64,000 nt of DNA, taken from NCBI GenBank assembly GCA_017991315.1, contig JAGOQS010000003.1, forward strand, positions 310,001 through 374,000, given 5' to 3'. This DNA is from Ferrovibrio sp. (GTDB lineage Bacteria; Pseudomonadota; Alphaproteobacteria; Ferrovibrionales; Ferrovibrionaceae). Below are positions 1 through 64,000 of the stretch, piece after piece. A model generated the notes under the pieces. It was not told the DNA's origin and did not search any database. It saw only the letters and a list, made by a program, of their open reading frames with translations. Within the stretch, counting starts at the first letter, position 1. Every line of letters starts with the position of its first letter. The position numbers and the translations under genes were made by a program.

Positions 1-194
1 ACGCCATTATAGCTTTTCTGGCCATGGGGTATGGCCTTGTAGCCCAACGCCTCGAATTCCAGCGTGGGGAAATCGGCATCGACGCATTTGATTTCCTGCA
101 ACAAGGCCACATCCGGCTGAGCGCGTTTCAGCCATTCCAGCACATTGGGCAGGCGGGCCTTCACCGAATTGACATTCCAGGTGGCGATTTTCAT
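1..194 (-). CDS. xthA: Exodeoxyribonuclease III, N-terminal part (cut by window edge)
   Basis: The first 64 or so residues of an ExoIII/AP endonuclease are visible, starting [15 protein letters not shown] and including LLQEIKCVD, where the Glu is the metal-binding residue of the family. The enzyme removes abasic sites and 3' blocking groups in base excision repair in the cytoplasm. The rest lies beyond the left edge. It sits 15 bp downstream of the isochorismatase-like gene and is probably the third gene of an erpA operon. The pairing of erpA with xthA is, from memory, common in alphaproteobacteria. Confidence 0.93.
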
Positions 195-209
195 GCGGCG
201 CTCAAACTA

Positions 210-770
210 TTAGGGCAGGGCGGCCAGAATCGCCGCCGTGTCGCGGATGGTACAATATTCACTGTCCATGTTCGCCAGAGACATGGCATGGACTTCGTCC
301 GCCGAGCGCAGCCGCCCGGCATGGTCGCGCTTGGCGAAGCAGAAGCAGGCATCCTGCACCAGGGCGGTATCGAAGCCGAGGTTGCCGGCCATGCGCACGG
401 TGGCTTCCACCGAATTGTTGGTGACAACGCCGGCCACCACCAGGGCAGTGATACCGTGCTGGCGCAAATGGGCTTCCAGGCCAGTGCCGATGAAGGCGGA
501 GTTGACTTGCTTGGCGATCACGGTCTCGCCGGGCAGCGGCAGGGCTTCCGGCTTGAAGTCGTTGCCCTTCTGGCCGGGCCGGTAGGCGGAATGGGCATGC
601 ACGCTGTCATGCTTCACATGGATCACCGGCCAGCCCTGGCCACGCCAGGCGGCGAGCAGGGCTGCGATATTGGCTTCGGCTTGAGGATTGTTGCGCGGGC
701 CATCGGCTGCGTGATAGGGCGCGTCGATAGCGTGCTGCAGGTCGATAACCAGCAGGGCCGGCGCGGTCAC
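210..770 (-). CDS. Isochorismatase-like hydrolase with Ser at the catalytic Cys position
   Basis: About 186 residues of the isochorismatase-like (cysteine hydrolase) fold, starting at a GTG 7 bp after the erpA stop. The family Asp is seen in LLVIDLQ near residue 10 and the Lys in VIAKQVNSAF near residue 90. The segment that normally reads TNxCVExT reads VVTNNSVEATVRMAGN, so the nucleophilic Cys is replaced by Ser. Family members hydrolyse amides or vinyl ethers (nicotinamide, carbamoyl compounds, isochorismate); isochorismatases proper do not need the Cys. The substrate cannot be named. An upstream in-frame extension exists but overlaps erpA and is rejected because homology begins at the GTG. 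Confidence 0.85.
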   Translation of the reverse strand: MTAPALLVIDLQHAIDAPYHAADGPRNNPQAEANIAALLAAWRGQGWPVIHVKHDSVHAHSAYRPGQKGNDFKPEALPLPGETVIAKQVNSAFIGTGLEAHLRQHGITALVVAGVVTNNSVEATVRMAGNLGFDTALVQDACFCFAKRDHAGRLRSADEVHAMSLANMDSEYCTIRDTAAILAALP

Positions 771-777
771 GCCAGGA

Positions 778-1179
778 TCAGACGGCGAAGGAATTGCCGC
801 AGCCGCAGCTCGAGGTGGCCAGCGGGTTGCGGATCTGGAAGCCGGCGCCGGAAAGGTCTTCCACGAAGTCGATTTCCGAGCCGCGCATGTAATCGGCGGA
901 AATCTGGTCCAGCACCAGGGTGGCGCCATCGCGCTCGATGAGCAGGTCGTCGCCGGTCACGGCGTCGTCCAGCGTAAAGCCGTACTGGAAGCCGGAGCAG
1001 CCGCCGCCGGAAACCGACACGCGCAGCTTCAGCGCCGGATTGGCCTCGGCCTCGACAATAGTGCGGATCCGCTTGGCCGCATTGGCCGAAAGCGTCACCG
1101 GGAGCGCCCCTGGCGTTGCCACCTGGGGGGCGGTTCCGCCTGCGAGTTCCTGCACTTGCGCGTCCATCGGCCTATTCAT
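778..1179 (-). CDS. erpA: Iron-sulfur cluster insertion protein ErpA (A-type carrier)
   Basis: A 133-residue A-type (HesB/IscA) carrier that delivers Fe-S clusters to apoproteins such as isoprenoid and respiratory enzymes. The three cluster-ligand cysteines are present, one in GGGCSGFQYGF and two in SSCGCGNSF at the C terminus. The first 25 or so residues are a low-complexity extension before ITLSANAAKRI-like core sequence. It leads a minus-strand operon with the isochorismatase-like gene and xthA. The 159-bp gap to divergent argS must hold both promoters; no Fe-S or Fur-type operator could be assigned. Confidence 0.93.
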   Translation of the reverse strand: MNRPMDAQVQELAGGTAPQVATPGALPVTLSANAAKRIRTIVEAEANPALKLRVSVSGGGCSGFQYGFTLDDAVTGDDLLIERDGATLVLDQISADYMRGSEIDFVEDLSGAGFQIRNPLATSSCGCGNSFAV

Positions 1180-1338
1180 CTCCGGTTTACCAAGGCTTTA
1201 CCCTTGCAAGTCCAGTATTTAGGGAGTTTCTCGCGGATGTCAATTTGCGGTATCCCGGGCCGGAGCCGGCGTTGCCACGCCCGGCCTCGGCCTATAGTGT
1301 CCGCCTCCGCGATTCGTAACCCTTGAGCCTTGGAATAA

Positions 1339-3090
1339 ATGAACGTTTTTGCCGATTTCCGCCGCGCCGTCCTGGATGCCGTGCAGCAGCTTGCTGCCCA
1401 GCAGGTGCTCCCTGAGGGGCTGCCGTTGCAGGCCGTCACGGTTGAGCCGCCGCGCGACCCCAGCCATGGCGACCTTGCCACCAATGCCGCCATGGTGCTG
1501 GCCAAGCCGGCCAAGCTGAACCCGCGCCTGCTCGCCGAGAAGCTGCAGCCGCTGTTGGCCGCCCTGCCATCCGTCACCGCCGTCGAGATCGCCGGCCCCG
1601 GCTTCATCAACCTGCGCCTCAACCCTGCCCATTGGCAGGCCCAGACCGCCGTGATCCTCAAGGCCGGCACCGGCTATGGCGACAGCCAGTTGGGCCGGGG
1701 CGAGCCGGTGAATGTGGAATATGTCTCGGCCAACCCGACCGGCCCGATGCATGTCGGCCATTGCCGTGGCGCCGTGTTCGGCGACGCACTGGCAGCCTTG
1801 CTGGAAAAGGCCGGCTACATGGTCTGCCGCGAATACTACATCAACGATGCCGGCGCCCAGGTGGATGTGCTGGCGCGCTCCGCCCATCTGCGCTACCGCG
1901 AGGCCTTGGGCGAGAGCATCGAGATTCCGGAAGGGCTCTATCCCGGCGACTATCTCAAGCCGGTGGGCGCAGCGCTGGCCAAGCAGTATGGCGACAAATT
2001 CCGCGATGCGCCGGAAGCCGACTGGCTGCAGGCTTTCCGCCTTGCCGCCACCGACGCCATGATGGCGATGATCCGCGAGGATCTCGCGGCGCTGAATATC
2101 CGGCATGCCACTTTCACCTCCGAGCGCAAGCTGCATGAGGATGGCCTGGTGCAGCAGGCTTTCGACCGCCTGCAGCAGCGCGACCTGATTTATACCGGCG
2201 TGCTGGAACCGCCCAAGGGCAAGCTGCCCGAGGATTGGGAAGCGCGGCCGCAGGCCTTGTTCAAGGCCACCGAATTCGGCGACGACATCGACCGGCCGCT
2301 GAAGAAGTCGGACGGTTCCTGGACCTATTTCGGCGCCGACATCGCCTATCACGACGACAAGTATCGCCGTGGCTTCAAGCAGATGATCGATGTCTGGGGC
2401 GCCGACCATGGCGGCTATGTCAAGCGCATGAAGGCCGCCGTGAAGGCGATGTCCATGGGCGAGGGCGAGTTGGACATCAAGCTGGTGCAGATGGTCAACC
2501 TGCTCGACGACGGCCAGCCGGTGCGCATGAGCAAGCGGGCCGGCACTTTCGTCACGCTGCGCGACGTGGTGGATGAAGTGGGCAAGGACGTGGTCCGCTT
2601 CATTATGCTGACGCGCAAGAACGACGCCCAGCTCGATTTCGACTTCAAGAAAGTGACCGAACAGTCCAAGGACAACCCGGTCTTCTATGTGCAATATGCC
2701 CATGCCCGCATCTGTTCGGTGCTGCGCAATGCACGTACGGAAGTTCCCTCCATTGCCACCGACGATGCGTCGCTGAGCGGCGCCGACATGAAGCGGCTGA
2801 GCCATGAGGCGGAACTCGCCCTGCTCAAGCTGCTCGCCAACTGGCCGCGCCTGGTGGAAAGTGCCGCCGAAGCGCATGAGCCGCACCGCGTGGCGTTTTT
2901 CCTGCAGGATGTGGCGGGGGCGTTCCACGGGTTGTGGAGTGTCGGCCGCGATGACGTGACGGCACGTTTCTTGATTGCGGAAGACCTGGAACTGACCCGC
3001 GCCCGCCTGGCGCTGATCCGTGCGGTGGCAATCGTTATTGCTTCCGGCCTTGCGGTGATGGGCGTCACGCCGGTTGAGGAGATGAGGTAG
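1339..3090 (+). CDS. argS: Arginyl-tRNA synthetase
   Basis: A 583-residue class I synthetase that charges tRNA-Arg. The HIGH-like signature is in [14 protein letters not shown] near residue 140 and the KMSKS-like loop appears as VRMSKRAGT near residue 397. The C-terminal helical anticodon-binding domain ends with a typical GVTPVEEMR tail. Length is normal. It begins a plus-strand run followed 3 bp later by the SPOR-domain gene and then nagZ. Confidence 0.98.
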
Positions 3091-3093
3091 AGC

Positions 3094-3951
3094 ATGAGCG
3101 ATCTGCGCACTGACCGGGGCTCGCGCCCGGTTCCCAACACCCCTGCCGCTGCGGCGGGCGGTCCCGGCAGCGCCAAGCGCATGATCACCGCCGGCATCGC
3201 GCTTGGCGCGGTTGCGGCTTTCGGCGTCGGCATCTGGTTCGCCTATGACCAGGGTGTGAAGCGCGGGGCCTCGGGCGCGCCGCCGCTGGTGCGTGCCGAT
3301 CAGTCGCCGTCCAAGGTGGCGCCAGAAAATCCCGGCGGCATGCAGGTGCCAAACCAGGACAAGCAGATCTACGAGCGGCTCGGCAACAATTCCGGTAATG
3401 CACAGCAGCAGACCGAGAAGCTGCTGCCGCCGCCGGAACGCCCGACCGCGAATGCGCCCACCGTTACCCCGGCGCCCGCCGGCAGCGCGCCCGCCGGCGC
3501 CAGCGTCACCGTGCCGACCCGCCCGGTTGGCACGGCCGTGCCGAACCAGACGCCGCCCAATCAGACCAACGCGCCAACCGCCACCACGGCGCCGCGCACC
3601 GCCGCCGCGCCCACCGCGCCGGCCCAGCCGCAGCAGCCGGCACGCCCGGCTGCGACACCGGCAGCGCCCTCGGCTGCGCCAGCCGCACCCGCCGCCGGCG
3701 GTGGGTCGGCGCGTGTGCAGCTTGCCTCGCTGCCGGAACAGGCCCAGGCGCAATCCACCTGGGCCGCGCTGCAGAAGAAATTCCCCGGCGAACTCGGCGG
3801 CCTCTCGGCCAGCTACGAGCGTGTCGACATTCCGGGCAAGGGCGTGTTCTTCCGTGTGCAGGCCGGCCCGCTGCGCGACCGCGCCGCCGCGCAAGCCTTG
3901 TGCGAAAAGCTTTCGGCGCAGAAGCAGGGGTGCATCGTTGTCGCCCGCTGA
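3094..3951 (+). CDS. SPOR-domain membrane protein
   Basis: A 285-residue protein with a short cytoplasmic N terminus, one membrane segment near residues 30-50 (ITAGIALGAVAAFGVGIWF), a long Pro/Ala/Thr-rich periplasmic linker (about residues 110-205) and a C-terminal SPOR domain (about residues 208-285, from ARVQLASLPEQ). SPOR domains bind denuded peptidoglycan at division sites. The gene lies between argS and nagZ. This places a septal-wall-binding protein beside a peptidoglycan-recycling enzyme, an arrangement I recall from other alphaproteobacteria. No gene name is warranted. Confidence 0.88.
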   Translation: MSDLRTDRGSRPVPNTPAAAAGGPGSAKRMITAGIALGAVAAFGVGIWFAYDQGVKRGASGAPPLVRADQSPSKVAPENPGGMQVPNQDKQIYERLGNNSGNAQQQTEKLLPPPERPTANAPTVTPAPAGSAPAGASVTVPTRPVGTAVPNQTPPNQTNAPTATTAPRTAAAPTAPAQPQQPARPAATPAAPSAAPAAPAAGGGSARVQLASLPEQAQAQSTWAALQKKFPGELGGLSASYERVDIPGKGVFFRVQAGPLRDRAAAQALCEKLSAQKQGCIVVAR

Positions 3952-3955
3952 CCTC

Positions 3956-4939
3956 ATGCGCTTCGCGCCTGTGGTCGTCGGCTGTGCCGGCACCACGCTC
4001 ACTGCCGAGGAACAGGCCCTGTTCGCCAGGCACAAGCCCTATGGCTTCATCGTGTTCGCGCGCAACATCGACAATCCGGCGCAGCTCCGCGCTTTGGTCG
4101 AAAGCTTCCGCGCCGCGGTTGGCAATCCCGATGCGCCGGTGCTGATCGACCAGGAAGGCGGCCGCGTTGCCCGGCTGAAGCCGCCGCATTGGCCGGTATT
4201 CCCGCCGGCCGCGCAATTCGGCAAGCAATTCGCCAGTGATCCGCAGGGCGCGAGGCAGGCGGCCTATGAGAATGCCCGCGCCATCGGCGCCGAACTCTTC
4301 GCGCTTGGTATCGATGTCGATTGCGCGCCCGTCGCCGATCTGCCGGTGACCGGTGCCCATGATGTGATCGGCGACCGCGCCTATGGCTTCACGCCAGATG
4401 TTGTGGCGGCGCTGGCCGAGGCGACGATGCAGGGCCTGATCGATGCCGGCGTGCTGCCGGTGGTGAAGCATATCCCCGGCCATGGCCGCGCGCGTTCCGA
4501 CAGCCATCTGGAATTGCCGGTGGTGGAAGCCGACCGCGCGACGCTGGAGCAGAGCGACTTCCAGCCCTTCCTGGCGCTGAAACATGCGCCCTGGGCGATG
4601 ACCGCGCATATCGTCTACACGGCCTATGACAAGGCGCTGCCGGCGACGATCTCGCCGACCGTGATCCGCGACGTCATCCGGGGCCATATCGGCTTCGATG
4701 GCGTGCTGATTTCCGACGACCTGACCATGAAGGCGCTGAGCGGCAGCCTGGCGGATCTGGCCAAAGCCTCGCTCAATGCTGGCTGTGATCTGGTGCTGCA
4801 TTGCTCGGGCAAGCATGACGAGATGGTTGGCCTGTTGCCGGCCTTGCCGGCGATGAGCCCGGAAGCCGCGCGCCGCATCCACCACGCCGCCACGCAAAAG
4901 CGCCGCCCGGAGGCTTTACCCCGCGCCGCCAGGGCCTAA
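3956..4939 (+). CDS. nagZ: Beta-N-acetylhexosaminidase NagZ
   Basis: A 327-residue glycoside hydrolase family 3 enzyme that removes GlcNAc from anhydromuropeptides during cytoplasmic peptidoglycan recycling. The family signature KHIPGHGRARSDSHLELP near residue 175 contains the Asp/His catalytic dyad, and LISDDLTMKAL near residue 250 contains the nucleophile Asp. The ATG at 3956 gives MRFAPVVVGC; a TTG at 3938 is a possible earlier start overlapping the SPOR gene. The reading frame stays open far upstream in a different frame of the SPOR gene, but that stretch is not protein-like. Confidence 0.95.
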   Translation: MRFAPVVVGCAGTTLTAEEQALFARHKPYGFIVFARNIDNPAQLRALVESFRAAVGNPDAPVLIDQEGGRVARLKPPHWPVFPPAAQFGKQFASDPQGARQAAYENARAIGAELFALGIDVDCAPVADLPVTGAHDVIGDRAYGFTPDVVAALAEATMQGLIDAGVLPVVKHIPGHGRARSDSHLELPVVEADRATLEQSDFQPFLALKHAPWAMTAHIVYTAYDKALPATISPTVIRDVIRGHIGFDGVLISDDLTMKALSGSLADLAKASLNAGCDLVLHCSGKHDEMVGLLPALPAMSPEAARRIHHAATQKRRPEALPRAARA

Positions 4940-4949
4940 GTTTGGGCGC

Positions 4950-5642
4950 ATGGAGTCCATTACCAGTTTTCTGATCGAGGCCTCGGCCTGGATCCTGCCG
5001 GCGCTGTTCGCCATCACCCTGCATGAGGCTGCCCATGGCTGGGCGGCCTGGAAGCTGGGCGACGACACCGCGAAACGGCTCGGTCGGGTCAGCTTCAATC
5101 CCCTGCGCCATATCGATCCGGTCGGCACCGTGCTGGTGCCGGGCGCCTTGCTGCTGTTCAAGGCACCGTTCCTGTTCGGCTGGGCCAAGCCGGTGCCGGT
5201 GGATTTCTGGCGGCTGCCCAACCCGCGCCGCGACATGGCCCTGGTCGCCATTGCCGGGCCAGGGGTGAATCTGCTGCAAGCCTTTGGCGCCATGCTGCTG
5301 TTTCATCTGCTTCCGCATGTCGGCGGCATGACCGGTGGATGGCTCGCCATGAATCTAGAAAATGCCATTCTGATCAACCTGATACTGTTTGTATTTAACA
5401 TGATGCCTCTGCCGCCGCTGGATGGTGGCCGGGTGGCGGTCGGCTGGCTGCCACTGCCCTTGGCCCGGCCACTCGCCCGGCTGGAACCCTATGGCATGGT
5501 CATTCTACTGATTTCCCTGCTGGCAGTGCCGCTTGCGGCCCGGACCTTAGGCTATGAGTTCAATCCGCTGGGCGAGGTACTTTGGCCGCTGGTGAGCGGT
5601 TTGCGGGATATCCTGCTTGTTTTGGCGGGCCACAGCGGCTAG
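4950..5642 (+). CDS. Site-2-protease family (M50) membrane metalloprotease
   Basis: A 230-residue multi-pass membrane protein. The zinc-site motif HEAAHGWAAWKLGDDTAKRLG starts near residue 25 and the second metal motif MMPLPPLDGGR sits near residue 155, as in the compact M50 proteases without a PDZ domain. It probably cleaves membrane-embedded substrates, but the substrate is unknown. Position between nagZ and scpA is, from memory, conserved in Rhodospirillales. Confidence 0.9.
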   Translation: MESITSFLIEASAWILPALFAITLHEAAHGWAAWKLGDDTAKRLGRVSFNPLRHIDPVGTVLVPGALLLFKAPFLFGWAKPVPVDFWRLPNPRRDMALVAIAGPGVNLLQAFGAMLLFHLLPHVGGMTGGWLAMNLENAILINLILFVFNMMPLPPLDGGRVAVGWLPLPLARPLARLEPYGMVILLISLLAVPLAARTLGYEFNPLGEVLWPLVSGLRDILLVLAGHSG

Positions 5643-5694
5643 AGCAATCCATCCCGTCCGGGCGGCGCCCGGAATCAGAGATTCGCGAGCTTCA

Positions 5695-6564
5695 GTGACC
5701 GAGACCGAGACCGCTTCCACCCCCGCCGACAGTTTCGAGGCGCCGACCCGGGATGGCCTGGCCGAGCCGGTATCCCTGGCGCAGCAGCTTGTGCTCGAGC
5801 TGGACGGTTTCGAGGGTCCGCTGGACGTGCTGCTTACCCTGGCGCGCGAGCAGAAGGTCGATCTCCGCCGCATCTCCATTCTGCAACTGGCAGAGCAGTA
5901 CCTGGTTTTCGTCGCCGAAGCGCGCAAGAGCCGCCTGGAACTGGCCGCCGATTACCTGGTGATGGCTGCCTGGCTGGCCTATCTCAAATCGCGCCTGCTG
6001 CTGCCGGAGAAGGACAAGCCGGGCGAGCCGAGCGGCGAGGAACTGGCCGAGCGGTTGCAATTGCAGCTCCGCAAGCTGGAAGCCATGCGCCAGGTTTCCG
6101 AGCAGCTCATGGGCCGCGACCAGGTCGGCCTGTCGATGTTCCTGCGCGGCATGCCGGAAGGCGTGCGGGTGATCCGCAAGTCGATCTTCACCGCCTCGCT
6201 GTTCGACCTGCTCAAGGCCTATGGCGAATTCCGCTCCAGCCGTGGCAGCACCGAGGCGCTGACCATGCGCATGGCACGGCGCCAGGTGATTTCAGTGGAA
6301 GAGGCGCTGACCCGGCTGCGCAACATGATCGGCGCCATTCCCGACTGGGCGACCCTGCAGGCCTTCCTGCCGCCCGATCTAACCGATCCCTTCACCATGC
6401 GCTCGGCCATCGCCTCCACCTTCAATGCCAGCCTCGAAATGGCGAAGCAGGGCCTGATCGAATTGCGCCAGGTGCAGAGTTTCGGCCCGATTTACATTCG
6501 CCGCCAGACCGGCGTGGTTCAGGATAATGGCCCGGAGCCTGCTCCGGCGCAGCAGGAAGAGTAA
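5695..6564 (+). CDS. scpA: Segregation and condensation protein A
   Basis: A 289-residue kleisin-like subunit of the SMC-ScpA-ScpB condensin that organises and segregates the chromosome. The hallmark LELDGFEGPLDVLLTLAREQKVDL near residue 32 and the winged-helix C terminus with FGPIYIRRQTG are present. The GTG at 5695 (VTETET) is preferred; an ATG at 5617 lies inside the M50 gene and would add 26 residues with no family resemblance. The scpB start follows 3 bp after the stop, as expected for a subunit pair. Confidence 0.94.
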   Translation: MTETETASTPADSFEAPTRDGLAEPVSLAQQLVLELDGFEGPLDVLLTLAREQKVDLRRISILQLAEQYLVFVAEARKSRLELAADYLVMAAWLAYLKSRLLLPEKDKPGEPSGEELAERLQLQLRKLEAMRQVSEQLMGRDQVGLSMFLRGMPEGVRVIRKSIFTASLFDLLKAYGEFRSSRGSTEALTMRMARRQVISVEEALTRLRNMIGAIPDWATLQAFLPPDLTDPFTMRSAIASTFNASLEMAKQGLIELRQVQSFGPIYIRRQTGVVQDNGPEPAPAQQEE

Positions 6565-6567
6565 GCG

Positions 6568-7452
6568 ATGCAGTCCGATCAGCAGGAAGAGACCCAGGGC
6601 CAGCAGGCTGAGAACGAAGGCCGCGACATGGCTGAGGCTTTCGAGGAAGACACTGCGCCGGCCGGCGCCGATGAGTCCGAGGCGGAAGACGCTGAGGGCG
6701 ACGGCGAGGCCGCGCCTGAACCGGGTGATGCCGAAGCCGAGTTCGCGCAGCAGGTGCGCATGGTGGAGGCGCTGCTGTTTGCCGCCGCCGAGCCGCTGGA
6801 CGAAGCGTCCTTGCGCAAGCGGCTGCCGAAGAATGCCCGCGTGAAGGCGATCCTGGCGGCGCTGGAAGACCAGTACCGTCAGCGCGGCGTGATCCTGAAG
6901 CATCTTGCCGGCCGCTGGGCCTTCACCACGGCGCCGGACCTCAAGCATATGCTGGAGCATCACCGCGAAGTGACGCGCAAGCTGTCGCGTGCCGCCACCG
7001 AGACGCTCTCCATCGTCGCCTATCACCAGCCGGTGACCCGCGCCGAGATCGAGGATATCCGTGGCGTCGGCCTTTCCAAGGGTACGCTTGACGTGCTGAT
7101 CGAGGCCGGCTGGGTGAAGATCAGCGGTCGCCGCCGCGTGCCGGGCCGCCCGGTCACCTATGCCACCACCGACGAATTCCTGGTGCATTTCGCGCTCGAC
7201 AGCATCGACAGCCTGCCGGGTCTGGAAGAATTGCGCGCCTCCGGCTTGCTGGAAACCATCCCGGCCAGCGGCGGCCTGCCGATGCCGGGCGAGGCCATCG
7301 ACGACAGCCCGGTCGACCCGCTGGGCGAGGATGATGACGGCCGCGAATTCCTCGAGCCGCTGATGCCCGATCCGGCAGACGCGGAAAAAGCGGCCGAGGC
7401 TGCTGCCGAAGAAGAAGCCGCGCCTGCGGAAGACCCGCAGCGGAATGCCTGA
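6568..7452 (+). CDS. scpB: Segregation and condensation protein B
   Basis: A 294-residue ScpB. The tandem winged-helix core runs from about residue 65 (QVRMVEALLFAAAEPLDE) to 215, with TLSIVAYHQPVTRAEIEDIRGV as the most diagnostic stretch. Both ends are extended by acidic, Glu/Ala-rich low-complexity sequence (residues 1-60 and 235-294), longer than in the shortest homologues. It works with ScpA and SMC. The gene ends in a stretch of palindromic repeats at 7469-7597. Confidence 0.94.
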   Translation: MQSDQQEETQGQQAENEGRDMAEAFEEDTAPAGADESEAEDAEGDGEAAPEPGDAEAEFAQQVRMVEALLFAAAEPLDEASLRKRLPKNARVKAILAALEDQYRQRGVILKHLAGRWAFTTAPDLKHMLEHHREVTRKLSRAATETLSIVAYHQPVTRAEIEDIRGVGLSKGTLDVLIEAGWVKISGRRRVPGRPVTYATTDEFLVHFALDSIDSLPGLEELRASGLLETIPASGGLPMPGEAIDDSPVDPLGEDDDGREFLEPLMPDPADAEKAAEAAAEEEAAPAEDPQRNA

Positions 7453-7468
7453 GGCCAAGACACATGTC

Positions 7469-7597
7469 GTCACCCCCGCCGGAGCCCTTCGGGCCTGTGC
7501 GCCCACGAACGCCGTTGGCGTTCGTGCGCTTACAGTGATCCGGGGGGCTGTTTCCAGCATCGGCCCGAGATGCCCGCATCAAGTGCGGGCATGACGA
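7469..7597. repeat. Composite palindromic repeat after scpB
   Basis: The right half (7569-7597) is a clean copy of the window-wide family: GATGCCCGCA, TCAAG, TGCGGGCATGACGA. The left half begins CGTCACCCCCG and its partner arm TCCGGGGGG lies near 7539-7547. Between these arms sit a GCCC/GGGC hairpin and a 10-bp perfect hairpin, CACGAACGCC (7504-7513) with GGCGTTCGTG (7517-7526). It fills the gap before the next gene and may also stop transcription. Confidence 0.7.
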
Positions 7598-7618
7598 TTC
7601 CTGGGTTGGGATACTTCC

Positions 7619-8671
7619 ATGCCTGATCTCATCCTCCGCGATGTCAGCCACCGTTATGGCGACCGGCTTGCGGTCGACCATGTGGCGCTGGCCATCGGCG
7701 CTGGGGAGATTTTCTGCCTTCTGGGGCCATCAGGTTGCGGCAAATCCACCACGCTGCGCATCGCGGCGGGCCTGGAGGATTTGCAGCAGGGCGAGGTTTC
7801 GATCAGCGGCAGGCGCGTGGCCGGGCCGGGGCTGAACCTGCCGACCGAGGCCCGCCATGTCGGCATGGTGTTCCAGGATCACGCGTTGTTCCCGCATCTC
7901 AGTGTCGCCGACAATATCGCCTTCGGCCTGTCGCAGCTTGGCGCGGCGGAACGCCGCCAGCGCGCCGAACTCTGGGCCGGCCGGGTAGGCCTGACCGCCC
8001 ATCTCGATGTGTTTCCGCACCGGCTCTCCGGCGGCGAACAGCAGCGCGTGGCCCTGGCCCGCGCGCTCGCCCCGGAACCGGCGGTGATGCTGCTGGACGA
8101 GCCGTTCTCCAGCCTGGACAACCGGCTGCGCGACCAGATCCGCGACGATACCGTGGCGATCCTGAAACAGGCCGGCACGCCGACCCTGCTGGTAACCCAT
8201 GATCCCGAGGAAGCCATGCGCATGGCCGACCGGATCGGCATCATGCAGGCTGGCAGGCTGGTGCAGGTGGACAGCCCGGAAGGCGTCTATGGCCAGCCGC
8301 AATCGCTTTTTGCCGCCCGTTTCCTCTCGGAAACCAATGAAATCAAAGGCCGGGTGCAGGCTGGCCGGCTCGATACACCGTTTGGCACTTTCCCCGCGCC
8401 GCATCTGGCCGATGGCACCGAGGCTTTGCTGGTATTCCGGCCCGAGGCGTTGGCCGTCCAGAATAGCGCCGAGCTGGGGGGCGCGGACCTGGATTGCCGC
8501 GTGCTGCGGGCCCGTTCGCTGGGCCCCTATCGCCGGGTTGAGGTGCAACTGAACGGGGCAGGGGAGACGCATCTGGTTGCCCGTCTGGCGCCGGGACCGC
8601 TGCCCGAAGCCGGCAGCCGCCTGCGGCTGACCCTGGATAAGGCGGCTTGCCATATCTTTCCAAGCAGTTAG
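7619..8671 (+). CDS. ABC transporter ATPase, FbpC/PotA-like, orphan
   Basis: A 350-residue ATPase with Walker A GPSGCGKSTT near residue 38, Q-loop VFQDHALFPH, signature LSGGEQQRVALARAL near residue 138, Walker B VMLLDEPFSSLD and switch His in LLVTHDPEEAMRMADR. About 110 C-terminal residues after the nucleotide-binding domain resemble the regulatory/TOBE region of the ferric iron and spermidine/putrescine importers. No permease or binding protein lies beside it, so the substrate is unknown. Its neighbours are scpB and tatA, which gives no clue. Confidence 0.88.
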   Translation: MPDLILRDVSHRYGDRLAVDHVALAIGAGEIFCLLGPSGCGKSTTLRIAAGLEDLQQGEVSISGRRVAGPGLNLPTEARHVGMVFQDHALFPHLSVADNIAFGLSQLGAAERRQRAELWAGRVGLTAHLDVFPHRLSGGEQQRVALARALAPEPAVMLLDEPFSSLDNRLRDQIRDDTVAILKQAGTPTLLVTHDPEEAMRMADRIGIMQAGRLVQVDSPEGVYGQPQSLFAARFLSETNEIKGRVQAGRLDTPFGTFPAPHLADGTEALLVFRPEALAVQNSAELGGADLDCRVLRARSLGPYRRVEVQLNGAGETHLVARLAPGPLPEAGSRLRLTLDKAACHIFPSS

Positions 8672-8795
8672 TACTTTCCCGTCAGTTAGACTGGCCCCTG
8701 TGAATTGCCTTGGCGGGGTATTATCTGCCATAGTGCGAGGCGACATGGAAACGGCCTCGGAAACCGCCGGTTAGGCCGCTTCAGGGAGAAAGATG

Positions 8796-9047
8796 ATGGG
8801 TTCGTTCAGCATTTGGCACTGGCTGCTGGTTCTGGTGGTTATTCTGATCCTGTTCGGCGCTGGCAAGCTGCCGAAGGTGGCGGGTGACCTGGCCTCGGGG
8901 ATCAAGAATTTCCGCAAGGGCATGAAGGAAGAGCCGGAAGAAGCCAAGGAGCCGGCGAAGGATGCCGGTGTGATCCAGCAGCAGGCCCCCGCCTCGGGCA
9001 CCACCACGACTGCCGGTGCCACCAGCGAGAAGACGGCGCAGCACTGA
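8796..9047 (+). CDS. tatA: Sec-independent translocase subunit TatA
   Basis: An 83-residue TatA. The N-terminal membrane helix ([16 protein letters not shown]) is followed by the conserved FGAGKLPK hinge and an amphipathic helix ([19 protein letters not shown]), then a disordered tail. TatA forms the pore through which folded proteins with twin-arginine signals cross the inner membrane. Two ATGs are adjacent (8793 and 8796); MGSFSIWHW matches the family start. The mRNA continues to tatB through a strong hairpin at 9066-9097. Confidence 0.96.
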
Positions 9048-9065
9048 GCCGTTGATGTTCTAACC

Positions 9066-9097
9066 GGCCGGCGCGCCTGGAATACGGGCGCCCGGCC
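9066..9097 (+). other. Intercistronic hairpin between tatA and tatB
   Basis: GGCCGG (9066-9071) pairs with CCGGCC (9092-9097). After one bulged C, GCGCC (9073-9077) pairs with GGCGC (9087-9091). This gives 11 pairs around an 8-nt loop. No T-run follows, so it is not a complete intrinsic terminator. A role in mRNA stability or partial attenuation, keeping TatA above TatB, is inferred. Confidence 0.65.
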
Positions 9098-9120
9098 TCG
9101 TCATTAAAAAGGCGTCGGCG

Positions 9121-9618
9121 ATGTTCGACATTGCCTGGTCCGAGTTGGGGGTTATCGCGGTGGTCGCGCTGGTCGTGATCGGCCCGAAGGACCTGCCGAA
9201 GGTGTTGCGCACGGTGGGTCAGTGGACCTCCAAGGCGCGCTCGATGGCGCGCGAATTCCAGTCCGGCATCGACGACATGGTGCGTGAGTCCGAACTGGAC
9301 GAATTGCGCAAATCGGCCAAGCAGGTGACGGACTTCTCGCTGGAAAACGAGATCAAGAAGACCGTCGATCCCGACGGCTCCCTGGAAAAGACCCTGACCG
9401 CTGACGCGCTGCCCTCCTACAACGATCTCGTTTCCCCTGATGGCACGTTGCCCGCGCCGGCGCCGACCGATGCGGTGAGCCTGGCCGAAGCCGATGCCGC
9501 CAAGGCGGCAGCGCAAGCGCCCGCCGTCGAGCCGGTGCCCGCCGCACCCGCCACCGATACCGCTGCCCCGGCCAATGCTGTTTCCGGCGTGCCAGCCAAG
9601 GAAGAACCCAAGCCGTGA
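9121..9618 (+). CDS. tatB: Sec-independent translocase subunit TatB
   Basis: A 165-residue TatB. It begins MFDIAWSELGVIAVVALVVIGPKDLPKV, with the conserved Glu near residue 8 and the GPKDLP hinge, followed by a long amphipathic helix (residues 30-75) and an Ala/Pro-rich tail. TatB and TatC form the receptor for twin-arginine signal peptides. Its stop overlaps the tatC GTG start. Confidence 0.95.
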   Translation: MFDIAWSELGVIAVVALVVIGPKDLPKVLRTVGQWTSKARSMAREFQSGIDDMVRESELDELRKSAKQVTDFSLENEIKKTVDPDGSLEKTLTADALPSYNDLVSPDGTLPAPAPTDAVSLAEADAAKAAAQAPAVEPVPAAPATDTAAPANAVSGVPAKEEPKP

Positions 9619-10484
9619 GCGAGACCAAGCAGCCCGAGGACGAAGTAGAAGCCTCCCGCATGCCGTTGCTCGAGCACCTGATCGAGCTGCGCAATCGGCT
9701 GATGTGGGCCATTGGTTCGATCTTCATCGCCTTTGTCGGCTGCTATTATTTCGCGCCGCATATCTACGCCCTGCTGATGCACCCGCTGATCGAGGCGATG
9801 GGTAGCACCGAAGGCCGGCGCATGATCTTCACCGCGCCGCAGGAAGCCTTCTTCACTTATGTCAAGCTTGGCTTCTGGGCCGCCGCCGTGGTCGCTTTCC
9901 CGGTGATAGCGGCACAGATCTGGATGTTCGTGGCGCCCGGCCTCTACAAGCACGAGAAGAAGGCCTTTCTGCCCTTCCTGGTGGCCACCCCGGTGCTGTT
10001 CGCCATTGGCGGCGCCTTCGTCTACTGGTTCATCATGCCGCTGGCGCTGAAATTCTTCATCGGCTTCGAGGGCCATGGCGGCGACGGCGTGATCCCGATC
10101 CAGCTTGAAACCAAGGTCAGCGAATATCTCTCGCTGGTGATGACCCTGATCTTCGCTTTCGGCCTGGCCTTTCAATTGCCGGTACTGCTGACGCTGCTGG
10201 GCCGCGTCGGGCTGCTGACGGCGGCGGGGCTGGCATCGAAGCGGCGCTATGCCATCGTCATCATGTTCATCTTCGCGGCCATCGTCACGCCGCCGGATAT
10301 TATCAGCCAGATCGGCCTCGCCGTGCCGCTGATCCTGCTTTACGAAGTCTCGATCTGGATGGTGAAGTGGATCGAGCACGACCGCGCCAAGCGCGAGGCT
10401 GCGGAAAAGGCCGCCGAGGAAGCTGCGGAAAAGCCGAAGCCGGCGGAGACGGGCGAGGGCGGAGCCAATCCGCCAGCGCCATAA
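9615..10484 (+). CDS. tatC: Sec-independent translocase subunit TatC
   Basis: A 289-residue, six-helix TatC. The family N-terminal motif MPLLEHLIELRNRLMWA begins near residue 16, and the periplasmic loop with FFTYVKLGFWAA and the FQLPVLLTLLGRVGLL helix follow. TatC recognises the twin-arginine motif. GTG start at 9615 overlaps the tatB stop (GTGA). The C-terminal tail is charged and Ala/Glu/Lys-rich. A likely client in this window is the binding protein encoded at 45674-46993. Confidence 0.96.
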   Translation: MSETKQPEDEVEASRMPLLEHLIELRNRLMWAIGSIFIAFVGCYYFAPHIYALLMHPLIEAMGSTEGRRMIFTAPQEAFFTYVKLGFWAAAVVAFPVIAAQIWMFVAPGLYKHEKKAFLPFLVATPVLFAIGGAFVYWFIMPLALKFFIGFEGHGGDGVIPIQLETKVSEYLSLVMTLIFAFGLAFQLPVLLTLLGRVGLLTAAGLASKRRYAIVIMFIFAAIVTPPDIISQIGLAVPLILLYEVSIWMVKWIEHDRAKREAAEKAAEEAAEKPKPAETGEGGANPPAP

Positions 10485-10499
10485 GTTCGGGTAAAAACC

Positions 10500-11783
10500 A
10501 TGCATGACATAAAAGCCATCCGCGACAATCCGGCCGGCTTCGACGCGGCCCTTGCGCGCCGTGGTCTGGCGCCGGTGGCCGAGGGGCTGGTGGCGCTGGA
10601 CGCTAAGCGCCGCGCCGCCCAGGCGGAATTCGATACCACGCAGGCGAAGCGCAATGCGTTGTCGAAGGAAATCGGCGCCGCCAAAGCGAAGAAGGATGAA
10701 GCCCGCGCCGCCGAGTTGATGGCCGAGGTGGCGGCGCTGAAGGATGCCCTGGCCAAGCACGAGGCCGACCAGGCGGCGTTCGAGGCCGAGTTGAAGGACG
10801 CGCTCAGCCGCATCCCGAATCTCCCGGCCGATGATGTGCCGCTGGGCAAGGACGAGAACGATAACCAGGAACTGCGCCGCGTTGGCGCGCAAAAGAATTT
10901 CAGCTTCAAGCCAAAAGAGCATTTCGATCTCGGCGAAGGCTTCGGCCTGATGGATTTCAACGCCGGCACCAAGCTGGCCGGCGCGCGCTTCACGGTGATG
11001 CGCGGCCAGCTTGCGCGGCTCAGCCGTGCGCTCGGCCAGTTCATGCTGGACCTGCACACGACGGAGTTCGGCTATTCCGAAACCATCGTGCCGCTGCTGG
11101 TGAATGACGATACCGCCTATGGCACCGGACAATTGCCCAAGTTCGGCGATGACCTGTTCCGCACCACGGCCGGCTACTGGCTGATCCCGACGGCGGAAGT
11201 GCCACTGACCAATCTGGCGCGCGATACCATCATCGACGAAAGCCAGTTGCCCTGGCGGCTGACAGCATTGACGCCCTGCTTCCGCTCGGAAGCAGGCGCG
11301 GCGGGGCGTGACACACGCGGCATGATCCGCCAGCACCAGTTCGAGAAGGTGGAGCTGGTCAGCGTTACCCGGCCGGAGGATTCGGTTGCCGAGCATGAGC
11401 GCATGACTCAGGCAGCGGAAGAAGTGCTGAAACGCCTGGAACTGCCGTTCCGTACCATGCTGCTCTGTGCCGGCGATATGGGCAGCGGCGCGCGCAAGAC
11501 CTTCGATATCGAGGTCTGGCTGCCGGGCCAGGATCGTTACCGCGAGATTTCGAGCTGTTCCAATTGCGGCGACTGGCAGGCGCGGCGCATGAATGCCCGC
11601 TGCCGCGCGCCGGGCGAGAAGCAGACCCGCTTCGTGCATACGCTGAACGGCTCCGGCCTCGCCGTGGGCCGCACCCTGATCGCGGTTCTGGAGAATTACC
11701 AGGAGGCCGACGGCTCGGTGAGCATTCCCGCCGCCCTGCTTCCTTATATGGGCGGCCTCAAGAAAATCGAAAAGGCCGCATGA
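10500..11783 (+). CDS. serS: Seryl-tRNA synthetase
   Basis: A 427-residue class II synthetase. The N-terminal antiparallel coiled coil covers about residues 28-100 ([10 protein letters not shown] onward). The catalytic core holds [21 protein letters not shown] (motif 2 region) and [19 protein letters not shown] (motif 3) near residue 385. It charges tRNA-Ser and Sec-tRNA. Its stop overlaps the surE start, continuing the tat-serS-surE-pcm run that is common in proteobacteria. Confidence 0.98.
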
Positions 11784-12538
11784 TGCGCATCCTGGTCACC
11801 AACGACGACGGCATCCATGCCCCGGGCCTGAAGGTGGCCGAGGCCATCGCCAAGAAGCTGTCGAAGGACATCACCGTTGTCGCGCCTGACTATGAGCAAT
11901 CCGGCGCCTCGCATTCGCTGACCCTGACCCTGCCGCTGCGCCTGCGCAAGCTCAACGCGCGCAAGTTCGCCGTGCGCGGCACGCCGACCGATTGCGTGAT
12001 GATGGCGGTGCACGAGATCATGAAGGGCAAGAAGCCGGACCTGATCATCTCTGGCGTCAACCGTGGCTCGAACCTGGGCGAGGACGTGACCTATTCCGGC
12101 ACCGTCGCCGCCGCCATGGAAGGCACATTGCTGGGCATCCCAAGCATCGCGCTCTCCCAGAAGATCAATCCCGGCCATCCGGTGAAATGGGCCACCGGCG
12201 AACAGCATGCGCCGGGCCTGATCCGCAAGCTGCTCAAGACCGGCTGGCCGCGCGGCGTGCTGATCAACGTGAATTTCCCCGATGTGGTGGCCGATGCGGT
12301 GGCCGGCGTGCAGGTGGTGATGCAGGGCCAGCGCGATCTGACCGATCTGGTGCTCGATCACCGCATCGATGCCCGCGACGTGCCGTATTACTGGATTGGC
12401 TTCCGCCGCCAGAACGGCAAGCCGAAGCGTGGCACCGATCTGCGCAGCGTCGATGAAGGCTATATCGCGGTGACGCCGCTGCAGCTCAACCTGACCCATG
12501 GCGCGAGCCTGAAGGCGCTCCGCGCCGCGCTTGGCTGA
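11780..12538 (+). CDS. surE: 5'/3'-nucleotidase SurE
   Basis: A 252-residue stationary-phase survival phosphatase. The metal-binding N terminus [15 protein letters not shown] and the motifs [25 protein letters not shown] are typical. It dephosphorylates nucleoside monophosphates and short polyphosphates. The start is one of two adjacent ATGs (11780, 11783), both overlapping the serS TGA. The pcm frame overlaps its last codons. Confidence 0.96.
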
Positions 12539-13202
12539 CGCCGTGTCGGAAACGCCGGTCGATCCGCGCGTCATCCAGCTCATCATGGAGCTGCGGCACC
12601 AGGGTATCAAGGATACCCGCGTGCTCTCGGCCATCGAACGGGTGCCGCGCGACCGCTTCGTGCCGTCGCAGTTCCAGGAACATGCCTACGAGAATATCGC
12701 GCTGCCGATTACGCAAGGGCAGACCATCAGCCAGCCCTATGTGGTCGCCTTCATGACCGAGGCCTTGCAGCTCGGCGACCGCATGAAGGTGCTCGAAATT
12801 GGCACCGGCTCAGGCTACCAGACCGCCGTGCTGACCCGGCTCTGCCGCCGCGTCTATACGATTGAACGCTACCGCTCGCTGCTGCTGCAGGCCGAGCGCC
12901 GGTTGGCTGACCTCGGTATCACCAATGTCACCGCCAAGCTTGGCGACGGCAACAAGGGCTGGCCCGAACAGATGCCGTTCGACCGCATCCTGGTGACGGC
13001 CGCGGCCGACAAGCGCCCGGACAGCCTGATTGACCAGCTTTCACCGCAAGGCGGCATCCTGGTGGCGCCGGTCGGCCAGACCGATTCAGCGCAGGACATT
13101 ATCCGCTACACCCGCGACGGCCTTGCCGTGCGCGAGGAGCGCCTGCTTCCGGTCCGCTTCGTGCCGCTCCTGCCCGGCATCGCCAGGGAAGCGGCGGGGT
13201 GA
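12531..13202 (+). CDS. pcm: Protein-L-isoaspartate O-methyltransferase
   Basis: About 220 residues. The SAM-binding motif VLEIGTGSGYQTAVLTRL lies near residue 87 and the substrate-region motif ITQGQTISQPYVVAFM near residue 60. It methylates isoaspartyl residues so that damaged proteins can be repaired. The start is uncertain: a TTG at 12531 or GTG at 12543, both inside the surE end. In many alphaproteobacteria an M23/LysM gene (nlpD) follows pcm; here palindromic repeats follow instead. Confidence 0.96.
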   Translation: MADAVSETPVDPRVIQLIMELRHQGIKDTRVLSAIERVPRDRFVPSQFQEHAYENIALPITQGQTISQPYVVAFMTEALQLGDRMKVLEIGTGSGYQTAVLTRLCRRVYTIERYRSLLLQAERRLADLGITNVTAKLGDGNKGWPEQMPFDRILVTAAADKRPDSLIDQLSPQGGILVAPVGQTDSAQDIIRYTRDGLAVREERLLPVRFVPLLPGIAREAAG

Positions 13203-13293
13203 TTGTTTAAATTAAGTCGTCATGCGCGGACTTGATCCGCGCATCTCCCTCCAATTGGGTAAAGATGCCCGGGTCTAGCCCGGGCATGACGAT
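13201..13293. repeat. Palindromic repeat unit, left flank of GIY-YIG gene
   Basis: Two palindromes in tandem: CGTCATGCGCGGA, CTTGA, TCCGCGCATCT (13218-13246) and GATGCCCGGG, TCTAG, CCCGGGCATGACGA (13264-13293), joined by a spacer with CCAATTGGGTAAA and preceded by GATTGTTTA. The unit recurs almost exactly at 13688-13777. In the first palindrome the two copies differ, yet each keeps complementary arms. Confidence 0.85.
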
Positions 13294-13305
13294 CGATAAA
13301 CGTCG

Positions 13306-13590
13306 TTAGATCAGATCGTCATACAAATCCCGCCAATCCGGGTTCGCCTGTTCTATCAAGGCGATCTTCCACGCTCGGCTCCAATGCTTCAGCGTTTTCT
13401 CACGTTGAATGGCGAGAAGCATCGTCGCATGTTCCTCGACATGAACGAGATGCTTCAGATTATAGCGTCTGGAAAAACCATCCACGATGCCATCACGATG
13501 CTCGGTGGCGCGCTTGGCGATGTCGCTGGTGACGCCGATGTAGAGCGTACCGCCCGGCTTGTTGGTGAGGATATAGACCCAGGCCGACAT
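13306..13590 (-). CDS. Small GIY-YIG nuclease-domain protein
   Basis: A 94-residue single-domain GIY-YIG protein of the UPF0213/YhbQ type. VYILTNKPGGTLYIGVTSDIAKRATEH contains the paired tyrosine strands and the catalytic Arg, and the later EKTLKHWSRAWKIALIEQANPDWRDLYDDL is the typical tail with the metal-binding Glu. No DNA-binding domain is attached. The gene is flanked on both sides by near-identical 90-bp palindromic units, and a third palindrome lies just upstream of its start. Its cellular role is unknown; see findings. Confidence 0.9.
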   Translation of the reverse strand: MSAWVYILTNKPGGTLYIGVTSDIAKRATEHRDGIVDGFSRRYNLKHLVHVEEHATMLLAIQREKTLKHWSRAWKIALIEQANPDWRDLYDDLI

Positions 13591-13613
13591 GACTTGAGTC
13601 TAGGCCGGCATGA

Positions 13614-13642
13614 GATCGCCGGGTCAAGCCCGGCGATGACGA
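13614..13642. repeat. Palindromic repeat upstream of GIY-YIG gene
   Basis: Single palindrome GATCGCCGGG, TCAAG, CCCGGCGATGACGA, 23 bp before the GIY-YIG start codon. It has the same family design as the flanking units. Its arms match those of the first palindrome in the unit at 13688. Confidence 0.85.
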
Positions 13643-13687
13643 TAATATAAAGAATTCGTCATACGAAAGAAAAAGCCTGGGCGTAAC

Positions 13688-13777
13688 GATTGTTTACTTA
13701 ATCGTCATCGCCGGGCTTGACCCGGCGATCTCTCTCCAATTGGTTAAAGATGCCCGGGTCTAGCCCGGGCATGACGA
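13688..13777. repeat. Palindromic repeat unit, right flank of GIY-YIG gene
   Basis: Same architecture as 13201-13293: GATTGTTTA, then CGTCATCGCCGGG, CTTGA, CCCGGCGATCT (13703-13731), spacer CCAATTGGTTAAA, then GATGCCCGGG, TCTAG, CCCGGGCATGACGA (13749-13777). The last 42 nt differ from the left unit at a single base by eye. It also ends 13 bp from the gcdH stop codon. Confidence 0.85.
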
Positions 13778-13790
13778 GCCTTACAGGATT

Positions 13791-14972
13791 TTACTGAAAC
13801 GCCTGGATGCCGGTGATGGCGCGGCCAAGGATCAGCGCATGGACGTCGTGGGTGCCTTCGTAGGTGTTCACGGTTTCCAGGTTCACCATATGGCGGATGA
13901 CATGGAAATCCTCGTGGATGCCGTTGCCGCCATGCATGTCGCGGGCGACACGGGCGATCTCGAGCGCCTTGCCGCAGGAATTGCGCTTGATCAGCGAGAT
14001 CATTTCTGGCGCCGCCTTGCCTTCGTCCTTCAGTCGGCCGACGCGCAGGCAGGCGCTGAGCCCCAGGGCGATTTCGGTCTGCATGTTGGCGAGCTTCAAC
14101 TGCACGAGCTGGGTGGCGGCGAGCGGACGGCCGAACTGCTTGCGGTCCAGCGTATACTGCCGCGCATGGTGCCAGCAGGCTTCCGCCGACCCCATGGCAC
14201 CCCAGGCAATGCCGTAGCGCGCATTGTTGAGGCAGCCGAACGGACCTTTGAGGCCCTGCACATTGGGCAGCCAGTTCTCGTCCGGCACGAACACGTCGTC
14301 CATGACGATTTCGCCGGTGATCGACGCACGCAAGGAAATCTTGCCCTGGATCTTCGGTGCCGAGAGACCCTTCATGCCCTTATCCAGCACGAAGCCGCGG
14401 ATGATGCCATCCTCGGTCTTGGCCCACACCACGAACACATCGGCGATGGGTGCGTTGGAAATCCACATCTTGCTGCCGGTCAGCTTGTAGCCGCCGGGCA
14501 CCTTCACGGCGCGAGTCTTCATGCTGCCGGGATCGGAGCCAGCATCGGGCTCGGTGAGGCCGAAGCAGCCGATCCATTCGCCGGTGGCGAGCTTGGGCAG
14601 ATATTTCTGGCGCGTTTCCTCGGTGCCATAGGCATGGATCGGATGCATCACCAGGCTGGACTGCACGCTCATCATCGAGCGGTAGCCGCTATCGACGCGC
14701 TCGACCTCGCGGGCGATCAGGCCGTAGGAGACATAATTGGTGCCGGCGCAGCCATAGCCGTCGATGGTGGAGCCGAGCAGGCCGAGTTCGCCCATCTCGC
14801 GGAAAATCGCCGGATCAGTCTTTTCCTCGCGGAAGGCTTCCTTCACCCGGGGCAGCAGCTTGGCCTGCGCGTAATCGCGCGCGGTGTCACGCACCATGCG
14901 CTCTTCCTCGGTCAGCTCGGCATCCAGCAGCAGCGGGTCATCCCACTGGAAGGGGGGAAGGGTGTAGGCCAT
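13791..14972 (-). CDS. gcdH: Glutaryl-CoA dehydrogenase (acyl-CoA dehydrogenase family)
   Basis: A 393-residue FAD enzyme. [17 protein letters not shown] near residue 130, [16 protein letters not shown] near 165, and the closing [28 protein letters not shown]-like tail with Glu in TYEGTHD as catalytic base are characteristic of glutaryl-CoA rather than general acyl-CoA dehydrogenases. It converts glutaryl-CoA to crotonyl-CoA in lysine and tryptophan breakdown. The start [10 protein letters not shown] is chosen over an upstream in-frame extension lacking family resemblance. No CoA-transferase partner lies nearby. Confidence 0.9.
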
Positions 14973-15184
14973 CGCGTCTATCCTCTCGGGACTCTTTTCA
15001 GGTTGTCTCTGACTCGGCCGGTTCCGGCGGGCGCGAAGCCTATACCAAGCCTCAAGCCTTGGGAAGAAAGCCCGCCTGCACACAGTTGACGCCCGGTTTT
15101 ACGCCAAAAATTTCCGCAACCCAACCCTGTGGATAGAGTGCGAAAATGTAGCGATACAATGCGTAAAATGGTAACACGGAAGCC

Positions 15185-15394
15185 ATGACAGGGACACAAG
15201 GCGGCAGACCGGGCGACGAGGTAATCGTCGAGTTCATCCGGGTCGGTTCGATGCTTAAGGTGGTGGCGGTGGATACCGTTACCGGCCTGGAAGTGTCGAT
15301 GGTGGGCGACCCGCGCCGCTCCACCGAGGAAATGAAACGCCTTGCCGCGCAGAAACTGCGCTTCGTCCTGGCCAAGAAACAGCAGGGACAATAA
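15185..15394 (+). CDS. Small conserved protein, DUF6898-like, before livH
   Basis: A 69-residue acidic-to-basic protein: GDEVIVEFIRVGSMLKVVAVDTVTGLEVSMVGDP, then a basic helix MKRLAAQKLRFVLAKK. From memory it resembles a small alphaproteobacterial family (DUF6898) of unknown function. No membrane segment or signal is present. It starts 212 bp from the divergent gcdH start and stops 23 bp before livH, so it probably heads the liv transcript. Confidence 0.7.
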   Translation: MTGTQGGRPGDEVIVEFIRVGSMLKVVAVDTVTGLEVSMVGDPRRSTEEMKRLAAQKLRFVLAKKQQGQ

Positions 15395-15417
15395 CGGGCC
15401 GGAACCGGCGGGGGACG

Positions 15418-16332
15418 ATGGAATATTTCCTGCAGCAGTTGATCAACGGGGTCACGCTCGGCGCGGTCTACGCCCTCATCGCCATCGGCTACACGATGGT
15501 TTACGGCATCATCGGCATGATCAATTTCGCCCATGGCGAAATTTACATGATCGGTGCCTTCATCGCCGTCATCACCTTCTCGATCCTCGGCCTGGTCGGC
15601 ATCACCTGGGTGCCGCTGGCTTTGCTCATCGTGCTGGCGGCCTCGATGATCCTCACCGGGCTTTACGGCTGGACCGTGGAACGCGTCGCCTATCGGCCAT
15701 TGCGCGGCTCCTTCCGCCTGGCGCCGCTGATTTCCGCCATCGGCATGTCGATCTTCCTGCAGAACTATGTGCAGATCGCGCAAGGCGCCAAGATCAAGCC
15801 GCTGCAGCCGATGATCCGGGGCGGCGTCGAACTGCTGCATGGCGATGGCTTCTCGGTCAACCTGAGCTACCTGCAGATGATCATCATCGCGCTCACCGTG
15901 GCGCTGATGATCGGCTTCACCTGGCTGATCCAGGCAACGCCCCTGGGCCGTGCGCAGCGCGCCACCGAGCAGGACCGCCTGATGGCCGGGCTGCTGGGCG
16001 TCAACACCGACCGTACCATTTCGCTCACCTTCGTGCTCGGCGCCGTGCTGGCCGCCGTCGCCGGCGTGATGGTGACGCTGTATTACGGCGTGGTCGATTT
16101 CTATATCGGCTTCCTCGCCGGCCTGAAGGCCTTCACCGCCGCCGTGCTCGGCGGCATCGGCAGCCTGCCCGGTGCCATGCTGGGCGGCCTGCTGATCGGC
16201 CTGATCGAGGCCTTCTGGTCGGCCTATTTCAGCATCGAGTACAAGGATGTCGCGGCCTTCTCAATCCTGGTCATTGTGCTGATCTTCCGGCCCACTGGTT
16301 TGCTCGGCCGGCCGGAAGTGGAGAAGGTGTGA
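15418..16332 (+). CDS. livH: Branched-chain amino acid ABC transporter permease LivH
   Basis: A 304-residue permease with about eight membrane helices. The start EYFLQQLINGVTLGAVYALIAIGYTMVYGIIGMINFAHGE is highly typical of LivH, and the ATPase-contact region is ATEQDRLMAGLLGVNTDR near residue 183. With LivM it forms the channel for leucine, isoleucine and valine uptake. Its TGA overlaps the livM ATG. Confidence 0.95.
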   Translation: MEYFLQQLINGVTLGAVYALIAIGYTMVYGIIGMINFAHGEIYMIGAFIAVITFSILGLVGITWVPLALLIVLAASMILTGLYGWTVERVAYRPLRGSFRLAPLISAIGMSIFLQNYVQIAQGAKIKPLQPMIRGGVELLHGDGFSVNLSYLQMIIIALTVALMIGFTWLIQATPLGRAQRATEQDRLMAGLLGVNTDRTISLTFVLGAVLAAVAGVMVTLYYGVVDFYIGFLAGLKAFTAAVLGGIGSLPGAMLGGLLIGLIEAFWSAYFSIEYKDVAAFSILVIVLIFRPTGLLGRPEVEKV

Positions 16333-17615
16333 TGACGCTGCCGGCCCGCTTCAAGGACGCCATCCTCGCCGGCCTGGTTGCCGGCGTGCTGGCATTACCG
16401 CTGCTCGGCTTCGAAACTGTCGATACCGGCGGCCCGCTCGGCATCAAGACCCGCTGGCATCTGGTTGGCTATGCCGCTGCTGGCGTCTTCCTCGGCCGCT
16501 TGCTGCTGATGGCGTTGCTCGACTGGCGGCGCGGCAAGGTGCAGGCCCAGGCCACGATACAGACCGGCAAGCGCGACCGGATGGCGGAGCTGGGCCGCAA
16601 GGCCGATACCTGGCTGATGCCGGCGCTGATCGCCTTTGCCGTGATCCTGCCGATGATGCCTTTTGCCGACCGCACCGTGGTCGATCTCGGCACCGTGGTG
16701 CTGATCTATGTCATGCTCGGCTGGGGCCTCAATATCGTCGTCGGCCTGGCCGGCCTGCTCGATCTCGGCTATGTCGCTTTCTATGCCGTCGGCGCCTATT
16801 CCTATGCGCTGCTCTCAAAGAATTTCGGCCTGAATTTCTGGGAATGCCTGCCGCTCGCCGGCCTGTTCGCGGCGCTCTTCGGCGTCGCGCTCGGCTTCCC
16901 GGTGCTGCGGCTGCGCGGCGACTATCTCGCCATCGTCACGCTTGGCTTTGGCGAGATCATCCGCATCGTGCTGCTGAACTGGCAGAAGCTTACCGGCGGC
17001 CCCAACGGCATTTCAGGCATCCAGCGCCCGAGCTTCTTCGGCTACCCGTTCAGCGCCAACCCGCCGGAAGGCACCACCTCCTTCCACCAGTTGTTCGGCC
17101 TGGAATTCGCTTCCACGCACCGCATCGTGTTTCTGTATTACCTGATCCTGGCGCTGGCCTTGCTCACCAACCTGTTCACCCAGCGCATCCGCAAGCTGCC
17201 GGTGGGCCGCGCCTGGGAAGCCTTGCGCGAGGATGAAATCGCCTGTCGCGCACTTGGCATAAACCCGACCAACACCAAGCTGACCGCCTTTGCCATCGGC
17301 GCCATGTTTGGCGGTTTCGCCGGCAGCTTCTTTGCCACGCGCCAGGGCTTCATCAGCCCGGAAAGCTTCACCTTCATCGAATCCGCCGTGATCCTGGCCA
17401 TCGTGGTGCTGGGCGGCATGGGCAGTCAGGCCGGCATCGTGCTGGCCGCCGCCTTCCTCACGCTGCTGCCCGAGTTGGCGCGCGAATTCTCACTGTTTCG
17501 CATGCTCGCTTTCGGCCTCGCCATGGTGCTGATCATGGTCTGGCGGCCGCAAGGGCTGCTGGCGCATCGCGAGCCGACCATGCGGCTTGCGAAAGCCGGG
17601 GGAGGCGGGCCATGA
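16332..17615 (+). CDS. livM: Branched-chain amino acid ABC transporter permease LivM
   Basis: A 427-residue LivM. An N-terminal extension of about 100 residues, with one or two helices, precedes the core that begins near LNIVVGLAGLLDLGYVAFYAVGAYSYALL. The ATPase-contact loop is WEALREDEIACRALGINPTNTKL near residue 295. The overlap with livH (TGATG) and 4-bp overlap with livG indicate translational coupling. Confidence 0.95.
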   Translation: MTLPARFKDAILAGLVAGVLALPLLGFETVDTGGPLGIKTRWHLVGYAAAGVFLGRLLLMALLDWRRGKVQAQATIQTGKRDRMAELGRKADTWLMPALIAFAVILPMMPFADRTVVDLGTVVLIYVMLGWGLNIVVGLAGLLDLGYVAFYAVGAYSYALLSKNFGLNFWECLPLAGLFAALFGVALGFPVLRLRGDYLAIVTLGFGEIIRIVLLNWQKLTGGPNGISGIQRPSFFGYPFSANPPEGTTSFHQLFGLEFASTHRIVFLYYLILALALLTNLFTQRIRKLPVGRAWEALREDEIACRALGINPTNTKLTAFAIGAMFGGFAGSFFATRQGFISPESFTFIESAVILAIVVLGGMGSQAGIVLAAAFLTLLPELAREFSLFRMLAFGLAMVLIMVWRPQGLLAHREPTMRLAKAGGGGP

Positions 17616-18427
17616 GCCACCTCCTGAAAGTAGAGCATCTCACCATGCGCTTCGGCGGACTGGTGGCGGTGGACAACGTGTCCTTCACCGCGCAGCCGCG
17701 CCAGATCACCGCCGTGATCGGCCCCAATGGTGCCGGCAAGACCACGGTGTTCAACTGCATCGCCGGTTTCTACAAGCCGACCATCGGCCGCCTCAGCCTG
17801 ATCAACGATGGCACCGAGTATCTGCTGGAGCGCATGCAGGGGCATGACATCCCGAGGCTCGCCCGCGTCGCGCGCACTTTCCAGAATATCCGCTTATTTC
17901 CGCAGATGACGGTGCTGGAAAACCTGATCGTGGCCCAGCACAACAAGCTGATGCTCGCCTCGGGTTACACGCTGCTGGGGCTGTTCGGCTGGCGCGGCTA
18001 TGCCCGGGCCGAGAAGGCAGCGGTGGAGCAGGCGCGCTACTGGCTGCACCAGACGCAGTTGACCGAGATGGCCGATATGCCCGCCGGCAGCCTGCCTTAT
18101 GGTGGCCAGCGCCGGCTTGAGATCGCGCGCGCCATGTGCACAGAGCCGGTGCTGCTCTGCCTGGATGAGCCGGCCGCCGGCCTCAATCCGCGCGAAAGCG
18201 CCGATCTCAACAATCTGCTGCAATTCATCCGCGACCAACATGGCTGCGGCGTGCTGCTGATCGAACACGACATGAGCGTGGTGATGCAGATTTCCGATCA
18301 TGTTGTGGTGCTGGATTACGGCAAGAAGATCGCCGATGGCACGCCGGCGCAGGTGCGGTCCGACCCGACCGTGATCAAGGCGTATCTCGGCGAGGATTTC
18401 GGTGTTGAAGAAGCGGGGGCCGCCTGA
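17612..18427 (+). CDS. livG: Branched-chain amino acid ABC transporter ATPase LivG
   Basis: A 271-residue ATPase. Walker A GPNGAGKTTVFN lies near residue 37, the LivG-type ARTFQNIRLFPQMTVLENL follows, the signature here is LPYGGQRRLEIARAM, and Walker B LLCLDEPAAGLNP. It overlaps livM by 4 bp, and its stop overlaps the livF start by one base. Confidence 0.95.
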   Translation: MSHLLKVEHLTMRFGGLVAVDNVSFTAQPRQITAVIGPNGAGKTTVFNCIAGFYKPTIGRLSLINDGTEYLLERMQGHDIPRLARVARTFQNIRLFPQMTVLENLIVAQHNKLMLASGYTLLGLFGWRGYARAEKAAVEQARYWLHQTQLTEMADMPAGSLPYGGQRRLEIARAMCTEPVLLCLDEPAAGLNPRESADLNNLLQFIRDQHGCGVLLIEHDMSVVMQISDHVVVLDYGKKIADGTPAQVRSDPTVIKAYLGEDFGVEEAGAA

Positions 18428-19140
18428 TGCTCTCGATCACCGGCATTCACACCTATTATGGCGCCGTGCATGCCTTGAAGGGCGTCGACATGGAAGTACG
18501 CCAGGGCGAGATCGTGGCGCTGATCGGCGCCAATGGTGCTGGCAAATCCACCTTGCTCATGAGCATCTGCGGCAACCCGAAGCCGCGCAAAGGCGACATC
18601 CGGCTGCAGGGCGAAAGCCTGCTCGGTGTGCCGATGCATGATCTGGTGCGGCGTGGCCTGGCGCATGCGCCGGAAGGCCGCCGCATCTTCCCGCGCATGA
18701 CCGTGCTGGAGAATCTGCGCATGGGCGCGGTGGCGGCGGACCCGGCACATTTCGACAGCGACCTGGAACGCGTCTATGGCCTGTTCCCGCGCCTGAAAGA
18801 GCGCAGCGAGCAGCGCGGCGGCACGCTTTCCGGTGGCGAACAGCAGATGCTGGCGATTGCCCGTGCGCTGATGAGCCGGCCGCGCCTGCTGCTGCTGGAC
18901 GAACCCTCGCTCGGCCTGGCGCCGCTGGTGGTGCGGCAGATCTTTTCGATCATAGAGGAGATCAACAAGCGCGATGGCGTTACCGTGCTGCTGGTGGAAC
19001 AGAATGCCTATCACGCGCTCAGGCTGGCGCATCGCGGCTATGTGCTGGTGAATGGCAGCATTACCATGAGCGGTTCCGGCGCTGATCTGTTGGCGGACGA
19101 ACAGATCCGTGCCGCCTATCTCGAAGGAGGGCACGCATGA
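18427..19140 (+). CDS. livF: Branched-chain amino acid ABC transporter ATPase LivF
   Basis: A 237-residue ATPase with Walker A GANGAGKSTLLMS, the LivF-type APEGRRIFPRMTVLENLRMGA, signature LSGGEQQMLAIARALM and Walker B LLLLDEPSLGLAP. It pairs with LivG to power the importer. The last codons overlap the following small membrane-protein gene by 4 bp. Confidence 0.95.
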   Translation: MLSITGIHTYYGAVHALKGVDMEVRQGEIVALIGANGAGKSTLLMSICGNPKPRKGDIRLQGESLLGVPMHDLVRRGLAHAPEGRRIFPRMTVLENLRMGAVAADPAHFDSDLERVYGLFPRLKERSEQRGGTLSGGEQQMLAIARALMSRPRLLLLDEPSLGLAPLVVRQIFSIIEEINKRDGVTVLLVEQNAYHALRLAHRGYVLVNGSITMSGSGADLLADEQIRAAYLEGGHA

Positions 19141-19481
19141 CCGCGCTGCTCGGTTCCTCGCTCGGGGTGTTCATCGGCTTCACCCTGATTCTGGTCGGCG
19201 GCTGTTCCTTCCTGATGGGGCAGGCGGTGGCTTCCACCTGGCGCCCGGCCTGGCAAATCCTGCCTTACAGCATTTTGTTGGCGCTAGCTGACCGGTTCCT
19301 GGTCTTTGGCCTGTTCGGCGGCCAGCTCGGCGCCTTGCTGCCTTTCCTTACGGTAAGTGCCGTGCTGCTGGCCCTGGCCGGTATTGGTTTCCGGCTGACC
19401 CGGGTCGATATGATGGTACGGCAATACCCCTGGCTCTATGAACGGGCCGGGCTATTCGCGTGGCGCGATAAAACATCGTGA
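19137..19481 (+). CDS. Small membrane protein in liv operon, DUF6867-like
   Basis: A 114-residue protein with three predicted membrane segments (LGVFIGFTLILVGGCSFLMG; WQILPYSILLALADRFLVFGLF; FLTVSAVLLALAGIGF) and a conserved C terminus MVRQYPWLYERAGLFAWR. From memory it matches DUF6867, found in liv operons of alphaproteobacteria. Its start overlaps livF by 4 bp, so its expression is coupled to the transporter. A role as an accessory transporter subunit is plausible but unproven. Confidence 0.8.
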   Translation: MTALLGSSLGVFIGFTLILVGGCSFLMGQAVASTWRPAWQILPYSILLALADRFLVFGLFGGQLGALLPFLTVSAVLLALAGIGFRLTRVDMMVRQYPWLYERAGLFAWRDKTS

Positions 19482-19558
19482 TCTGCTATCGGTTAGTTGC
19501 TGCTTTTGGAGTGAACGTCTACAGTTTCTTTATCCGCAACCCAGGGGAGGTTCGACAC

Positions 19559-20659
19559 ATGCGTACGCTTTCACTCGGTCTTGGTTTTGCCGCCGCTCTC
19601 GGCCTGATGGCCGGCGCCGCGCAGGCCCAGGTCAAGATTTCGCTCAACGGCCCGCTCACCGGTCAGCTTGCCTCCTTCGGCGAGCAGATGAAGAAGGGCG
19701 CCGAGATGGCCGTGGCCGATCTCAACGCCGCTGGCGGCGTCAACGGCCAGAAGATCACGCTGATCTTCGGCGATGACCAGTGCGACCCGAAGCAGGCGGT
19801 CGCGGTGGCCAACAAGTCGGCGCAGGAAAAGGTCGCCGCGGTGATCGGTCACTTCTGCTCGGGCTCCTCGATCCCGGCTTCCGACGTCTACAAGGAAGAA
19901 AACATCCTGCAGATTTCGCCGGCTTCGACCAATCCGAAGTTCACCGATCGCGGCTACACCAATACCTTCCGCGTCTGCGGCCGCGATGACCAGCAGGGCA
20001 TGGTTGCCGGCGATTACATTGCCGACAAGTACAAGGGCAAGAAGGTCGCCATCCTGCATGACAAGACCGCCTATGGTCAGGGCCTTGCCGATGAGACCAA
20101 GAAGCGCCTCAACAGCAAGGGCGTGACCGAGGCGATGTATGAGGCGATTTCCGCCGGTGAGAAGGATTACTCGGCGCTGATCTCGAAGATGAAGGCGGCC
20201 GGCATCGAGCTGATCTATCTCGGCGGCTACCATCCGGAAGCCGGCCTGATCGTGCGCCAGGCCAAGGAGCAGGGCCTCAATGCCCCGCTGATGGGTGGCG
20301 ACGCGCTGGTCGACAAGCAGCTCTGGGCGATTTCCGGCACCGCCGGCCAGGGCACGCTGATGACCTTCGACGCCGATCCGCGCAAGAACCCGGTGGCGAA
20401 ACCGATCGTCGATAAGTTCAAGGCTGGTGGCTACGATCCGGAGGGCTACACCCTCTACACCTACGCCGCCATCCAGGTCTGGGCGCAGGCCGCCACCACC
20501 GCCAAGTCGTTCAAGACCGCGGACGTGGAAAAGGCGATGCGCGCCGGCACCTTCAAGACCGTGCTGAACGACATCAAGTTCGACGCCAAGGGCGACACCA
20601 CCAGCCCGGCCTACAAGGTCTATGTCTGGAAGGACGGCGCCTACGACTACGTGAACTAA
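19559..20659 (+). CDS. livJ: Branched-chain amino acid ABC transporter binding protein
   Basis: A 366-residue periplasmic binding protein. A Sec signal peptide (MRTLSLGLGFAAALGLMAGAAQA) is cut before QVKISLNGPLTG. ADLNAAGGVNGQKI and AAVIGHFCSGSSIPASDVYKEENI are typical of the LivJ/LivK family. The ATG at 19559 follows a good ribosome binding site (GGGGAGG); the longer open frame from 19478 is rejected because the signal peptide starts here. It has its own terminator at 20701-20729. Confidence 0.94.
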   Translation: MRTLSLGLGFAAALGLMAGAAQAQVKISLNGPLTGQLASFGEQMKKGAEMAVADLNAAGGVNGQKITLIFGDDQCDPKQAVAVANKSAQEKVAAVIGHFCSGSSIPASDVYKEENILQISPASTNPKFTDRGYTNTFRVCGRDDQQGMVAGDYIADKYKGKKVAILHDKTAYGQGLADETKKRLNSKGVTEAMYEAISAGEKDYSALISKMKAAGIELIYLGGYHPEAGLIVRQAKEQGLNAPLMGGDALVDKQLWAISGTAGQGTLMTFDADPRKNPVAKPIVDKFKAGGYDPEGYTLYTYAAIQVWAQAATTAKSFKTADVEKAMRAGTFKTVLNDIKFDAKGDTTSPAYKVYVWKDGAYDYVN

Positions 20660-20700
20660 GCTCGGGTGAACTAATCACCGTTCGCGGATGGTTCCGGAAA

Positions 20701-20729
20701 AGCCCGGCGGGAAACCGCCGGGCTTTTTT
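20701..20729 (+). terminator. Intrinsic terminator after livJ
   Basis: A perfect 10-bp stem, AGCCCGGCGG (20701-20710) with CCGCCGGGCT (20715-20724), around a GAAA tetraloop, followed by a run of T to 20729. Confidence 0.93.
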
Positions 20730-20748
20730 CTTTGCCTAAGTGGCATGA

Positions 20749-20906
20749 GATGCCCGGGGCGAGCCCGGTCATGACGATCAGTTCAATAAAACGCGTCATC
20801 CCCGGACTTGATCCGGGGATCTTTGGCCGGAAAGGGCCATAACGGCCCTACACCGCCAGTTGCCGCAGCGCGGCGGCAGTTTCCCGGCTCAAGGCCGGGA
20901 ATGACG
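20749..20906. repeat. Three palindromic repeats between livJ and rpiB
   Basis: Copies at 20749-20777 (GATGCCCGGG...CCCGGTCATGACGA, one arm mismatch), 20794-20822 (CGTCATCCCCGGA, CTTGA, TCCGGGGATCT) and 20880-20906 (TTTCCCGGC, TCAAG, GCCGGGAATGACG). They belong to the same family as the units around the GIY-YIG gene. Confidence 0.85.
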
Positions 20907-21033
20907 CACTTGCAGGTGTGAAATCGGATTAACTCAGGCCCCATTTGCCTTGTGGTGGGTATTGGCTGCCGCCACCGGATATTGTAGTTTCCGGGCCATT
21001 CAGACCATCCCAGCCCCCGGAGGCCGCCTGCCC

Positions 21034-21468
21034 ATGTCGAAGCCTGTCATCGCCGTGGCCTCGGACCATGCCGGCTTTGAGCTGAAGGGCATCCTGAAGG
21101 CTGAGCTTGAAACGCAAGGCTACAGCGTGCTCGACCTCGGCACGCATGGCCCGGACAGCGTCGATTATCCCGATTTCGGCAAAGCCATCGGCGACGCGGT
21201 GGCGGGCGGCAAGGCGCAATATGGCGTCGCCGTCTGCGGCTCCGGCATCGGCATCTCGATTGCTGCCAACCGCGTGCCCGGCTGCCGTGCCGCCCTGGTG
21301 CATGATGCGCTCTCGGCCCGGCTCAGCCGCCTGCATAACGATGCCAATGTGATCGCGCTCGGCGCCCGCCTGATCGGCGTCGATACGGCCAAGGATTGCC
21401 TTGCCGTGTTCCTCAACACCACCTTTGAAGGTGGCCGCCATGCCCGGCGCGTCGCCAAGCTTGCCTGA
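21034..21468 (+). CDS. rpiB: Ribose 5-phosphate isomerase B
   Basis: A 144-residue RpiB/LacAB-family isomerase. [11 protein letters not shown] near residue 9 and the active-site loop [21 protein letters not shown] with the catalytic Cys near residue 67 are intact. It interconverts ribose 5-phosphate and ribulose 5-phosphate. The ATG at 21034 begins the conserved core; the upstream open frame is not homologous. In alphaproteobacteria rpiB commonly precedes glyA, as here (13-bp gap). Confidence 0.95.
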
Positions 21469-21481
21469 AGGAGTAACCGCC

Positions 21482-22774
<1,293 letters not shown>

Positions 22775-22804
22775 AGCGCAACAAGGGCAGGGGAGAAGCG
22801 TTTC

Positions 22805-23278
22805 ATGCGGTGTCCGTTCTGCGGCAATGACGATACCCAGGTGAAGGACTCGCGGCCGACCGAGGATAACTCGGCGATCCGCCGGCGCCGCTTCTGCCCC
22901 AATTGCGCCGCGCGCTTCACCACGTTCGAGCGCATCCAGTTGCGCGAACTGACCGTAGTGAAGAAGAACGGCCTCAAGGTGCCGTTCGACCGCGACAAGC
23001 TGGCGCGCTCGATTCAGATCGCCACGCGCAAGCGCCCGGTCGATCCGGAGCGTATCGAGCGCCTGATCAATGGCATCGTGCGACGCCTCGAGAGCATGGG
23101 TGAGAGTGAAATCTCGTCCGACCAGATCGGCGGCCTGGTGATGGATGGCTTGGCGGCGCTTGATAAGGTTGCCTATGTGCGCTTCGCCTCGGTCTACCGC
23201 AATTTCCGCGAAGCCAAGGATTTCGAGGACTTCATCGGCTCGCTGAGCGGCAACGGCGGCAAGCACGACGATGACTGA
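22805..23278 (+). CDS. nrdR: Transcriptional repressor NrdR
   Basis: A 157-residue repressor of ribonucleotide reductase genes. An N-terminal zinc ribbon ([15 protein letters not shown] and [14 protein letters not shown]) is followed by an ATP-cone ([19 protein letters not shown]). The C-terminal tail is acidic. It overlaps ribD by 8 bp. The glyA-nrdR-ribD order is common in alphaproteobacteria. Confidence 0.96.
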
Positions 23279-24389
23279 TAAGGCCGCCGCCGCCCGCGAC
23301 GAACGCTGGATGCGTCTCGCGCTCGGGCTGGCGGCGCGGGGCTTGGGGAATACCTGGCCCAATCCAGCCGTTGGCTGCGTGCTGGTGCAGCACGGCCATC
23401 TGGTTGGTCGTGGCTTCACGCAAGTCGGCGGCAGGCCTCATGCCGAAACCGTGGCACTGTCGCAAGCCGGTACGGCGGCCAAAGGCGCCACCGCCTATGT
23501 GACGCTGGAACCCTGCAGCCATCATGGCCGCACGCCGCCCTGTGCCGATGCGCTGATCCAGGCCGGCATCGCGCGCTGTGTCGTGGCGCTGGAGGATCCC
23601 GATCCGCGCGTCTCGGGCCAGGGGCTTGAGAAGCTGCGCGAGGCCGGCATTGCCGTGGAACTGGGCCTGCTGGGTGAGGAAGCCGCCGAGATCAATGCCG
23701 GCTTCCTGCTGCGCGTGACGCAGAACCGCCCGCTGGTGTCGCTGAAGCTCGCCACCAGCCTGGATGGTCGCATCGCCACCCATACCCGCGACAGCAAATG
23801 GATCACCGATCCGGTATCGCGCCAGCGCGCGCATCTGCTGCGCGCCCAACATGATGCCATCATGGTCGGTTCCAACACCGCGTTGCAGGATGACCCGGAC
23901 CTGACCTGCCGGCTGCCCGGCCTGCCGAAACGGCCCGCCCCCCGCGTGGTGCTGGATGGCCGCCTGCGCCTGCCGCTCACCGCCAAGCTGGTGGCCACCG
24001 CCCGCAGCCACCCGACCTGGATCATCTGCCGCGAGGATGCCGATGCCACAAGGCGCGAGGCTTTTGCCGCCTGCGGCGTCGAGGTCATCACCGTGCCGCC
24101 AGCCGAGGATGGCCTGCCCGATATCCGCCGCGCCCTGGAGGCCCTGGCTGAGCGCGGCATCACCCGGCTGCTGGTGGAAGGCGGCGGCCAGCTTGCCGCC
24201 AGCCTGATCCGCACCGACCTGGCCGACCGGCTGCTGTTCTTCCGGGCCCCGGCAGTGATCGGCGGCGACGGCCTGCCGGCCATCGCGGCATTTGGCGTCG
24301 ATACCGTAGCGGAAGCCCCCCGCTGGCGCCGGCTCCGGGCCGATATTTTGGCCGACGACCTGCTGGAAACCTTCGCCCGCCCGCTCTAG
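23271..24389 (+). CDS. ribD: Bifunctional riboflavin deaminase/reductase RibD
   Basis: A 372-residue enzyme for steps two and three of the pyrimidine branch of riboflavin synthesis. The N-terminal deaminase has the zinc motifs HAETVAL and [12 protein letters not shown] (residues 55-90). The C-terminal reductase begins near [23 protein letters not shown] and contains [14 protein letters not shown]. The ATG at 23271 overlaps the nrdR stop. No FMN riboswitch was seen before it. Confidence 0.96.
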
Positions 24390-24399
24390 AACTAGGCCC

Positions 24400-24993
24400 A
24401 TGTTCACAGGAATTGTTACAGACATCGGCACCATCACCGCCCGCGAGCAGCGCGGCGACACCCGTTTCCGCATTCGCACGGCGTATGACACCGCGACGAT
24501 TGCCATTGGCGCGTCCATTGCCTGTTCCGGCGTCTGCCTCACCGTGGTGCAGACCGGGGCCGACTGGTTCGCCGTCGATGTTTCGGCGGAGACGCTTTCG
24601 CGCAGCAATCTCGGCAACTGGGCCGAGGGCAGCCGGGTGAACCTGGAACGCTCGCTCCGGGTCGGCGACGAACTTGGCGGCCATATCGTTTCGGGCCATG
24701 TCGATGCCTTGGCCGAAGTGGTGGAAGCCAGGCCGGAGGGCGACAGCCTGCGGCTGACCTTCCGCGTGCCGGCGTCGCTGGCTGGCTATGTAGCAGAGAA
24801 GGGTTCGGTGGCGCTGGATGGCGTGTCGCTCACGGTCAATGCCGTGGATGCCGACCGCTTCGGCATCAACCTGATCCCGCATACCCAGGCCGTGACCACG
24901 CTGGGCGGCCTGAAGCAGGGTGACCGTGTGAATTTCGAAGTCGATACCTTGGCCCGCTATGTGGCGCGGCTGCGTGATTGGGTGAAGCCGTGA
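24400..24993 (+). CDS. ribE: Riboflavin synthase alpha chain
   Basis: A 197-residue trimeric enzyme with two homologous lumazine-binding barrels. The first starts MFTGIVTDIGTI and the second near GGHIVSGHVDALAEVVE; each has a SVALDGVSLTV or SIACSGVCLTVV stretch. It dismutates two lumazines into riboflavin. Its stop overlaps the GTG start of the ribBX gene. Confidence 0.96.
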   Translation: MFTGIVTDIGTITAREQRGDTRFRIRTAYDTATIAIGASIACSGVCLTVVQTGADWFAVDVSAETLSRSNLGNWAEGSRVNLERSLRVGDELGGHIVSGHVDALAEVVEARPEGDSLRLTFRVPASLAGYVAEKGSVALDGVSLTVNAVDADRFGINLIPHTQAVTTLGGLKQGDRVNFEVDTLARYVARLRDWVKP

Positions 24994-26126
24994 GCGATGA
25001 TCTTGCCGATTTGAAGCGTTACCTTGCCTCGTCCGAGGAGATCATTGCCGAGGCCAAGCGTGGCCGCATGGTGATCCTGGTGGACGAGGAAGACCGCGAG
25101 AACGAGGGCGACCTCTACATCCCGGCGGCCAAGTGCGATGCCGAGGCGATCAACTTCATGGCCAAGTATGGCCGTGGCCTGATCTGCCTGTCGCTGACCC
25201 GCCAGCGCTGCGAGCATCTGAAATTGCCGCTGATGGCGCAGAACAATGCCTCGCGCCATGGCACTGCCTTCACCGTCTCGATCGAAGCCCGCGAAGGCGT
25301 CACCACCGGCATTTCGGCGGCTGACCGCGCCCGCACCATCGAGGTCGCCATCGACCCGGCCAGCCACGCCGCCAGCCTGGCAACCCCCGGTCATATCTTC
25401 CCGCTGATGGCGCGCGATGGCGGCACCCTGGTGCGCGCCGGCCATACCGAGGCGGCGGTCGATATCGCCCGGCTGGCCGGCCTCGACCCGTCCGGCGTGA
25501 TCTGCGAAATCATGAACGACGACGGCACCATGGCCCGCCTGCCGGACCTGGTGAAGTTCGCGCAATTCCATAACCTCAAGATCGGCACCATCGCCGATCT
25601 GATCGCCTATCGCCGCCGCCATGACAACCTGGTGCAGCGGGTGGCCGAGGGCGCTATCGACAGCGTATGGGGTGGCGAGTTCAAGATGCTGGTTTACCGC
25701 AATACGGTGGAATATGCCGAGCATATCGCGCTGGTAAAGGGCGACGTGTCCTCCGGCGGGCCGGTGATGGTGCGTATGCACGCGATGAATGTGCTGGGCG
25801 ACCTGCTGGGCGACCATGGCGCCCGCGCCGGCGTGCTGCATGAATCGATGCGGATGATCAGCCAGGAGGGCCGTGGCGTGGTGGTGTTGCTGCGCGAGCC
25901 GCGCCCCACCGCCTTGTCGGACACGCTGCGGCGCAAAATGGGCGAGCCGGTTGAAAACCCAGGCCAACTTCGGGATTATGGCATCGGTGCGCAGATCCTG
26001 CTTGATCTCGGGGTCAAGGAGATGATCCTGCTCTCCAATGTCCAGAGAACCATCGTCGGCCTGGAAGGCTATGGCCTGACGGTGGCGGAAACGCGGCCTG
26101 TCGTGGTGCGCAAGGGGGAGATTTGA
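24990..26126 (+). CDS. ribB: DHBP synthase with degenerate GTP cyclohydrolase II domain (RibBX type)
   Basis: A 378-residue fusion. The N-terminal 3,4-dihydroxy-2-butanone 4-phosphate synthase domain is intact ([67 protein letters not shown]). The C-terminal half has the GTP cyclohydrolase II fold but lacks the zinc-binding Cys motif (SECxTGDxxxSxRCDCG), reading [19 protein letters not shown] instead. It therefore should make the four-carbon unit but not open GTP. The GTG start overlaps ribE. Such RibBX hybrids are known in proteobacteria and imply a separate ribA elsewhere. Confidence 0.92.
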
Positions 26127-26129
26127 GCC

Positions 26130-26672
26130 ATGGTTTCGCGTAAGCCGAAAGCGGGCAAGAAGAAGCCTGCCATCAAGATCAAGAAATTCGCCACCTCGAA
26201 GTCGCAGGTGATGGGCAGCCTGTCGCTGGATATCCGCAAGCCGCGCGTGCTGATCATCGAGGCGCGCTTCTACGAGGATATTTCGGACGCATTGTTCGAG
26301 GGCGCCCGCGCCGCCATCGAGGCTTCTGATTTCCACTATGACCGCATCGACGTGCCGGGCGCGCTGGAAATTCCGGCAGCGATCCGCTTCGCCATGAACC
26401 GCAAGGGCGACATGGCCTATGACGGTTTCGTCGCGCTTGGCTGTGTGATCCGTGGCGAGACCACGCATTACGAGATCGTTTCCAACGAAAGCGCCCGCGC
26501 GCTGCAGGATCTGGCGGTGAACCACCAGGCCGCGATTGGCAACGGCATCATCACGGTCGAGAATGAAGAGCAGGCCTGGGAGCGTGCGCGCCCGGACAAG
26601 CTCAACAAGGGCGGCGGTGCCGCGCTTGCCTGCGTCGCCATGATCGGGCTGAAGCAGCTTTTCGCATCATGA
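26130..26672 (+). CDS. ribH: 6,7-Dimethyl-8-ribityllumazine synthase
   Basis: A 180-residue lumazine synthase. The core holds VLIIEARFYEDISDAL, the phosphate-binding region IDVPGALEIPAAI and FVALGCVIRGETTHYEIVSNESA. The first 30 residues are an extra Lys-rich extension (KPKAGKKKPAIKIKK) not typical of the family; it could reflect a wrong start, but no better start with a ribosome site was seen. It is followed by nusB with a 4-bp overlap. Confidence 0.95.
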   Translation: MVSRKPKAGKKKPAIKIKKFATSKSQVMGSLSLDIRKPRVLIIEARFYEDISDALFEGARAAIEASDFHYDRIDVPGALEIPAAIRFAMNRKGDMAYDGFVALGCVIRGETTHYEIVSNESARALQDLAVNHQAAIGNGIITVENEEQAWERARPDKLNKGGGAALACVAMIGLKQLFAS

Positions 26673-27190
26673 CCAAGCCAGAGCAGGGCGAGAATGCGGC
26701 GCCGAAGTCTGGCCCGCGTTCCGCCACAGCAAAGCCTGCCGGGCGCCGTTCCGTCGCCCGTCTTTTCGCGGTGCAGGCGCTGTATGAGATCGAGTTTTCC
26801 AGCAAGCCCGCCGAAGGCGTGATCCAGGATTTCCGCGAAGCCCGTCTGGGTCAGGAAATCGAGGGCGAGCAATTCCGCCAGGCCGATCCGGACTGGTTCG
26901 GCGAAGTGGTGCGCGGCACCGTAAAACGCCAGGCCGAGATCGACGAGCAGATCAAGGCGGCGATGCCGCGTGCCGATGCGCTGGAGCGGCTGGAAGCCGT
27001 GCTGCGCCTCGCCATCCGCGCCGCCTGTTTTGAATTGCTGGCGCGTATCGACGTGCCAGCCGGCACCATCATCGACGAGTATCTCGGTGTCGTGCGCGCC
27101 TTCTTCAGCCCGCGCGAGATCAAGCTGGCGAATGGCGTGCTGGACGGCCTGGCGCGTCGCCTGCGCCCGAACGAATTCACGCCGCGCTGA
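26669..27190 (+). CDS. nusB: Transcription antitermination factor NusB
   Basis: A 173-residue all-helical protein. RRSVARLFAVQALYEIEFS near residue 27 and the C-terminal DVPAGTIIDEYLGVVRAFFSPREIKLANGVLDGLARRLR are diagnostic. With NusE it binds boxA RNA and supports rRNA antitermination. The ribH-nusB-thiL order is widespread. Confidence 0.95.
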   Translation: MTKPEQGENAAPKSGPRSATAKPAGRRSVARLFAVQALYEIEFSSKPAEGVIQDFREARLGQEIEGEQFRQADPDWFGEVVRGTVKRQAEIDEQIKAAMPRADALERLEAVLRLAIRAACFELLARIDVPAGTIIDEYLGVVRAFFSPREIKLANGVLDGLARRLRPNEFTPR

Positions 27191-27205
27191 CCGGGCACGG
27201 CTGCC

Positions 27206-28192
27206 ATGCCGCTCGGGGAATTCGAACTGATCGAGAAATACCTGGCGCCGCTGAGCGCCGGCCTGCCCGGTGCCTTCGGTCTCCGCGATGATGCCGCCTG
27301 CCTCGGCGTGCCGGCCGGGCAGGAGCTGGTGCTGACCAGCGATGCCTTCGTCAGCGGCATTCATTTTCTCGACAGTGACGGGCCCGAGCGCATCGCGCGC
27401 AAGCTGCTGCGGGTCAATCTCTCCGATCTCGCTGCCAAGGGCGCCAAACCCTATGCCTATCAGTTGAGCCTCGGCCTGCCAGGCTCGCCCGAGGAAGCCT
27501 GGATCGCGGCTTTTACCGCTGGCCTTGCCGCCGATCAGGCAGCCTTCGGCATCCAGCTTTCCGGTGGTGACACGGTGCGCTCGCCGGGCGGCCTGGTCTT
27601 GAGCATCACGGCGCTCGGCCTAGTGCCGGCCGGCGGCATGATCCGGCGCAACGGCGCCCGGGCAGGGGATGCATTATTCGTCACCGGCAGCATCGGCGAT
27701 GCCTGGCTTGGCCTGGAAGCCAAGCTCGGACGCCTGGCCCTGACTGGCGCCGCTGCCCGCCATTGCGACCTGCGCCTGCATCTGCCCGAGCCGCGCTTAG
27801 GCTTCGGCCGTGGCCTGCGCGGCCTGGCCCATGCCGCCATGGATGTCTCCGATGGTCTGCTGCAGGATGCCGGACATCTCAGCCGCGCCGCCGAGCTGGG
27901 CGCCGTGATCGACACGGCAGCCGTGCCGCTCTCTGAGCCCGTTCGTGCCTTCCCGGACCTGGTGCCCAGGCTGCTGCCCAAGCTGCTGGCTGGCGGCGAC
28001 GATTATGAAATCCTGTTCGCGGCGCCGCCGGAAATGGCCTCGGCCATCCAGGCGCTGGGCGAGGCGACGGCCACGCCGGTCAGCCGGATCGGCGCAATCG
28101 TGCCGGAACCCGGCCTGTGGCTGCGGGATGCCGCCGGGCAACGACTACCGCTGAATCAGGGCCAAGGTTCGGGCGGCTATCAACATTTTTGA
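27206..28192 (+). CDS. thiL: Thiamine-monophosphate kinase
   Basis: A 328-residue PurM/ThiL-family kinase making thiamine diphosphate. ATP and metal motifs are seen in GLRDDAACLGVP, LVLTSDAFVSGIHFL, ARKLLRVNLSDLAAKGAKPYAYQLSLGLPG and the C-terminal GGDDYEILFAAPP. Start ATG at 27206, 15 bp after nusB. Confidence 0.95.
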   Translation: MPLGEFELIEKYLAPLSAGLPGAFGLRDDAACLGVPAGQELVLTSDAFVSGIHFLDSDGPERIARKLLRVNLSDLAAKGAKPYAYQLSLGLPGSPEEAWIAAFTAGLAADQAAFGIQLSGGDTVRSPGGLVLSITALGLVPAGGMIRRNGARAGDALFVTGSIGDAWLGLEAKLGRLALTGAAARHCDLRLHLPEPRLGFGRGLRGLAHAAMDVSDGLLQDAGHLSRAAELGAVIDTAAVPLSEPVRAFPDLVPRLLPKLLAGGDDYEILFAAPPEMASAIQALGEATATPVSRIGAIVPEPGLWLRDAAGQRLPLNQGQGSGGYQHF

Positions 28193-28231
28193 ACTGGGGT
28201 TAGAGTCGGTTTTCAAGGACTCGGAGCCGCC

Positions 28232-28690
28232 GTGAACAAGATCGTTCTGATCATTGTCGCTGTTGTGGTGCTGCTGGCGCTTGGCGGCGGCGGCGCGGCT
28301 GCGTATTTCCTGGTCTTCGCGAAGAAGCCTGCGGAGGTCGTAGAGGAAGCGCCGCCGCCCGCACCGGTGAAGCGCCCGGCTTTCATCCCGCTCGATCCCT
28401 TCTCGGTCTGGGTCGAGCCGGAAGGGCAGAAGCCGCGCGAGGTGATCGTGATCTTCCACCTCGAAGCACCGCCGGACAATGTGCCCGAGATCAATTCCAA
28501 GATGCATCTGCTGCGCGACCGCTATATCCGCGAACTGATGAAGCTTGAACCGATCAAGGTGCCGCCGCGCTTCGAAGCCAAGGACCTACTGCCGCTCAAG
28601 ACCATACTGCGACAGCCCACAGACGATGTGATGGGCAAAGGCGTGGTGACCCAGGTGCTGCTGCTCAATATCGTCGCGCCGCTGAAATAG
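28232..28690 (+). CDS. FliL-like single-pass membrane protein
   Basis: A 152-residue protein with a short N terminus, one membrane helix (residues 4-30), a Glu/Pro-rich linker, and a periplasmic domain (residues 48-152) ending in VVTQVLLLNIVAPLK. The size, layout and C-terminal strand-helix pattern (INSKMHLLRDRYIRELMKLE) resemble FliL, which associates with the flagellar stator. No flagellar gene is nearby, so the assignment to motility is uncertain. Confidence 0.65.
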   Translation: MNKIVLIIVAVVVLLALGGGGAAAYFLVFAKKPAEVVEEAPPPAPVKRPAFIPLDPFSVWVEPEGQKPREVIVIFHLEAPPDNVPEINSKMHLLRDRYIRELMKLEPIKVPPRFEAKDLLPLKTILRQPTDDVMGKGVVTQVLLLNIVAPLK

Positions 28691-28729
28691 CGTGCGCCCT
28701 TCAATCAGGCCGTCAGTCAGGATGTTTCC

Positions 28730-29932
28730 GTGAGTGTTTCTCAGATGGCCGAACCGGCCGCCAAACGCAATGTCTTTCTTCTGGCGGCCTGCATGGCCTT
28801 GGGCAATTCCGCCAACATGCTGCAGGTGACGCTGGGCGGCCTGGTCGGCCATATCCTGGTGGCAGACAAGGCTTATGCCACATTGCCGGTCACCTTCGTG
28901 GTTGGCGGCACGGCTCTCGCCACCATACCGGCTTCGATGCTGATGAACCGCATCGGGCGCAAGCCTGGCTTCATGCTCGGCTGCCTGCTGGCCGGCAGTG
29001 GCTCGCTGCTGGCGGCGCTGGGCATCTATCTCGCGCTGTTTCCGCTGTTCTGCATCGGCGCCTTCATCTTTGGCGCCTCGAATGCCTTCACCCAGCTCTA
29101 CCGTTTCGCCGCCGCCGATATCTCGCCGCCGCATTTCAAGAGCCGCGCGATCTCGTGGGTCATGGTCGGCGGTCTCTGCGCTGCCTTCCTGGGCCCCGAA
29201 GTAGCCAAGTACACCCGCGAGATGCTGTCGCCGCATCTCTTCCTGGCATCCTATATCGCGGCCGCCATACTGGCTTCGCTGGTGCTCCTGGTGCTGCTGT
29301 TCGTGCACTTGCCGAAAGCCACGGTGGCGGAGATGACGGAGAAGGGCCGGCCGCTGGTCGAGATCGTGCGCCAGCCCAGCTTTATCGTCGCCGCCATGGC
29401 CGGCATGTTCGCCTATGGCGTGATGAACCTGATGATGACCGCCACGCCGCTGGCGATGCAGATCTGCGCCCACCCCTTCGCGGCGGCTGCCACGGTGATC
29501 CAGTGGCATGTCTTCGGCATGTTCTTTCCCAGCTTCTTCACCGGCAACCTGATCGCCCGCTTCGGCACCCTGCGTATCATCATGGCCGGCGCAGCCCTCA
29601 ACATCATCTGCATGGCCATCGCGCTATCCGGCCAGGAAGTGATGAATTTCCAACTTGCCCTGGCCCTGCTCGGGGTGGGGTGGAATTTCATGTATATCGG
29701 CGCAACCTCGCTGCTGACCGAGGTCTACCGGCCGTCGGAACGGGCCAAGACCCAGGCGCTGAACGACTTCCTGGTCTTCGGCACCGTCGCGCTGGCCTCG
29801 CTCGGTTCGGGTAAGCTGTTGTATTTCTATGGCTGGGATTCGGTTTCCATGGCCTCGCTGCCCTTCATCCTGATGGCTGCCCTGGCCGTCGCCTGGCTCA
29901 TGCTGGTGCGCCGGCGCGCTGCCGCTTTATAG
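28730..29932 (+). CDS. Major facilitator superfamily transporter
   Basis: A 400-residue carrier with about 12 membrane helices. The A-motif-like loop is seen as MNRIGRKPGFMLGC near residue 65. Substrate is unknown; GTLASLGSGKLLY-type C-terminal helices resemble uncharacterised MFS proteins of alphaproteobacteria. GTG at 28730 is used here; ATG at 28745 is an equally good start. Confidence 0.85.
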   Translation: MSVSQMAEPAAKRNVFLLAACMALGNSANMLQVTLGGLVGHILVADKAYATLPVTFVVGGTALATIPASMLMNRIGRKPGFMLGCLLAGSGSLLAALGIYLALFPLFCIGAFIFGASNAFTQLYRFAAADISPPHFKSRAISWVMVGGLCAAFLGPEVAKYTREMLSPHLFLASYIAAAILASLVLLVLLFVHLPKATVAEMTEKGRPLVEIVRQPSFIVAAMAGMFAYGVMNLMMTATPLAMQICAHPFAAAATVIQWHVFGMFFPSFFTGNLIARFGTLRIIMAGAALNIICMAIALSGQEVMNFQLALALLGVGWNFMYIGATSLLTEVYRPSERAKTQALNDFLVFGTVALASLGSGKLLYFYGWDSVSMASLPFILMAALAVAWLMLVRRRAAAL

Positions 29933-30037
29933 GGCTAAGCTGCTAGAATTCCGGCGAAACTAGCCAAACGCTTGTTATTGCGCGCCTAGGCGGTTTCTGG
30001 CATCGTCGCCCGCGCAAAAGCCCTGGCTGTGAGTCGG

Positions 30038-30086
30038 GGCGGGGGCATCCTGCCCGCCAGATCGGCGCCGAAAGGCGCCGGGCGGG
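30038..30086 (+). promoter_or_regulatory. Alternative-pairing leader upstream of hppA
   Basis: CCCGCC (30053-30058) can pair with GGCGGG on its left (30038-30043) or with GGCGGG on its right (30081-30086). In the right-hand form it encloses a perfect hairpin GGCGCC-GAAA-GGCGCC (30064-30079). Two mutually exclusive structures 46 nt before the start codon suggest a regulatory leader; no known riboswitch class was recognised. Confidence 0.5.
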
Positions 30087-30132
30087 ACCAGGAGGAAACG
30101 TTTCTAGGGCAATATTTGAGGGGAATCCCGCC

Positions 30133-32217
<2,085 letters not shown>

Positions 32218-32242
32218 GCTGAAAGCATCCGCTTAAGATCGG

Positions 32243-32274
32243 AGGGCCGGGAGCAATCCCGGCCCTTCTTTTTT
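32243..32274 (+). terminator. Intrinsic terminator after hppA
   Basis: Ten-bp stem AGGGCCGGGA (32243-32252) with TCCCGGCCCT (32257-32266), GCAA loop, followed by TTCTTTTTTG. Confidence 0.93.
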
Positions 32275-32305
32275 GTCTGCCAGAGATCACAAAAAACAAC
32301 GCGTG

Positions 32306-32419
32306 GATGCCCCCGCCAAGCCAAGGCATGACGTATCCAGTTTGCGTCACCCCCGGACTTGATCCGGGGGGGCTTTGGACGCCGGGCTGAGATGCGCGGA
32401 TCAAGTCCGCGCATGACGA
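32306..32419. repeat. Three palindromic repeats downstream of hppA
   Basis: Copies at 32306-32333 (imperfect, GATGCCCCCGCC to GGCATGACG), 32345-32370 (CGTCACCCCCGGA, CTTGA, TCCGGGGG) and 32391-32419 (GATGCGCGGA, TCAAG, TCCGCGCATGACGA). The third has the same GCGCGGA arms as the copy at 13218. Confidence 0.83.
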
Positions 32420-32589
32420 CTTAATGAAGAACTATCGGTCATGCCCTGCATAGGCGGGGCAGCCACGCGTTTTTCTTACTTGGTTTCCCCAGTTTTCCGG
32501 GCCATATGCAACGCCCCGAGGAAATGCCGTTCCATGTGGCCGGATTCAAGGTTGCATCACCCAGCGATTTCAAATAGGTAGGTCCTATA

Positions 32590-32698
32590 CCCCTGGGCGG
32601 ATGGCCAGCTTGGCCATTGGTCCTTACAGGGGCGCTGTCTCGGGACTTTGTCCCTGGGAGGACAGCGCGACCCTGTCCCTACGGGCCGCAAGGCCTGT
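32590..32698 (+). other. Compound hairpin cluster upstream of the SGNH esterase
   Basis: Hairpin A: ATGGCCA (32601-32607) with TGGCCAT (32611-32617). Hairpin B: ACAGGG+GCGCTGTC (32626-32639) with GACAGCGC (32661-32668) and CCCTGT (32671-32676), capped by GGGAC-TTT-GTCCC (32642-32654). Hairpin C: ACGGGCC-GCAA-GGCCTGT (32681-32698), one G-T pair. CCCCTG (32590-32595) can instead pair with CAGGGG (32627-32632), competing with the base of B. This could be a leader RNA, a small RNA, or a palindromic repeat of a second family. Confidence 0.55.
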
Positions 32699-32748
32699 CA
32701 TCGCGGCGCGGCGCCAGAGGCTGCACCGATGGAACCAGGAAGGTGACT

Positions 32749-33879
32749 ATGGGCGTGACGGCCTTTACTTCTCCCGTCCCCTACGCGGTGTATCAGCGCC
32801 GTCTGGCCTGGGCGGACGACAATAAAGCGGATTTCGTAGCCGATGCCGGCGCGTTGCCGGGGCGCGCCCTTGTGCCCTTCGCCGGCAAGGCGGCGCCCAA
32901 TGCCACCTACGGCCTGCGGGTGATGACCACCGAGTTTCCGCGCCAGCAGATCATGCCGGAATTGCTGCTGCGCACCGATGCGCAGGGCCGTTTCCATGTC
33001 ATCCTGGCGCTGCCGGCAGGCGGCTGGTACCTGGCCAATCTGCGGCTGGAGGACGAAAGCATCACCGTCGGGCCGTTCGGCGTCGGCGAGGTCTACCTGA
33101 TCGCCGGCCAGTCCTTTGTCGGCAATTACCATTCCAGCCGCCTGGCAGTGAGCGAGCCCCGCGGCCGCGTCGCCGCCTTCAACCTGCGCAAGCGGCAATG
33201 GCGTGTCGCCCATGACCCGCAGCCAACCCCGGATTTTCCGGACGAGGGCGAGGGCCGCTGGGCGCATGTGAACAAGCTGCAGACCAAGATGCACCTGCAG
33301 CAGCGCTTCGATGGCGGCAGCGTCTGGCCGATGGTCGGCGACATGCTGGTGGGGGTACTGGGGGTGCCGGTGGGCTTCGCCAACATTTCCTTCGGCGGCA
33401 GCCCGATCAAACGCTGGCACCCGGAGCATGGCAGGCTGTTCGGCCTCATGGCCGAGGCCGCGCGCCAGCTTGGCCGTTTCCGCGCCGTGCTATGGGCCCA
33501 GGGCGAAAGCGATGTGGAAAGTGGCCTGGCGGCCGAGGATTGGGCGAAACGCCTGAAGCAGATCCAGAAGGCGCTGGCTGGCGAGCTGGATTTCCAGCCC
33601 GACTGGCTGGTGGCCAAGTCGACCCGCCATCCTTCCGCCTACGATCAGCCGGAGCGGGAGGAGGCGCTCCGCAGCGCCATCGACCGCCTCTGGCGGCGCG
33701 ATCCGACGATTTTCCCCGGCGCCGATACCGACCGCCTGCTGGGCGAAGAAAACCGCGCCGGCATCGGCGACAGCGCGCATTTCAGCGCCGAAGGCCAGCG
33801 CCGCGCCGCCTGGCTGTGGTTTCACGCCATCATGGCGCATATCGAGCATCGCGAGGCGCTGGCGGCAGCCGCCGAATAG
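32749..33879 (+). CDS. SGNH-fold esterase, sialate O-acetylesterase-like
   Basis: A 376-residue protein. Block I appears as LIAGQSFVGNYHSS (nucleophile Ser near residue 124), an NISFGGSPIKRW block follows, then LWAQGESDVESG, and the C-terminal DSAHFSAEGQ with Asp and His of the triad. This is the layout of the SASA/GDSL carbohydrate acetylesterases. No signal peptide is visible, so it may act in the cytoplasm or be exported another way. ATG at 32749 follows GGAAGGTG. Confidence 0.78.
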   Translation: MGVTAFTSPVPYAVYQRRLAWADDNKADFVADAGALPGRALVPFAGKAAPNATYGLRVMTTEFPRQQIMPELLLRTDAQGRFHVILALPAGGWYLANLRLEDESITVGPFGVGEVYLIAGQSFVGNYHSSRLAVSEPRGRVAAFNLRKRQWRVAHDPQPTPDFPDEGEGRWAHVNKLQTKMHLQQRFDGGSVWPMVGDMLVGVLGVPVGFANISFGGSPIKRWHPEHGRLFGLMAEAARQLGRFRAVLWAQGESDVESGLAAEDWAKRLKQIQKALAGELDFQPDWLVAKSTRHPSAYDQPEREEALRSAIDRLWRRDPTIFPGADTDRLLGEENRAGIGDSAHFSAEGQRRAAWLWFHAIMAHIEHREALAAAAE

Positions 33880-33985
33880 GTTCAGCAGCTTATAAATAGT
33901 ATATTACCTGATTGATCAGATTTATCTGGCGCTCCGCGCTCGTTTGTTCGCGTCTTGTTTCACGTGAAACAGTCCGCGAACAGGG

Positions 33986-34327
33986 CTAAAGCGGCTTCGG
34001 CGGCAGGTCGGCCAGGGCTTCTTCCAGAGCCTCGAAATCGATCCGGGCATTATTGCAGGGCATGCGACCGCGCCGCACCTGCTCGCTGCCGGCGTTGATG
34101 CCGTTCTGCACCGTCATCGGGTTAACATTCAGCCGGTCGGCGGCGGTCAGCACCCGGCGGGTCAGCATCACGGCCCGGTTCGAGTTCATCTTGCATTCGG
34201 CGGCAGCGCCGATCACCCGGCCCATTTCACCCGGCGAGAGCGCCAGGATGTTGCGCTGCTGCGCCGAGGCCGCCTGTGGCGCGGCCAGCAGCAGGAGCAG
34301 GGCGACGGACAACAGGCCGCGCAGCAT
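33986..34327 (-). CDS. Small exported protein of unknown function
   Basis: A 113-residue protein with a clear Sec signal peptide (LRGLLSVALLLLLAAPQAASA) and a mature domain of about 90 residues with two cysteines (AAAECKMNSNRA and GRMPCNNARID), probably disulfide bonded in the periplasm. No family was recognised. Its ATG overlaps the TGA of the upstream cobS-like gene (TGATG), so the two are translated together. Confidence 0.8.
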   Translation of the reverse strand: MLRGLLSVALLLLLAAPQAASAQQRNILALSPGEMGRVIGAAAECKMNSNRAVMLTRRVLTAADRLNVNPMTVQNGINAGSEQVRRGRMPCNNARIDFEALEEALADLPPKPL

Positions 34328-35181
34328 CAATGCACCACGGCGGTGGCGCTCAGCACCAGCAGGATGGCAACCTCGGCCACCTGCTGCGTCGAGCCGAGCA
34401 GGCTGTCATTCTGGCCGCCGAGCCGGCGCTGCCCCAGGCCACGCATCAGCAAGGTCACCACGGCGATGGCGAGGCCGACCGCCAGCAGCAGTTTCAGGCT
34501 CAGCAGCAGCAGGCCGCAAAGCACTGCAAGGGCCGCCGCCTGGATCGCGGCGGTGAGCGGCACATCGTGATCGAGGGGCGCAGCCGGTTCATTATGGTCG
34601 GCCGGCGCGGCCGGCAGCAGGAACCAGACCCAGACCATGGCGGCACGCGAACCGGCGCCGGCCAGCACCAGGGCGATGGTGGCGGCGGTGCCATAGCTCA
34701 CCGTAGCCTCGAAATCCTCGGCCACCGCCAGCAGGCTGTTGGCCAGATCCTCGATGCCGCTGGCGCGCAACGCCAGGCAGAGAATCAGCGCCAGCACCGC
34801 GTTGAGGCCGAGGCCCTGGCCCTCGGGGGCGGGGCTCAGCAGCCGGAAACCGTGGTAGCCATCCGCCAGGCGGGCCAGGCCGCGCTCATGCCGGCCACCA
34901 GTAAGCAGCACTTCTGCGAGAATCGCCAGCAAAGCGGCGCTGCCGATGCCGAGGCCGAGCGAGATGGCACCGAGAAAAACCAGGCCGCCGAAGAGCCCGA
35001 TCAGCGCGCCGATCAGCGGATAGGCCCAGGCGGCATGGCCGTCATCGCCGGCTTCCTGTTCCAGATCCTTGCCAAAGGGCAGCGCGGTGAGGCGGCCCAG
35101 CGCAATCAGCATGTCGCGCTTGCGGCCGGCCAAGCCGGCAGGGCGTTTCACGTGAAAGTCGTCTGGATCAGGCGCGGACAT
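34327..35181 (-). CDS. CobS-like membrane protein with altered catalytic motifs
   Basis: A 284-residue, multi-helix protein with the overall pattern of adenosylcobinamide-GDP ribazoletransferase: N-terminal LIALGRLTALPFG, helices, LLTGGRHERGLARLADGYHGF, and AGAGSRAAMVW. In active CobS the middle motif reads HxDGLADxxDG and is followed by a DSRxG segment. Here the first acidic pair is replaced (HERGLAR) and the DSR segment is absent. No other cobalamin gene or B12 riboswitch is near. It may be a diverged or inactive CobS. Confidence 0.7.
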   Translation of the reverse strand: MSAPDPDDFHVKRPAGLAGRKRDMLIALGRLTALPFGKDLEQEAGDDGHAAWAYPLIGALIGLFGGLVFLGAISLGLGIGSAALLAILAEVLLTGGRHERGLARLADGYHGFRLLSPAPEGQGLGLNAVLALILCLALRASGIEDLANSLLAVAEDFEATVSYGTAATIALVLAGAGSRAAMVWVWFLLPAAPADHNEPAAPLDHDVPLTAAIQAAALAVLCGLLLLSLKLLLAVGLAIAVVTLLMRGLGQRRLGGQNDSLLGSTQQVAEVAILLVLSATAVVH

Positions 35182-35243
35182 TATTCAAATATAGTGATGG
35201 CTGCCCAGGAGTGACACGGGCGGGGATACCGGACTTATCCGAA

Positions 35244-35708
35244 TCAGCGGTTGCTGCGGCCGGTATTCTGGTTGTTGAAGCGGCCGAAATTGCCAAGCAG
35301 CTGCTCCAGGATGGTCATGTCCTTGCCCTTGGTGGGCGTCTCGCGCTCAACGAAGGCGACCTGGCGGCCATCCTTCATGCCATAGCGCTTGATCTCCTTC
35401 ACCTTGCCATCCTTGTCGAAGCTGATGGCCAACACCTGCTGGTCGATCAATTCCGGCGCCATGAAGGCCACAGCCTCGGTTTCCGAGGAGATGTAGTACC
35501 AGGTGGTGCCCCATTGCTGGAACGTCGAGGTGGTGGAGGGCGAGCCGATGGCGGCATTGACCTGCCCCTCGGTGCTGCCGATCTTCACTTCCTTGAGGCG
35601 ATCCTCATCGATCTGGGCGCCACGGTAATCCTGGCGCGGCGCGCAGGCCGCCAATACGGCGCTGAACAGCGCCAGCAGCAGCAGGGTGCGGGGCGACGAC
35701 ATAAGCAT
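35244..35708 (-). CDS. bamE: Outer membrane assembly lipoprotein BamE
   Basis: A 154-residue SmpA/OmlA-family lipoprotein. The lipobox LAAC ends the signal peptide (LLLLALFSAVLAACAPR). The fold motif is KIGSTEGQVNAAIGSPSTTSTFQQWGTTWYYIS. BamE supports the BAM complex that inserts beta-barrel proteins. In alphaproteobacteria it is usually next to the cytochrome bc1 chaperone gene and yceD, as here. Confidence 0.9.
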   Translation of the reverse strand: MLMSSPRTLLLLALFSAVLAACAPRQDYRGAQIDEDRLKEVKIGSTEGQVNAAIGSPSTTSTFQQWGTTWYYISSETEAVAFMAPELIDQQVLAISFDKDGKVKEIKRYGMKDGRQVAFVERETPTKGKDMTILEQLLGNFGRFNNQNTGRSNR

Positions 35709-35807
35709 GGGACCGAGACTCGCGCTTGAGACGCCCAGATATTATCCTCTGCCCCCAGGAAACGCAAATTGCGGCCCTACTTTAACTGAAGAGTTCCAGG
35801 CAGCCAG

Positions 35808-36356
35808 ATGCTTAAGGCGATTAGTTCATTCTTCAAGGCAAAACAGCCGCCAAGCCTGGCGGTGACGCTGTATGGCGCCATCGTGGAGCAGGCACGCCAG
35901 CCCGGCTTCTACCGCGACCGCGGCGTGCCCGATACGCTGGATGGCCGCTTCGACCTGCTGGTGCTGCATGCCTTTCTGGTGCTGCGCCGCCTGAACGGCC
36001 TTGGCCCCGAGGGCCAGGCCATGGCGCAGGAGCTGGCCGACCTGATCTTCACCGACATGGATGGCAATTTGCGCGAAATCGGCGTCGGCGATTTGAGCGT
36101 CGGCAAGCGGATCAAGGCCATGGCCAAGGCGTTTTTCGGCCGCCTGACGGTCTACGACAAGGCGCTGGCCGGAGTGGAAGGCGGCGAGGATCTGACCCAG
36201 GCGCTGCTGCGCAACCTCTATGGCACGCTCCCCCAGGCCGACCCGGCCCAGGCCGCCCTGGTGGCTGGTTATGTCCGTGCCGCCGACGCGCTGCTGGCCG
36301 GGCAGGGTGCCGATACCCTGCTCAAGGGTCAGGTTTCGTTCCCGCCGGTTCCTTAA
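35808..36356 (+). CDS. Ubiquinol-cytochrome c chaperone (CBP3-like)
   Basis: A 182-residue protein of the CBP3/UQCC1 family: LYGAIVEQARQPGFYRDRGVPDTLDGRFDLLVLHAFLVLRRL (from about residue 22) is the signature. In mitochondria the homologue assists assembly of cytochrome b into complex III. Divergent from bamE, with about 100 bp between them for both promoters. C-terminal region is less conserved. Confidence 0.9.
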   Translation: MLKAISSFFKAKQPPSLAVTLYGAIVEQARQPGFYRDRGVPDTLDGRFDLLVLHAFLVLRRLNGLGPEGQAMAQELADLIFTDMDGNLREIGVGDLSVGKRIKAMAKAFFGRLTVYDKALAGVEGGEDLTQALLRNLYGTLPQADPAQAALVAGYVRAADALLAGQGADTLLKGQVSFPPVP

Positions 36357-36444
36357 GATAAAGGGATTGACCTGGAAGCGCGGCGCCCCTATGGTCCGCC
36401 GCCCAAATCGGCATCCCTGAACCTTTAGGCCTGGAGCAGCATCG

Positions 36445-37023
36445 GTGGCGCAAGCGCCAATCCGGAACGAATTTTCCCATCCCCTTGAAGTGGCCCAGCT
36501 CGGCCCCGAGGGTGTGGCGCTGCGTCTGGCTGCTGGCGAATCCGAGCGCAAGTCGCTGGCGAAACGCTTTGGTATTCTGGGAATTCTGAAGCTGGAAGCG
36601 GAATTGCGCGTGCTGCCGCTGGCGGAACCAGGGCATTACCACGTCTCGGGCAGGCTGGAAGCCGAAGTCGAGCAGGCCTGCGTGGTGTCGCTGGAGCCGG
36701 TGCGCGAGGTGGTTTCGGAAGCATTCGAGCGCGGTTTCGCGCCGCCCGAGGCCGTGGCGGCCGCCCTGGCCGCCCTGCCGGAACCCAGCGAGGACGAGGC
36801 CGAACTGGTCGATCCCGACGCCCTGGACCCGCCGGACCCTATCGAGGGCGGCGTGATCGACCTTGGCGAGGTGGTGGCGGAGGAATTGGCGCTGTCGCTC
36901 AATCCCTATCCGCGCAAGGAAGGGGCTTCCTGGCCGGCAGGCTATACCCCGGATCCTGAGCCGGAAGCCAAGGTGAGCCCCTTCGCGGCGCTCGCCAAGC
37001 TCAAACAGGGGACGGAAAAGTAA
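36445..37023 (+). CDS. yceD: YceD/DUF177 family protein
   Basis: A 192-residue protein upstream of rpmF, the usual DUF177 position. C-rich core CVVSLEPV near residue 72, an acidic middle (about residues 110-145: DEAELVDPDALDPPDP) and DLGEVVAEELALSLNPYPR near residue 150 match the family. In plants and bacteria it is linked to 23S rRNA processing. GTG start at 36445. Confidence 0.88.
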   Translation: MAQAPIRNEFSHPLEVAQLGPEGVALRLAAGESERKSLAKRFGILGILKLEAELRVLPLAEPGHYHVSGRLEAEVEQACVVSLEPVREVVSEAFERGFAPPEAVAAALAALPEPSEDEAELVDPDALDPPDPIEGGVIDLGEVVAEELALSLNPYPRKEGASWPAGYTPDPEPEAKVSPFAALAKLKQGTEK

Positions 37024-37128
37024 GGCAAAGCCCTTGGTCCCCGGGGCGCCTGAGAGTATAAGACGGGGATTCTTGGCCCGCTTCGCGAGAAGCGCCGATA
37101 CAGGTCGATAAGAGATAGAGAGAGTGTC

Positions 37129-37314
37129 ATGGCTGTTCCGAAGAAGAAGAAGTCCAAGTCGAAGCGCGATATGGGCCGCTCGCATGATGCCCTGAAGGGC
37201 AGCGCTTACATGGAATGCACCAATTGCGGCGAGCTGAAGCGCCCGCATCATGTCTGCGGCGCTTGCGGCCATTACGATGGCCGTGAAGTGGTGGCCAAGA
37301 CTGAAGCCGCCTAA
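37129..37314 (+). CDS. rpmF: 50S ribosomal protein L32
   Basis: A 61-residue protein beginning [22 protein letters not shown] with a zinc ribbon [18 protein letters not shown]. It is a late-assembling large-subunit protein. A hairpin CGCTTC-GCGA-GAAGCG lies 35 nt upstream (37079-37094). The four cysteines are retained, so this is the zinc-binding (C+) form. Confidence 0.97.
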
Positions 37315-37343
37315 CCAGCGCGTTTCCGGGTGAGGTCGCGCTT

Positions 37344-38450
37344 GTGACGCTACCAACCCTGACCCTGGCGCTGGATGCCATGGGCGGCGATTACGCCCCC
37401 GATATGGTCATCAAGGGCGCCGCGGCAATACTTCCGCGTTTTCCGCAGGTGAGATTCATCCTGTTCGGCGATGCCGAACAGGTGGAGCCTTTGCTGCGCA
37501 AATTTCCCCAGCTCCGCGACCGTTCCGAACTGCGCCACACGTCCGAGAAGGTGGGCAGCGAGGATAAGCCGAGCCAGGCGCTGCGCCGTGGCCGCAACAC
37601 CTCGATGCGTCTTGCCATCGATGCCGTGGCCAAGGGCGAGGCCCAGGCCGTGGTGTCGGCGGGCAATACCGGCGCGCTGATGGCGATGGCCAAGCTGGTG
37701 CTGCGCACGCTGCCCGGCATCGAACGGCCGGCGCTGGCCTCCTTCATCCCGACGATGAAGGGCGAGACCGTGATGCTCGACCTTGGCGCCAATGTCGATT
37801 GCGACAGCCGCAACCTGGTGCAGTTCGCGGTGATGGGCGCCAACCTGGCGCATTCGGCACTTGGCCGGCATCGCCCGCGCGTCGGCCTGCTGAATATCGG
37901 CACCGAGGAATTGAAGGGCAACGGCGCGGTGCGCGATGCCGCCGATCTGCTGCGCGCCGTGCCCAATCCGCCGTTTGAATTCACCGGCTTCGTCGAGGGT
38001 GACGACATCACCAAGGGCGAAACCGATGTGGTGGTCACCGATGGCTTCACCGGCAATGTCGCACTGAAGACCGCCGAAGGCACCGCCAAGCTGATGGGCA
38101 CGCTGCTGCGCTCGGCCTTCCAGCGCTCGCTGCTCACCAAACTCGGCTACCTGCTGGCCTATTCCGGCCTGCAGATGCTGAAATCGCGCATGGATCCTCG
38201 CTTCTACAATGGCGCGGTGATGCTTGGCCTCAACGGCATCGTGGTGAAAAGCCACGGTGGTACCGATGAAGTCGGCTTCGCCGCCGCGCTTGAGGTTGCC
38301 GTCGACATGGCGCAGGATCGCCTGATCGAGCGTATCCGTGCCGATTTCTCCGGCGCCTTCGCCGAGGCCCTGAATTCACCCAGCACCAGTAGCAATGGCA
38401 AGGACGCCGCTTCCGATACCGCGCCCGCCGCCGTCGCGGAGGCTCCATGA
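37344..38450 (+). CDS. plsX: Phosphate acyltransferase PlsX
   Basis: A 368-residue enzyme converting acyl-ACP to acyl phosphate for phospholipid synthesis. [19 protein letters not shown] at the N terminus, [26 protein letters not shown] near residue 107 and [17 protein letters not shown] near residue 230 are diagnostic. GTG start at 37344. Its end overlaps fabH by 4 bp. Confidence 0.97.
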
Positions 38451-39418
38451 TACGTTCCGTCGTTATCGGCTGCGGCAGCTATTTGCCCGAGCGTATCCTG
38501 ACCAATGCCGAACTGGCGACGATGGTGGACACTTCCGACGAATGGATTGTCGAACGCAGCGGTATCCGCCAGCGCCATATCGCCGCAGAGGGTGAGAAGA
38601 CTTCCGACCTCGCCATCAAGGCCGCCGAGCGTGCCATTCAACATGCCGGTATCCAGGCCAGCGAGATCGACCTGATCGTACTGGCCACCGCGACGCCGGA
38701 CGAGACCTTTCCCGCCACGGCGTGCCGTGTACAGCACGCCCTTGGCCTGACCCATGGCGCCGCCTTCGACGTGCAGGCGGTGTGCTCCGGCTTCATCTAC
38801 GCCATGGCCACGGCGGACAATTTCCTCAAGGCCGGCCAGTTCAAGACCGCGCTGGTGATCGGCGCCGAGACCTTCTCGCGCATCATCGACTGGACCGACC
38901 GCACCACCTGCGTGCTGTTCGCCGATGGCGCCGGCGCCCTGGTGCTGCGCGCCGAAGAAGGTGCCGGCGACACCATGGATCGCGGCGTGCTGACCACGCA
39001 TCTGCATTCCGATGGCCGCTACCACGACATGCTCTATGTCGATGGCGGCCCGTCCTCCACCCAGACCACCGGCCATCTCAAGATGCTGGGCAAGGAAGTG
39101 TTCCGCCACGCCGTGGTGAACCTGTCCGACGTGGTGAAGGAAACCCTGGCCGCCGTGAACATGACGGCCGATCAGATCGACTGGCTGGTGCCGCATCAGG
39201 CCAACAAGCGCATCATCGACGGCACCGCCAAGAAACTCGGCATGACCACCGAGAAGGTGGTGCTGACCGTGGATCACCACGGCAATACCTCGGCCGCTTC
39301 GGTGCCGCTGGCGCTGTGCGAGGCGGTGGCCGATGGCCGCATCAAGCGCGGCGACGTGGTGCTGATGGAGGCCATGGGCGGCGGGTTCACCTGGGGCAGC
39401 GCCCTGGTACGCTGGTAA
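38447..39418 (+). CDS. fabH: Beta-ketoacyl-ACP synthase III
   Basis: A 323-residue condensing enzyme that starts fatty acid synthesis from acetyl-CoA and malonyl-ACP. Catalytic Cys in [14 protein letters not shown] (about 113), His in [11 protein letters not shown] (about 250) and Asn in [10 protein letters not shown] (about 280). The plsX-fabH-ihfA-merR order is common in alphaproteobacteria. Confidence 0.97.
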
Positions 39419-39487
39419 TCGCCCCGATTTAGCCCCCCAGAATAGTTCCAGGCCCGACTTTTCCGGCCCGATTCGGCGTTCGCCCCA

Positions 39488-39517
39488 TTGACGCTATATC
39501 CTGGTTAAGTTAGCGTC
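39488..39517 (+). promoter_or_regulatory. Inverted repeat over a possible ihfA promoter
   Basis: GACGCTA (39490-39496) and TAGCGTC (39511-39517) are perfect inverted arms. TTGACG (39488-39493) would be a -35 element and TAGCGT (39511-39516), 17 bp later, a weak -10, so the arms cover both elements. This suits an autoregulated promoter. Confidence 0.45.
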
Positions 39518-39551
39518 ACGCCAAGATAAATTGCAGAAGAGGGGGCGGCGG

Positions 39552-39884
39552 ATGGCAGACAACACGCTGACGCGCGCGCAATTGGCAGAGGCGATCTATC
39601 AGGAGGTCGGGTTGTCGCGCAGCGAATCCGCCACCCTGGTTGAGACCGTGCTCAACGAAATCATCGAAAGCCTCATCGCTGACAACATGGTGAAGATTTC
39701 CTCCTTCGGCACCTTCCAGGTGCGCTCGAAGGGCGGCCGCATGGGGCGCAACCCCAAGACCGGCCAGGAAGTGCCGATCGATCCGCGCAAGGTGCTGGTG
39801 TTCCGTGCCAGCCATGTGCTGAAGGAAAAGATCAACGCCGGCATGCATTCCGCCAAGAAGGCGCCGCCGCCGGCAGCGGGCTAA
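39552..39884 (+). CDS. ihfA: Integration host factor alpha subunit
   Basis: A 110-residue DNA-bending protein of the HU/IHF family. [36 protein letters not shown] and the arm [36 protein letters not shown] are typical of IhfA, with the Pro in the arm (PRKV). The start at 39552 matches the family; a 7-residue longer frame is possible. Confidence 0.95.
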
Positions 39885-39919
39885 GCAGCCCTGTAGCCCA
39901 CCAGTAGAGGCCGTTCAGC

Positions 39920-40462
39920 GTGGCGGAAGCCGAGTCCACATCCAAGCGGAGCAACGCCAAACGCGACAGGGCGGAGGCCGCCAAGGCCGCCAGCGCTTTC
40001 CGTACTATTGGCGAGGTCGCCGACAGCCTCGGCGTGGCGCAGCATGTGCTGCGGTTCTGGGAAAAGAAGTTCCATCAGGTCCGCCCGGTGAAGCGCAATG
40101 GCGGCCGGCGCTATTACCGCGTGGAAGACATCGAATTGCTGCGCGAGATCCGCAGCCTGCTGCATGACCAGGGCTACACCATCCGCGGCGTGCAGAAATT
40201 GCTGCGCGAAGGCGGGCTGGCGCAGGCCGTGCGCGCCCGTGCCACTGGCAAGAAGCCTGCTGCCGAAGCCGCCAAGCCCGATAAGGCGTCTGAGAAAGCC
40301 GCCGAGAAGGCCACGAAGAAGCTGCATTCCGACGATCTGCGCCAGGTTTCGATGCCGTTCGACCTGCTGCAGGACATGAGCGGCCTGAAGGCCGTGGTGA
40401 AGGCCACCCTGGCCGATCTTGAAGGCCTGCGCGCCGAACTCGCCGCGCGCCAGAATCGCTGA
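39920..40462 (+). CDS. MerR-family transcriptional regulator
   Basis: A 180-residue regulator. Winged-helix [46 protein letters not shown] covers residues 30-75. A Lys/Ala-rich linker (about 110-140) leads to a C-terminal helix. Cys residues for metal sensing are absent. It follows ihfA by 35 bp and starts with GTG; the ihfA-merR-tRNA-Pro arrangement is common in alphaproteobacteria. Target unknown. Confidence 0.87.
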
Positions 40463-40588
40463 ATTTCCGCAGCCCTAACCAGGAAATTCCGCAGCCCCCG
40501 CGTGGTTGCGCCGGGGGGAGGGCGTGGCTATAGTGCGCGCCGTTTCGGGGTGCCGCCTGCTTATCTGGCCAGGCGCCCTGAACACGGT

Positions 40589-40665
40589 CGGAGCGTAGCG
40601 CAGTCTGGTAGCGCACTTGCCTGGGGGGCAAGGGGTCGTGGGTTCAAATCCCGCCGCTCCGACCA
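40589..40665 (+). tRNA. tRNA-Pro (anticodon GGG)
   Basis: Acceptor CGGAGCG (40589-40595) pairs with CGCTCCG (40655-40661), followed by A and encoded CCA. The anticodon stem CTTGC/GCAAG encloses loop CTGGGGG, giving anticodon GGG. The T-arm contains GTTCAAATC. It reads CCC and CCU proline codons. Confidence 0.97.
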
Positions 40666-40685
40666 ATACTTCCCCACCATGAAAA

Positions 40686-41201
40686 TCAGCGCGCTGCCGT
40701 CAATCCCTCGAACACCGTGAGGGAGAGGATATGGCTGACCGTGGTACCATCATCGGCCATCGGCGTATGGCAGAGTTCGATGGTGGCGAAGTTAGCTCGG
40801 TATTCCAGGCGCGGCGGGCCGTAGCGGTAGAGCGCCAATCCCTCGCGCACCACGTCCTCGCGGTCGGCAATCGGGTATTGCAGGCTCGGCATGTCGGTGG
40901 CCTGGGCTTCGTCCATGTAGCGGTTCGCCAGCCTGAGCCCGAGCGCGCTGTTGGTCTGTTCGCCGATCACCGTCAGCTTGAAGCGCGGCTTGCCGGTTGC
41001 ATATTCAACCCGGGTCAACACCAGATGCGGCAGTAGATCGGCGACCGCCAGGGGATTCAGCGCGGCGCGCGGGGGCAGCCTTTCCTGCGGATGCAGCGCG
41101 ATCGCAACATCTAGAAAACGCTGCATCAGCGTGTGGCGGGCGGTGCCGCGCAGCTCGTTCAGGCGCTGCAGGTTCGGATGCATGGAAGGCAGTCTAGCCA
41201 A
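40686..41201 (-). CDS. PAS-domain protein (PAS_5 type)
   Basis: A 171-residue single-domain protein. PLAVADLLPHLVLTRVEYATGKPRFKLTVIGEQTNSALGLRLANRYMDE near residues 48-96 is typical of the alphaproteobacterial PAS_5 family, and ELCHTPMADDGTTVSHILSLTVFE forms the last strands. No output domain is attached. Ligand and partner are unknown. Confidence 0.8.
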   Translation of the reverse strand: MARLPSMHPNLQRLNELRGTARHTLMQRFLDVAIALHPQERLPPRAALNPLAVADLLPHLVLTRVEYATGKPRFKLTVIGEQTNSALGLRLANRYMDEAQATDMPSLQYPIADREDVVREGLALYRYGPPRLEYRANFATIELCHTPMADDGTTVSHILSLTVFEGLTAAR

Positions 41202-41321
41202 GTTTCAAAAGCCGCGCTTTCTAACAAAATTGTGTTCCTGCCGATATGCCTCCCCGGATTATTCTGTTCCTTCCCATAGGCTGTGCGGCCTATTGTGCTG
41301 CTGCAATCTGAGGAGGTTCCG

Positions 41322-42155
41322 ATGCGGCGCGCCCTGGCGCTTTTCAGCATAGTAGCTGCCAGTCTGCTGCTGCGGCCCGAAGCCGCGCATGCCGCCGACC
41401 TGCCGATCTTCGATGCCCATTTGCATTACAGCCATGATGCCTGGGATGTGGTGCCGCCAGAGCAAGCGGTGAAGATCCTGCGCGATGCCGGCCTGCGCCG
41501 CGCCATGGTGTCGTCGTCGAATGACGAAGGCACCCAGAAACTGCATCGTCTGGCGCCCGATATCGTCATCCCGGTGCTGCGGCCCTATCGCAAGCGCAGC
41601 GACATCTCGACCTGGGTGCGCGACGACACCGTGATCGAGTATCTGGAAAGCCGGCTGAAGCAATACCGCTATGTCGCCATCGGCGAATTCCATGTCTATG
41701 GCGCCGATGCCGATCTGCCGGTGGTGCGCCGCATGGTGCAACTGGCCAAGCAGCACGGCCTGTTCCTGCATCTGCATGGCGATGCCGAAGCGGTGGACCG
41801 CGTGTTCAAACAATGGCCGGAGGCGCGCATCCTGTGGGCGCATTCCGGCTTCGACCGTCCGGAAGCGGTGGCTTTGATGCTGGAAAAGCACAAGGCGCTG
41901 TGGGCCGATCTGGCTTTCCGCAACGATCAGGCCTCCAACAACAAGGTGTCCGAAGCCTGGCGTCCGGTATTCCTGAAACACGCCGACCGCTTCCTGGTCG
42001 GCACCGACACCTTCACGCCGGAACGCTGGTACTACGTCACCGAGCACGCCAAGTATTCGCGCGGCTGGCTCGCCGATCTGCCGCAAGATGTGGCCGAGAA
42101 AATCGCCTACCGCAATGGCGATGCGATTTTCGCCAAGCTCTACGCTGGCCAATGA
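41322..42155 (+). CDS. Exported amidohydrolase-family protein
   Basis: A 277-residue protein with a Sec signal peptide (RRALALFSIVAASLLLRPEAAHA) and a TIM-barrel metallohydrolase domain. IFDAHLHYSHDAWD gives the HxH metal motif near residue 35; LFLHLHGDAEA and ILWAHSGFD supply further His ligands, and FLVGTDTF the Asp. The substrate is unknown. AGGAGG lies 9 nt before the start. It overlaps the next gene (ATGA), and that gene overlaps the dihaem protein gene, so the three form one operon. Confidence 0.85.
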   Translation: MRRALALFSIVAASLLLRPEAAHAADLPIFDAHLHYSHDAWDVVPPEQAVKILRDAGLRRAMVSSSNDEGTQKLHRLAPDIVIPVLRPYRKRSDISTWVRDDTVIEYLESRLKQYRYVAIGEFHVYGADADLPVVRRMVQLAKQHGLFLHLHGDAEAVDRVFKQWPEARILWAHSGFDRPEAVALMLEKHKALWADLAFRNDQASNNKVSEAWRPVFLKHADRFLVGTDTFTPERWYYVTEHAKYSRGWLADLPQDVAEKIAYRNGDAIFAKLYAGQ

Positions 42156-42535
42156 AGCCGCTGCTGCTTGGCCTGCTGCTGCTGTTGCCCGGCAGCGCCT
42201 GGGCCTGCCTGCCGGGTTTCGAAACCGCCAGCAAGACAACGCGCGACGGCGTGACGGTGGCGTGGAAAAGCGAGCCGGCGAAGATTGTCACCGGCGCGCC
42301 TTTCGCGCTTGAACTGGCGGTCTGCCCGGCAGCACCACGCCTCAGCGTCGATGCCCATATGCCGGCACATCGCCATGGCATGAATTACCAGCCCAGCATC
42401 CGCGCCAGCGGCGAGGGCCGTTTCCGCGCCGAAGGTTTGGTGCTGCATATGCCGGGCGCCTGGGAATTCGTCTTCGAGGTGACGAACCCTGCCGGCAAGC
42501 TGACGCGGCTCACCGCGAATTATCAGGCGCCATGA
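42152..42535 (+). CDS. Periplasmic YtkA/FixH-like small protein
   Basis: A 127-residue protein with a signal peptide (KPLLLGLLLLLPGSAWA) and an immunoglobulin-like beta domain. MPAHRHGMNY near residue 69 and LVLHMPGAWEFVFEV near residue 95 are the YtkA/FixH-type signature and contain His and Met residues that could bind copper. Two Cys lie near residues 19 and 52. It is coupled by overlap to both flanking genes. Confidence 0.72.
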   Translation: MKPLLLGLLLLLPGSAWACLPGFETASKTTRDGVTVAWKSEPAKIVTGAPFALELAVCPAAPRLSVDAHMPAHRHGMNYQPSIRASGEGRFRAEGLVLHMPGAWEFVFEVTNPAGKLTRLTANYQAP

Positions 42536-43674
42536 TCCGGCTGCTGGCGGTTTTGCTGCTGCTGACGCTGCCGGCGGGCGCTATCGCCGCTGAGTTCACG
42601 CCGGAGGAACGCGCCGCTTTGCTGCGCCATGGCCCTTGGCCGTTGCCGCTGGAGCGCGACGACAGCAACCGGCTATCCGGCAATCAGGCCGCCATCGCAT
42701 TCGGTCAGGCACTGTTCTTCGATCCGCGCCTCTCGGCCAAGGGCGACATGAGCTGCGCCACCTGCCATCAGCCGGCGCGGCGCTATAGCGACAATGAGAA
42801 GGGGCGCGGCGAATTCCTGCGCAATGTGCCGAGCTTGCTCGATATCCGCTGGAACCGCTGGTTCGGCTGGGATGGTGCGCAGGATAACCTGTGGTCCCAG
42901 AGTTTGCGGCCGATGCTCTCGGCGGCCGAGATGGCGGCAACGCCGAAGCTGATCGCTGATCACATCCGCAGCGATGCGGATTTACGCTGCCGCTACCGGG
43001 CCGCTACAGGCGCGGTGCCCGAGGCCGATGACGATGCGGTGGCGGTGATGGCATCGAAGGCGCTTGCTGCGTTTCAGGAAACGCTGATAAGCGGCCCGGC
43101 GCCGTTCGATGCCTTCAGCGATGATCTTGCCGCCAATCGCACGCCAAACCTGAGCGAAGCCGCGCAGCAAGGCGCCAAACTGTTCGTCGGCAAGGGGCAA
43201 TGCGCCATCTGCCATATCGGGCCCGGCTTCACCAACCGCGAATTCCACGATATCGGCGTGCCATACATGGCGCGGCCTGGCCTGGTCGATCCCGGCCGCC
43301 ATCTCGGCCTGCGGCGTTTAAGCGAGAGCAAGCTCACCAGGCTGGGGCCGTTCAGCGACGACCCGGCGCGCGAGTCCGTGACCACACGGCATGTCACGCT
43401 GCTGCACCGGAACTGGGGCGAATTCCGCGTGCCGAGTTTGCGCAACCTCGTCGGCACCGCGCCCTACATGCATAACGGCAGCCGCGCCACGTTACGCGAC
43501 GTAGTGCGGCATTACTCCGAGCTGAACGAGGAACGGCTGCATGCCGATGGCGAGCGACTGCTCAAGCCACTGTTCCTCGGCAACGACGAGATCGATGCGT
43601 TAGTGGCTTTCCTGGAGGCTTTAAGCGGACCTTCACCCGCCGAGCCAGCGCCGCTGGGTGTGTGTACTCAATAA
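42532..43674 (+). CDS. Dihaem cytochrome c peroxidase/MauG-family protein
   Basis: A 380-residue exported protein with signal peptide (IRLLAVLLLLTLPAGAIAA) and two c-type haem sites, CATCHQ (about 76) and CAICHI (about 223). LFFDPRLSAKGDMSCATCH and FRVPSLRNLVGTAPYMHNGSRATLRDVVRHYSEL are family signatures. CcpA members reduce hydrogen peroxide; MauG and MbnH members oxidise protein residues. Which applies here cannot be told by eye. It overlaps the YtkA-like gene by 4 bp. Confidence 0.9.
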   Translation: MIRLLAVLLLLTLPAGAIAAEFTPEERAALLRHGPWPLPLERDDSNRLSGNQAAIAFGQALFFDPRLSAKGDMSCATCHQPARRYSDNEKGRGEFLRNVPSLLDIRWNRWFGWDGAQDNLWSQSLRPMLSAAEMAATPKLIADHIRSDADLRCRYRAATGAVPEADDDAVAVMASKALAAFQETLISGPAPFDAFSDDLAANRTPNLSEAAQQGAKLFVGKGQCAICHIGPGFTNREFHDIGVPYMARPGLVDPGRHLGLRRLSESKLTRLGPFSDDPARESVTTRHVTLLHRNWGEFRVPSLRNLVGTAPYMHNGSRATLRDVVRHYSELNEERLHADGERLLKPLFLGNDEIDALVAFLEALSGPSPAEPAPLGVCTQ

Positions 43675-43694
43675 TCATCCGTCTTACGGCCTGA

Positions 43695-43760
43695 GACCCT
43701 CGGGTCAAGCCCGAGGGTGACGTGGTTATGGTCGTCATGCCCGCGGAGGCGGGCATCCCA
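43695..43760. repeat. Two palindromic repeats between convergent genes
   Basis: Copies at 43695-43722 (GACCCTCGGG, TCAAG, CCCGAGGGTGACG) and 43733-43760 (CGTCATGCCCGC, GGAG, GCGGGCATCCCA). They lie between the dihaem gene (+) and the sugar permease gene (-) and may terminate both. Confidence 0.83.
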
Positions 43761-43773
43761 TTTTCTTGAAGTT

Positions 43774-44670
43774 TTATTCCTTCACCGCACCAGTCATCGA
43801 CGCGACGTAGTAGTCGACGAAGAAGGAATAGAGGATCGCCACGGGCAGCGAGCCGAACAGCGCGCCAGCCATCAGCGAGCCCCAGTGGTAGACATCGCCT
43901 TCCACCAGTTCGGTCAGCACGCCGACCGGCACGGTCTTGTTCTCGGATGACGAGATGAAGGCCAGCGCGTAGATGAATTCATTCCACGACAGCGTGAAGG
44001 CAAAGATGCCGGCAGATATCAGGCCCGGCACCGCCAGCGGCAGCACGATCTTGATCAGAATCTGCACCCGCGAGGCGCCATCGATCAGCGCACATTCCTC
44101 AAGCTCGAACGGGATCGACTTGAAATAACCGATCAGCAGCCAGGTGCAGAACGGAATCAGGAAGGTGGGGTAGGTGAGGATCAGGGCCCACATGCTGTCG
44201 TAGAGCCCGAGATTGTAGATCATGGTGGCGAGCGGGATGAACAGGATGCTCGGCGGCACCAAGTAGGCGAGGAAGATCGCCATGCCGACGCCCTGAGCCC
44301 CCTTGAAGCGCAGGCGTTCGATGGCATAGGCGGCGAGCACGGAGGCGAACAACGACAATGCGGTGGCGACCACCGCCACCACCATGGTGGTGAGCAACCA
44401 TTCGGGATAGGGCGTGTCGAACAGCAACTTGCGAATATTGTCGAAGGTCGGCTTCAGCACCCAGAGCGGATTGTGATCGCGGTAGTTCAGCAATTCGCTG
44501 TTCGGTTTGAACGTCGTGAGGCCCATCCAGTAGAACGGGAACAGCAGCACGAACAGGAAAATCAGCAGCGGAATCCACAGCACCACCACTTGGCGCGGCA
44601 GCGTTTCCAAGTAGCTCATGCCTTCGCGGTTATCGGCGCCGGCAGCGGAATTGGCGGTTGCGTCGCTCAT
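43774..44670 (-). CDS. Carbohydrate ABC transporter permease (MalG type)
   Basis: A 298-residue permease with six membrane helices. The EAA loop reads IPFELEECALIDGASRVQILIKIVLPLAVPG near residue 195, as in CUT1 sugar importers. It lies 4 bp after the partner permease gene. No ATPase gene follows. Confidence 0.92.
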   Translation of the reverse strand: MSDATANSAAGADNREGMSYLETLPRQVVVLWIPLLIFLFVLLFPFYWMGLTTFKPNSELLNYRDHNPLWVLKPTFDNIRKLLFDTPYPEWLLTTMVVAVVATALSLFASVLAAYAIERLRFKGAQGVGMAIFLAYLVPPSILFIPLATMIYNLGLYDSMWALILTYPTFLIPFCTWLLIGYFKSIPFELEECALIDGASRVQILIKIVLPLAVPGLISAGIFAFTLSWNEFIYALAFISSSENKTVPVGVLTELVEGDVYHWGSLMAGALFGSLPVAILYSFFVDYYVASMTGAVKE

Positions 44671-44674
44671 CGGT

Positions 44675-45595
44675 TCAGCTCCCCTGCTGCCATTTCTGCC
44701 GCTGCAGCCCGAAGTAACACAGCGCTGTCGAGAGGACGAGGAACGGGATCATCGCCACCGCGATGGCTGCGCCCTCGCCAAGCGCGCCGCCATTGATGCC
44801 GCGCTGGAAGGCCAGCGTTGCCATGAGATGTGTGGCATTGGCCGGGCCGCCGCGGGTGATGGCGTAGATGAGCTGGAAGTCGGTGAAGGTGAACAGGATC
44901 GAGAAGGTGAGCACGATACTCAACACCGGCAGCAGGTTCGGCACCGTGACATAGCAGAAACGCTGCCATGACGTCGCACCATCAAGCGCAGCCGCCTCAT
45001 ACAGGCTCGGCGAAATCGTCTGCAGGCCTGCGAGCAAGCAGATCGCCACGAAGGGAATGCCGCGCCAAATATTGGCGGCGATCACCGAGGCACGCGCGTT
45101 GTTCGGCTCGCCGAGGAATTCGATATAGCTGTTGATCAGCCCCAGCTTGGTCAAGCCCCAGGAGATGATCGAGAACTGGGAATCGTAAATCCACCAGAAG
45201 GCAATCGCCGACAGCACGGTGGGCACGATATAGGGCAGCAGCACCACGGCGCGGATGATCGATTTGAACGGCATATGCTTGTTCAGCAGCAAGGCCAGCC
45301 ACAGGCCGAGGCCGAATTTGATCACGGTGGCAACCACGGTATAGAGCACGGTGTTGAACACCGAGAGCATGAAGATGCTATCGCCGAGCAGCGAAATATA
45401 ATTCTCGAAGCCGATGAAATAGCCGCCACGGCCGATCTTGGTATCCGTGAAACCGAGCCAGATGCCCAAGCCCAGCGGGTAGGTAAGGAACAGCAACAGC
45501 AAAGCCGCCGCTGGTGCCATGAACACGATCGACAGGAAGGTGCGGTTTTCGGCAATACGCTCCCACAGGGAAGCGCGCCTGATTGCAATGCTCAT
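44675..45595 (-). CDS. Carbohydrate ABC transporter permease (MalF type)
   Basis: A 306-residue permease. FLSIVFMAPAAALLLLFLTYPLGLGIWLGFTDTKIG near the N terminus and the EAA loop ISPSLYEAAALDGATSWQRFCYVTVPNLLP near residue 205 mark a MalF-like CUT1 subunit. It follows the binding-protein gene after a 78-bp gap containing a perfect hairpin. Confidence 0.92.
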   Translation of the reverse strand: MSIAIRRASLWERIAENRTFLSIVFMAPAAALLLLFLTYPLGLGIWLGFTDTKIGRGGYFIGFENYISLLGDSIFMLSVFNTVLYTVVATVIKFGLGLWLALLLNKHMPFKSIIRAVVLLPYIVPTVLSAIAFWWIYDSQFSIISWGLTKLGLINSYIEFLGEPNNARASVIAANIWRGIPFVAICLLAGLQTISPSLYEAAALDGATSWQRFCYVTVPNLLPVLSIVLTFSILFTFTDFQLIYAITRGGPANATHLMATLAFQRGINGGALGEGAAIAVAMIPFLVLSTALCYFGLQRQKWQQGS

Positions 45596-45637
45596 GCGGC
45601 GGCCATCAACAAAGCTGAACGGGAATGGAAGAGGGCA

Positions 45638-45663
45638 GGGCCGGGCGGCGAACCACCCGGCCC
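45638..45663 (-). other. Intercistronic hairpin after the sugar-binding protein gene
   Basis: GGGCCGGG (45638-45645) and CCCGGCCC (45656-45663) form a perfect 8-bp stem with a 10-nt loop, between the binding-protein stop and the permease start. No T-run follows. Such stems commonly protect the 5' message so the binding protein is made in excess. Confidence 0.7.
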
Positions 45664-45673
45664 CAATCCTTGA

Positions 45674-46993
45674 CTAGACCTTGTAGACGCGCAGCAGGCG
45701 CTTCTCGGCCTCGGCGACGGCTTCCTGCGGCGTCTTGGCGCCGGAGGCGGCCTGCGCCACCATGTTGTTGACGATGTAGTCGTTCAGCGCGGCGGCCGAG
45801 GAATAGCCGAGCTGGCCGGAATAGCCATGCCACAGCATGTTCTTCACCGTGTCGCGGTAGGGCAGGTTCTTCGGATCCGACTTCCACACCGCGTTGTTCT
45901 CGTAATCCTTCAGCGCGTGCGTGATGTAGCCGATCGAGGCGGTCTGCCACGGCTCGTACTGCTCCTTCTCCCACATGAACTTCAGGTAGGCCTTCGCCGC
46001 CTTCGGGAACTTGCAGTACTTGAACAGATAAGCCTGGCTGAACAGATGCAGCTCGGTCGGGCGACCGACCGGACCGATCGGGAAGTTGGCATGCTGGATA
46101 TCGTCAGCCAGTTCCTTGATCTTCGGGTCCTGCGAGTTCTTCGCCGCGTAGTAGACCGAGATGCCGTTGTTGGTCAGGCTGATCTGGCCATCGAGGAAGG
46201 CCTTGTTGTTGTTCGGATCAAGCCAGCCCATCGTGCCGCTGATGAAGGTCGGATAAAGCTGCCGGGCATATTCCAGCGCCTTGATCGTCTCGGGGCTGTT
46301 GATGACGACATTGTTCTTGTCGTCGACCATCTTGCCGCCGAAGGCCCACATCAGCCAGTAGGTCCAGGAACCGTCGCCCACGGCATTGCCGAGCGCGAAG
46401 CCTGCCGGCGTGCCCTTGGCATGCAGCGCCTTGCAGAGTTCGAGGAAACCGGCAGTGTCCTTCGGGAAGGTGGAGAAGCCGGCAGCGTCGACATGGCTCT
46501 TGCGGTAGACCATGCAGGCGCCGGCAGCGCCGAGCGGCAGGCCGATCCAGTTGTTGCCACGCTTGGCATACTTCTCGGCCACCGGGAACCAGCCGCCATA
46601 CTTCTTGCCGAGGTCAGTGGCGATGTCGGTGAGCGGCACCAGCTTGTCGGCAAACAGGTGCGGCACGTCGAAGAAGTCGAGCACCATGTCCGGGCCGGCG
46701 CCGACATTGGCGGCCACCGAGGCCTTCGGGGCCACGTCCGGCCAGGCTTCGCGGTCAACGCGGACTTCGACGCCGGTCAGTTCGGTGAACTTCTTGGTGT
46801 TGGCCATCCAGGTGTCGATATCGCCCTGAACGAACTGGCTCCAGCGCAGCAGGCGCAGCTTGGCGCCCTTTTCGACATCAGCGGCCTGGGCGGCGGCTTC
46901 GACCGGGGTAAGCAGGCCGGCGCCCGACGCGGCGACGGCGGCGCCGGCGCCCAGCGTGGTCTTGATGACGTCGCGCCTGGTGAAATTAGTCAT
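45674..46993 (-). CDS. Extracellular sugar-binding protein with Tat signal
   Basis: A 439-residue family 1 solute-binding protein. The N terminus TNFTRRDVIKTTLGAGAAVAASGAGLL is a twin-arginine signal (RRDVIK), so it is exported folded through TatABC. The mature part has LRLLRWSQFVQGD, and FALGNAVGDGSWTYWLMWAFGGKMVDD near residue 205. It supplies the two permeases downstream. Sugar not identified. Confidence 0.9.
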   Translation of the reverse strand: MTNFTRRDVIKTTLGAGAAVAASGAGLLTPVEAAAQAADVEKGAKLRLLRWSQFVQGDIDTWMANTKKFTELTGVEVRVDREAWPDVAPKASVAANVGAGPDMVLDFFDVPHLFADKLVPLTDIATDLGKKYGGWFPVAEKYAKRGNNWIGLPLGAAGACMVYRKSHVDAAGFSTFPKDTAGFLELCKALHAKGTPAGFALGNAVGDGSWTYWLMWAFGGKMVDDKNNVVINSPETIKALEYARQLYPTFISGTMGWLDPNNNKAFLDGQISLTNNGISVYYAAKNSQDPKIKELADDIQHANFPIGPVGRPTELHLFSQAYLFKYCKFPKAAKAYLKFMWEKEQYEPWQTASIGYITHALKDYENNAVWKSDPKNLPYRDTVKNMLWHGYSGQLGYSSAAALNDYIVNNMVAQAASGAKTPQEAVAEAEKRLLRVYKV

Positions 46994-47121
46994 AGGTATC
47001 CTCCTCGGGTGTTGCGGTTTACGTTTCCTCGAACTCGGGCCTTATGCTGGCCTTTTACCGGCTGGGACGCGGTGCGTGCCGCGCGCAACTGAAATATAAG
47101 ATAGCAGCCGAGCAGCCTCAT

Positions 47122-47140
47122 GCAAACCGTTTCCGGTTGC
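47122..47140. promoter_or_regulatory. Possible LacI-type operator upstream of the sugar operon
   Basis: GCAAACCG (47122-47129) and CGGTTGC (47134-47140) form near-palindromic arms around TTTC, resembling the AACCGGTT-type half sites bound by LacI/GalR regulators. It lies 129 bp before the binding-protein start. No LacI-family gene is in the window. One arm has an extra A. Confidence 0.3.
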
Positions 47141-47279
47141 CAATTCAGTAAATTATGCACCACGCTCGGGCAGCATTTTTAGTAAAATGGTTGATAACAC
47201 TGTCAGCGGGCTAATGCCTGCCGATTGCAGCATCGGACTCCCCTTGCCAGTGATAGCTGTGTCGTTGTAAGCGGAAGCC

Positions 47280-47693
47280 ATGCCGACCCCACTGCCTGCC
47301 GAGTTGTCCAGCCGCCGCATCCTGATTGTCGAGGACGAAGCGCATGCCCGCCGCGTCAATGTCGACATCCTGGAAGAACTGGGCTTCAGCAATATCCGCC
47401 AGGCGATGGACGGCGCCGAGGCGCTCGACATCCTGGAAACCACCCGCAGCCCGATTGATCTGGTGATCTGCGACCTGGCGATGCCGAAAATGGATGGCTT
47501 TGCCTTCGTCGAGAAGGTACGCAAATCCCGGCAATATTACCGCGATACACCGATCATCATGCTCACGGGTTCGGCCAACGCCGATGCCGTGATCCGGCTC
47601 AAGAGCCTGGGCGTGAACGGCTATCTGGTGAAGCCGATGACGCCGGAGGCCATCCTCGACCGCATCAAATACGTGCTGCGCTTCCGCCTCTGA
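47280..47693 (+). CDS. Single-domain response regulator (CheY-like)
   Basis: A 137-residue receiver domain without output domain. Acidic pocket in ILIVEDEAHARR, phosphoacceptor Asp in LVICDLAMPKMDG near residue 63, Thr in IIMLTGSANAD and Lys in GYLVKPMTPEAI. No histidine kinase gene is next to it. The partner is unknown. Confidence 0.92.
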   Translation: MPTPLPAELSSRRILIVEDEAHARRVNVDILEELGFSNIRQAMDGAEALDILETTRSPIDLVICDLAMPKMDGFAFVEKVRKSRQYYRDTPIIMLTGSANADAVIRLKSLGVNGYLVKPMTPEAILDRIKYVLRFRL

Positions 47694-47793
47694 TCCTGCG
47701 CTATTACCTAGCTGGTAATTGATCCGGCTCCCAGTCCCCGAAAGAATGCAGGGGCGCAGGGCAATATATGTCTGGGCGGGAAGGGAATCGGCC

Positions 47794-49104
47794 ATGCCAT
47801 CGGAAACAAGGCCCCAGCTACCCTGGCCGGCGCGGCTGCCCTTCTATTATGGCTGGGTGGTGATCGCGGTCGCCTTCGTCACCATGGCCGTGGCGGTCAC
47901 CGCCCGCACAGCCTTCTCATTGCTGTTGCCGCCGCTGATCGATGAATTCGGCTGGGATCGTGGCCTGGCCGCCGGCGCCTTTTCCTTCGGCTTCCTGGTT
48001 TCCTCCCTGATCAGCCCGCTGGCGGGCAAGCTGATGGACCGGCATGGCCCCCGGCTGGTGATCGGTGCCGGCGTGGTGCTGATGGCGGCCGGGCAATTGC
48101 TGGCCCCCTACATAAGTGCGCCCTGGCAGTTCTATGCCACCCTCGGCGTACTGGTCGGCGGTGGCGCCAACCTTGCCACCTATACGGCCCATTCGCTGTT
48201 CCTGCCGAACTGGTTCCTGCGCCGTCGGGCGCTGGCAATCAGCATTGCCTTCGCCGGCGCCGGCATCGGTGCCGTGTTGCTGCTGCCCTGGCTGCAAAGC
48301 ATCATCCAGAGCCAGGGCTGGCGTGCCTCCTGCACCGTCACCGGCCTGCTGGTGCTGGTGCTGATTGGCCCGCTGGTGCCGTTTCTGCGCCGCCGCCCGC
48401 AGGATATCGGCCTGCAGCCGGATGGCGACACCCAGGGGAATACAGGGCAGGCGGCGCCGAAACGCGGCAATATCGTCGATCCCGACTGGGCGGCGCAGGA
48501 CTGGACCCTGGCGCAGGCCTTGCGCACGGCGCGCTTCTGGTGGCTCGCCCTGGCGTTTTTCTGGATGACCTTCGCCTGGTATGCCGTGCAGGTACACCAG
48601 ACCAAGTATCTCATCGAAATCGGCTTCGCGCCGCTCACGGCGGCCTGGGCGCTCGGCGTGGTCGCCATTGTCGCCATTCCGGGGCAAGTACTGCTCGGCT
48701 GGCTGTCGGACCGCCATGGCCGCGAGCTGGTCTGGGCCCTGGCCTGTTTCGGCTTCGCCATCAGCTATGCCGCCCTGATCGCGCTGGAGCAGGGGCCGAA
48801 CCTGCCACTGCTCTACATCATGGTCGCCGCCCAGGGGCTGCTTGGCTATGCCGCCACCTCGGTGATGGGCCCGATCGTGGCAGAGATTTTCGAGGGCCCG
48901 CATTACGGCGCCATCTTCGGCAGCATCACCGTGGCGCTGATTGCCGGCGGCGCTGCCGGCCCCTGGCTCACCGGCGTGATTCACGATGCCACCGGCAACT
49001 ATCGGCTGGCTTTTCTGGTGGCGATTCTCGGCTGCGTGGTGGCTGCCGGGGCGGTATGGCTGGCGGCACCGCGCAAAGTGCGAAAGGTGCCGGGACGTTC
49101 CTGA
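47794..49104 (+). CDS. Major facilitator superfamily transporter, oxalate/formate-antiporter-like
   Basis: A 436-residue 12-helix carrier: YYGWVVIAVAFVTMAVAVTARTAFSLLLPPLIDEFGW at the N terminus and the A-motif GKLMDRHGPRLVIGAG near residue 85. The pattern fits the OFA/monocarboxylate-like MFS group; substrate unknown. ATG at 47794 (MPSETRP) is chosen over 47719 because the helices begin soon after it. Confidence 0.86.
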   Translation: MPSETRPQLPWPARLPFYYGWVVIAVAFVTMAVAVTARTAFSLLLPPLIDEFGWDRGLAAGAFSFGFLVSSLISPLAGKLMDRHGPRLVIGAGVVLMAAGQLLAPYISAPWQFYATLGVLVGGGANLATYTAHSLFLPNWFLRRRALAISIAFAGAGIGAVLLLPWLQSIIQSQGWRASCTVTGLLVLVLIGPLVPFLRRRPQDIGLQPDGDTQGNTGQAAPKRGNIVDPDWAAQDWTLAQALRTARFWWLALAFFWMTFAWYAVQVHQTKYLIEIGFAPLTAAWALGVVAIVAIPGQVLLGWLSDRHGRELVWALACFGFAISYAALIALEQGPNLPLLYIMVAAQGLLGYAATSVMGPIVAEIFEGPHYGAIFGSITVALIAGGAAGPWLTGVIHDATGNYRLAFLVAILGCVVAAGAVWLAAPRKVRKVPGRS

Positions 49105-49246
49105 TTGTTCCCTCTATGTCCGCAGTTCCATCGCCCCGCTCCTTGCAATCAAGGCCGGCGCGGCTATAGTCCCGCTCTCGCGCCGCCGCCAGGGTTCCTG
49201 AAGGGGATTCTGACGGGCGGTTTTGCTGAACCTTGGGGAGCGACAA

Positions 49247-49585
49247 ATGCTGATTTCTGAAGCCTACGCGCAGGCCGCTGGTGGTGGTATCGCCGACATG
49301 GCTACGCAGTTCCTGCCGATAGTGCTGATTTTCGTGGTGTTCTATTTCCTGCTGATCCGGCCGCAGCAGAAGCGCGCCAAGGAACACAAGGCGATGATCG
49401 AGGCGGTGCGCCGCGGCGACGTCGTGACCACCTCCGGCGGCATCGTTGGCAAGGTGGCCAAGGTGCAGGAAGACGGCCTGGTCCAGCTTGAGATCGCCGA
49501 AGGCGTCAAGATCAAGGTGGTCAAGTCCACTATCGCCGAAGTGCGCTCGAAGGGCGCCGGCGACGACGAGGCCGATTCCAAGTAA
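49247..49585 (+). CDS. yajC: Sec translocase accessory subunit YajC
   Basis: A 112-residue protein with one membrane helix (FLPIVLIFVVFYFLLIRPQQKRAKEH) and the conserved VRRGDVVTTSGGIVGKV near residue 50. YajC associates with SecDF in protein export. ATG at 49247 follows GGGGAG. It is separated from secD by 80 bp with a perfect hairpin. Confidence 0.95.
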   Translation: MLISEAYAQAAGGGIADMATQFLPIVLIFVVFYFLLIRPQQKRAKEHKAMIEAVRRGDVVTTSGGIVGKVAKVQEDGLVQLEIAEGVKIKVVKSTIAEVRSKGAGDDEADSK

Positions 49586-49600
49586 CCGTAAAAATACTCT

Positions 49601-49624
49601 CGGGCCGGCCTTGTCGCCGGCCCG
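49601..49624 (+). other. Intercistronic hairpin between yajC and secD
   Basis: CGGGCCGGC (49601-49609) and GCCGGCCCG (49616-49624) form a perfect 9-bp stem around a 6-nt loop. No T-run follows on the plus strand, so transcription probably continues into secD. Confidence 0.7.
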
Positions 49625-49665
49625 ATCCAGTCCCTCTTAATGCGTGAGGGCAGGGGCAGACCGAC

Positions 49666-51288
49666 ATGCTTTATTTCGCACCGTGGAAAGTTTGGTCCAT
49701 CATCCTGGTCTGCCTGGCCGGGTTGCTGCTGAGCCTGCCCAACCTGTTCACCCGCGAACAGTTGAACAAGCTGCCGTCCTGGATCCCGACGCATCAGGTC
49801 AATCTCGGCCTCGACCTGCGCGGCGGCGCCCATCTGCTGCTGGAAGTCGATACCAATACCGTGCTGCGCGAGCGGCTCGAGGCGCTGGTGGACGGCGCCC
49901 GTTCCGAATTGCGCAGCGCCAACATGCGCTATACCGGCATCGCCGCCACCGGCACCAACACCGTGACCGTGCGCCTGCCTGATCCCAGCACCGCGCCGCG
50001 CGTGCGCGAATTGCTGCAGAAGCTGGCGCAGCCGGTGCAGTCGAGCCTGATCGGCTTCGGCGGCGGCCAGCTCGACATGACCGTGGAAGTCGCGCCCGAA
50101 GGCAATGCCGTGCGCATGGTGCTGTCGGAAGCCGCGATCCAGGAACGCGCCCGCGCCGCCGTCACCCAGTCGATGGAAATCGTGCGCCGCCGTATCGACC
50201 AGTTCGGCGTCAACGAACCCACTATCCAGATCCAGGGCCGCGACCGTATCCTGGTGCAGCTGCCCGGCATCGACGATCCACAGCGCATCAAGACCCTGGT
50301 GGGCCAGACCGCCAAGCTGACCTTCCACCTGCTGGACATGAGCGCCGACAGCAACGCCACCGTGGCGCCGGCCGGCTCGATGATCCTGGAATCCGACAAG
50401 GACCGCGATGGCACCGGCCGCCCGGTGCGTTTCGTGGTCAAGCGCAAGATCGAAGTGGCGGGCGACCAGCTGGTGGATGCCCAGGCCGGCACCGATCAGC
50501 GTTCCGGCCAGCCGATCGTCAATTTCCGCTTCAGCACCGCCGGCGCCAAGCGCTTCGCCGAAATCACCCAGGCGAATGTCGGCATGCCGTTCGCCATCGT
50601 GCTCGACAACAAGGTACTGACCGCGCCGCGCATCAACGAGCCCATCCTTGGCGGCTCGGGCCAGATCAGCGGCAACTTCACATTCGCTTCGGCCTCCGAC
50701 CTGGCCGTGCTGCTGCGCGCCGGTGCGCTGCCGGCACCGCTGAAGGTGGTGGAGGAACGCACCGTCGGTCCCGATCTCGGCGCTGACTCGATCCGCGCCG
50801 GCCTGATCTCGATTGCCGTCGCCGCCGTACTGGTCATGGTCTATATGGTGCTGGCCTATGGCCTGTTCGGCTTCTTCGCCGATATCGCGCTGATCGCCAA
50901 CCTGCTGCTCACGCTTGCCGCCATGTCGCTGCTCGGCGCCACGCTGACGCTGCCGGGCATTGCCGGTCTGCTGTTGACGCTGGGCATGTCGGTGGATGCC
51001 AACGTGCTGATCAACGAGCGTATCCGCGAGGAAACCAAGCTCGGCAAATCGCCGATGGCCTCGATGGAGGCGGGCTTCAAGCGCGCCTTCAGCACCATCG
51101 TCGACGCCAACCTGACGACGCTGTTCAAGATGCTGATCCTCTACGCGCTCGGCTCCGGCACCGTGAAGGGTTTCGCCGTCACCATCTCGCTCGGCATCAT
51201 CACCTCGATGTTCACCGCCACCGTGGTGGTGCGCCTGATGATGGTGACATGGCTGCGCCGCCGCCGCGTCGCGGTTTTGCCGGTGTAA
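49666..51288 (+). CDS. secD: Protein translocase subunit SecD
   Basis: A 540-residue protein. N-terminal helix, then LGLDLRGGAHLLLEVDTN near residue 46, a large periplasmic domain, and a C-terminal six-helix RND-type domain (ADIALIANLLLTLAAMSLLGATLTLPGIAGLLLTLGMSVDANVLI, encoded near 50878-51012). It uses the proton gradient to pull proteins through SecYEG. Confidence 0.97.
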   Translation: MLYFAPWKVWSIILVCLAGLLLSLPNLFTREQLNKLPSWIPTHQVNLGLDLRGGAHLLLEVDTNTVLRERLEALVDGARSELRSANMRYTGIAATGTNTVTVRLPDPSTAPRVRELLQKLAQPVQSSLIGFGGGQLDMTVEVAPEGNAVRMVLSEAAIQERARAAVTQSMEIVRRRIDQFGVNEPTIQIQGRDRILVQLPGIDDPQRIKTLVGQTAKLTFHLLDMSADSNATVAPAGSMILESDKDRDGTGRPVRFVVKRKIEVAGDQLVDAQAGTDQRSGQPIVNFRFSTAGAKRFAEITQANVGMPFAIVLDNKVLTAPRINEPILGGSGQISGNFTFASASDLAVLLRAGALPAPLKVVEERTVGPDLGADSIRAGLISIAVAAVLVMVYMVLAYGLFGFFADIALIANLLLTLAAMSLLGATLTLPGIAGLLLTLGMSVDANVLINERIREETKLGKSPMASMEAGFKRAFSTIVDANLTTLFKMLILYALGSGTVKGFAVTISLGIITSMFTATVVVRLMMVTWLRRRRVAVLPV

Positions 51289-51300
51289 GGACGCAATAGC

Positions 51301-52278
51301 ATGTACAAGCTCCGCCTCATCCCGGACAACACCAACTACCCGTTCATGAAGGGCCGCATCATCGGCCTGGCGGTATCCGCTTTCCTGAGCCTCGTGTCGG
51401 TGATCTTGTTCTTCCATCCCGGCCTGCATTACGGCATCGACTTCAAGGGCGGCATCGTGATCGAGGCCCGGCTGTCGCAGCCGGCCGATTTCCCGGCCTT
51501 GCGTGAAGCCATCCACAAGCTCGACCTCGGTCAGGCTGCGTTGCAGGAATTCGGCTCGCCGCAGGACGTGCTGATCCGCCTCGGCCGCCAGGAAGGCGAC
51601 GATGCCGCCGCCCAGCGCGCCGCCGACAAGGTGCGCGCCGCGCTGAACCAGAGCTATCCCGGCACCGAAATCCGCCGCGTCGAAGCGGTGGGGGCTTCCG
51701 TGTCGGATGAATTGTTCAAGGACGGCATGATCGCCATGGGTTTGGCGCTCGTCGCCATGCTGGCCTATATCTGGTTCCGCTTCGAATGGCAGTTCGGCGT
51801 CGGCGCCGTCGTCACCCTGGTGCTCGACGTGACCAAGACGGTCGGCTTCTACGTTATCACCGACCTGCAGTTCAACCTGGTGGCGGTGGCAGCGGTGCTC
51901 ACCATCATGGGCTTCTCGATCAACGATAAGGTCGTGGTGTATGACCGCGTGCGCGAGAATTTGCGCAAGTACAAGGTGATGCCGCTGCGCGAGTTGATCG
52001 ACAAGAGCATCAACGAGACCCTGAACCGCACCATCAACACCTCGGTGACGATCTTCCTCTCCACCATTCCGCTGGCTTTGTTCGGTGGTGAGGCGGTGCA
52101 GGGCTTCGCCATCGTGCTGCTGTTCGGCATCGTGCTGGCAACTTCGTCCTCGATCTTCATCGCGGCGCCGATCCTGCTGTTCCTCGGCGAGAACAAGCTG
52201 CGCCGTGGCACCGAAGCACCCACCGCGCCGCCCCAAGCTGGAAAGTCAGTACAGGCCGGCAAACCCGCCAAGAGCTGA
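51301..52278 (+). CDS. secF: Protein translocase subunit SecF
   Basis: A 325-residue partner of SecD. GIDFKGGIVIEARL near residue 45 and the helix pair TIMGFSINDKVVVYDRVRENLRKYK near residue 200 match SecF. It starts 12 bp after secD. The tail (about residues 300-325) is low-complexity. Confidence 0.97.
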   Translation: MYKLRLIPDNTNYPFMKGRIIGLAVSAFLSLVSVILFFHPGLHYGIDFKGGIVIEARLSQPADFPALREAIHKLDLGQAALQEFGSPQDVLIRLGRQEGDDAAAQRAADKVRAALNQSYPGTEIRRVEAVGASVSDELFKDGMIAMGLALVAMLAYIWFRFEWQFGVGAVVTLVLDVTKTVGFYVITDLQFNLVAVAAVLTIMGFSINDKVVVYDRVRENLRKYKVMPLRELIDKSINETLNRTINTSVTIFLSTIPLALFGGEAVQGFAIVLLFGIVLATSSSIFIAAPILLFLGENKLRRGTEAPTAPPQAGKSVQAGKPAKS

Positions 52279-52284
52279 TGCCGC

Positions 52285-52665
52285 ATGGCCGACCTGAAGC
52301 AACAGGTCGCACCTGACCGCCAGACCATCGCCGCCTATGGCGATGGCGGCTTCCGCATCGCTGGCAGACATTGGCTGGAGCCGGTGCTGGTGCAGCCGCG
52401 CCTCACCTTGGCCTGGGGCATTGGCAGCCTTGCCGCCATGACGATCGAAAGTTTCGCACCGTTGCTGGCGGCCGAGACAAGGCCGGAATTGCTGGTGCTG
52501 GGTTGCGGCGCTTCGATTGCGCCAGTGCCGCGCGAGATCCGCGCCGCGTTGCGCGAGCAGGGCATCGTGATCGAGCCGATGAATACCGGCGCCGCCTGCC
52601 GCACCTACAACCTGCTGATCATGGAAGGCCGCGCGGCAGCTGCGGCCCTGATCCCGATTCCCTGA
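52285..52665 (+). CDS. Mth938/NDUFAF3-like protein
   Basis: A 126-residue single-domain protein. YGDGGFRIAGRHWLEPVLVQP near residue 18, PELLVLGCGASIAPVPREIRAALREQGI near residue 67 and MNTGAACRTYNLLIMEGR near 98 are typical. The mitochondrial homologue NDUFAF3 is a complex I assembly factor, and the bacterial gene is known to accompany secDF. It starts 6 bp after secF. Confidence 0.87.
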   Translation: MADLKQQVAPDRQTIAAYGDGGFRIAGRHWLEPVLVQPRLTLAWGIGSLAAMTIESFAPLLAAETRPELLVLGCGASIAPVPREIRAALREQGIVIEPMNTGAACRTYNLLIMEGRAAAAALIPIP

Positions 52666-52682
52666 ACATCATGCGGAACAAC

Positions 52683-52716
52683 AAAAAAGGGCCGCCGGAT
52701 CACTCCGGCGGCCCTT
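52683..52716 (-). terminator. Intrinsic terminator for the minus-strand PuuD-like gene
   Basis: AAGGGCCGCCGGA (52687-52699) pairs with TCCGGCGGCCCTT (52704-52716) around a 4-nt loop. Read on the minus strand it is followed by T6 (A-run at 52683-52688), just after the stop of the gene at 52733. It also lies at the end of the secDF operon and may act on both strands. Confidence 0.85.
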
Positions 52717-52732
52717 AATGCAACGGCTTGCG

Positions 52733-53305
52733 TCAGCCGATATTCTGCTGCGCCACCATGCAATAGAGCATCGGCAGCGAGAGCATGAAGTTGGTGCGCG
52801 AGGTGAGCATGGCGAGGCGCGCGGCGGCAGCCTTGGCAGCATCGTCCACCGGCACCATGCCGAGCGCCTTCTTCTGGTTCGGCCAGATGATGAACCAGAC
52901 ATTGAAGGCCATGATCAGGCCGAGCCACATGCCGATGCCGATGGTGCGGGTGCCTTCCTTCAGCATCATAGCGTCATGGCCATAGCCGTTCAGCACCGAG
53001 AGCAGCAGGCCGGTGACCACGGTGGCGAGCGCCGCCCAGCGGAACCAGAACAAAGCCTCGGGCGCGATGAACTTGCCCACGGCGGGCTTCAGTTCGGCCG
53101 GGATCTTCGGCATCGTCGGGATCTGCACGAAGTTGAAGTACCACAGCAGGCCGATCCACAGCACGCCGGACAGCACATGCAGCCAGCGCACGAAGAAAGC
53201 AACATAGGCATGGTCGACACTGCGATGCAGCAGCAGGAAGGCCAGAACCGTCAGCACGATTCCGGCGCCAAGGGCCTTGTAGAGATTTTCCAGAATCTTT
53301 GCCAT
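52733..53305 (-). CDS. PuuD-like (urate oxidase N-terminal domain) membrane protein
   Basis: A 190-residue membrane protein with about five helices. YVAFFVRWLHVLSGVLWIGLLWYFNFVQIPTM near residue 33 contains a His in the membrane and TSRTNFMLSLPMLYCMV closes the protein. This is the membrane domain of PuuD-type urate hydroxylases (PF06181), but the C-terminal cytochrome c domain is absent. No purine genes are near, so urate oxidation is doubtful. It lies antisense between two plus-strand assembly-factor genes. Confidence 0.78.
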   Translation of the reverse strand: MAKILENLYKALGAGIVLTVLAFLLLHRSVDHAYVAFFVRWLHVLSGVLWIGLLWYFNFVQIPTMPKIPAELKPAVGKFIAPEALFWFRWAALATVVTGLLLSVLNGYGHDAMMLKEGTRTIGIGMWLGLIMAFNVWFIIWPNQKKALGMVPVDDAAKAAAARLAMLTSRTNFMLSLPMLYCMVAQQNIG

Positions 53306-53402
53306 TGCTGGTTCCTTGTTGTTATGGGCTTGATTCGACTTGGGCAGGCTATCACAGAATGGGGTGGCAGCAAGACGGGTTACAGCTTATAGCTGACCCG
53401 CC

Positions 53403-54239
53403 ATGGAGCTCGACTCGGCCACCCATTGCGGCAGCGAACTGCGCCGCCACGACCCCGACCGCTGGCTGACGGCGCTGTTCGCGCCTGATGCCGCCCGCCC
53501 GGCTTTATGGGCGCTTTATGCCTTCAACCTGGAGATCGCACGCAGCGCCGAGCAAGTGAGCGAGGCAATGCTGGGCCATATCCGGCTGCAATGGTGGCGC
53601 GAAACCTGGGATGGCATTCGCGCCGGCACGCCGCGCAAGCATCCGGTGGCCGAGGCCCTGCATGCCGCCGGTGCCGCCGCCTGGAATGCCGAGGATGTCG
53701 CTGCCTTGATCAATGCCCGCGAACGCGACCTGGAGCCGGCGCCACCGGCCAGCTTGGCCGAACTGCTGGACTATGCCCGGGCGACCACGGCGCCGTTGCA
53801 ACGGCTGGCTTGCCAGGCACTAGGCGTGGTGCCCGACGCGAGCCTGCGCGAGACGCTGGATTATGCCGGCCAAGCCTATGCGCTCACCGGCATCCTGCGC
53901 GCCGTGCCGTTCCACGCTGCCCAAGGCCGCGTGCTGCTGCCCGCGCAGATGCTGGGCGGGCAGGGGTTGGCCTGGGAAGCCATCCTGCGGCAGGAGTTGG
54001 ACCAGCGCACTTTCGCGGTGATGCGCGAGATCGGCCTGGAAGCCCGCCGCCTGCTGGTGATGGCACGCCGCCGCCCGGTAGCACGCGCCGTGCTGCCGGC
54101 CTTGCTGCCAATGACCATCGCGGCTTTGCATCTGAAGCAACTGGAGCGCGCCGGCTTCAATCCGGCAGCCCTCTCCGAACCATCGCAGCCGCGCAAGCAC
54201 TTCGCGCTGCTCTGGGCGGCGTTACGCGGAAAGTTCTAG
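53403..54239 (+). CDS. Squalene/phytoene synthase-like, NDUFAF6-type protein
   Basis: A 278-residue protein of the isoprenoid synthase fold. The first Asp-rich motif (DxxxD) of true synthases is replaced: [21 protein letters not shown]. The second region reads [24 protein letters not shown], again without a full DxxxD. This fits the NDUFAF6 group, linked to complex I assembly, rather than carotenoid synthesis. The neighbouring NDUFAF3-like gene supports this reading. Confidence 0.82.
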
Positions 54240-55585
54240 GCGGCCTGCACCGCCGGGCCGCCGAGCCAGGCAGAGAGGTCGGCCCGGGCGCGCTGGGCCA
54301 TTGCCTTCTTGCGGGCGTCGCGCCGCACGTCAGCGGGCAGGGGCGGGAACAGGCCGAAATTCACGTTCATCGGCTGGAAGGTCTTGGCATCGGCGCCGCC
54401 GGTGATGTGGCTGTGCAAGGCGCCGAGTGCCGTGGTTGGCGGCGGCGCGGCCAGCGTTGCGCCTAGCCGTTCGGCGGCAGCCATGCGGCCAGCCAGCAGG
54501 CCGATAGCGGTGCTTTCGACATACCCTTCCACGCCCGTCACCTGGCCGGCGAAGCGGAGCCGCGGCTGCGCCTTCAAGCGCAGTTGCTTATCCAGCAGCT
54601 TCGGGGAATTCAGGAAGGTGTTGCGATGGATGCCGCCAAGGCGGGCGAATTGCGCATTCTCCAGGCCCGGGATCATGCGGAAGATGCGAACCTGTTCGGC
54701 ATGCTTCATCTTGGTCTGGAAACCAACCATGTTGTAGAGCGTGCCGAGCGCGTTGTCCTGGCGGAGCTGCACCACGGCATTGGGGCGCTTGCCCGTGTTC
54801 GGATCTGTGAGGCCGACCGGCTTCATCGGGCCGAAGCGTAGGGTCATCGGACCGCGCTCCGCCATCACCTCGATGGGCAGGCAGCCCTCGAAATAGGGCG
54901 TGTTCTTTTCCCACTCCTTGAACTCGGTCTTGCCCGCTTCCAGCAGCGCGACGATGAAGGCATCGTATTCCTCGCGGCTCATCGGGCAGTTGATGTAATC
55001 GGCGCCATCGCCCTCGGGGCCAACCTTGTCGTAGCGCGACTGGAACCACGCCTTCGACATGTCGATGCTGTCCTTGTGCACGATAGGCGCAATGGCATCG
55101 AAGAAGGCGAGGCTGCTTTCGCCAGTGAGGCCGAGCACGGCTTCGGCCAGCGCCGGCGAGGTAAGCGGCCCGGTGGCAACCACCACGCTATCCCAATCCT
55201 CGGGCGGCAGGCCGGCGATCTCACCGCGCGCGATGGTGATCAGCTTTTCGCCTTCGATGGCGCGCTGCACCTGGGCGGAAAAGGCCTCGCGGTCCACGGC
55301 CAGCGCACCGCCAGCCGGCACCTTGTTGGCATCGGCCGCCGCCATGATCACGGAGTTGCAACGGCGCAGTTCCTCATGCAGCAGGCCGACGGCATTGTTA
55401 TCGGCATCGTCCGAGCGGAAGGAATTGGAGCAGACCAGTTCGGCCAGGCCATCGGTCTGGTGCGCGTCGGTCTTGCGCTCGGGCCGCATCTCATGCAGCA
55501 CGACGGGCACACCAGCGCGCGCCAGTTGCCAGGCCGCTTCCGAGCCGGCAAGGCCGCCACCGATGACGTGAACCAGTTTAGTCAT
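54236..55585 (-). CDS. trmFO: Methylenetetrahydrofolate-tRNA uracil-5-methyltransferase
   Basis: A 449-residue FAD enzyme making m5U54 in tRNA with methylene-THF. Dinucleotide motif [16 protein letters not shown] at the N terminus, [29 protein letters not shown] near residue 50 and NFGLFPPL near the end are diagnostic. It overlaps recX by 8 bp and is convergent with the NDUFAF6-like gene, overlapping it by 4 bp. Confidence 0.96.
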
Positions 55586-56162
55586 GACGCAACATCTCCA
55601 ACGCTTCTACACTCTCGGCGGCCAGTATACGCCGGATCAGGTCACTTGAAAAACCGCGCCGGGCCATTGCCGCCATGTCCTTCTGGCGCATTTCCTGGCG
55701 CTGTTCCGGATCGGCGCGGAAAGGGCCGAGCTTGCGCCGCCGGGCATAGGCGATGGCGGCAGGCAGATCGCTTACCGGCTCCGGCCTTTCGTCGCTCAGA
55801 TTTTCCAGCGCCGCCATCGTCATATCGGCCTTCACGCCCTTGGCCGCCAGGGTCTGGCGGATGCGGGTCAAGCTCTTGCCCTCGTCATAGAGGCGCCGCG
55901 TGCGCTGTTCGGCATAGCGCTGATCGTTGAGGAAGCCGAGCCGGGTCAGCTTCTCGATCACCGCGTCGATCCAGGCCGCCACCTCGGGCGGCGGGCCATC
56001 CTCGCTGCCTTCCGTCCGCCGCCGCACCTTGCGTTGCAGCACGCGGCGCAGATTGGCGGTGGAGGAGGCATAGCGCTCCAGGTAGAACAACGCCGCGCGC
56101 TCGAGATAGCCGGGATCGACCTTTTTCGGCCGTGATCCTGGCTTCGAGCGCGGCCCCGGCAT
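55578..56162 (-). CDS. recX: RecA regulatory protein RecX
   Basis: A 194-residue helical-repeat protein. [25 protein letters not shown] near residue 27, [40 protein letters not shown] near residue 70 and [18 protein letters not shown] near residue 165 fit RecX. It limits RecA filaments. recA is not in the window. Confidence 0.87.
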
Positions 56163-56165
56163 GAT

Positions 56166-56573
56166 TTACCCGAGCTTCAGCGCCGCAATGCCGGCACGCG
56201 CCACTTCCGCATCCTGCGACGAAGCGACACCGGAAACACCAACCGCGCCGATGCAGATGCCATCGGCGATGATCGGCTCGGCGCCTTCCAGCAGCACCAG
56301 ATCCGGCACCGAAAGGAAAGCCGTGCGGCCATTGGCGATGATGTCTTCCAGTGCCTTGGTCGGGCGGCGGGCATAGGCGGAAGCCTTGGCCTTGCCCTGG
56401 CTGATGGCCACCGTGGTGAGGCCGGCGCCATCAAGGCGCTGGAAATGCAGCAGGTGGCCGCCATCGTCAACGATGGCAATGCTGACCTTCCAATTGTTCT
56501 TCACGGCTTCTGCCTCGGCGGCGGCAGCAACCGCCTGCACATCGGCAAGGCTCAGCATCTTACGGGTAAGCAT
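56166..56573 (-). CDS. GlcG/HbpS-family protein
   Basis: A 135-residue protein. SIAIVDDGGHLLHFQRLDGA near residue 32, ISQGKAKASAYARRPTKALEDII near residue 58 and IIADGICIGAVGVSGVASSQDAEVARAGIAAL at the end are typical. Some members bind haem or corrinoids; others have unknown roles. No signal peptide. It lies 3 bp after recX on the same strand, with two adjacent ATGs (56576, 56573). Confidence 0.88.
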   Translation of the reverse strand: MLTRKMLSLADVQAVAAAAEAEAVKNNWKVSIAIVDDGGHLLHFQRLDGAGLTTVAISQGKAKASAYARRPTKALEDIIANGRTAFLSVPDLVLLEGAEPIIADGICIGAVGVSGVASSQDAEVARAGIAALKLG

Positions 56574-56592
56574 CACTTGATCTCCTATGAAC

Positions 56593-59526
<2,934 letters not shown>

Positions 59527-59657
59527 GGGACGGCTCACTGACGGGGGCTTAGGGGGCTGGAACGGCTTTTTTTGCGCTAAGTCTTCATTATACGCTGAGA
59601 AGGTGGTACAAGACCAGTTAGAGAACAGATACAAGAACAAATAGTGGAGAACGGCCC

Positions 59658-60188
59658 ATGGCTGGCAGCGTCAACAAGGTGATCCTGGTCGGCAATCTGG
59701 GCCGGGACCCGGAAATCCGTTCGATGCAGAACGGCGATGAAGTGGCCCAGCTCTCCATTGCCACCTCCGAGACCTGGCGCGACAAGAATAGCGGCGAGCG
59801 CAAGGAACGTACCGAGTGGCACCGGGTGGTGATTTTCAATGAAAACCTGGTGAAAGTGGTCAAGCAGTACGTGAAGAAGGGCGCCAAGCTCTACATCGAG
59901 GGCTCGCTCCAGACCCGCAAATGGACCGACCAGTCCGGCCAGGAAAAATACACCACCGAGATCGTGCTGCAGCGCTATCGCGGCGAACTGACCATGCTGG
60001 ATGGTGGCCGCGGCGAAGGCGGCGGTGGCGGCTCCTCGGGCGGCGGCTTCGGCGGCGGCGATGACGATTACGGTGGCGGCGGCTTTGGCGGCGGCTCGGC
60101 TGGTGGCGGCTCCGGTGGTGGGGGCCGCAGCGGTGGCGGCAAGCCGGCGCCGCGCCGCGACGACCTGGACGACGATATTCCGTTCTGA
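59658..60188 (+). CDS. ssb: Single-stranded DNA-binding protein
   Basis: A 176-residue SSB. OB fold at residues 1-110 ([53 protein letters not shown]), then a Gly-rich linker (about 118-158) and the acidic tip DDLDDDIPF that docks partner proteins. It has a bidirectional terminator shared with the convergent SDR gene. Confidence 0.97.
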
Positions 60189-60211
60189 GCCAAGCTCAGC
60201 AGCGGCAAACG

Positions 60212-60245
60212 AAAAGGGCACCCGTTCATCGCGGGTGCCCTTTTT
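60212..60245. terminator. Bidirectional terminator between ssb and SDR gene
   Basis: AAAGGGCACCCG (60213-60224) pairs with CGGGTGCCCTTT (60232-60243) around a 7-nt loop, with T-runs on both strands (TTTTT at 60241-60245; A-run at 60212-60215). It sits between convergent genes. Confidence 0.9.
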
Positions 60246-60260
60246 AGTTTGGCGAAGCGG

Positions 60261-61025
60261 TTAGCTGCGGGTGATCGAAATGCCGCCATCGACGAAGCTG
60301 GCGGTGCCGGTGACGAAGGCGGAATCCTCGGAGGCGAGATAGAGCACCGAGCGCGCCAGTTCTTCCGGGCGGCCAACCCGCTTCAGGGCATGCATGTTAT
60401 CCATGGCCGCAGTGGCTTCCGGGGTGGTGTGCATGCCGCGATACATCGGCGTATCCACGGCGCCCGGCAGGATCGAATTCACCCGCACGCCCTGCGGCCC
60501 GTATTCGGCGGCCAGCACCTGGGTCAGGCCGATCAGGCCGGCCTTGCTGGCGGCATAGGCGGCGACGCCGGGGAAGCCGATGGTGTGGCCGACGAAGGTG
60601 GAGGTGAAGATGACCGAGCCGCCACCGCGCGCGATCATCGCCGGGATCTGGTGCTTGGCGCCAAGGAAGCCGCTGGTCAGGTTGGTGGCGAGCGTATCCG
60701 ACCAGCCCTGTTCCGACACCGCGATGCTCGGGCCGGCTTCGCCGATGATACCGGCATTGTTGAAGGCGATGTCGAGGCCGCCGAAGCGGCTCACCGCCAG
60801 GTCGACCAGGGCCTTGGCATAGGCTTCCGACTTCACGTCGCCAGCCAGCGCCACGGCCTCGCCGCCGGCAGCCTGGATCTCGGCCACCAGGCTGGCCAGT
60901 TCCGCCTCGCGGCGGGCACCGACCACCAGCTTGGCACCTTCCTGGGCAAACAGCAGCGCGGTGGCGCGGCCGATGCCGGCGCTGGCGCCGGTAACCAGGG
61001 CAATCTTTCCATTCAAGCGGTTCAT
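60261..61025 (-). CDS. Short-chain dehydrogenase/reductase
   Basis: A 254-residue classical SDR. Cofactor motif LVTGASAGIGRATALLFA near residue 10, NNAGIIG near 85, catalytic YAASKAG near 155 and the C-terminal SEDSAFVTGTASFVDGGISI. Substrate unknown. Divergent from the LysR regulator, which probably controls it. Start at 61025 (MNRLNGK); the longer frame has no homology. Confidence 0.9.
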   Translation of the reverse strand: MNRLNGKIALVTGASAGIGRATALLFAQEGAKLVVGARREAELASLVAEIQAAGGEAVALAGDVKSEAYAKALVDLAVSRFGGLDIAFNNAGIIGEAGPSIAVSEQGWSDTLATNLTSGFLGAKHQIPAMIARGGGSVIFTSTFVGHTIGFPGVAAYAASKAGLIGLTQVLAAEYGPQGVRVNSILPGAVDTPMYRGMHTTPEATAAMDNMHALKRVGRPEELARSVLYLASEDSAFVTGTASFVDGGISITRS

Positions 61026-61098
61026 GATCTTCACTCCTGTTTTGGTTGCGGCGCCCGATGCGCTCGCTGATGGGAGCAAGGTATGATTTGCTTTTTGT

Positions 61099-61118
61099 AT
61101 TTAATAGGCGAATTAAAT
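61099..61118. promoter_or_regulatory. Probable LysR-type operator
   Basis: ATTTAAT (61099-61105) and ATTAAAT (61112-61118) are perfect inverted arms with a 6-bp centre, containing the T-N11-A pattern (T 61100, A 61112) of LysR sites. It lies in the AT-rich gap between the divergent SDR and lysR genes. Confidence 0.55.
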
Positions 61119-61160
61119 GCGGATATAATTCAGTTTATATGAATATTGGGGGATTGAGCC

Positions 61161-62069
61161 ATGGACCGCCTGCGCGCTTTCGAGGTCTTTGTCAGTGTGG
61201 TGAGCAAGGGCAGCCTGGTGCAGGGGGCTGCCGCGCTGAATACCTCGCCGGCCAATGTCACCCGCTACCTGAACGAACTGGAGGGCCATCTCGGCACCCG
61301 GCTGCTGAACCGTTCGTCGCGGCATCTCTCGCTGACCGAAAGTGGCGAAGCGCTCTATGAACGCAGCAAGGCTATCCTCGATGACGTGAGCGAAGCCGAA
61401 GCCCTGGCCGCCGCCTCGAACATGAAGCCGCGCGGCCGGCTGCGCCTCAACGCGCCGGTGAGTTTTGGCATATTGCATCTGGCGCCGCTCTGGCCGCGCT
61501 TCATGGCGCAATATCCCGATGTCGAACTGGACGTATCGCTGGTTGACCGCGTGGTCGATATCGTGGAGGAGGGCTTCGACCTCGCCGTGCGCATCTCACG
61601 CAGCGGCTCGGCCAACCTTGTGGCGCGGCGGCTGGCGGTGTCGCACAACATCGCCTGCGCCGCGCCGGATTACCTGGCACGCCACGGCATGCCGCAGCAT
61701 CCAGCGGATCTCGGCCTGCATGTCTGCATCATCAACGCCAATGCCGCGATGGCCGATGAATGGTTGTTCAGCGACGCAGCCGGGAATAGCCACAAAGCCA
61801 CCGTGCGCGGCAGATTGCGGGCCAATAACGGCGATACGGCGCGGGCGGCGGCTTTGGCTGGCCATGGCATCGCCTGGCAGCCAACCTTCCTGATCGGCGA
61901 CGATCTGCGCGAAGGCCGTCTGGTGCGGGTGTTGCCCGGTTACAGCCTGCCCGATATCGACATCCTGGCGCTCTATCCCAGCCGCCGGCATCTCAGCGCC
62001 AAGGTGCGGGTGATGGTTGATTTCCTCGCCGACGCCTTCAAGGGGACGCCGAGCTGGGACGCCGCCTGA
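61161..62069 (+). CDS. LysR-family transcriptional regulator
   Basis: A 302-residue regulator. N-terminal winged HTH (LRAFEVFVSVVSKGSLVQGAAALNTSPANVTRYLNELEGHLGTRLLNRSSRHLSLTESG, encoded 61170-61346) and a C-terminal co-inducer domain with PDVELDVSLVDRVVDIVEEGFDLAVRIS. It likely represses itself and activates the divergent SDR gene. Confidence 0.93.
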   Translation: MDRLRAFEVFVSVVSKGSLVQGAAALNTSPANVTRYLNELEGHLGTRLLNRSSRHLSLTESGEALYERSKAILDDVSEAEALAAASNMKPRGRLRLNAPVSFGILHLAPLWPRFMAQYPDVELDVSLVDRVVDIVEEGFDLAVRISRSGSANLVARRLAVSHNIACAAPDYLARHGMPQHPADLGLHVCIINANAAMADEWLFSDAAGNSHKATVRGRLRANNGDTARAAALAGHGIAWQPTFLIGDDLREGRLVRVLPGYSLPDIDILALYPSRRHLSAKVRVMVDFLADAFKGTPSWDAA

Positions 62070-62477
62070 TCAACGGCGCAAGAGCAACGCCAGCAGGCTA
62101 CCGGCAGCGGCCGCCGCAAGCACGGCGGTGCCGGGATGCTGCTGCACCAGCGGTCCGGCCTGGGCCAGCAGCGGCTTGGCTTGCGCCAGCAGGTCGGCGA
62201 TGTCGTTGGCCGGCGTCGGGCGCAGGCGGTAGGCGAGGTAGCCGGCCAGGGCCGACAGGGCGAGCAGGCTGAAAGCTGCCGAGGCGGCCGCCAGCGGCAG
62301 CGGCATCAGGGCGCCGAGCCCGAGGAACAGCGACCAGCCGAGCAGCAGCAAGCCGGAGAGCAGGGCGCAGGCGCCAACCGCGCCGGCGACGGCAACGACG
62401 GCAAGCTGCCGCCGTTGCCGCGCCGAAGCGGCTGCCCGCATGCCTTCAAAGGCCAGGGTGAGCAGCGGCAGGCTCAT
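62070..62477 (-). CDS. Small membrane protein, phage_holin_3_6-like
   Basis: A 135-residue protein with three hydrophobic segments (residues 25-55, 60-85, 113-132) and a C-terminal LLLRR. It fits the YqjE/holin_3_6-like proteins that accompany ElaB/YqjD (DUF883). Its start overlaps the DUF883-type gene by 4 bp. The holin name does not imply a phage. Confidence 0.6.
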   Translation of the reverse strand: MSLPLLTLAFEGMRAAASARQRRQLAVVAVAGAVGACALLSGLLLLGWSLFLGLGALMPLPLAAASAAFSLLALSALAGYLAYRLRPTPANDIADLLAQAKPLLAQAGPLVQQHPGTAVLAAAAAGSLLALLLRR

Positions 62478-62776
62478 CGCCGCAGCAGCAGGCCGGTGAG
62501 GACGGCACCGGCGGCGAAAGCCGCCAGCAGGCTGGTGCCGGGGCGCTCGCGCACGGTGTCTTCCACCATGGCGATGGCCTCTTGGCCCTTGTCCTTGGCT
62601 TCAGCAAGCAGGCCCTGCAGGTGTTCCTGCATCAGGCCAAGCTCGGCCTCTGCCAGGGTACCGCCATTCTGCTTCACCTTGGTGAGGAGAGAACTAAGCT
62701 GGCTACCCAGCTCAGCCACTTCCTTGTGCAGCGCCCGCAGCTCGGCTTCGGGGCTGCGCGTGGTTGCGCGTGCCAT
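62474..62776 (-). CDS. ElaB/YqjD/DUF883-like protein
   Basis: A 100-residue protein: a helical soluble part (ELRALHKEVAELGSQLSSLLTKV; HLQGLLAEAKDKGQEAIAMVEDTVRERP) and one C-terminal membrane anchor (GTSLLAAFAAGAVLTGLLLRR). In Escherichia coli relatives are tail-anchored, bind stationary-phase ribosomes and respond to stress. It is followed by the three-helix membrane protein gene. Confidence 0.8.
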   Translation of the reverse strand: MARATTRSPEAELRALHKEVAELGSQLSSLLTKVKQNGGTLAEAELGLMQEHLQGLLAEAKDKGQEAIAMVEDTVRERPGTSLLAAFAAGAVLTGLLLRR

Positions 62777-62787
62777 GGGCTCGCTCC

Positions 62788-63072
62788 TTAGTGCCGGGCC
62801 GACGACTTGGCGGCCTTCTCGGCCTTGTCCATCGCCTCCATCCAGTCGGCGATCTGGCGCTCGGCCTGATCCTTGATGATGCCGTAATGCTCCTGGATCT
62901 TGCCCGAGAGCTGCTCGCGGCGGCCATTGATCGCGGTCAGCTCGTCGTCGGTGAGCTTGCCCCAGCGTTCCTTGGCCTTGCCGGCAAACTGCTTCCAGTT
63001 ACCCTCGATGCGGTCCCAGGACGGCAGGATGGCGGAAATCTTCGCGTCAACGCGCGCGGTGGTGTTGGACAT
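62788..63072 (-). CDS. CsbD-family stress protein (cytoplasmic)
   Basis: A 94-residue CsbD protein. The family core WDRIEGNWKQFAGKAKERWGKLTDDELTAINGRREQLSGKIQEHYG covers residues 19-64. CsbD proteins accumulate under general stress; molecular function unknown. It has no signal peptide. Its neighbour at 63129 is a second CsbD with one. Confidence 0.93.
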   Translation of the reverse strand: MSNTTARVDAKISAILPSWDRIEGNWKQFAGKAKERWGKLTDDELTAINGRREQLSGKIQEHYGIIKDQAERQIADWMEAMDKAEKAAKSSARH

Positions 63073-63128
63073 GATTATACTCCTGATTTCAGTGTGAAAT
63101 TACCAAGGGTGGGTGAGCTAGCCGCGCT

Positions 63129-63452
63129 TTAGGACTTGGGCTTCAGCAGTTCGGTGTTTTCCCAATCCTTCACCTGGCGCTCGGCTTCCGCCTTGGCGAT
63201 GCCGTAGCGTTCCTGCACCTTGCCGACCAGCTCCTGGCGCTTGCCGTTGATGACGGTGATGTCGTCATCGGTCAGCTTGCCCCAGCGCTGCTTCACCTTG
63301 CCGGCGAACTGATTCCAGTTGCCCTCGACCTGATGCCAGTTCGGCAGGTCGGCGGCATGGGCGGTGCTGGGCAATGCCAGCGGCGCGGCGGCCGCAATGG
63401 CCAGGGCGGTGAGGGCGACAGCGGTTTTCTTGCGGATCGAAAAAGTATGCAT
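63129..63452 (-). CDS. Exported CsbD-family protein
   Basis: A 107-residue protein: a Sec signal peptide (KKTAVALTALAIAAAAPLA; probable cut after AHA near residue 33) and a CsbD core WHQVEGNWNQFAGKVKQRWGKLTDDDITVINGKRQELVGKVQERYG (residues 39-84). Most CsbD proteins known to me are cytoplasmic. The mature part is about 50 percent identical to the neighbouring CsbD by eye, which suggests duplication. Confidence 0.9.
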   Translation of the reverse strand: MHTFSIRKKTAVALTALAIAAAAPLALPSTAHAADLPNWHQVEGNWNQFAGKVKQRWGKLTDDDITVINGKRQELVGKVQERYGIAKAEAERQVKDWENTELLKPKS

Positions 63453-63601
63453 AGGGACCTCCTATCAGTATGGACGCGGGTTGCGCCGAGGTCTCTAAGC
63501 TGGCCAGCAGGGATGGCCATTCCAGGGAAAACAAGAGGTTATTGCAGGGCGATATCGCGGCGAATGTAAGGCCGGTTGAAAGTTAATCTATTCGAATCGC
63601 T

Positions 63602-64000
63602 TCACTTTTTATCCAGTGCCTTGGCCTCATTCCAGGCCGCGTCCATGGTATTCAGGTCGCAGTCCACCAGTTTCTTGCCTGATTTCTCAAGTATACGCTC
63701 CATATTACTGAATCTACGCTCAAATTTCCGGTTCGCGGCACGCATCGTATCTTCCGGATCAAGTTTAAGATGGCGGGCCAAGTTCGCTATAACAAAAAGG
63801 AAATCGCCGAATTCCTCGTGTATTTTCTCAACATTACCACTGGCGATCTCGACTTCCAGTTCCGCGAGTTCCTCCTTGATCTTATCGATCACTGGCGCCT
63901 TGTCCGGCCAGTCGAACCCGACCCGGGCAGCCCGGTTCTGCAGCTTCACCGCCCGGGTCAGCCCGGGCAGGCCGCTGGTGACGCCGGCCAGCACAGCCGA
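63602..64000 (-). CDS. mazG: Nucleoside triphosphate pyrophosphohydrolase MazG, C-terminal part (cut by window edge)
   Basis: The last 132 or so residues of MazG are visible: VGFDWPDKAPVIDKIKEELAELEVEIASGN and IHEEFGDFLFVIANLARHLKLDPEDTMRAANRKFERRF, with the EExxE...D metal motif of the MazG fold. The enzyme hydrolyses aberrant or excess NTPs. The 5' part lies outside. The last two-thirds of the visible DNA is notably AT-richer than the rest of the window (about 44 percent GC over 63661-63840 by hand count). Confidence 0.92.
   Translation of the reverse strand, partial: SAVLAGVTSGLPGLTRAVKLQNRAARVGFDWPDKAPVIDKIKEELAELEVEIASGNVEKIHEEFGDFLFVIANLARHLKLDPEDTMRAANRKFERRFSNMERILEKSGKKLVDCDLNTMDAAWNEAKALDKK

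Follow-up and report, generated by a model that had tools for sequence, protein, structure and literature searches.

What an exported hydrolase, a small YtkA-like protein and a dihaem enzyme could do together is the question raised by three genes, here called A (amidohydrolase-fold), Y (YtkA-like) and D (dihaem), which stand in this order at 41322-43674 on the forward strand of a 64,000-nucleotide stretch of Ferrovibrio sp. DNA (the window). The first-pass annotation, made from the letters alone, described three exported genes with a 4-bp overlap at both junctions, and the coordinates proved exact, with ATGA at 42152 and 42532. Judged by eye, the N-termini of A (MRRALALFSIVAASLLLRPEAAHA, followed by Ala), Y (MKPLLLGLLLLLPGSAWA, followed by Cys) and D (MIRLLAVLLLLTLPAGAIA, followed by Ala) are Sec-type signals. 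The cassette is a separate unit, since its 5′ neighbour is a divergent gene (40686-41201, reverse strand) and its 3′ neighbour is a convergent sugar-type ABC transporter starting from 43774 on the reverse strand. The features are as follows.

41310 to 41315, forward strand: ribosome-binding site GAGGAG of gene A, read from the sequence
41322 to 42155, forward strand: gene A, exported metallohydrolase of amidohydrolase/TatD fold, 277 aa, assigned from sequence, conserved ligands, model and fold matches
42152 to 42155, forward strand: A/Y overlap ATGA, 4 bp, from the sequence
42152 to 42535, forward strand: gene Y, exported YtkA/CrdA-like beta-sandwich protein, 127 aa, likely a copper carrier judged from sequence and model
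42359 to 42388, forward strand: putative metal loop of Y, M70-P-A-H73-R-H75-G-M77-N-Y79, from conservation among 42 homologues
42446 to 42463, forward strand: second loop of Y, H99-M100-P-G-A-W104, from conservation among 42 homologues
42532 to 42535, forward strand: Y/D overlap ATGA, 4 bp, from the sequence
42532 to 43674, forward strand: gene D, exported dihaem enzyme of MauG/MbnH type, 380 aa, assigned from profiles, ligand column and tree
42754 to 42768, forward strand: haem motif 1 of D, CATCH, residues 75-79 (C75-H79), in 41/41 homologues
43201 to 43215, forward strand: haem motif 2 of D, CAICH, residues 224-228 (C224-H228), in 41/41 homologues
43513 to 43515, forward strand: Tyr328 of D, counterpart of the MauG haem ligand Tyr294, Tyr in 40/40 rows reaching the column
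43696 to 43718, forward strand: 10-bp hairpin 22 bases 3′ of D, terminator-like, without a strong T run (z -2.7)
43737 to 43756: second hairpin or palindrome 3′ of D, CCCGCGGAGGCGGG, of a kind known from intergenic repeats and present as a single copy within the window

Linkage of the three genes was investigated in 385 alphaproteobacterial genomes, with thresholds of E<=1e-120 for D and E<=1e-115 for strong matches to A. D was found in 28 of the 385, Y adjoins it in every one, and A is present as well in 26, always in unchanged order. Inversely, the A profile matched 46 of the 385 genomes, and 26 of the 28 strong matches have Y and D directly 3′ on the same strand. With the best ten candidates per genome, the Y profile matched 29 genomes, namely the 28 bearing D and one more (G066) whose Y is devoid of the metal ligands described below. 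No D was without Y among the alphaproteobacteria sampled, where the pair is obligate. The A-Y-D order, whose absence from other genomes had been named by the first-pass annotation as grounds for giving up a shared task, is kept in 26 of the 28 D-bearing genomes, far beyond chance. Further afield, an initial search with Y gave ten loci, six with the order A-Y-D in Alpha- and Betaproteobacteria and four with Y-D without A, Planctomycetota among them. A-Y-D is inherited as a unit across distant bacteria, and Y-D pairs without A were found in Planctomycetota, Gemmatimonadota and other Proteobacteria. Two plasmids have Y-D; an amidohydrolase query against plasmids gave no close match. In one genome (G187, L052:8130-9314) A and Y are fused in one open reading frame and the signal peptide of Y is absent, as expected of a true fusion exported via the signal of A. 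The shared task proposed for the three genes is thus borne out by the obligate Y-D linkage, by the A-Y fusion and by the co-loss described below. Pairwise identities of A, Y and D correlated moderately (Spearman 0.42-0.58), which gives weak support for strict co-evolution.

The cassette as first described holds in that it is a linked unit of preserved order; its core is, however, the Y-D pair, to which A is loosely attached, occurring alone in some genomes and missing beside Y-D in many. Among the cassette flanks no conserved fourth gene was found, and distant genomes share no flanking genes. Nor was there a general third gene for the A-less Y-D pairs, only single cases beside a caa3 oxidase or a galactose-oxidase-like protein and two beside a DUF3703 protein (L093:9031-9375 and L095:7625-7984).

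The label amidohydrolase proved apt for the family of A, a relative of which passes Amidohydro_2 (PF04909) at 52.7 bits, while A of the window reaches only 22.3 bits against TatD (PF01026; cut-off 27). The predicted model (pLDDT 91.2) is an amidohydrolase-type TIM barrel which best matches 3cjp (Z 21.4, rmsd 2.6 over 216 residues), followed by TatD and related hydrolases. The residues D31, H33, H35, E122, H152, H174 and D229 are invariant in 36/36 homologues, and H124 and H150 are present in 35/36, so that sequence and model together suggest the metal-binding TIM barrel with HxH, H, H and D that defines the amidohydrolase superfamily. A resembles Amidohydro_2 and TatD proteins in fold and metal-ligand pattern and differs from them in being exported, in scoring below the TatD cut-off and in being seated with Y-D. 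Orphan homologues without Y-D have the same metal ligands and Trp residues and varied neighbours, and differ from cassette-type A at H38, D39, R92, D154, F177 and P233. In two genomes without a close D (G211 and G107) a cassette-like A stands alone, and in the tree of A the linked, A-only and orphan proteins form three weakly supported groups. On these three grounds A is a separable module; A-only genomes and orphans with varied neighbours rule it out as a member of an obligate triad.

Y was first called YtkA-like, a name which four other members of its family carry at 38.7-55 bits against PF13115 (cut-off 25.9) and which Y of the window, at 16.9 bits, inherits from them. Its predicted model (pLDDT 89.9) is a beta sandwich that best matches the silver-containing structure 9ll4 of Helicobacter pylori CrdA (Z 13.3, rmsd 1.8 over 95 residues), followed outside CrdA by a match of Z 9.5, and CrdA is also the top match of the Y sequence profile (E 7e-5). 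CrdA is a copper-resistance protein, for which Met69, 72, 75, 78 and 99 have been proposed as the copper site (PMC9182242). Met69, 72, 75 and 99 align with M70, H73, M77 and M100 of Y, and CrdA has a Trp aligned with W104. The CrdA fold of the model thus speaks for the copper-type site that had been suggested on Y. M70, H73, H75, M100, G102 and W104 are invariant in all 42 D-linked Y homologues. The 28 A-linked ones further fix C19, C58, N78, Y79 and H99, whereas N78 occurs in 1/14 and Y79 in 0/14 of those not linked to A. The nearest known relatives, CrdA and the Bacillus YtkA protein CtaK, are like Y in fold, in the Met positions of the copper site and in the conserved Trp; CrdA has Met where Y has His, and for neither does the accessible text describe a dihaem partner of the kind that Y has in D (PMC9182242, PMC13344008). 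In two A-less alphaproteobacteria (G208 and G359; L142 and L143) Y has long His/Met-rich N-terminal tails.

D has two CxxCH motifs and matches CCP_MauG (PF03150) at 118.6 bits. It stays under the cut-offs of both the MauG equivalog (TIGR03791, 168.1 bits against 443.85) and MbnH (TIGR04039, 134.6 bits against 362.85), the latter being passed by a control MbnH from Methylocystis at 485.5 bits; RoxA-like matches were also among the family-search results. In MauG, W93, P107, E113, Y294 and W199 have assigned roles, Y294 as haem ligand and W199 as the hopping residue. The first four have kept counterparts in D (W113, P127, E133 and Y328), and the counterpart of W199 is mostly K, R or E in the homologues. 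D is accordingly like MauG in haem motifs and in these four positions, and unlike it in scoring under the family cut-off, in the replaced W199 and in having no mau genes near the cassette. In the Y328 column D, MauG and MbnH have Tyr where the cytochrome c peroxidase of Providencia has Met. Two CxxCH haems and the distal Tyr place D in the MauG type in the broad sense, as kin of MauG and MbnH and apart from CcpA, although the first-pass annotation had joined the names MauG and CcpA; a simple CcpA is ruled out by Tyr in place of Met at the ligand column of the high-potential haem. Judged by this ligand, D belongs with the enzymes that oxidise residues rather than with the peroxidases. In a maximum-likelihood tree, whose references sit on long branches and whose A-less rows were picked via their Y, all Y-linked D stand apart from MauG, MbnH and CCP at 98/94; the A-linked D group together at 99/99 and the A-less D at 95/91. 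The tree is consistent with an old Y-D pair and a single attachment of A. In three genomes of one family a further dihaem gene, more remotely related, lies 2-4 kb from the cassette (L057:13022-14200, L058:12340-13527, L059:4245-5381) and groups apart from cassette D.

The strongest evidence in the analysis comes from g68, a single genus of 42 genomes that serves as a natural experiment; the cassette position there is fixed between a citrate-synthase/PhyH/2OG-oxygenase side and a RuvX/Na-H-exchanger side. In all 30 genomes with A and D, Y retains M70, H73, H75, M77 and M100. In ten further genomes A and D were not found, the Y open reading frame is kept at the collinear locus, and none has the full five-residue set. 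Eight of these ten Y are without the five residues as a set (chance may bring back single ones, such as a His, where the loop was realigned), G704 retains M70 and M77, and G736 retains M70 and M100; G704 is 73% complete with both flanks on the contig, and G736 is 60% complete with the D side off the contig. Tyr79 is gone from all ten, and W104 and C58 are kept in all ten. In G720, A and Y are intact, with the Y ligands kept, beside a D remnant that has an internal deletion and an in-frame stop, which documents that D can go first; G713 (77% complete) has no Y match. Placed on a flanking-protein tree, the losses map to G066, G699, G700 and G708 together, to G702 (sister to G720), to G698, G724 and G732 together, to G704 and to G736; they count as three to five independent events, according to how the tree is rooted and whether a regain is permitted. 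The ligands of Y depend as a set on the presence of A and D, being kept only where partner genes remain, as also in G720 with its broken D and intact A. Because A and D were lost jointly, the loss of ligands is not assignable to D alone.

Ligand-less Y persists in g68 as a conserved exported protein (L106, L175-L181, L183 and L184). Its dN/dS was 0.06-0.07 among G066, G699 and G700, where dS is near saturation, and 0.22 for G724/G732; such low values indicate that the remaining ligand-less Y is not decaying freely and is under purifying selection. Its retention points to a further, apparently metal-free role of Y that the model proposed below leaves unexplained.

These observations bear on which residue, if any, D may alter. 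MbnH makes kynurenine on MbnP, and in the MbnP/MbnH pair (TIGR04052/TIGR04039), as in Y-D, a small exported copper protein lies by a MauG-like dihaem enzyme with a Tyr ligand. With this common layout, with the MauG/MbnH tyrosine in D and with W104 in 42/42 D-linked Y, four residues past the ligand M100, D might be thought to convert Trp104 to kynurenine or a related product and so complete the copper site. This is very doubtful, since W104 is kept in ten Y without D and A, a Trp is also present in CrdA, and Y is not homologous to MbnP. As an MbnP homologue Y had to be rejected: it gave no NCBIfam match and an hhalign probability of 0.4%, the control MbnP scoring 264.4 against the TIGR04052 cut-off of 140, and it is about a third of MbnP in length and unrelated in sequence. 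The MbnP/MbnH pair is conserved beyond methanobactin producers (PMC3621798), and at the locus examined it had no linked amidohydrolase, unlike A-Y-D. Trp104 is weakened as a likely target of D and, being kept without D and present in CrdA, is probably structural. Within A-linked Y, the better candidate target is Tyr79, which all 28 of these have and none of the 14 others, and which has disappeared from the ten Y without A and D.

The reading that D acts as a peroxidase with Cu(I)-loaded Y as electron donor, in copper-coupled peroxide defence or a Cu(I)-oxidising detoxification with A incidental, would account for the obligate pairing and for the way in which the metal ligands of Y depend on the partner genes, and it is favoured by the role of CrdA in copper resistance (PMC9182242). 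We consider it unlikely, since Tyr ligation of the MauG type belongs to poor peroxidases, as MauG itself has been termed (PMC6405878), and since A is kept in 26/28 and was lost with D in g68, so that it is not incidental in this clade.

A small-molecule pathway, in which an aromatic compound or lipid is oxygenated by D and then hydrolysed by A, with Y in charge of metal or product, is suggested by the RoxA-like matches of D and by the fold of A, which structural matches place with decarboxylases and lactone hydrolases. Some dihaem enzymes of the CCP/MauG family reportedly act on small molecules, as in a study of fatty-acid diol synthase. Such a pathway is nevertheless very improbable, because Y-D is kept without A across phyla, the ligands of Y track A and D, and the cassette flanks have no conserved transporter or catabolic neighbour.

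In one locus (L009:318-9381), the sole case found within a cytochrome oxidase operon, Y-D lies inside a caa3-type operon of the order COX2/cytochrome c, COX1, COX3, COX4-like/cytochrome c, CtaG, Y, D, SCO1/SenC, SURF1, thus between CtaG and SCO1/SURF1. CtaG and SCO1 are copper-insertion factors. In another (L100:2-7708), a 2569-aa protein with malectin, Kelch, galactose-oxidase-like E-set and CCP_MauG domains is encoded directly 5′ of Y-D. The mtoX operon of methanethiol oxidase has enzyme, SCO1/senC chaperone and mauG, and chaperone/MauG fusions are known (PMC5739008); its order of enzyme, copper chaperone and MauG is that of A-Y-D, although the enzyme and chaperone families differ, the cassette having an amidohydrolase fold and a YtkA/CrdA fold. 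These contexts are single or analogous cases that carry no statistics. Together with the A-Y fusion and with CtaK, a YtkA protein implicated in CuA assembly in B. subtilis (PMC13344008), they allow a reading as cofactor assembly on a client enzyme, where Y brings copper and D oxidises the client, A here and cytochrome oxidase or the galactose-oxidase-like protein elsewhere. This reading is rather unlikely, as A homologues without Y-D have the same metal ligands and Trp residues, A stands alone in the A-only genomes, and most A-less Y-D pairs lack an evident adjacent copper enzyme.

The simplest reading, most likely on the sequence evidence, has D acting on the copper site of Y or by way of it; this draws on the Y ligands tracking the partner genes, on D never occurring without Y and on a haem ligand of the residue-oxidising type. 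Residue maturation, oxidation of Cu(I) and use of Cu(I)-Y as electron donor may all be compatible with the sequences. In the model that we favour, Y is most likely a small exported carrier holding copper via M70, H73, H75 and M100, with M77 and perhaps H99 joining the ligands in A-linked Y. D, as a dihaem enzyme of MauG type in which Tyr and His ligate one haem, would most likely use peroxide to oxidise the copper site of Y, either Cu(I) itself or an adjacent residue such as Tyr79. By analogy with MbnP/MbnH and CorA/CorB, the oxidised site would let Y deliver copper or hold it in working form. A is most likely an exported metal-dependent hydrolase that joined the pair in one Alpha/Betaproteobacterial line as its client or effector. 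The analysis itself establishes linkage, gene order, predicted folds, conservation of the ligands and the reliance of the Y ligand set on A and D; from these we infer copper as the metal, peroxide as the oxidant, the direction from D to Y and the role of A. The model as a whole, with copper carrier, oxidising enzyme and client or effector, has our moderate confidence. A bolder form, that D turns a residue in the copper loop of Y (candidate Tyr79) by oxidation into a new protein-derived copper cofactor that is passed to or used with the periplasmic amidohydrolase, is decidedly speculative and on balance improbable; if true, it would be a copper-linked hydrolase system undescribed before.

The pairing of a small copper protein with a MauG-like enzyme is already known. 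In the open literature, most subscription papers being outside the search, there was no paper on the cassette or on FixH/YtkA proteins beside dihaem enzymes, and to that extent a partner of YtkA/CrdA type, linkage to an exported amidohydrolase and a dependence at the level of residues are undescribed. The MauG family is large and its known protein substrates are few, and Y-D is a widespread pair with a new partner family, a precise partner-dependent residue set and naturally D-less relatives as controls. With it one can test directly whether MauG-like enzymes have a general class of substrates or partners in small copper proteins, and it connects MauG-like chemistry with a hydrolase as well as, in one lineage, with the assembly of cytochrome oxidase.
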